Source: a virus | Strand: one strand, 5' to 3' | Virus record (IMG/VR): IMGVR_UViG_3300048828_000198 | Span: 1 to 28,256 of that record | DNA: 28,256 bases | In this document: in pieces, positions 1 to 28,256 of the stretch | How the letters are laid out: every line of letters begins with the position of its first letter | Position numbering within the stretch: position 1 is the stretch's first letter | Made by a program: the position numbers and the translations under genes | Notes under the pieces: generated by a model | What the model was told of the DNA's origin: nothing | What the model saw: only the letters and a program-made list of their open reading frames with translations | Database searches by the model: none

Positions 1-1616
1 CAGACCCAACATTTACTTTAGACTTTGATACGATAGCAGAGCAGTTTACATTTGCTAGAGGCTCGGAGGCTACATACGTAGATGCACAAGGGTTAATACA
101 AAGTACTAATGAGATAGGCGAGGAGAAAGTTACTAATGGCGATTTTGAAGATGGGTCTACAGATTGGACATTGGGTAGTAGTTGGTCTGTAAGTAATGGT
201 TTAGCTTATACTGATGGGTCTGCACAAAATTTTATTTCTCAAAATATTGGATTGGTAACGGGAAAGACATATAATTTGTCTTTTGATATTAGCAATAGAG
301 TTGGAGCAGATGGCTGTGCAGTGATATTTGGAGGTACTACTTTCAGCGGAAATGCTTTTGCAAATGGAACACAAACTTTTCAAGCAACCGCAAATGGTGG
401 AATTGAATTAAGAATTTACGGTTTTAATGGAAACACTTATAATTTAGACAACGTATCTGTAAAAGAATACATAACTGCAACTAACACTCCTAGATTAGAT
501 TACTCAACGGGAGCAGAGGCATTTTTACTAGAGCCTCAGTCAACGAACCTAGTAAACTATTCGAGTGACTTTACAACAGGTACAGGGTGGGGTGTTTCTA
601 GAAGTACATTAGATAGCAATGTTTTAATATCCCCAGACGGGCAGCAAACAGCTTCTGAATTAACTGATACTACTGCTCCAGGAGACAGAGGATTAAGTCA
701 AATAAATAGTTCTTTAGCTTCTAATGACTATGCCTTGTTTAGTATGTTTCTAAAAGCGGGAACTAATAGATATGGGCTATTGTATCTTATAGATAATGCT
801 GCAAATATAAACGGTGGTGCAAATTCCTTTACAATTGTTATTGATTTACAGGACGGAATAATTACTGATACAGGTATTAAACAAGGCACTCCGCAAAATA
901 CAACCTATGGAATTGAAGATTACAATAATGGGTGGTATAGGGTTTATATTGGTTTACAAAAACAAGGGAATTCTACCAGAACAGATTTACGATTTCTTAT
1001 GTATAATTCATCTACTTGGTCTGCTGGGCAAGGTTATGATGGAGATGGAACGGGAACTAACTATATTTGGGGCGCTCAATTAGAAGCGCTGCCATTTGCC
1101 TCAAGCTATATCCCATCTAATGGCTCACAAACCACAAGAAACCAAGAGACTTGTATAAACGCAACACCAGAGATAAACAGCGAGGAAGGTGTATTGTATT
1201 TTGAGGGAGGCACTTTAGCGGAAGATACTGGATTAGGCACTATAAGCAAAGAAATATCAATATCTGATGGTACACAAAATAACAGGGTTTCAATACTTTT
1301 AGATACAAGATACAATAGAGTAGGTTTTTTCTTTGTAAATAATGGCGTTACTATATCTAACTACTATACTATTGGAGACAATATAAAGAATATTAATAAA
1401 TATGCTTTAGCTTATAAAAATGGCAAACTATTAGGTTATTTTAATGGAGTAGAAGTTGTTTCTAATTTAACCATAACAACCCCTTTTGCTAATAATTTAT
1501 CAAATGTAGGTTTTATAGAGGGTAGGATTAGAAATTATTTCTTCGGTAACACTAAAGACATACAAGTTTACACAAAAGCACTATCAGATGCAGAACTAAT
1601 AAAACTAACAACATGA
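1..1616 (+). CDS. Tail fibre / receptor-binding protein, 5' end missing
   Basis: The reading frame is open from base 3, so the gene begins upstream; 537 residues are visible. Order of parts (numbered from base 3): a short motif FTFARGSEATYVDAQGLIQ (15-33) that I know from fibre proteins of Bacteroidota phages; a carbohydrate-binding-like beta sandwich (about 42-156, starting VTNGDFEDG and ending LDNVSVKEY, typical of CBM_4_9); the motif TPRLDYSTG..LLEPQSTNLV (about 162-184); a second jelly-roll (about 185-385, with NGWYRVYIG and YIWGAQLE); and a C-terminal LamG/concanavalin-like fold (about 395-537). The TTG at 171 is not a convincing start, because the conserved motif and half of the first sandwich lie upstream of it. 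Probable role: binding surface glycans of the host from the tail tip. Its stop overlaps the next start (ATGA). The domain calls are inferences from sequence pattern. Confidence 0.75.
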   Translation, partial: DPTFTLDFDTIAEQFTFARGSEATYVDAQGLIQSTNEIGEEKVTNGDFEDGSTDWTLGSSWSVSNGLAYTDGSAQNFISQNIGLVTGKTYNLSFDISNRVGADGCAVIFGGTTFSGNAFANGTQTFQATANGGIELRIYGFNGNTYNLDNVSVKEYITATNTPRLDYSTGAEAFLLEPQSTNLVNYSSDFTTGTGWGVSRSTLDSNVLISPDGQQTASELTDTTAPGDRGLSQINSSLASNDYALFSMFLKAGTNRYGLLYLIDNAANINGGANSFTIVIDLQDGIITDTGIKQGTPQNTTYGIEDYNNGWYRVYIGLQKQGNSTRTDLRFLMYNSSTWSAGQGYDGDGTGTNYIWGAQLEALPFASSYIPSNGSQTTRNQETCINATPEINSEEGVLYFEGGTLAEDTGLGTISKEISISDGTQNNRVSILLDTRYNRVGFFFVNNGVTISNYYTIGDNIKNINKYALAYKNGKLLGYFNGVEVVSNLTITTPFANNLSNVGFIEGRIRNYFFGNTKDIQVYTKALSDAELIKLTT

Positions 1617-1993
1617 TGCAAATTTATAAGACTGTATTTGATACAGAACAACAAGGTAAAGACATCCTAGTATCCAAAGGGGTATGGGAAGAAGTAACTG
1701 AAGAAGGTGTAACAACCATGCAGTTTACAAACGGAACAGCAGCAGTGGTAAACATTGGCAAAGTGGTTAAGACGCCAGGGACTTACGATCCTGATGGTAA
1801 AGAGATAACCCCGCCAGTTTATTACCCGGGGTGGGCATATGATGTAATGTCTAGCGATACACTTGATTTCGGCGCATACGAAGTGTACCCAGGAGATGCG
1901 TCAGCACATAGCTTTATGGGTTGGGCAAGAGGAGCAGAAGTGCCGCCTCCAGTAACGCCTGAAGACAAAGCAAAGGCAATAATAGAAGAATAA
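1613..1993 (+). CDS. Hypothetical protein coupled to the tail fibre gene
   Basis: This gene codes for 126 residues of unknown function. The start ATG overlaps the TGA of the fibre gene (ATGATG; a second in-frame ATG follows directly), which suggests translational coupling. The sequence is acidic and rich in Gly, Pro and aromatics in its second half (PPVYYPGWAYDV, then FGAYEVYPGD), with no signal peptide or membrane segment. Small genes directly after phage fibre genes often encode fibre chaperones or tip proteins, and that is a possible role here. I see no motif that proves it. The C-terminus (PPPVTPEDKAKAIIEE) is a short proline-rich linker plus a charged helix. The gene ends the fibre block; a 63-base gap with a candidate promoter follows. 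Confidence 0.75.
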   Translation: MMQIYKTVFDTEQQGKDILVSKGVWEEVTEEGVTTMQFTNGTAAVVNIGKVVKTPGTYDPDGKEITPPVYYPGWAYDVMSSDTLDFGAYEVYPGDASAHSFMGWARGAEVPPPVTPEDKAKAIIEE

Positions 1994-2000
1994 AACAAGT

Positions 2001-2032
2001 TTTTTAAAATTACACGTGATTATATAATAAAT
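2001..2032 (+). promoter_or_regulatory. Candidate late promoter, copy A
   Basis: The gap between the fibre block and the packaging block contains TTTTTA (2001-2006), 16 bases, then TATAAT (2023-2028), inside GTGATTATATAATA (2016-2029). Aligned without gaps to 11505-11544, 29 of 40 bases agree, including TTnTTAAAA and GTGATTATATnATAnAT. It lies 28 bases upstream of the next start codon. The spacing fits a sigma-70-like -35/-10 pair, but the Bacteroidota -7 consensus TAnnTTTG is absent, so a phage-specific factor is equally possible. This is inferred from the repeated motif only. Confidence 0.4.
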
Positions 2033-2056
2033 AAGTTAATAACTAAATTAAATCAA

Positions 2057-2314
2057 ATGAGTAAAGTAAAACAAATGGAGGTAACTCCAAAAGCAATCAC
2101 TAAGGAAGAATTAGAAAAAGTAACAGAACTTCAAACGGAGCTGCAATCTTATCTAGCCAACATTGGTGTATTAGAAGTGCAAAAAGCTAAAGCTATTTTC
2201 CAAGTCAACATGCTTGAAAAAGACATGGACGAGATGAAAAAAAGTATTGAGGAAAACTATGGACCAATCAATATAAATCTCACTGACGGAACTTACGAAG
2301 AAATTAAAGAGTAA
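2057..2314 (+). CDS. Small coiled-coil protein of unknown function
   Basis: This gene codes for 85 residues. Residues about 15-65 form a long, charged amphipathic helix with heptad-like spacing (ELEKVTELQTELQSYLANIG, then KAIFQVNMLEKDMDEMKKS), followed by a short beta-like tail NYGPININLTDGTYEEI. This pattern, a coiled coil ending in a G-x-I-N-hydrophobic-x-D/T-G turn, recurs in small conserved proteins of marine phages, none with a known function as far as I recall. It is the first gene after candidate promoter A and is separated from the next gene by only 3 bases, so it probably shares the packaging transcript. There is no Shine-Dalgarno; the leader is A/T only. A DNA-binding or scaffolding role would be a guess. 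Confidence 0.8.
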   Translation: MSKVKQMEVTPKAITKEELEKVTELQTELQSYLANIGVLEVQKAKAIFQVNMLEKDMDEMKKSIEENYGPININLTDGTYEEIKE

Positions 2315-2317
2315 GTC

Positions 2318-2545
2318 ATGGGAAGTATTATAAGAAAAATTAGTATCGGGGCTGACTATAAAAACGAAGCAATGCATTACTCTGTTAAACAGACAGTTTA
2401 CGGCGGTCACGAGATTTCTCATATAATATTTGAAGAGTCTGATAATTCTTATAATATATTTATAAAAAAGGTAGACGAGGTAATGCCGTGGAAGAAGTTC
2501 AATTCTAACATGGCAATATCCGTTGAGTATGACTTAGAATATTAA
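2318..2545 (+). CDS. Small conserved phage protein of unknown function
   Basis: This gene codes for 75 residues. It opens with the motif IRKISIGADYKNEAMHYSV, which I have seen in small proteins near the packaging genes of other marine phages. The remainder alternates hydrophobic and polar residues (SHIIFEE, SYNIFIKKV, NMAISVEYDLEY) and looks like a small all-beta fold with a Trp-Lys (PWKKFN) element near residue 60. There is no catalytic signature, signal peptide or membrane segment. Its TAA overlaps the following ATG by one base (TAATG), which suggests translational coupling with the GroES-like gene. The function is unknown; the conserved position suggests a virion or assembly role, which is inference. 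Confidence 0.75.
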   Translation: MGSIIRKISIGADYKNEAMHYSVKQTVYGGHEISHIIFEESDNSYNIFIKKVDEVMPWKKFNSNMAISVEYDLEY

Positions 2546-3150
2546 TGCGAAGTATATATGATTTTATCGTAAAGCCCATAGGCCAAAGATACGATAACGA
2601 AGTTAAAGTTGGAGATCATACCCTTGTAACAAATAGCTCCATAGAAAGTTTTAAACATGTCAACAACATTGCCGAAGTAATTGAAACACCCGTTGCATTT
2701 GCAACACCAATTAAGAAAGGCGATTTGATTGTAATACATCATAATGTATTCAGGGTATTTTACGACATGAAAGGAACCAAAAAGAACAGTAGATCGTTTT
2801 TAAAAGACGGATTGTTTTTTTGCAGCATTGATCAAGTGTATTTATACAAGACAGATAAAACTTGGAAATCATTTGGAGGTAGATGCTTCGTTGCTCCGGT
2901 CAAAAATAAAGACGTTTTAAGCAGCGAAAAAACAGCTGACCTTATTGGTATACTGAAAATAGGTAATAGCTCTTTAAAGAGCGCTGGAATCAATCCAGGA
3001 GACATAATAGGGTTTACACCAGGTAGCGAATGGGAATTTGTTATAGACAATCAAATTATGTATTGTATGAAATCAAATGATATTGTTATAAAGTATGAAT
3101 TCGATAGAAACGAAGAAGAGTATAATAGCCGCTGGGCGAGAAGCAATTAA
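2545..3150 (+). CDS. GroES-like co-chaperonin with two GroES-type domains
   Basis: This gene codes for 201 residues. Residues about 5-103 and about 112-185 each resemble one GroES beta-barrel. The first has FIVKPIG, a region in the mobile-loop position (20-40), KKGDLIVIHHNVF (57-69) and FFCSIDQVYLY (91-101). The second has GRCFVAPVK, GILKIG, NPGDIIGF and ends MKSNDIVIKYE, matching the C-terminal SESDILAIV-type strand of GroES. In known systems (T4 gp31) a phage co-chaperonin pairs with host GroEL to fold the capsid protein; the same role is likely here, with the capsid gene about 6 kb downstream. Bacterial GroES is about 95-100 residues, so this is roughly twice that length. The start overlaps the previous stop by one base; the last 56 bases overlap the next gene. 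An alternative is a virion protein that only borrows the fold. Confidence 0.6.
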   Translation: MRSIYDFIVKPIGQRYDNEVKVGDHTLVTNSSIESFKHVNNIAEVIETPVAFATPIKKGDLIVIHHNVFRVFYDMKGTKKNSRSFLKDGLFFCSIDQVYLYKTDKTWKSFGGRCFVAPVKNKDVLSSEKTADLIGILKIGNSSLKSAGINPGDIIGFTPGSEWEFVIDNQIMYCMKSNDIVIKYEFDRNEEEYNSRWARSN

Positions 3151-3367
3151 AGAATTAGTAAAGGTAGCAAAAGAAAAGATCGTTGACTCAGAAGAAGACA
3201 TTTCAGCTGACAGACTTAAAAACGCTGCCGCTACTAAAAAGCTTTGTATATTAGACGCTTTTGAAATATTAAATAGAATACAGGAGGAAGAGGGTATGAT
3301 TGCGGAAGCAGTTAAAGATTCTGATAAACCTGCATTCAAAGGTTTTGCGGAAGGGAGATCTAAGTAA
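3095..3367 (+). CDS. Putative terminase small subunit
   Basis: This gene codes for 90 residues, almost entirely helical and charged: helix 1 about 2-30 (KKSIIAAGREAIKELVKVAK), a turn DSEEDISADRLKNAAATKK (31-49), helix 2 about 50-72, and a basic tail KGFAEGRSK. Size, helical content and position directly before the large terminase (TAATG one-base overlap) all fit a small terminase, the subunit that recognises phage DNA and regulates the large subunit's ATPase. I also recall similar short proteins in this position in marine phages. It starts inside the GroES-like gene, so 56 bases are read in two frames. A classical helix-turn-helix is not obvious, so the assignment depends mainly on context. 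Confidence 0.55.
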   Translation: MNSIETKKSIIAAGREAIKELVKVAKEKIVDSEEDISADRLKNAAATKKLCILDAFEILNRIQEEEGMIAEAVKDSDKPAFKGFAEGRSK

Positions 3368-5577
3368 TGGCTTATGAGCAGGAATTATATAGTATAGTCA
3401 AAGACTATATTAGGCCGCAAGCAATTAAGAAAAAAAATCGCTACGCTAAATGGGATTACGGTTATGACAAAGAGCACGATGTTGTTGTTATAAGCAAGAC
3501 CGGTAAAATAGGGGATATATATCTAATCAGCGGAGTGCACATTGCATTACCGCTATTACAGGATAAACCTGATAAAGGTGAAAACAAGTGGAAAGCTAAT
3601 GAGTATCCAAAAGAATTAAGTAAAATAAAAAGCGAGGCTGATTGGGTTAAATACCCTAATGCTTTCAAAGAAAAATGGTATGGGTATATTGACGGGGAGT
3701 TTAACAGGCGTGAAGAAGGTTTTTGGTTTTATAACAAAGACAAGCCTACTTATATTACTGGTACTCACTACATGTACTTGCAGTGGTCCAAGATTGACGT
3801 TGGGCAACCAGACTTTCGAGAATCAAACAGATTATTCTATTTATTCTGGGAAGCTTGCAAGGCAGACAGTAGATGTTACGGCATGTGCTACCTTAAGAAC
3901 AGGCGATCAGGATTTTCTTTCATGGCTTCCGGCGAGACCGTTAACCAAGCAACAATATCTTCGGATGCTCGATTTGGTATACTGTCCAAATCTGGACCCG
4001 ACGCAAAGAAAATGTTTACAGATAAAGTTGTACCAATATCGGTTAACTATCCATTCTTCTTTAAACCAATACAGGACGGAATGGACCGACCAAAAACAGA
4101 ACTCGCATACAGGGTACCCGCTTCAAAGTTCACCAGAAGGAAGCTCGATTCAAATGCCAAGCCAGAAGAAATTGTTGGTCTCGACACCACGGTCGACTGG
4201 AAAAACACAGGAGACAACTCGTACGATGGGGAAAAACTAAAGCTATTAGTACACGATGAAAGCGGTAAGTGGGAAAGGCCTACTAATATACTTAACAATT
4301 GGCGAGTAACTAAAACTTGTTTGAGATTAGGTAGTCGCGTTATTGGTAAGTGCATGATGGGGTCAACATCAAACGCTTTAGACAAAGGCGGTAAAAACTT
4401 TAAAAAATTATACGATAGTTCTGACGTAGCAAATAGGAACAAGAATGGTCAAACAAAAAGCGGCTTATATAAACTGTTCATACCGATGGAGTGGAACTAT
4501 GAAGGCTTCATAGATCAATACGGTTGGCCGGTATTTGAAACACCGAAGAAAGAAATTACAGGGCCTCAAGGCGATGTAATAGAAGAAGGTGTTATTAATC
4601 ATTGGGAAAATGAAGTAGAGGGTTTAAAAGATGACGCAGACGCACTAAACGAGTATTACCGTCAATTCCCAAGAACAGAACAACACGCATTCAGAGATGA
4701 ATCAAAGCAATCTATATTTAACTTAACAAAAATCTATCAACAGATAGATTACAACGAAGAGTTAAAAAACAGCACGATGGTTACACAGGGTAACTTTCAA
4801 TGGAAAAATGGTATTAAAGATACTGAGGTTATGTTCTACCCCAATAAAGACGGTAGGTTTTATATAACTTGGGTACCAAACCAAGAACAACAAAATCATA
4901 TAATAATAAAAAATGGTATCAAATATCCTGGAAACGAGCATATTGGGGCTTTTGGTTGTGACAGTTATGATATTAGTGGCGTTGTGGGCGGTGGAGGTTC
5001 TAACGGAGCACTTCACGGATTAACAAAGTTTTCAATGTCCGATGCTCCCCCTAATCATTTTTTCTTAGAGTATATTGCAAGACCCTCAACGGCCGAAATG
5101 TTTTTTGAAGATGTATTGATGGCTATGGTTTTCTACGGTATGCCTATACTTGCTGAGAATAACAAACCGCGATTACTTTATTATATAAAGAGAAGAGGTT
5201 ATAGAGGCTTTAGCATTAATAGACCAGACAGAACATATAATAAGTTATCAGTAGCGGAAAGAGAAGTAGGTGGGATACCTAATTCAAGTGAGGATATAAA
5301 ACAAGCGCATGCATCCGCTATTGAAACATATATAGAAGATTTTGTAGGAGAGAAGGTAGATGGCTATGGTGATGTTTATTTACAAAGAACATTGCAGGAC
5401 TGGGCTAGGTTTGATATAAATAACAGAACAAAGCATGATGCATCTATAAGCTCAGGCTTGGCTTTAATGGCTTGTAATAAACATAGGTATACACCGAAGT
5501 CTACTATAGAAAGAAAAGTTTATTCTTTAGGATTTAAAAAATACAATAACGAGGGAACTACTTCAAAAATAATATAA
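3367..5577 (+). CDS. terL: Large terminase subunit (packaging ATPase/nuclease)
   Basis: This gene codes for 736 residues. An N-terminal ATPase domain precedes a C-terminal RNase H-like nuclease. The P-loop position holds KNRRSGFSF (177-185), a degenerate Walker A of the RRxGFS type with no GKS/T. Walker B is LLVHDE, with Asp297 and Glu298 the likely metal ligand and catalytic carboxylate. Candidate nuclease carboxylates are Asp532 in GAFGCDSYD and Asp691 in TKHDASISSG. The protein cuts concatemeric DNA and drives it through the portal using ATP. A purine stretch GGAAGGGAG lies about 8 bases before the start, the only Shine-Dalgarno-like signal before a gene here. The gene ends in tandem stops TAATAA and the portal gene follows at once. 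At over 700 residues it is longer than T7 or T4 TerL (about 590-610); part of the extra length is an N-terminal extension. Confidence 0.9.
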   Translation: MAYEQELYSIVKDYIRPQAIKKKNRYAKWDYGYDKEHDVVVISKTGKIGDIYLISGVHIALPLLQDKPDKGENKWKANEYPKELSKIKSEADWVKYPNAFKEKWYGYIDGEFNRREEGFWFYNKDKPTYITGTHYMYLQWSKIDVGQPDFRESNRLFYLFWEACKADSRCYGMCYLKNRRSGFSFMASGETVNQATISSDARFGILSKSGPDAKKMFTDKVVPISVNYPFFFKPIQDGMDRPKTELAYRVPASKFTRRKLDSNAKPEEIVGLDTTVDWKNTGDNSYDGEKLKLLVHDESGKWERPTNILNNWRVTKTCLRLGSRVIGKCMMGSTSNALDKGGKNFKKLYDSSDVANRNKNGQTKSGLYKLFIPMEWNYEGFIDQYGWPVFETPKKEITGPQGDVIEEGVINHWENEVEGLKDDADALNEYYRQFPRTEQHAFRDESKQSIFNLTKIYQQIDYNEELKNSTMVTQGNFQWKNGIKDTEVMFYPNKDGRFYITWVPNQEQQNHIIIKNGIKYPGNEHIGAFGCDSYDISGVVGGGGSNGALHGLTKFSMSDAPPNHFFLEYIARPSTAEMFFEDVLMAMVFYGMPILAENNKPRLLYYIKRRGYRGFSINRPDRTYNKLSVAEREVGGIPNSSEDIKQAHASAIETYIEDFVGEKVDGYGDVYLQRTLQDWARFDINNRTKHDASISSGLALMACNKHRYTPKSTIERKVYSLGFKKYNNEGTTSKII

Positions 5578-5580
5578 TAA

Positions 5581-7992
5581 ATGAATGTAAGTACGAATAC
5601 TAATAGCCCATTTCCTGACCAGGTAGTTAGCGATGCTGAAAAAGCTACGCTAGAATATGGATTGCAGGTATCAAGAGCTATTGAGCAGGAGTGGTTTAAC
5701 TATGGCGGTGCCGGGTCGAACAGGTATGCTGCTAACTGGAATAACTTTCATAACCTTCGGTTATATGCTAGAGGAGAACAAAGTGTACAGAAGTACAAAG
5801 ATGAATTAGCCATTAATGGTGATTTGTCTTATCTTAATTTAGACTGGAAGCCAGTTCCGATACTTTCAAAGTTTTCAAATATTGTTGCTAATGGTATTAC
5901 ACAGAAACAATACGATATAACCTCGTATTCACAAGACCCTGAATCATTAAAGAAAAGAACAGATTACGCGAACAACATATTGTTCGACATGAATACGCAG
6001 AAGGAACAAGCGATGGCTTCTGAAATGGTTGGCGTATCATTTAAGAAATCTGTAATACCAAATACTGAGCTACCAGAATCAATGGAAGAACGGGATTTGC
6101 ACATGCAGCTTAAGTACAAGCCAGCTATAGAAATAGCAGAAGAAGAGGCTATTAATACGGTGCTAGCTACAAACGAATACCACTTGATTAGAGCTAGGGT
6201 TAATCAAGATCTTGTTAATATAGGCATAGGTATGACTAAAACGTCATTCAATCCAGCGGAAGGTATTGTGGTCGATTATGTAGATCCCGCTTATTGCGTA
6301 TGGTCATATACAGAGGACCCGAACTTTGACGATATATATTATGTAGGTGAAGTTAAATCTATAACAATACCAGAGCTTAAAAAAGAATTCCCTAATATAT
6401 CTAATGAAGAATTAGAGCGTATACAGAAGTCGCCTGGTAATCGTAGGCTAATAAGAGGGTTTGAAAATTACGACTACAATACAGTACAAGTATTATACTT
6501 TGAATACAAGACCTATACGGATCAAGTATTTAAAATAAAGAAAACAGATAACGGCTTAGAAAAAGCTATTGAAAAAACCGATCAGTTTAATCCTCCGGCA
6601 AATGATAATTTTGACAGAGTATCGAGATCAATAGAGGTATTATACGAGGGGGCTAAAGTAGTTGGCACTGACCTTATGCTTAAATGGGAATTGTCTGAGA
6701 ATATGACAAGACCGCTAGCTGATACTACAAGAGTTGAAATGAGTTACTCTATAGCAGCGCCTAGAATGTATAAAGGAGTTATACAGTCGCTTATAAGCAA
6801 ATGTATTGGATTTGCCGATGTTATACAATTGACACATTTAAAAATTCAACAGGTGCTATCTAGAATGGTTCCTGATGGCGTATTCTTAGATGTCGATGGC
6901 TTAGCCGAGGTTGATTTAGGTAACGGCACAAATTATAATCCTCAGGAAGCATTGAATATGTATTTCCAAACAGGTTCTGTTGTCGGTAGATCGATGACGC
7001 AGGAAGGAGACATGAACAGAGGCAAGGTACCTATACAAGAGCTATCTAGCTCGTCGGGAATAGGTAAGATACAATCATTAATCACTGCATATAATTACAA
7101 CATGCAAATGATTAGAGATGTAACCGGTTTAAATGAAGCCCGTGATGGCAGTATGCCTGATGCTAATGCTTTAGTAGGGTTGCAGAAGATGGCGGCCAAT
7201 ACGTCTAACACAGCTACGAAGCATCTACAAGATGCTAGTATACAATTAACGCTAAGCACTTGCGAAAACATATCGTTAAAAATAAGTGATGTATTAAATT
7301 TCCCTCTTACTAAAAATTCTTTAATGAATAGCGTATCTACGTTTAATGTAGAAACATTGAAAGAAATAGAAAACCTTAACTTACACGACTTTGGTATATT
7401 TTTAGAAATGGAACCAGACGATGAAGAAAAAGCTGAGCTTCAAAAAAATATACAAATTGCTTTGCAAACAAAAGAAATCGATATTGAAGATTCAATAGAT
7501 ATTAGTCAGATTAAAAACCTTAAGTTAGCAAATGAAATGCTAAAGCTCAAGCGTAGAAAGAAACGAGAGAGAGAACAGGCTTTAGTTCAGCAAAACATAC
7601 AGGCGCAAGCGCAAGCAAATGCTGAGTCGGCGGAAAAAGCGGCAATGGCTGAGGTTCAGAAGCAACAAGCATTAACGGCTGAAAAAGTTGCAATAGAACA
7701 AGCTAAATCAAACTTTGAAATGCAAAGAATGCAAACCGAAGCGCAGATTAAAAAAGAATTAATGGCCACAGAGTTTCAATACAACTTGCAGCTTGCCCAA
7801 ATGAAAGCCCAAGAAACAAAAGCTAAAGATGCGCAAATAGAAGATCGCAAGGATAAAAGAATTGAGAAAGAGGGGTCACAACAAAGTCAGCTAATAGAGC
7901 AAAGACAAACGCAGGGATTGCCTAAAGATTTTGAATCAGCTGGCAATGACAATTTAGGGGGATTTGATTTATCTCAATTTAACCCCCAATAA
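5581..7992 (+). CDS. Portal protein
   Basis: This gene codes for 803 residues, in the size class of long podovirus portals (P22 gp1 is about 725). The middle contains YDYNTVQVLYFEYKTYTDQ, and the region VTGLNEARDGSMPDANAL followed by VGLQKMAANTSNTATKHLQD is the conserved portal stem/wing signature I recall from Bacteroidota and marine podovirus portals. Residues about 660-770 form a very long Gln/Ala/Lys-rich coiled coil (QALVQQNIQAQAQANAE onward), matching the helical barrel that projects into the capsid in P22. The dodecameric portal is the gate for DNA entry and exit and the docking point for terminase and adaptors. It follows terL by a single extra stop codon. The last residues (GGFDLSQFNPQ) are unstructured. 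The call rests on size, order and motif. Confidence 0.85.
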   Translation: MNVSTNTNSPFPDQVVSDAEKATLEYGLQVSRAIEQEWFNYGGAGSNRYAANWNNFHNLRLYARGEQSVQKYKDELAINGDLSYLNLDWKPVPILSKFSNIVANGITQKQYDITSYSQDPESLKKRTDYANNILFDMNTQKEQAMASEMVGVSFKKSVIPNTELPESMEERDLHMQLKYKPAIEIAEEEAINTVLATNEYHLIRARVNQDLVNIGIGMTKTSFNPAEGIVVDYVDPAYCVWSYTEDPNFDDIYYVGEVKSITIPELKKEFPNISNEELERIQKSPGNRRLIRGFENYDYNTVQVLYFEYKTYTDQVFKIKKTDNGLEKAIEKTDQFNPPANDNFDRVSRSIEVLYEGAKVVGTDLMLKWELSENMTRPLADTTRVEMSYSIAAPRMYKGVIQSLISKCIGFADVIQLTHLKIQQVLSRMVPDGVFLDVDGLAEVDLGNGTNYNPQEALNMYFQTGSVVGRSMTQEGDMNRGKVPIQELSSSSGIGKIQSLITAYNYNMQMIRDVTGLNEARDGSMPDANALVGLQKMAANTSNTATKHLQDASIQLTLSTCENISLKISDVLNFPLTKNSLMNSVSTFNVETLKEIENLNLHDFGIFLEMEPDDEEKAELQKNIQIALQTKEIDIEDSIDISQIKNLKLANEMLKLKRRKKREREQALVQQNIQAQAQANAESAEKAAMAEVQKQQALTAEKVAIEQAKSNFEMQRMQTEAQIKKELMATEFQYNLQLAQMKAQETKAKDAQIEDRKDKRIEKEGSQQSQLIEQRQTQGLPKDFESAGNDNLGGFDLSQFNPQ

Positions 7993-8003
7993 GTACGTAT
8001 TTA

Positions 8004-8018
8004 ATAATTATATAATAT
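8004..8018 (+). promoter_or_regulatory. Candidate promoter core upstream of scaffold, copy C (weak)
   Basis: The 32-base gap holds ATTATATAATA (8007-8017), identical to the core of copy A, but the upstream TTnTTAAAA part is not conserved. The TATAAT (8011-8016) ends 8 bases before the ATG, so a transcript starting there would be nearly leaderless. It could also be an ordinary A/T-rich translation leader. Confidence 0.2.
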
Positions 8019-8024
8019 CATATC

Positions 8025-9131
8025 ATGAACGAAAAAACAGAAGGATCTTTTAAGATCAAATCCAAACCTAAGCTAACAGACGAGCAATTAGCTGCTAAGA
8101 ACAAAGAGCCGCTAATAGATGTCCCGAGCAATGTAACAAAAGTAATAATTCCTAAAGAAAACAAAAATGAAGTACAAGAGCCAACCAGCAATGAAGAAAC
8201 AGTCGAAGCAGTCGAAGCCGACGAGCCAGTTATCAAAGAAATCACCGAAGAAAGTGATACGCAAAAAGAAGTAGCGCAGCCGGAACCCGTATTAGCGCAA
8301 CCTGAATTGCCAGAAAGCGTTAACAAGCTTGTGGATTTTATGCGCGATACCGGTGGCACAATGCAGGATTACATTAGATTAAATACCAACTACGACGATG
8401 TAGATCGCGATGTGTTGGTTAAAGAATATTACAAAAGTACTAAATCCCATTTGAGTGCAGAAGAAATTGATTTTATGATCGATGACAACTTTGCATTTGA
8501 TGAGGATATAGATGAGGAGCGAGATATCCGAAGAAAAAAACTCGCATATAAAGAAGAGGTTGCAAAAGCCCGTAAGTTTTTAAATGATACTAAAGATAAG
8601 TATTACGATGAGATCAAGTTGAACTCACCTAGCTTATCCCAGGATCAACAAAAAGCATCGGACTTTTTTAATCGATATAAAGAGGACCAGGAAAGAAACG
8701 CCGCAAACCACGAAAAGTTTAAGGCCAACACTAACCAATTACTTAACGAAGATTTCGAAGGTTTCGATTTTGACTTAGGGGATAAAAAGTTTAGATATGG
8801 TGTACAAAACGCTTCGCAGGTAGCACAAAAACAATCAGACATCAGCAATTTTATAGGGAAGTTCCTTGGCAAAGATGGTATGATTGAAGATACTGCAGGG
8901 TATCACAAAGCGTTGTATGCAGGTGCAAATGCTGATAAAATAGCAAATCACTTTTACGAACAAGGTAAAGCTGACGCAATTAGAGATGTTGTAAACAAAT
9001 CTAATAACACGTCTAGTTCTGCTAGAAAAGCTGCCCCAACAGGTGCCGCTAAGTTTGGTGCATACACCGTAAAGTCAGTCTCTGGAGCGGACTCATCAAA
9101 ACTAAAAATTAAAAAATTTAAAAATTACTAA
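8025..9131 (+). CDS. Capsid scaffolding protein
   Basis: This gene codes for 368 residues between portal and major capsid protein, the classical scaffold position. The first 110 residues are Glu/Lys/Pro-rich and disordered (EETVEAVEADEPVIKEITEE). The centre is helical and highly charged (about 150-240). The C-terminus ends in a short basic helix, SKLKIKKFKNY, as in P22-type scaffolds, where basic C-terminal residues dock onto the capsid protein. It has no cysteines or membrane segments. The role is to template procapsid assembly and then leave or be degraded. It is separated from the capsid gene by two bases. No protease motif is visible inside it or next to it, so exit rather than proteolysis is likely. 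The assignment is from composition and position; sequence identity is not recognised. Confidence 0.75.
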   Translation: MNEKTEGSFKIKSKPKLTDEQLAAKNKEPLIDVPSNVTKVIIPKENKNEVQEPTSNEETVEAVEADEPVIKEITEESDTQKEVAQPEPVLAQPELPESVNKLVDFMRDTGGTMQDYIRLNTNYDDVDRDVLVKEYYKSTKSHLSAEEIDFMIDDNFAFDEDIDEERDIRRKKLAYKEEVAKARKFLNDTKDKYYDEIKLNSPSLSQDQQKASDFFNRYKEDQERNAANHEKFKANTNQLLNEDFEGFDFDLGDKKFRYGVQNASQVAQKQSDISNFIGKFLGKDGMIEDTAGYHKALYAGANADKIANHFYEQGKADAIRDVVNKSNNTSSSARKAAPTGAAKFGAYTVKSVSGADSSKLKIKKFKNY

Positions 9132-9133
9132 AA

Positions 9134-10573
9134 ATGGCTTTAACACCACAATTTGGGAGCTTAGTCCCAACACAAGTACCACAATTACTTTCAACGAATT
9201 ACCTTCAATGGGATAACAACGGAGGCGGGGCAGGCGTTCCTGAAAACTTTGCTGATTTTGCACAGCAATACCTACCAGAAATTTATGAAGCTGAGGTAGA
9301 GCGTTATGGAAACAGAACATTATCTGGATTCTTAAAAATGGTTGGCGCTGAAATGCCAATGACATCTGATCAAGTTATTTGGTCTGAACAAAATCGTTTA
9401 CACATATCTTACGATGGAGTTTCTCAAGCTAACGGATCAGGAACAACTTCTGTAATTACTATTCCAGTGGCGGACGGAGTTAGCAATGTAATATCTGTAA
9501 ATGACACAGTTGTTGTATTAGACCCTTCAAATGGACTAGAGGCTAAAGGTATTGTTACTGCATCTACTATTGGAGCAGCAGCACCGGCTTTTACAATACA
9601 ACCATTTACTGGAACTAGCTTAACTACTCAAGGGCTTAGCCTTACAGGTCTTAAGGTTTTTGTTTACGGATCTGATTACGCTAAAGGTTCTGATGTTACA
9701 GGAGCAAATGCTAGAACTAGCATCAACCCTGTATTAACGCAGTACCATAATTCACCAATCATCATTAGAGATCAATACGTTGTATCTGGATCAGATACTG
9801 CGCAGATCGGATGGGTAAATGTAGCGACAGAAGATGGAACTGACGGATACCTATGGTACCTAAAAGCAGAATCTGAAACTCGTTTACGTTTCGAAGATTA
9901 CTTAGAAATGGCAATGGTAGAAGGAGAGCTTAACGAAGTTGCAGCTACAAAATTCTCTAACCCTGGAACGCAAGGTTTATTTGCTGCTATTCAGGAAAGA
10001 GGAAACGTACAGACTGCGTTTACACCTAACTTAACTGAGTTTGACGCTATTCTTAAGAATCTTGATACTCAAGGAGCTATTGAAGAAAACATGTTATTCT
10101 TAAACAGAGAGACTGCTTTAGGATTTGACGATATGTTAGCTACACTATCTTCTGGAGCAGAAGGAGGAACCGCTTACGGTTTATTTGAAAACTCTGCAGA
10201 AATGGCGCTTAACTTAGGATTCTCAGGATTCCGTAGAGGATCTTACGATTTCTATAAGACTGACTGGAAATACCTAAACGATGCATCTACCCGTGGAGCA
10301 ATCAACGGTACGAATTCAATCGAAGGAGTATTAGTGCCGGCTGGTACATCAACTGTTTACGATCAAGTATTAGGAACAAATATCAGACGTCCATTCTTGC
10401 ACGTACGATACAGAGCTTCTCAGACTGACGATCGTAGAATGAAGTCTTGGTTAACAGGATCTGTTGGTGGAGCGAGCACTTCAACTCTTGATGCAATGGA
10501 AGTAAACTTCCTATCTGAAAGATGTTTGATTACTCAAGCTGCTAATAACTTTGTATTATTCAAAGGGGCATAA
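9134..10573 (+). CDS. Major capsid protein
   Basis: This gene codes for 479 residues. The N-terminus (QQYLPEIYEAEVERYGNRTL, then SGFLKMVGAEMPMTSDQVIW) followed by a beta-rich insertion of about 100 residues (SVITIPVADGVSNVISVNDT onward) and an alpha/beta core (LWYLKAESETRLRFEDYLEM; later KSWLTGSVG) fits an HK97-fold shell protein. The length matches T4-like and large podovirus capsid proteins (about 480-520). Base use differs from its neighbours: GGA dominates for Gly and CGT is common for Arg, whereas terL and portal use mostly AGA/AGG. This is a usual mark of a very highly expressed gene. A strong intrinsic terminator starts 10 bases after the stop. I see no obvious prohead-protease cleavage site at the N-terminus. 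Confidence 0.88.
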   Translation: MALTPQFGSLVPTQVPQLLSTNYLQWDNNGGGAGVPENFADFAQQYLPEIYEAEVERYGNRTLSGFLKMVGAEMPMTSDQVIWSEQNRLHISYDGVSQANGSGTTSVITIPVADGVSNVISVNDTVVVLDPSNGLEAKGIVTASTIGAAAPAFTIQPFTGTSLTTQGLSLTGLKVFVYGSDYAKGSDVTGANARTSINPVLTQYHNSPIIIRDQYVVSGSDTAQIGWVNVATEDGTDGYLWYLKAESETRLRFEDYLEMAMVEGELNEVAATKFSNPGTQGLFAAIQERGNVQTAFTPNLTEFDAILKNLDTQGAIEENMLFLNRETALGFDDMLATLSSGAEGGTAYGLFENSAEMALNLGFSGFRRGSYDFYKTDWKYLNDASTRGAINGTNSIEGVLVPAGTSTVYDQVLGTNIRRPFLHVRYRASQTDDRRMKSWLTGSVGGASTSTLDAMEVNFLSERCLITQAANNFVLFKGA

Positions 10574-10583
10574 TTGCTCACAT

Positions 10584-10630
10584 GTAATTATTACCCTCGT
10601 TGTATTGACGGGGGTAATTATTACTTTTTT
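10584..10630 (+). terminator. Strong rho-independent terminator after the capsid gene
   Basis: The left arm GTAATTATTACCC (10584-10596) pairs with the right arm GGGTAATTATTAC (10612-10624), 12 of 13 bases, one T/T mismatch. The inner bases TCGT/ACGG extend the stem by about four pairs, closing a loop near TGTATTG (10601-10607). Six T residues follow (10625-10630). It directly follows the capsid stop codon, so it should end or attenuate the portal-scaffold-capsid transcript. Confidence 0.92.
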
Positions 10631-10631
10631 A

Positions 10632-10652
10632 ACTATTAAATTATATTATATA
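10632..10652 (+). promoter_or_regulatory. Candidate promoter core, copy D, restarting transcription after the terminator
   Basis: AACTAT, 3 bases, then ATTATATTATA (10640-10650) matches the arrangement at 11514-11533 (AACTAT, GTG, ATTATATTATA). A promoter is expected here, because the preceding terminator would otherwise silence the downstream gene. The core ends only 4 bases before the ATG, so a transcript would be essentially leaderless; this lowers confidence. Confidence 0.3.
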
Positions 10653-10654
10653 TT

Positions 10655-11500
10655 ATGGCAAATAAAAAACCAGTGGCTAAAAAAGCCGAAAAAATAGAAA
10701 AAGCTGTAGAAGAAATTGCAGCTCCCGTACAGGAAAAGGTAGTAGAACAAAAACCAACCAAGCCAGAATGGGAAATAAAAGATAGGATATATTACCTTAC
10801 AGGTAGACACAATCCTCTCACATTAACTATACCAGGTAAACATACTCGAAAGCATTCACTATTATATTTTGATGCTAAAAAGGGTACCCAAAAAGAACTT
10901 AGGTATGCTACCAACCACGATTCGCCTTTTAAAGAAGAACAAAAAGGAGAAGCAACGCTTGGGCATATACAATTTCGAAACGGAGACTTACGAGTACCTA
11001 AGGAAAAACAAAACTTACAAAAGTTACTTTCATTATATCACCCTTTAAAAGGAAAAGTATACGAAGAATACGATCCAGTAGAGGAAGCATTTGATGATTT
11101 AGAATTATTAGATTTACAAACGGACGCAGCTGTATTCGCAAGAGAAATGGATATAGACGATGCCGAAGCAATCCTACGAGTTGAAATGGGAACAGCAGTA
11201 AACCAATTATCTTCTAAAGAAATCAAAAGAGATTTAAGATTGTTTGCTAGAAGCAACCCTGAGTTGTTTTTAGAATTAGCGCAAGATGAAAATGTAGGCC
11301 TAAGAAATACAGCTATAAAAGCTACTGAAGCTAATATCATTACATTATCGCAAGATCAAAGAACATTTTCTTGGACTTCTAACGGAAGAAAGCTAATGAA
11401 TGTACCATTTGATGAAAATCCATACTCAGCAATGGCGGCTTATTTTAAGACCGATGAGGGTGGAGAAGTATTTAGATCTATAGAAAAGAAAATTAATTAG
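10655..11500 (+). CDS. Conserved virion-associated protein of unknown function
   Basis: This gene codes for 281 residues. Residues 1-35 are a Lys/Glu/Ala-rich disordered leader (KKPVAKKAEKIEKAVEEI). A beta-rich core (about 40-130) follows, with RIYYLTGRHNPLTLTIPGKH, then EATLGHIQFRNGDLRVPKEK and LLSLYHP. A helical, acidic C-terminal half (about 140-230, EAFDDLELLDLQTDAAVFAR) ends in KFxSxEKKIN-like residues. I recall this core from unassigned structural-region genes of marine phages, always near the capsid gene. Position between capsid and adaptor genes suggests a head decoration, completion or minor capsid protein, but nothing in the sequence decides between these. It stands alone: a terminator lies before it and a candidate promoter plus stem-loop after it. 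Confidence 0.8.
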   Translation: MANKKPVAKKAEKIEKAVEEIAAPVQEKVVEQKPTKPEWEIKDRIYYLTGRHNPLTLTIPGKHTRKHSLLYFDAKKGTQKELRYATNHDSPFKEEQKGEATLGHIQFRNGDLRVPKEKQNLQKLLSLYHPLKGKVYEEYDPVEEAFDDLELLDLQTDAAVFAREMDIDDAEAILRVEMGTAVNQLSSKEIKRDLRLFARSNPELFLELAQDENVGLRNTAIKATEANIITLSQDQRTFSWTSNGRKLMNVPFDENPYSAMAAYFKTDEGGEVFRSIEKKIN

Positions 11501-11504
11501 TAGT

Positions 11505-11536
11505 TTATTAAAAAACTATGTGATTATATTATAGAT
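11505..11536 (+). promoter_or_regulatory. Candidate late promoter, copy B
   Basis: TTATTA (11505-11510), 16 bases, TATTAT (11527-11532), inside GTGATTATATTATAG (11520-11534). It shares 29 of 40 aligned bases with copy A (2001-2040). The next start codon is 64 bases downstream, leaving room for a 5' leader that would carry the stem-loop at 11549-11578. It sits at the head of the adaptor/tail/ejection block of more than 16 kb. Confidence 0.42.
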
Positions 11537-11548
11537 GGTCAATTAATT

Positions 11549-11578
11549 TTAGCCGGCTTCATCACTGGGGCCGGTTAA
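11549..11578 (+). promoter_or_regulatory. GC-rich stem-loop in the 5' leader of the tail operon
   Basis: TTAGCCGGC (11549-11557) pairs with GCCGGTTAA (11570-11578) over nine pairs, one of them G-U, with a 12-base loop TTCATCACTGGG. It is an island of G+C in a leader that is otherwise almost all A/T. No T run follows on the plus strand, so it is not a standard terminator. It lies downstream of candidate promoter B and 21 bases before the ATG. Possible roles are a transcript-stabilising or processing hairpin, a translation control element, or a weak terminator. Confidence 0.5.
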
Positions 11579-11599
11579 TATTTATAATAAAATAAAAAA

Positions 11600-12517
11600 A
11601 TGGCAGTAAATGTAGATATAGTTTATAAAACAGTGTTACTTATTCTGAATAAAGAACAGAGAGGTAACTTATCTCCGGACGAATTCAATAAGGTTGCAAC
11701 ACAAGTGCAATTAGAAATCTTCGAGAGCTATTTTGATACGCTTAATCAACAGCTACGTAGACCAGATAATGATACAGAATATGGCGATCGCATTAAAAAT
11801 GTAGATCATAATATATCTGTATTTAAAACATACGGTGATGCAACTTATGTCCCAACAGGCGGGTACTTTAGTTTACCAACAACCTCAGGGTTGGGCGCTG
11901 CGGCGCAGACACTTACAGGTGACGGAGTTGCAATATCGTTTCCTTTTACATCGATAACATCTTCGCAGTTACAAACCAGTGTAATTGCAGTTACAATAAA
12001 CGGTGTATCTACTACAGCCTTTACAATCAGTGGGGCTAACATAATATTTAACAGTATACCAGCCTTAAACGACGCTATAGTTGTTACGGCTACGCCAGAG
12101 GACTTTTACAGGCTTGGTACAGTTATATATAAGGATTCAACAGAAGCGCAACTATCACAGCGCAGTGAGCTCCTATACTTAAATAACAATCCTTTAGTAG
12201 CACCAACAAAGACATACCCCATATATTTGTATGAAGACAGTAAATTATACTTATATCCAAAAACCATTACATCGGATATAAGCGTTAGCTATTTAAGGAA
12301 ACCAGTAGATGTTATATGGAACTTTACAATTCCATCTGGACAAAACTACTATCAATACAATGCTACTAACTCAGTTAATTTTGAGCTATCAAAAACAGAG
12401 CAGGCAAATATTATCTTAAAGATATTACTCTACTCAGGTGTCGTTATAAGAGACCCTTCAATAGTACAGATAGCGGCACAGCAAGTGCAACAAGAAAATC
12501 AACGCTCAATAATGTAA
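11600..12517 (+). CDS. Head-tail adaptor / ring protein with inserted beta domain
   Basis: This gene codes for 305 residues. The helical N-terminus (VDIVYKTVLLILNKEQRG, then LSPDEFNKVATQVQLEIFES) and the C-terminal part (YPIYLYEDSKLYLYPKT, VSYLRKPVDVIW, FELSKTEQANIILKILLYSG) form a frame I recall in marine-phage virion genes lying between capsid and tail hub. Residues about 102-166 (ending FNSIPALNDAIVVTA) look like a beta sandwich of the phage-tail VNG...F..SG..I.F type inserted in the frame. Role by context: a ring docking below the portal, analogous to P22 gp4/T7 gp11. This is inference. The next gene starts three bases after the stop and carries a similar beta domain. Confidence 0.65.
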   Translation: MAVNVDIVYKTVLLILNKEQRGNLSPDEFNKVATQVQLEIFESYFDTLNQQLRRPDNDTEYGDRIKNVDHNISVFKTYGDATYVPTGGYFSLPTTSGLGAAAQTLTGDGVAISFPFTSITSSQLQTSVIAVTINGVSTTAFTISGANIIFNSIPALNDAIVVTATPEDFYRLGTVIYKDSTEAQLSQRSELLYLNNNPLVAPTKTYPIYLYEDSKLYLYPKTITSDISVSYLRKPVDVIWNFTIPSGQNYYQYNATNSVNFELSKTEQANIILKILLYSGVVIRDPSIVQIAAQQVQQENQRSIM

Positions 12518-12520
12518 GAT

Positions 12521-13729
12521 ATGCCGATACCTAATGGCGGTTTAATAACCGAAACTAATGAACAATATTACGCTGGAGCACAGCGATTTCTTATATCGGA
12601 CCCTGTTGTTGTAGGCGATTCGGTGACAACTACATTTAATACAGACTTAACATACGATTCAGTTAATGCGCAGTTGACTAACTTTGTTGTGTATACAAGC
12701 TTAACCGGCTTAGCGGGAAGCTATAGCGAATTTACTGGGCCGTATACTGTTGTAGGAAATACTATAACTTTTACAGACACGAACGGGCTAAGACCTTATA
12801 TAGCGGTTCAATTAAAAATGGTTAGCGGAGGAGGCTTTGGTAATGAAGATGCTTATGGAGATACCGTACAACAAAATTATGGAGGCTATTCGTACACATC
12901 TTTGAACGATGTTATCAATGGATTTATTGCAACTTACGTAGGTGAGCACAAGTTAATAGGTGATGTAAAAAGAACGGATGTAATATTTCACGCTAAGAGA
13001 GGGCTGCAAGAATTTAGCTACGATACATTAAAAAGTGTTAAGTCCCAGGAACTTACCATACCTCCTAGCTTGAGTGTTATAATACCACAAGATTACGTAA
13101 ATTACACAGCTATATCTTATATAGATCAACTAGGCGTAAAGCACCCAATATACCCAGCAAACAACTTAACAACTAGTCCTTACGAAGTGCCTATTCAAGA
13201 TGCCCAAGGGCAACCAACAACGGATAGCATTGGGGATAATTTAGAAGGTACATCAATAACAAATGAAAGATGGGCAGAAGCAAATGACAGGTTGCTTAAC
13301 GGCAATATAAACGCGTACGACTATTGGGCGTATGACAATTACTTAACTGGTAATGTATTTTACGGGCAAAGGTACGGTAACGATCCTCAGAACTCACAAA
13401 GAAACGGATGGTTTAACATGAACGAAAGAGATGGGGTAATAGCTTTTTCTTCTAATTTAAAAGACAGATTAATAGTACTTGAATACATATCTGATGGATT
13501 AGCTTACGATTTGGATTCTAGGATACCTAAGATGGCCGAGGATGCATTATATGCTCACATACTGTATTCTATACTAGCGAGCAGAATAAATCAACCAGAG
13601 TACGTTATACAGCGTTTAAAGAAAGACAGGTCTGCTAAGCTAAGAAATGCTAAAATAAGATTATCTAATATTAAATTGAACGAAATAGTTCAAGTGATGA
13701 GAGGTAAATCTAAATGGATAAAATCATAA
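12521..13729 (+). CDS. Virion structural protein, probable tail-tubular-A-like adaptor
   Basis: This gene codes for 402 residues. Residues about 21-100 form a beta sandwich (FLISDPVVVGDSVTTTFN through ITFTDTNGLRPYIAVQLKM). The core (about 125-402) contains HAKRGLQEFSYDTLKSVKSQ, TIPPSLSVIIPQDYVNYTAI, NLKDRLIVLEYISDGLAYDL and the basic C-terminus KLRNAKIRLSNIKLNEIVQV. The core is highly familiar from structural clusters of uncultivated marine phages, where it is called a tail tubular or adaptor protein. It most likely forms a ring between portal and tail hub. The spacing to both neighbours is 3-4 bases, so the three genes 11600-18476 are probably translated from one message. No enzymatic motif is present. 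Confidence 0.68.
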   Translation: MPIPNGGLITETNEQYYAGAQRFLISDPVVVGDSVTTTFNTDLTYDSVNAQLTNFVVYTSLTGLAGSYSEFTGPYTVVGNTITFTDTNGLRPYIAVQLKMVSGGGFGNEDAYGDTVQQNYGGYSYTSLNDVINGFIATYVGEHKLIGDVKRTDVIFHAKRGLQEFSYDTLKSVKSQELTIPPSLSVIIPQDYVNYTAISYIDQLGVKHPIYPANNLTTSPYEVPIQDAQGQPTTDSIGDNLEGTSITNERWAEANDRLLNGNINAYDYWAYDNYLTGNVFYGQRYGNDPQNSQRNGWFNMNERDGVIAFSSNLKDRLIVLEYISDGLAYDLDSRIPKMAEDALYAHILYSILASRINQPEYVIQRLKKDRSAKLRNAKIRLSNIKLNEIVQVMRGKSKWIKS

Positions 13730-13733
13730 TTTA

Positions 13734-16700
13734 ATGGCACAAGAAATTAAAAACACATTTCTAAAGTCCAAGATGAATAAAGATCTTGATGATAGAATAT
13801 TGCCTAACGGCGAATATAGAGATGCTCGGAACATATCAGTTGGTAGATCCGAAGATAATGACGTAGGTGCCTTAGAGAACATAATTGGTAACGACTTGGT
13901 TACCGGTACGGATATTGGTAATGGCTTGACTGTTATAGGTATTAAGGCAGATAACTCTACGGATAGATTATTTGTGTTTTTAACGGATTATACAGATCCA
14001 AACCCATTGAATCCCACTTCTGCTACTTCTACATCAAGGCATTATATATATTCTTATAATAATTCTAATGGAAATTACACTCTTTTAGTAGAGGGTTTCT
14101 TTTTAAACTTTTCTACCACTAATAGAATAACTAGCATTAATTTGCTAGAAAACTTATTATTTTGGACAGATAATAGAAATCAGCCTAGAAAAATTAATAT
14201 TAATTTAGCAACTACCGCAGGTATTAGCACATCTGTAGGCGGCCCAACCTATTATACTCAAGAACATCAAATATCCGTAGCAAAATATAACCCATATAAA
14301 CCTATAGAGCTTTACAATAGGATTGATCTTGTTGCCTTAAATCCTACTACAAATTCTTTTGAGGTATCAGGAAACAGACTAGCAGAGCTAACTCCTTTTA
14401 TAGGAGCTACTGTTATTTCTTTAGAAAATAACATAGAAGGCTTAAGCTACATAAAAGTTTCTAATGTAGCATTAAATTTAACATCAACGGAAACAATAGT
14501 TACGGTTTCACCTGTTTTTCCAGGAGGGGCGCCAACTGCAAATACATATATTTCGCTCATAAAATCTACTATGAGCAATAAAAATGATGATACCGATTGG
14601 CCCGGAGATCCCGACTTTTTGGAAGACAAGTTTGTAAGGTTTAGCTATAGATTTAAGTTTGATGACAACGAGTATTCTTTAATGGCTCCTTTTACTCAAA
14701 TAGCTTATATTCCTAAACAAAACGGATACTTTATTAATGGCGATGAAGATTCCGCTTATCAATCAACGATAGTTGATTTTATGGAAAACCAAATTCAAAA
14801 TATAGGATTAGTGATTCCATTGCCATCTTCAGGTACAAGATTAAATCCTGACTACAAAATTAGTGAGTTAGAAATATTATTTAGAGAAAGCGACGGTGTT
14901 GCGGTAAAAGTGCTAGAAAGTATTTCTTCAGGTCAAATTTCAGCCAGTGTTGGCGCAGGTAATTATTACAATTATGATTATCAATCAAGAAAACCATATA
15001 GAACATTACCTGAAGCTCAAACAGTAAGAGTTTACGACAAAGTACCGGTAAGAGCTTTTTCTCAAGAATCTTCAGGCAATAGAATAATATACGGTAATTA
15101 CAGAAATCAACACACCCCTCCGTCTAACTTAAATTACAATTGTAGAATTGCTAAAAAAAGCGGCAACGGAGCATATAATAATTGGGTAGAGTATCCAAAT
15201 CATTCGGTAAAAAGAAATAGAAATTACCAAATAGGTTTTGTATTAGCGGATAAGTTTGGTAGACAATCGCCTGTTATACTTTCTTCTGTTGATTTAGGAG
15301 CTACTGATAATGGAGAATTTTATTCAGGCTCAACAATATATAGTCCCTATGATTTACTGCCAAGCGACACAAATGTAAAAAATTGGTTTGGAGATGTTAT
15401 ACAGGTTTTAGTTAACGAACCTATAACATCGGATATTAATACTTCTACGGGTACTCCTGGTTTGTATGCTATAAAACAACAAGCTGCTTCTTCAGGAGAA
15501 GGCTTTGCAATTACGACGGGCTTTGTAGCGGTATCCCCTATAACTAATACTACTTTTACATTTACATTAGATAACACAACTTATCCTAACAACATAAATA
15601 TACCGCAAGTAGGCGATTCCTTAAGGGGTGCTTACGAGGATTTTGTTGTTGTAACCAATGTAACTAATTCTGCTGGATCCACATACGTTGTAACAACTAC
15701 TGGCAGGGTAAGCGATACTTATTTAAGAGCAGACAATCTGCCGGCTAATGTACCTGATTTAAAGTTCGCGTATACAATAAACGATTTAGGATGGTATAGC
15801 TATAAAATAGTAGTTAAACAATCAGAGCAAGAATACTACAATGTGTACCTTCCTGGTATACTTAATGGTTATCCTGGATTATCAGGTTTAATAGATCCTG
15901 ATTCTGCAACACACAGTGTTCCCGGGGGCGTTGATAATGGTTTATTTCCTACTAATGAGGTTAATTTAACAGCTCATGCTGTTTTATTTAATGATAATAT
16001 AAATAAAGTTCCTAGGGATTTAGTAGAAGTAGGCGACCAAGACAAGCAGTATAGAAGTTCTGTGACACTTTATGGTAGAGTTACGAACATAATGACTTCC
16101 GGCTCAGCATTACCTACTAATGAACAATACTATCCTAGGCTTGATTACAAAGGAATTAATGCTTTGTCTCATACGTCTACAGCGATAGCGCCGGCGAAGG
16201 ATTTTAACATGGGGTTTTCCGATTTAACTACAAACGTTGCTCAGTCCCCTTATGGTGGATCAGTACCCAGCAGTACTCAGCCACTTAATGGTAACAAGGT
16301 TTTTTATCAAATAGATACAAACCCCTTAATAGCTAGAATATCTACTACGGAAAAAGGAATTGGAGCAACCGCGAATACTCCCGCCGGTACACCCCCTATT
16401 CCTCCTGCTATGTTGCCGTTTTTAGCAGTATATGAAACAGCCCCTTTTGAATCAAATCTTGATATATATTGGGAAACCACTAGTGCTGGTTTAATTGTTG
16501 ACCTAAATGCTGCGGTATTAGAAGAGTACGAATCAATATCTGGATTAGAAAACTTTTCTTGGGACTTTGATGAAAGCTTTGTTTTTGATCAAAATGTAAC
16601 AGATTGGTTTGGATTAATAGATGCAACCGGTCAATCGTATTTGTTAGGAGCAGATGTGGAAATAGTGTCTGTGACAGACGGAGCAGGAAACGACGCTCAA

Positions 16701-18476
16701 AATTTATTTGAAATTGAAGAAGGCGCAGATCCGGGTCCTAATGCAAATAAATTTAGAATACTATATAAAGGTAATGGTATTGTTTTTGAGGAAGGCAGTA
16801 AAACATTAAATGTTTACGAGTTTGATTTAAAAATAACTACAGATACTGGCTTTATAAGCACCATAACTGTAGGAGGAGAAGAAGCAGGAGTAGGAGCTTT
16901 AAAAAATGTAACTCCTTCGTTTAATACTATAGCCCCTGTAGCTGTCAACGAAAATGACAGGGTAATAATTTCAGCCGCTACATGGGAAGCTGCTAACCCC
17001 CAAAACGGATCCTCTATAGATTCAGGAGGAGTTAGAAATCCGCAATTAGTTTACAGGTTTAAAGCAGCGCCGGGTGGCTCGTATCCTGATAACTGGGTTA
17101 TGGATCCAACAAATGGAGAATTAACACAGGCTACCCCTGCAAATCCAGTAGGGGCTACTTCAAGAAATTTCCAAGGTAACCCGCCGGGGATATACAATAT
17201 AATATTAGAACTCATTGATGCTAATGCGGAGGAGCCTGTTGGTACAGTGTCCCCTGCTTTTAATTCAATTGTAGAAACTCAGGCATTAGATGTAAGAATT
17301 ACGTACCCCCAAGTAAACTCAGGGGCTATTGATAATACTTGTATAATTACACCTACAGAAATAACCAGTAGCACTGCGGCTATAAATAATTATGACAAAG
17401 GGGCTAATCCAGACGAGCCGGATGAGCCGGAAGTTTGGAATTACAAAACTAGGATTTATTATATAGCTAACAATCCACCCCCAAACACAACTGTAGATCT
17501 TAATTATTTCATAGAAAACGGGGTAGTAGGAACACATCCATCGGAGCACACCACAGACATTTTTAGAATAGGGACGGAAGCTCACAAAGAAGGGGCTATA
17601 GTGCTTACTGCTAATGTATACGGCCCTACTATTAGTCAAGTTATACCCATGGAAGGAAGGCTCCACAGTGCTTCTTACTTTTACAGAATAGCCCCGGACC
17701 TTACTGATGCAAATGCAGATTTTAATCCTGCTTGGCTTCCAGTCACTTCATCTTTAGATTACAATTCTACTGGAGGCAATAGCAATAATATAAACAGCCC
17801 AGACGAAGACCTTCCGGATCCCGGAAACAATCCTATACAATGGCTAGGACCTGATAAGCTATGGCTGCAAAGCGTAAGAGCATTTGACCATAATGCGTTT
17901 AATGCAACTAGAGGCATTGAATATGTAGTAGTTTTAAACGGAGCATACTCAGTTTCTGGCGTAGCAGCCGGGCAGTCAAACGCAACACCTTGGTCCTGGG
18001 TACATGCTGATGATTTACATTATCCTACATGTGTGCCTTGGCAAGGAACAAACTTAGTTACATTAAACGGTGCAGGGAATCTGTTTAAGCATTACCGCTC
18101 AGCAGAAAGTACTTCTAGAACTGGATCGGTTACTGTTCCGGCTACTGACGAGGTTTGGAGTGATACTCCTTACGGGGAATATATTAATGAATTTTATACA
18201 ACTAGCGCTGGTAATGTTTCCTATTTTCCCGCAGACACAGCTATTCCCTATATAAACTTTACGTTAGACTTAACAAATATAACTCCTAATCCTGCCAAGT
18301 GGACATCGTTTGCTACCAGCGCTGGGCTTGATTTGAAATGGGTAACTGGATTTAACGGAAGTGGGCAAAAAATATTTACACCTGGGTTTGTGGGAGCAAT
18401 ACAAACTACTGCAGGAATAGATTCAGAAGTATTAGGACAATCTAAAGGCACTTTAAGAGTGTACAGAAAAACATAA
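13734..18476 (+). CDS. Giant tail hub protein, P22 gp10-like, first half of the tail muzzle
   Basis: This gene codes for 1580 residues. The N-terminal KSKMNKDLDDRILPNGEYRD (12-31) is a hallmark I associate with P22 gp10-like stabilisation/tail-tubular-B proteins. Further conserved blocks are DFLEDKFVRFSYRFKFDDNE (about 293-312), PFTQIAYIPKQNGYFINGDE and FMENQIQNIGLVIPLP. The protein is beta-rich throughout, with repeated short strands and no membrane helix, consistent with beta-propeller and Ig-like parts. Residues about 1059-1190 look like an inserted Ig/cadherin-type domain (VNENDRV ... GIYNIILELIDAN). Role: closes the portal channel and forms the tail tube/nozzle. Usual P22 gp10 is about 470 residues, so this is much larger. 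The next gene seems to continue the same hub. An acidic repeat DEPDEPE occurs near 1228. Confidence 0.72.
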   Translation: MAQEIKNTFLKSKMNKDLDDRILPNGEYRDARNISVGRSEDNDVGALENIIGNDLVTGTDIGNGLTVIGIKADNSTDRLFVFLTDYTDPNPLNPTSATSTSRHYIYSYNNSNGNYTLLVEGFFLNFSTTNRITSINLLENLLFWTDNRNQPRKININLATTAGISTSVGGPTYYTQEHQISVAKYNPYKPIELYNRIDLVALNPTTNSFEVSGNRLAELTPFIGATVISLENNIEGLSYIKVSNVALNLTSTETIVTVSPVFPGGAPTANTYISLIKSTMSNKNDDTDWPGDPDFLEDKFVRFSYRFKFDDNEYSLMAPFTQIAYIPKQNGYFINGDEDSAYQSTIVDFMENQIQNIGLVIPLPSSGTRLNPDYKISELEILFRESDGVAVKVLESISSGQISASVGAGNYYNYDYQSRKPYRTLPEAQTVRVYDKVPVRAFSQESSGNRIIYGNYRNQHTPPSNLNYNCRIAKKSGNGAYNNWVEYPNHSVKRNRNYQIGFVLADKFGRQSPVILSSVDLGATDNGEFYSGSTIYSPYDLLPSDTNVKNWFGDVIQVLVNEPITSDINTSTGTPGLYAIKQQAASSGEGFAITTGFVAVSPITNTTFTFTLDNTTYPNNINIPQVGDSLRGAYEDFVVVTNVTNSAGSTYVVTTTGRVSDTYLRADNLPANVPDLKFAYTINDLGWYSYKIVVKQSEQEYYNVYLPGILNGYPGLSGLIDPDSATHSVPGGVDNGLFPTNEVNLTAHAVLFNDNINKVPRDLVEVGDQDKQYRSSVTLYGRVTNIMTSGSALPTNEQYYPRLDYKGINALSHTSTAIAPAKDFNMGFSDLTTNVAQSPYGGSVPSSTQPLNGNKVFYQIDTNPLIARISTTEKGIGATANTPAGTPPIPPAMLPFLAVYETAPFESNLDIYWETTSAGLIVDLNAAVLEEYESISGLENFSWDFDESFVFDQNVTDWFGLIDATGQSYLLGADVEIVSVTDGAGNDAQNLFEIEEGADPGPNANKFRILYKGNGIVFEEGSKTLNVYEFDLKITTDTGFISTITVGGEEAGVGALKNVTPSFNTIAPVAVNENDRVIISAATWEAANPQNGSSIDSGGVRNPQLVYRFKAAPGGSYPDNWVMDPTNGELTQATPANPVGATSRNFQGNPPGIYNIILELIDANAEEPVGTVSPAFNSIVETQALDVRITYPQVNSGAIDNTCIITPTEITSSTAAINNYDKGANPDEPDEPEVWNYKTRIYYIANNPPPNTTVDLNYFIENGVVGTHPSEHTTDIFRIGTEAHKEGAIVLTANVYGPTISQVIPMEGRLHSASYFYRIAPDLTDANADFNPAWLPVTSSLDYNSTGGNSNNINSPDEDLPDPGNNPIQWLGPDKLWLQSVRAFDHNAFNATRGIEYVVVLNGAYSVSGVAAGQSNATPWSWVHADDLHYPTCVPWQGTNLVTLNGAGNLFKHYRSAESTSRTGSVTVPATDEVWSDTPYGEYINEFYTTSAGNVSYFPADTAIPYINFTLDLTNITPNPAKWTSFATSAGLDLKWVTGFNGSGQKIFTPGFVGAIQTTAGIDSEVLGQSKGTLRVYRKT

Positions 18477-18481
18477 TAAGC

Positions 18482-20059
18482 ATGGCTACAATTATAGAAT
18501 TAAAATATTTTAACACTTTTTGGCTAAAAAAGATAAAATCTATTACAGAAGTGGTGCCCGGCTCTACGTCTGTTTTTCAGAGTGTGCAAGGTACTAAAAC
18601 TATAAATATATTACCAGGGCTTCCTTCTGAAGAAATGAATGTTGGACAACAGGTTACTATGACATGGACGGACGCAATTTCAGGCCTTCCAATTACTTAT
18701 AATAGTTATGTAGAATCTTTAATAGTTGGAGACACTACTAAATTTGTAGCAGGTGAAGCACCTCCTGCTGGTGTAGTGGGTAATCCTACAATTACTTTTG
18801 GCAAAATAATTAATTTTAACAATATACCCCAGTCATACGATGGTAATGATGCTGATGACTGGCTAATTGAAGAATCAAGAATTAGAGGAGGGTATAATAA
18901 TACATCCGTTGACTTTGGAGTGAAAGCCTATGCTGTTGAAGATGAGCCTAACCAGTCCCATAAATTTAGTTCTTTAATACATTCTGGCATATTTAATTCT
19001 AGAACAGGCGTTAACCAAACTAATCAGTTTTCTGTAGGAGAGGACATAACAAGAACAATTGATCCAGCTAATGGCTCAATACAAAAGTTATATGCAGAAG
19101 ACACTAACCTAATTATTTTCCAAGAAAATAAAGTAAGTAAATCTTTAATTGACAAAGACGCAATATACTCCGCGGAAGGTAATGCAAGTATTACTAGCAG
19201 GCCTTTAGTCATAGGGCAGAATGTGGCTTATGCTGGAGAATACGGAATAAGCACAGACCCGGAATCATTCGCTGTAAACGGATACAGAAAATACTTTACA
19301 GACAGAGATCAAAACGTTGTTTGTAGATTGTCTATGGACGGCATTACTGTTATATCTGCTTACGGTATGACCGACTTCTTTAGAGACAAACTTTCTACCG
19401 CTGCGGATAATATAATAGGCGGGTGGGACGCGCATAACAAGCAATACGTATTGTCAATACCTCAGCAACTACAGCCAGGAGAGCCAGAAAAATATGATAC
19501 ACTAGCATTCGACGAAACATCAAAAGGGTGGGTTAGTTTTTTTACCTATCAACCCAATCAGATAATAAGTTTAAATAACAATTACTTCACAGCTAACACA
19601 GGTAAACTTTACAGGCATTATACATTAGCGCCAAATACACAAGCCAGAGGAGTGTTTTACGGAACGCAAGAGGAATCAAAAGTAACATTCGTGTTTAACG
19701 GAGCACCTTCAATGATTAAGAACTTTCAAACAATAAATTACGAAGGAGACTCAGGGTGGAAAATGGATAGCTTTAAAACTAATACGGATTTAACGTTACC
19801 TATAACAAGCTCTGTTTTTGTTACTACGTTGGAACAAATGCAAAACTCGTTATTAATAAACAGGTTTAAGTTAAAAGAAGATAAGTACTACGCTGACTTA
19901 GTTAATGGTACACCTTCGCAAAACGGCGAGGTTGTATGGGGTAGCTCATCATCAGGTGTAAAAGGATTCTTCGGAGAAGTAACAATGTCAGTAAATAATA
20001 GTAACGTCGGCAAAAAAGAATTGTTTGCCGTAAGCACTGGATTTGTAAAATCATCATAA
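18482..20059 (+). CDS. Tail hub protein, second half (P22 gp10-like propeller)
   Basis: This gene codes for 525 residues. Residues about 1-110 are a beta domain (EVVPGSTSVFQSVQGTKTIN). From 127 comes a strongly conserved block: WLIEESRIRGGYNNTSVDFG (127-146), then LIHSGIFNSRTGVNQTNQFS, DITRTIDPANGSIQKLYAED, LIIFQENKVSKSLIDKDAIY, YAGEYGISTDPESFAVNGYR and KYFTDRDQNVVCRLSMDGI. The repeated blade-like units with Asp-rich turns look like a beta propeller. I recall the same block in marine phages directly after the KMNKDLD-type protein. Together with the preceding gene (5-base gap) it probably builds the nozzle of the short tail. Splitting into two polypeptides is seen here; whether relatives fuse them was not tested. 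No catalytic residues are evident. Confidence 0.7.
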   Translation: MATIIELKYFNTFWLKKIKSITEVVPGSTSVFQSVQGTKTINILPGLPSEEMNVGQQVTMTWTDAISGLPITYNSYVESLIVGDTTKFVAGEAPPAGVVGNPTITFGKIINFNNIPQSYDGNDADDWLIEESRIRGGYNNTSVDFGVKAYAVEDEPNQSHKFSSLIHSGIFNSRTGVNQTNQFSVGEDITRTIDPANGSIQKLYAEDTNLIIFQENKVSKSLIDKDAIYSAEGNASITSRPLVIGQNVAYAGEYGISTDPESFAVNGYRKYFTDRDQNVVCRLSMDGITVISAYGMTDFFRDKLSTAADNIIGGWDAHNKQYVLSIPQQLQPGEPEKYDTLAFDETSKGWVSFFTYQPNQIISLNNNYFTANTGKLYRHYTLAPNTQARGVFYGTQEESKVTFVFNGAPSMIKNFQTINYEGDSGWKMDSFKTNTDLTLPITSSVFVTTLEQMQNSLLINRFKLKEDKYYADLVNGTPSQNGEVVWGSSSSGVKGFFGEVTMSVNNSNVGKKELFAVSTGFVKSS

Positions 20060-20071
20060 TAAAATAAAAAT

Positions 20072-20923
20072 ATGCCAGCACAAGCAATAATAGCGGCCGG
20101 AATAGGAGCCGCAGTAAATATAGTAGGAGGAATAATCGGGGGAGGTAAAGCCAGAAGGCAAGCCCGAGCAGCCCAAAGAGAAAAGGACAGACTTAATAGA
20201 GAAATGGCTATTTTTGAGCAAAATCGCCAGGATGTTATAAACCCGTTTTCAGGGGTTACATCTTTGTCCGGCATGATAGATGAAATGAGAGAAGACTTAT
20301 CAAATCCGTTCGCAAACTTAGGCGTTGCTACAAGCGCTGCGGAGATCCAGATGGAGCAAACAGATATAGCATTAGCAAATACACTAGATGCGTTACAAGC
20401 GACAGGAGCGAGTGCCGGAGGTGCTACAGCATTGGCACAGGCAGCTAAGCAAAGTAAGAAAGAAGTTTCAGCTAACATAGAACAACAAGAAGCACAAAAT
20501 GAAAAGCTGAGAGCGCAAGGCGAACAAGCGTTACAAGCTAAAGAAATGCAGCTTACGCAAATGGAAATGAGCGAGGAGGCTAGAATACAGCAAGCTGAAG
20601 CCGCTGGAGCACAATTTATGTTTGGTGCGCAGGAGGCAAGGGATATGGCTATGTTAGATAGAATGCAAGGAGGTATTGATCAAGCGGGTGTTAACCAGGC
20701 AAATGCCAATGCAGCTAGCGCAGCAAATACAGCGGCCATGATAGGGGGCATCAGTAGCATGACCGGAGCGTTATTGGGATCTGGGGCATTTGGAGGAGAC
20801 AATGATCCTATTAACCCGATTGACCCTGTAATACCACCCACGATACCACCTACAACTTCAACGACTTCTAATACCGAATCACAACTAGGCGGTTCTGTTG
20901 GGATTGGGGGCGCAAATGATTAA
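20072..20923 (+). CDS. Internal virion (ejection) protein, membrane-active N-terminus
   Basis: This gene codes for 283 residues. Residues 5-25 (AIIAAGIGAAVNIVGGIIGG) are a Gly-rich hydrophobic segment followed by a very basic stretch KARRQARAAQREKDR. A predicted coiled coil (about 120-200) contains GGATALAQAAKQSKKEVSAN and IEQQEAQNEKLRAQGEQAL, a block I recall from internal core proteins of marine podoviruses. A second Gly/Ala-rich segment follows (220-241), then a Pro/Thr-rich tail (PPTIPPTTSTT). By analogy with T7 gp14 and P22 gp7 it should be packaged inside the head and ejected to help DNA cross the envelope. It is not a secreted protein: the hydrophobic stretch starts at residue 5 without a cleavage site. 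The leader is A/T-only. Confidence 0.7.
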   Translation: MPAQAIIAAGIGAAVNIVGGIIGGGKARRQARAAQREKDRLNREMAIFEQNRQDVINPFSGVTSLSGMIDEMREDLSNPFANLGVATSAAEIQMEQTDIALANTLDALQATGASAGGATALAQAAKQSKKEVSANIEQQEAQNEKLRAQGEQALQAKEMQLTQMEMSEEARIQQAEAAGAQFMFGAQEARDMAMLDRMQGGIDQAGVNQANANAASAANTAAMIGGISSMTGALLGSGAFGGDNDPINPIDPVIPPTIPPTTSTTSNTESQLGGSVGIGGAND

Positions 20924-20933
20924 AATATAAAAC

Positions 20934-22457
20934 ATGAGTTACAGACAACCAAAAATAATTGATGACAAGTCAGGGCTTATAGTTCCTCAGGCTATGGCTC
21001 AAGGAGCGGCTATTTTAGCTAAAGGCATAACAGCTTTTGGCGTAGAAGAAAAAAAGCGTAAGGCTGAAGAAAAAAAGAAGGCAGAGCAAGATAACAGGCA
21101 ACTTATTGCTATAGGTAACGCTCATGCTAAAGACTCAGCTATTTTCAATGCTGGATTAAAAGACATGTCCGAAAGCATGCGTAACACTCTTATAGCGCGC
21201 AACGAAAGGAGTCTTAACCGCATTGACGAAATAAAACGCGCTCAGATCATAGATGGGAATGCAAGCCCCGCGCTATCAAAAGAGCTAGGTGAACTACAGC
21301 AAAATATTCTAGAGGGCAATTCTCTTGCTAAAACTATGATTGCTACTTCTGGTAATCTAGATACGTTACTTAAGGAGTACGAAAAAATGGGTAAGACAAT
21401 GTTTTACCGTAATGGAGAAGATGGGACTAACGAGCGATCAAAAGCTATAGTGCTTGGGTTTGGTGGTGCACCTGGTTACGATGCTGCAATGATTGAAGAG
21501 GGCGGAAAATTATACGCTCAAGTAACTGATAAGCAAAGTAAAAAAGTGTTTAAAATAGAAGCGTCTAAATTTCAAAGTATAGCTGATGACTTAATTGTTA
21601 ATGCTGTTGATATTGAAGGCCAAATGTCTACTATAAATTCCCAGGGAACTTTTAATAAAGACGGAAGTTTAGCTACTAGTTTAACTGTGGCTGCTGGAAA
21701 AGAAAGCCCTCTTAGCTCTAGAATGGACGGTAACAAAACAAAAGTTTTTTACAGAGACACTACATTAAACCAGCTTGCTGTTGACGCGGTTAAAAACAAA
21801 AGTTTTGAAAACGCTTTAGCCACTATCGAAGCTTCTGCGGATGATTCTCAATTAGAGCAAATTACTTTAGGCAAAATAGGTATTTCAGGCGATAAATACA
21901 AAACTTATAAAAACCTTGTGTCACGAGAAGAAAAGAATGCGATGATTAAAGAATCATCTAATGAGTTTTTTGACAAGCAATTAAGCCAAAAGGGTATTAT
22001 AAATGAAGGCGGTAATTATATTTACAGAAAAGATATACAGAAAGAAACCGTTTCTCAGGGAAGCGCATCTAAGCGCAAAGAAATAAACGCTATTATTGCT
22101 GGATTTAATCAAGGTTTGCCCGTGGTGGAAGGCAAGTATCAAAAAATAGAAGAAGCAGCATGGCTTAAAGCTTTCGACGACACTTACGTGATAAGCAATA
22201 ACAAAGGAGTTGCCAAAGGCAGCAAGGGCAAAGGGAGTCTGTACACACCTGTAGAACATTACAGAAAAGGCAACAAGGTTTTTGTTAAATTTACAAGCAA
22301 AAAAGATCAAGAGAGCACAGGCTCAACAGACTATAATGAAAGAAACTGGGATATAACAACGCTAGCGGGCTTAACGGGGTATATAATGGCCACAGAAAAT
22401 ATTACAAACTCAGAGGCCCGAGCTGAAGCAAAAAGACAACTATCTTATAAAAAATAA
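20934..22457 (+). CDS. Probable internal virion protein, function unknown
   Basis: This gene codes for 507 residues. After a short N-terminus comes a small hydrophobic patch (AMAQGAAILAKGITAFGVE, 20-38) and a Lys/Glu-rich coiled coil (39-56). The rest is mixed alpha/beta and strongly charged, rich in Lys and Asn, with no Cys-based metal site or hydrolase motif. The 10-base gaps on both sides, the placement between an ejection-type protein and the giant polyvalent protein, and the coiled coil suggest an internal cargo protein, analogous in position to T7 gp15. This is inferred from context; I do not recognise the family. The C-terminus ends ATENITNSEARAEAKRQLSY, an amphipathic helix. Confidence 0.6.
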   Translation: MSYRQPKIIDDKSGLIVPQAMAQGAAILAKGITAFGVEEKKRKAEEKKKAEQDNRQLIAIGNAHAKDSAIFNAGLKDMSESMRNTLIARNERSLNRIDEIKRAQIIDGNASPALSKELGELQQNILEGNSLAKTMIATSGNLDTLLKEYEKMGKTMFYRNGEDGTNERSKAIVLGFGGAPGYDAAMIEEGGKLYAQVTDKQSKKVFKIEASKFQSIADDLIVNAVDIEGQMSTINSQGTFNKDGSLATSLTVAAGKESPLSSRMDGNKTKVFYRDTTLNQLAVDAVKNKSFENALATIEASADDSQLEQITLGKIGISGDKYKTYKNLVSREEKNAMIKESSNEFFDKQLSQKGIINEGGNYIYRKDIQKETVSQGSASKRKEINAIIAGFNQGLPVVEGKYQKIEEAAWLKAFDDTYVISNNKGVAKGSKGKGSLYTPVEHYRKGNKVFVKFTSKKDQESTGSTDYNERNWDITTLAGLTGYIMATENITNSEARAEAKRQLSYKK

Positions 22458-22462
22458 ATTAA

Positions 22463-25400
22463 ATGAGCAAATACGTATACATAATAGGTGAAGAAACTGT
22501 AGAGTTTGATACAGAACAGGAGATGTTAGAACAGGTAGCTTTAGCTGAAGAAAAAGGTCTTTATGTTGAACCCGTAAGCGACCCTGAGGATGGAGACACC
22601 GCGGAAGTTAGCAAGGCACCAGAAAGTGCATTCAGCCAAGTAATATCAGGCGAAGTACCTGAAGTTGAAGAGGATTTTACACAAGACCCTGTAGAGAGTG
22701 CGGATGCAGTGTCGGAAACTGTAGCACAAGAAGATACGGAATTACTTTTGGACGATGGTTCTACGGAATTACCCTCAGGGGAAGACTATAGCATCGACGG
22801 TAAACCGGTTACTAAGAAAGAATATGAAATCTACGATGCTGAAGTAAAAGCTGATAAGCCTTTAGAATTAACTCTTAGCGAAGAAGACTTTACTGCTAAC
22901 GAAAAAAAGTGGGAAGAGGAATTTAAAAAAGGAGAGCTACCTCCCCCACCTGATTGGGATTTAGCAGGAAGGACTTGGACAGGCTTGAAAGAAACGACTA
23001 AAGAGATTGGAGCCTTAGCTACCACTTTGCCTACCTACTTAAACCAATTTATAGGGGCAGTAGACAGAGCCGTATTTATGGACGAAGCCGAAAAAGAAGT
23101 ATTCGATAGCCTTGATCCAAAGGTTAGGGCAGCTATATTAAATGTTCGTACTCCCGGGATTTTAGGCAACTTGCCGGGATCGCAAAATTTAGCTAACCAA
23201 GGCTTATTATATTACGAGGAGGCTTCTAAGGAAATAGAAAAAGTGCGAAGCAATATGGTGCAATTTGAAACCACCATAGGAGAAGAATATGCTAGAGGCA
23301 ATTTTGTTGAAGCTACGGCAAGAACAATCTCTGATGCAATAATCTCATTGCCTACTATGGCTCAAGCTATGATTCCTTACGTAGGAATAGCCTCAATAGT
23401 TTTATCCCAGGGATCAAAAGCAAACATGGAGGCTCAAAAAGAAGGAAAGCTTTTAGATTTAAAAACAATGGCTTATTCCGGAGTAATAGGTGCATCTGAA
23501 GGATTGTTAGAATTGGTAAGCAAGAAAATAGGAGGTGGGATGTTTAGAAGCCTAACAGGTAAATCTCGTCCTGTTATAAAGCAAGCGGTAAAAGATGTTT
23601 TTCTTAAGGTAACCAAAGACTATAACAAAGAAGGTCTTTCAGAAGAAGGTACATTCATAATAAACAGCATAGCAGAAAAAATATACTTAGGCAGCGAAAA
23701 AGAAGCTATAGACTATTTCAAGGAGGGCTTAGATACCTATTTAATAGGAGGAATGAGCGGTGGGGGTGTTTCATCCGTAGGCTCTTCAGCAAACGTATAT
23801 AATCAAATAATTGACGGGCGAAAAATTAAAGCTCAGCTTAACGAAACAGATTACACTGACCTATCAAATGCTTACAAAACTACAGAGGTGCCTGATGGGT
23901 TAGTAAACTTGTCTTTAAACCCATCTGTACAAGCGTTTTTAAATAAAGAGCTTGATGTTAAGCTGAAAAAAGGAGATATTACTATCGAAGAGTCTAATAA
24001 TATAAAAAGAAACTTCGCAGACACGCAAGGGGCGGCTAAAGCCGTGAACGCATCAACTATTTCAGACACTAACGCGGGAGAGGCTGTTGAGTTATTAACC
24101 GAAAAAACTAGGTTAGAGGCAGATATAAAAACGATAGGAGACAAATCTTTGTCTGGTCCTCAGCAACTTAGGGTTGACACCATAAAGACTTTACTTGACA
24201 AATTAGCTGGACAAGGCGTGCTCGATGCTAAAACAAAGAAAGCTGACGCTATATTAAAACAGCTTGGTGGTAAAGGAGTTGTAGAGGTTGGCAATGAAAA
24301 ACAAATGGCTGCTAAGTTTGATCAAATAAACAAGGAGGATCAAAAATTGCACGACGACGCTCAGCAAAAAGCTATAAAAGCCGGCGAAAAAACATTTAAA
24401 GTAGGAGAAACTGAATTTTCTGTAGATAGTCAATATAAAAGTAACGCACAAGAATTCGGAGGTTATGGAACTTATGTGCCAAGGCTAGACGGCACTGCCG
24501 AAGTTATTATAAACAAAGCAGTTGCTTTTGAAGACGGCATGGTTAACACAGCGGCTCATGAGGTATTACATTACGCCTTAAGAGAAACATTGAAATCCAC
24601 CGTAGCACAAAAGAAAACAGGGACTGCCTTGCTGGATTTTGTAAATAGCATAGAGACTACTGAGGACATTAAAGACAATGAATTTACAAGAAGGCTAAAG
24701 CAATACAAAGACGATGCCCGAATTACAGAAGGTGACACCCAGGAAGAGGTTTTAACTTTGTTAAGCGAAGCCATGCTTGACGGTAAATTAAAATTTAATG
24801 AAACCATGTCTACAAAGCTATTAGACTTTGGTAGAAGATTGCTAAGTTCTATGGGCTTTGCCTCCGTTAAATTTAATACAGGTAAAGATGTTTTTAACTT
24901 TATAAAAGATTACAATCGATCTATAAACAAAGGCAAGCTAGACAAAGGGCTTGCGGAATCCTTAAAGAAAGGTATAAAAGGCAAGCTAACTGATTCTACT
25001 ATAAAAGATCAGCCTAAGAAAAAACAATCCGTAAAACCTTCTTTAATCACAAACAAAGTCGATACAGCATTAGCTGCACTAGAAGAAGCCGAGGCTTTAA
25101 GAGACGAAGACTTTGACAATCCTACGCTTGCTGCAAATGTAGAGAAAGCAGAGGCTGCTTACGATCAAGCTTTAATAGAAGCTGAAAACCTAGAGGAAGA
25201 CGCGGCAGTTGATGTAGCAGAAGAAGCTACTAAAGAAAAAATAGTTAGACCTAAGGCGGATAAAACCAAAAGAAGGTACTCTTTAGACGCCGATGTAAAA
25301 AAAGAAATAGAGCCCCAAATTGCAGAAGCACAAGCATTAAACAAGGAATTAATAGCCCAGGAAAAAGAGCTTAACAAAAAAGCTATAGCAGACATAGAAG

Positions 25401-28256
25401 CAATCCCTGATAAAGAGGTAAAAAGAACAGAAAAAGATAAAAGGATAGCTGAGCTTAAGACTAATCCGTTAAGAGTTAGTAAATCTAATGAACTTAATAA
25501 GCTTGAGCGAGAAATATCTAAAGAGTTAAAAACCCCTATAGATAAAGCGGTAAACTTGTTCACAAAACTTTATTATGATAAAATATCTGATAACGCTAAA
25601 ACAGCTGTAACCAGGGATGAATTTAAAGAGTCTGCAAGAGCCGAAATTACAAGCATTACCATCAATGAGTTTAAACCCAAAACAATCAACAGGCAAGGCG
25701 AGAGCGTTGTTAACGACATTGAGGACATAATATTCCAAAGAGGTGGTTTACGCTTACGAAGCTTAGCGGAAAGATTAGGTGTTGTAGGTAGAGATCAAGG
25801 TGTTGCTAGGGGAGCAGAAGCTCTTATTAAAATGGCTGATTCATCTTCCGACATAAACTTCGATGAGAACGACAAAGATTCTGTAAAAAGCGAGGAGAAG
25901 CGCAAAGTTTCTGCGTTACTAGCTAGCGAAGCTCGATACAATCAAGCAAGAGAACAGGTTGTAGATTTTTGGAAAGAAAACGAAGGTAATACTAAAGTAG
26001 AAAACTTTAAAAAAGTACCCAACCTTATTAATAACATTCTTTCAGAAATGTTTAATGTTACGGAAGGAACATTGACTGCCAGATCCGGTAATCTTAATAA
26101 AGCTGATTATGCTAACGCTATAAAAGCATTTACTGAGAAACAAGCAGTATTTACTGTAAAAGAAGGTGACACTAAAAAAGAAGTAAGAGTGCCTGTATCT
26201 GAAGTTAGTGCTTTTCAAGACGGTTTAAATGAAAAGAAAGCGGATAACAAAGATTTTAGCTATAAAAGAGAAGCTAATGAATCAATAGCGGAAGCTTTAC
26301 TTAGATTTTTACCACAAACTAGCGCAGATGATTACACTTATGCAAGTGGGCGTAAAGGTAGATTCTCGGGAAAATCCACAGGACTACCTAAAAACCTTAT
26401 GGGTCTAGCCTATAAAATTGAAGGTAGAAAAACAACAGGTATTGGTAACGTTGAACGAACTGCACAAAAACTTACCGTAGAGGAAATATATGACGCTATT
26501 GGCGCAGGATTCGATGCTGATGGTAACGTTGTTCAAAAAATGGGTCTTAGCGGGAAAAATAAGGAGGGTCAAACTATGCTCGGGCTTATAAAACTGCTTG
26601 GTAGAATGGTTACTAACGAGATTAGTAGAACGGAAACTGATCTTGATCCGATGACTAAAATGGACATAGCTGCGGGTAAAAACCGCCTAATGTTTAGCAA
26701 GCGTAAAAAGAAGCTAGTTAATGCTCTAAGTAGTGCGGCGGGCGTTGAGGTAGATATATCTCTTTCCGAAAAGGCAGTAAACAATACTAGAAATTTATTT
26801 AAAGAAATTGGAAGCGAATTAGGTCCTAAAGAAACTGTAAAATATATAGTGCCTTTAGTTTCTAAGGGATACGGAAAGCTATTTTATACAAAAAATGGTA
26901 AACCTTTGTTTAAGCCCGGTAGAGAAACTCCGTTTAAAAACAGAGCAGATTTATTTGAAGCTTTAGGTACTGAAGATTTTAAAAAATTCCAACCTAGAGA
27001 CAGAGAGATAGAAATAGAAGGGGAAAACGTTATTTTAAAAATAAGTTTTAATCAAAACGCTAAAAATCTTGAAAAATTTGTAAATCAAATAGGAGATAGA
27101 AAAGACTTTGCTAAAGACCAGCGCGAGGGACTCAAGAAAATAGCAAAAATACTAAAATCAAAGCTACAAGAAGATTTTGAAGGAAATAAAGATGCTGTAG
27201 CCTCTGTGTTGCAAGCTATGAATTCCAATGTTAACGGCTTAATACGAACAGCAGCTATTCCCGAGCTTATGGCCTTAGATGTTAATTCAACAGAATATGT
27301 TTACGAGCATTCTAAAACAGCCTCCGACACAATGGTAGAGCTAGCTTTATTAATATTTGACAGCAATGCTAATATAAACTTTGACGAAAGGTTTAAAGAA
27401 ATAATGGAAGACTTTATCGTTTCTATAATACCCGCCCCTTACGATAAAGCACTTAATGAAGTTTCTAGATCAAACGGGCCTAGACAGGGTGACAGTAAGG
27501 GCGATTATACAAAGCCTCTTATTAAATCAAAAAACGGTATCCCTGCTAGGTACACGTATTCTGAATTTGTTTCTAAACTGATAGAGAAAGGCCTAGCTCC
27601 AATGAATCTTGTGCCTATAAACAAAAAAGAACTAAAAGCACATCTTAATTCTGTAAAAAGCAGTAAGAAACTTATAAACGAAAACACTAAATTACTTCCT
27701 AAAAACTTAAGACAAGAGGGTATTACTAATAATCAAGCTATTAAAAACGCGGAAAACTTTGATAAGGCGATAACCTTAGGCAACAGCTTAGACAAGCCAA
27801 GAAGAGGTATTAGCGTTTGGGATTTTGACGATACATTGGCAACAACTAAAAGCAACGTATTATACACAATGCCTGACGGAACTAAAGGCAAGTTAGATGC
27901 ATCGAAATTTGCGAAAGAAGGTGATACGTTTTTAGCTAATGGTGCTGAATTTGATTTTAGTGAATTTAGCAAAGTAATGAATGGGGACAAAGGGCCGTTC
28001 TTTAATAAAGCTGTAGACAGAAACAGGAAGTTTGGCAATAAAGATGTTTATATATTAACAGCTAGGCCAGCTAATAGTGCCAATGCTATACACGAGTTTC
28101 TTAAGGGTATCGGTCTTGACATTCCTTTAGCTAACATTACCGGGCTTGCAAGCTCAGATCCACAGGCTAAAGCTAACTGGGTTGTAGGTAAATTCGCAGA
28201 AGGATACAACGACTTCTACTTTGCTGATGATCATGTAGGTAATGTTAACGCGGTAA
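22463..28256 (+). CDS. Giant multidomain internal virion / polyvalent protein (3' end beyond window)
   Basis: The frame is open from the ATG at 22463 to the window end: 1931 residues without a stop. Order of parts: an acidic, disordered N-terminus (1-150); hydrophobic Gly/Ala segments near 291-316 (IISLPTMAQAMIPYVGIASI), about 333-358 and 424-450 (YLIGGMSGGGVSSVGSS); a zinc-metalloprotease-like domain with AAHEVLHYAL, His699-Glu700-His703, and a Glu-rich helix QEEVLTLLSEAM (760-771) that may give the third ligand; long Lys/Glu coiled coils (about 855-1030); alpha-helical regions of unknown role (1040-1770); and a HAD hydrolase domain with VWDFDDT (Asp1787, Asp1789), YILTARP (Thr1866) and FADDH (Asp1922, Asp1923). 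This layout matches polyvalent proteins, which phages package and inject. It follows the other ejection proteins by 5 bases. Function is inferred; enzymatic activity is untested. Confidence 0.75.
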   Translation, partial: MSKYVYIIGEETVEFDTEQEMLEQVALAEEKGLYVEPVSDPEDGDTAEVSKAPESAFSQVISGEVPEVEEDFTQDPVESADAVSETVAQEDTELLLDDGSTELPSGEDYSIDGKPVTKKEYEIYDAEVKADKPLELTLSEEDFTANEKKWEEEFKKGELPPPPDWDLAGRTWTGLKETTKEIGALATTLPTYLNQFIGAVDRAVFMDEAEKEVFDSLDPKVRAAILNVRTPGILGNLPGSQNLANQGLLYYEEASKEIEKVRSNMVQFETTIGEEYARGNFVEATARTISDAIISLPTMAQAMIPYVGIASIVLSQGSKANMEAQKEGKLLDLKTMAYSGVIGASEGLLELVSKKIGGGMFRSLTGKSRPVIKQAVKDVFLKVTKDYNKEGLSEEGTFIINSIAEKIYLGSEKEAIDYFKEGLDTYLIGGMSGGGVSSVGSSANVYNQIIDGRKIKAQLNETDYTDLSNAYKTTEVPDGLVNLSLNPSVQAFLNKELDVKLKKGDITIEESNNIKRNFADTQGAAKAVNASTISDTNAGEAVELLTEKTRLEADIKTIGDKSLSGPQQLRVDTIKTLLDKLAGQGVLDAKTKKADAILKQLGGKGVVEVGNEKQMAAKFDQINKEDQKLHDDAQQKAIKAGEKTFKVGETEFSVDSQYKSNAQEFGGYGTYVPRLDGTAEVIINKAVAFEDGMVNTAAHEVLHYALRETLKSTVAQKKTGTALLDFVNSIETTEDIKDNEFTRRLKQYKDDARITEGDTQEEVLTLLSEAMLDGKLKFNETMSTKLLDFGRRLLSSMGFASVKFNTGKDVFNFIKDYNRSINKGKLDKGLAESLKKGIKGKLTDSTIKDQPKKKQSVKPSLITNKVDTALAALEEAEALRDEDFDNPTLAANVEKAEAAYDQALIEAENLEEDAAVDVAEEATKEKIVRPKADKTKRRYSLDADVKKEIEPQIAEAQALNKELIAQEKELNKKAIADIEAIPDKEVKRTEKDKRIAELKTNPLRVSKSNELNKLEREISKELKTPIDKAVNLFTKLYYDKISDNAKTAVTRDEFKESARAEITSITINEFKPKTINRQGESVVNDIEDIIFQRGGLRLRSLAERLGVVGRDQGVARGAEALIKMADSSSDINFDENDKDSVKSEEKRKVSALLASEARYNQAREQVVDFWKENEGNTKVENFKKVPNLINNILSEMFNVTEGTLTARSGNLNKADYANAIKAFTEKQAVFTVKEGDTKKEVRVPVSEVSAFQDGLNEKKADNKDFSYKREANESIAEALLRFLPQTSADDYTYASGRKGRFSGKSTGLPKNLMGLAYKIEGRKTTGIGNVERTAQKLTVEEIYDAIGAGFDADGNVVQKMGLSGKNKEGQTMLGLIKLLGRMVTNEISRTETDLDPMTKMDIAAGKNRLMFSKRKKKLVNALSSAAGVEVDISLSEKAVNNTRNLFKEIGSELGPKETVKYIVPLVSKGYGKLFYTKNGKPLFKPGRETPFKNRADLFEALGTEDFKKFQPRDREIEIEGENVILKISFNQNAKNLEKFVNQIGDRKDFAKDQREGLKKIAKILKSKLQEDFEGNKDAVASVLQAMNSNVNGLIRTAAIPELMALDVNSTEYVYEHSKTASDTMVELALLIFDSNANINFDERFKEIMEDFIVSIIPAPYDKALNEVSRSNGPRQGDSKGDYTKPLIKSKNGIPARYTYSEFVSKLIEKGLAPMNLVPINKKELKAHLNSVKSSKKLINENTKLLPKNLRQEGITNNQAIKNAENFDKAITLGNSLDKPRRGISVWDFDDTLATTKSNVLYTMPDGTKGKLDASKFAKEGDTFLANGAEFDFSEFSKVMNGDKGPFFNKAVDRNRKFGNKDVYILTARPANSANAIHEFLKGIGLDIPLANITGLASSDPQAKANWVVGKFAEGYNDFYFADDHVGNVNAV

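Follow-up and report, generated by a model that had tools for sequence, protein, structure and literature searches.

The 28.3 kb DNA fragment analyzed here (the window) comes from a virus collection (IMG/VR record IMGVR_UViG_3300048828_000198, positions 1–28,256) and ends inside a gene for a giant protein in which a zinc protease site and a HAD hydrolase core had been noticed. The question raised by this locus is what such a protein is for, and whether it represents an undescribed host-takeover system, as first suggested, or a kind of virion protein that is already known.

Phage Affiliation and Gene Order

The genes of the window run in the order terminase (TerL), portal, capsid-type protein, head–tail proteins, muzzle, two cargo-type genes and the giant frame, with which the structural operon closes. 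The muzzle protein is encoded by two plus-strand genes that lie 5 bases apart (13734–20059), one for its N-terminal part (13734..18476, 1,580 aa; PF25731 at 48.1 bits, curated cut-off 27) and one for its C-terminal part (18482..20059, 525 aa; PF25729 at 46.3 bits, curated cut-off 27). Sequencing error is an unlikely cause of this split, since the muzzle is also divided into two genes in Maribacter phage Panino and in three longer relatives. By profile similarity, these two matches above cut-off put the window phage among the crAss-like phages or close to them; the Crass_capsid model gave 17.2 bits, under its cut-off of 27. The nearest annotated phage that we found was Panino, a cultured podovirus infecting a marine flavobacterium, which suggests that the host of the window phage is a member of the Bacteroidota. 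A GroES-like protein is encoded in the window (2545–3150), in relatives (L097–L107) and in Panino (L109), and GroEL is annotated in Panino and was recognized by eye in the same relatives.

Two plus-strand genes separate the muzzle genes from the giant gene. The product of the first (20072..20923) is a small ejection-type protein, a conserved neighbor upstream of the giant gene in relatives, whose Gly/Ala N-terminus resembles T7 gp14 by eye. The second (20934..22457) encodes a cargo-type protein and adjoins the giant gene with a gap of 5 bases. The order of muzzle, two small genes and giant was observed in the window, in its near-identical relative L002 and in three longer relatives. The genes that follow the muzzle gene in crAss001 specify cargo proteins, which mass spectrometry detected in virions (PMC10172136). 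The position of the giant gene corresponds to theirs, in keeping with the prediction that it closes a block of virion or ejection genes.

Extent and Parts of the Giant Frame

The giant frame begins with an ATG at 22463 and runs on the plus strand without a stop to 28255 (aa 1–1931; window end 28256). It is still open at the last base of the window, as the contig end cuts the coding sequence and leaves its 3′ end incomplete. The frame of L002 likewise has no stop and breaks off very near this position, which bears out the single open frame of at least 1931 residues that had been described. Giant proteins that reach a stop in relatives mostly have 2,370–3,606 residues, and given the lengths of those in L005 (3,210; its HAD and that of L002 share 99% identity) and L007 (3,606), the window would cover slightly over half of the giant protein.

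All parts that could be delimited lie on the plus strand. A domain at aa 160–460 (22940..23842) is common to Panino and contains a hydrophobic stretch at aa 296–314 (23348–23404). This is the single membrane-grade stretch in the giant protein, where several Gly/Ala hydrophobic segments had been expected. The predicted zincin metallopeptidase domain (aa 640–870; 24380..25072) is followed by a module that could not be assigned (aa 1000–1415; 25460..26707), which is predicted, for the most part confidently, to be mostly helical with small alpha/beta parts; homologues of its two halves were found in 20/81 and 27/81 sequences. Near the end of this module is the point 'RLMFSK' (26684..26701); beyond it, identity to L002 is ~65% instead of >90%, and L005 continues with a different module. 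Comparison with relatives then marks out an exchangeable module (aa 1420–1740; 26720..27682) and, at the end, the HAD phosphatase core (aa 1783–1931; 27809..28255), which is without its last residues because the contig ends. The HExxH and HAD sites are 1,088 residues apart, ~900 of which lie outside the enzyme modules, instead of the ~700 residues first estimated. No Pfam model, including those of polyvalent domains, matched the giant frame above cut-off, and the matches to Spidroin_N and WWC1, being below it, were treated as chance. A BFVD fold search with the middle part of the protein gave no match at E <= 0.001.

The Predicted Zincin Protease

The HExxH site was found where it had been reported, at aa 699–703 (24557–24571), and a glutamate, E762 (24746–24748), lies 59 residues further on. 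Shuffled copies of the window protein contained an HExxH in 0.25% of trials. In an alignment of 49 homologues (A2), nearly all of them 16–40% identical to the window, H699, E700 and H703 were kept in at least 90% of the sequences and E762, the third ligand, was invariant; the domain as a whole varies widely in sequence, with a mean column identity of 22%. An HExxH with a later glutamate is the pattern given for the metallopeptidases of polyvalent proteins (PMC5512222). As judged from this conservation, the predicted zincin-type site in the giant protein is real.

Comparisons with characterized families were less definite. Resemblance of zincin members to peptidase families was mainly to metallopeptidases (M78 in five members, M90 in one, DUF2268 in one), all of it weak; LPD26 matched 2/49 members of A2, with a best E of 0.073, and a PDB sequence search with the zincin profile gave nothing significant. 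Structure prediction, which had been proposed as a check on both enzymes, gave a mixed picture of the zincin: two predicted strands precede the helix that contains the HExxH, and E762 falls in a helix further along the chain, but Foldseek with a 1,001-residue slice containing the zincin matched no metallopeptidase, probably because that slice is long and mostly helical.

The Predicted HAD Phosphatase Module

All four HAD motifs (D1787xD1789, T1866, K1903, D1922-D1923; motif region aa 1787–1923) were invariant in 29 sequences. Motif I, at 27821, is DxDxT; motif II, at 28052, is the threonine, motif III the lysine and motif IV, at 28226, the paired aspartates. A second aspartate at position +2 from the first distinguishes phosphatases within the HAD superfamily. 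The protein is thus predicted to contain a real HAD core of phosphatase type with all four motifs, and its description as a complete-looking core holds for these motifs but not for the end of the domain, which is missing at the contig end. For this module, the structure-prediction check returned the expected fold: block pLDDT values were mostly 79–93 across the domain, and class C acid phosphatases were the top PDB matches, with other HAD phosphatases among the next (probability 1.00, E only 0.01). All fold matches had E >= 0.01, and they include one solved structure with NMN bound.

At the level of sequence, the profile of phage polynucleotide kinases (PHROG 415) matched the HAD of L005 with E 4e-7 and that of the window with 4e-5. 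The Pfam HAD model weakly matched 16/29 members, and a PDB sequence search with the HAD profile gave nothing significant. We infer a role as a 3′-phosphatase from a weak family match. In jumbo phages, the repair of RNA ends involves phosphatases of the polynucleotide kinase type and HAD phosphatases of the 'Swiss-army-knife' kind (PMC7824862), and because of this we rank end repair first among the possible roles. In a collection of 84,980 genomes, the HAD was found in 13 contigs, all from MAGs and several of them short; these are probably phage sequences binned with their hosts, so a cellular origin of the module was rejected.

The HAD is itself a site of insertions. Two relatives have differing domains, ADP-ribosyltransferase-like by eye, inserted at the same position of the HAD cap (L012:7443-7970 and L070:7569-7877), the latter with a weak resemblance to ART-PolyVal (Pfam E 0.032). 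Another insertion occurs in L007 (8499-10016) and at the equivalent position of L006, L008 and L009, where a domain several hundred residues long is flanked on both sides by a copy of a short stretch that resembles the HAD end; the L007 insert contains 'NPWC'.

A Fixed Architecture in an Uncultured Phage Group

A scan with the HAD of L002 showed that the module is encoded in at least 593 IMG/VR stretches. In the best 80 of these at least 593, it lies in long frames that are giant unless a contig end cuts them. As these 80 giant frames were chosen by the presence of the HAD, its occurrence in 80/80 is by selection. An iterated HMM found the zincin in 64/80 of the same best-scoring frames. Among the 75 giants with at least 1,300 residues upstream of the HAD, 74 have an HExxH located 876–1,207 residues before it (0.6% in shuffles), and 72 of these 74 have exactly one. 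Domain order in relatives, another proposed check, is therefore HExxH then HAD in nearly every protein sampled, and the view that these modules are seldom combined in one chain is not upheld: the predicted zincin and HAD are a fixed architecture in this phage group and are not rare. The C-terminal ~700–800 residues past the HAD, present in relatives, are also well conserved (alignment A5, mean column identity 43%) and had no Pfam assignment above chance level.

The picture is different in phage records outside this group. Neither the HAD nor the zincin module had a match in 50,697 GenBank phage records, a longer query gave one weak match, to an uncultured 462 kb phage, and the zincin–HAD layout was found in none of the cultured phages searched.

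Module Exchange and Junctions

Nucleotide identity between the window and L002 is ~80–99% over most of the muzzle genes, falls at ~20,650, returns to ~92–98% at ~22,620, which is 53 residues into the giant frame, and falls again at ~26,700. The sharply bounded block exchanged between the two (~20,650–22,620) takes in the last part of one cargo gene and all of the following gene, and extends over the first 53 codons of the giant (22463..22621). That the giant's first residues move as one with the cargo gene before them suggests that the two products touch, with the upstream product contacting the N-terminus of the giant. L005 has modules in common with the window protein but another one before the HAD. 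Overall, comparison of the predicted proteins indicates a conserved layout, in which the zincin, a span of ~1,000 residues, the HAD and, in relatives, the conserved C-terminal ~700–800 residues follow one another, and around which other modules are exchanged.

The tripeptide FSK is over-represented (237 vs 59 expected), and recurrent [KQ]x[FY]S[K] motifs flank the HAD and end many zincin modules in the giants of relatives (L004–L083). These motifs may be processing or junction sites. The related motif [K/R]x[F/Y]S is enriched directly before and after the HAD, and was enriched at block ends only before de-duplication; over 99 non-redundant block ends there were 15 vs 10.8, a difference without significance (z 1.4), and as a set of cleavage sites at module borders it is only a lead.

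Function of the Giant Protein

We think it rather probable that the giant is a cargo protein of ~3,000 residues, belonging to a marine phage with a crAss-type virion, which is packaged, injected and cut by its own zincin, and whose HAD trims phosphates from nucleic acids or nucleotides. Injection, cleavage of the chain and the HAD substrate are what we infer. The protein would be packaged in the head or tail, with its N-terminus docked on the product of the upstream gene, and would be threaded into the host before the DNA. The zincin would then cut its own chain between modules, and the freed HAD would remove phosphates from nucleotides or the ends of nucleic acids, with 3′-phosphates of damaged RNA or DNA as the likeliest target, and so protect or repair molecules that the phage needs. 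The conserved C-terminal part may be a scaffold or part of a channel.

Processing of the chain is the role favored for the zincin of polyvalent proteins, although the same survey (PMC5512222) also names an effector role, the cleavage of host proteins following entry, as a possibility. The latter, in which the zincin would leave its own chain uncut, fits the sequence diversity of the domain and has a modest chance of being correct, but an HExxH at a near-constant place in 74/75 relatives suggests a permanent component more than an effector that is exchanged. It is also conceivable, though we consider it unlikely, that the giant is chiefly ejection machinery, with a zincin that matures the virion or opens the envelope and a HAD that serves in assembly or is a structural relic. 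The gene order after the muzzle is like that of podoviral ejection genes, the giant has one hydrophobic stretch, and its other large, generally conserved part is the C-terminal region; the invariance of all HAD catalytic residues, however, argues for enzyme activity. About equally improbable to us is that the HAD works in anti-defense, where it would break down or rebuild nucleotide signals or NAD intermediates, and not in repair. Signal-targeting enzymes have been proposed as cargo of polyvalent proteins (PMC7824862), and the fold matches to class C acid phosphatases and the entry with NMN would suit such a role, but those matches have weak E-values and the family match is to polynucleotide kinase.

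The position of the giant gene equals that of the crAss001 transcription block, which raises the question of whether the protein is a diverged component of a virion RNA polymerase. The cargo of crAss001 includes three large polymerase-associated proteins (PMC10172136), a polymerase block is present in nearly all crAss-like groups, and their RNA polymerases are highly diverged (PMC7886860). We regard this as very improbable here, as no DxDxD-type motif occurs in the window protein or in Panino's giant, only three scattered, chance-like cases occur in the 80 giants, and the conserved enzymes are a zincin and a HAD. In three relatives of 58–69 kb (possibly incomplete contigs), there was no giant-sized frame other than this one and the muzzle and fibre-like ones, and no transcription block with a DxDxD polymerase was seen; no RNA polymerase is annotated in the Panino genome, which was deposited as complete. 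In L005 and L021, the giant is followed by opposite-strand genes of nucleotide metabolism (ribonucleotide reductase and thymidylate synthase, by eye). Replacement of the polymerase by the giant is put forward as a possibility, because the contigs may be incomplete. More tentatively still, and with the balance somewhat against it, this may be an abundant marine branch of uncultured crAss-like phages in which the slot of the virion RNA polymerase was given over to a protease–phosphatase giant, the zincin, HAD and C-terminus forming a chassis for swapped enzymes that include the ADP-ribosyltransferase-like domains in the HAD cap (L012, L070).

Comparison with Known Systems

Several known proteins resemble the giant in part. 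The crAss001 genes gp45–gp50 (PMC10172136) have the same arrangement, in which two smaller cargo genes and then a giant follow the muzzle gene, but the crAss001 giants are RNA-polymerase-associated, whereas that of the window has a zincin and a HAD and no polymerase motif that we could find. The giant of Panino (PP540027.1, WZE63588.1) lies in the same gene order and has a related N-terminal domain (29% identity across 304 residues), yet no homologue of the HAD or zincin was detected in the rest of its chain. A relationship between the conserved C-terminus and that of Panino was considered and rejected (hhalign probability 0.5%). The Panino giant (L003:19920-25409) is annotated 'tRNA methyltransferase', probably after one exchangeable domain, which misnames the whole chain. 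Phage polynucleotide kinase phosphatases (PHROG 415) are alike through the profile match, but here there is no kinase domain and the HAD is inside a giant chain. DdrB of phage P1 is a polyvalent protein with a metallopeptidase and is processed before packaging (PMC5512222); its other domains differ from those of the window giant, and the likeness drawn here is by description.

The closest parallel is with the polyvalent proteins of Iyer et al. 2017 (PMC5512222), which are likewise giant chains of unrelated enzyme domains with a zincin hub, encoded among late virion genes and probably injected. The best reading of the giant is that it is in kind with these proteins, and its prediction as polyvalent, with a zincin and a HAD in one chain, stands. 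To call it an undescribed host-takeover system was too strong, since no domain is more frequent in polyvalent proteins than the zincin (PMC5512222) and the combination is fixed in this phage group. It differs from them in that no Pfam polyvalent domain matched at the curated cut-off and in its HAD, as the words 'haloacid' and 'phosphatase' are absent from the text of the 2017 survey; a match to a curated polyvalent-domain model helps to recognize such proteins but does not strictly define them. If our reading is true, infection by hundreds of aquatic phages, none of them found among cultured ones, begins with delivery of the same protease–phosphatase pair, and the presence of a phosphatase in the polyvalent repertoire would point to repair or signal removal as an initial infection step. 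The module exchange would be a natural experiment that separates fixed parts from effectors in injected giant proteins. Compared with the systems above, what is new is the HAD, its fixed pairing with a zincin across a large group of uncultured phages, and the exchange of whole modules.
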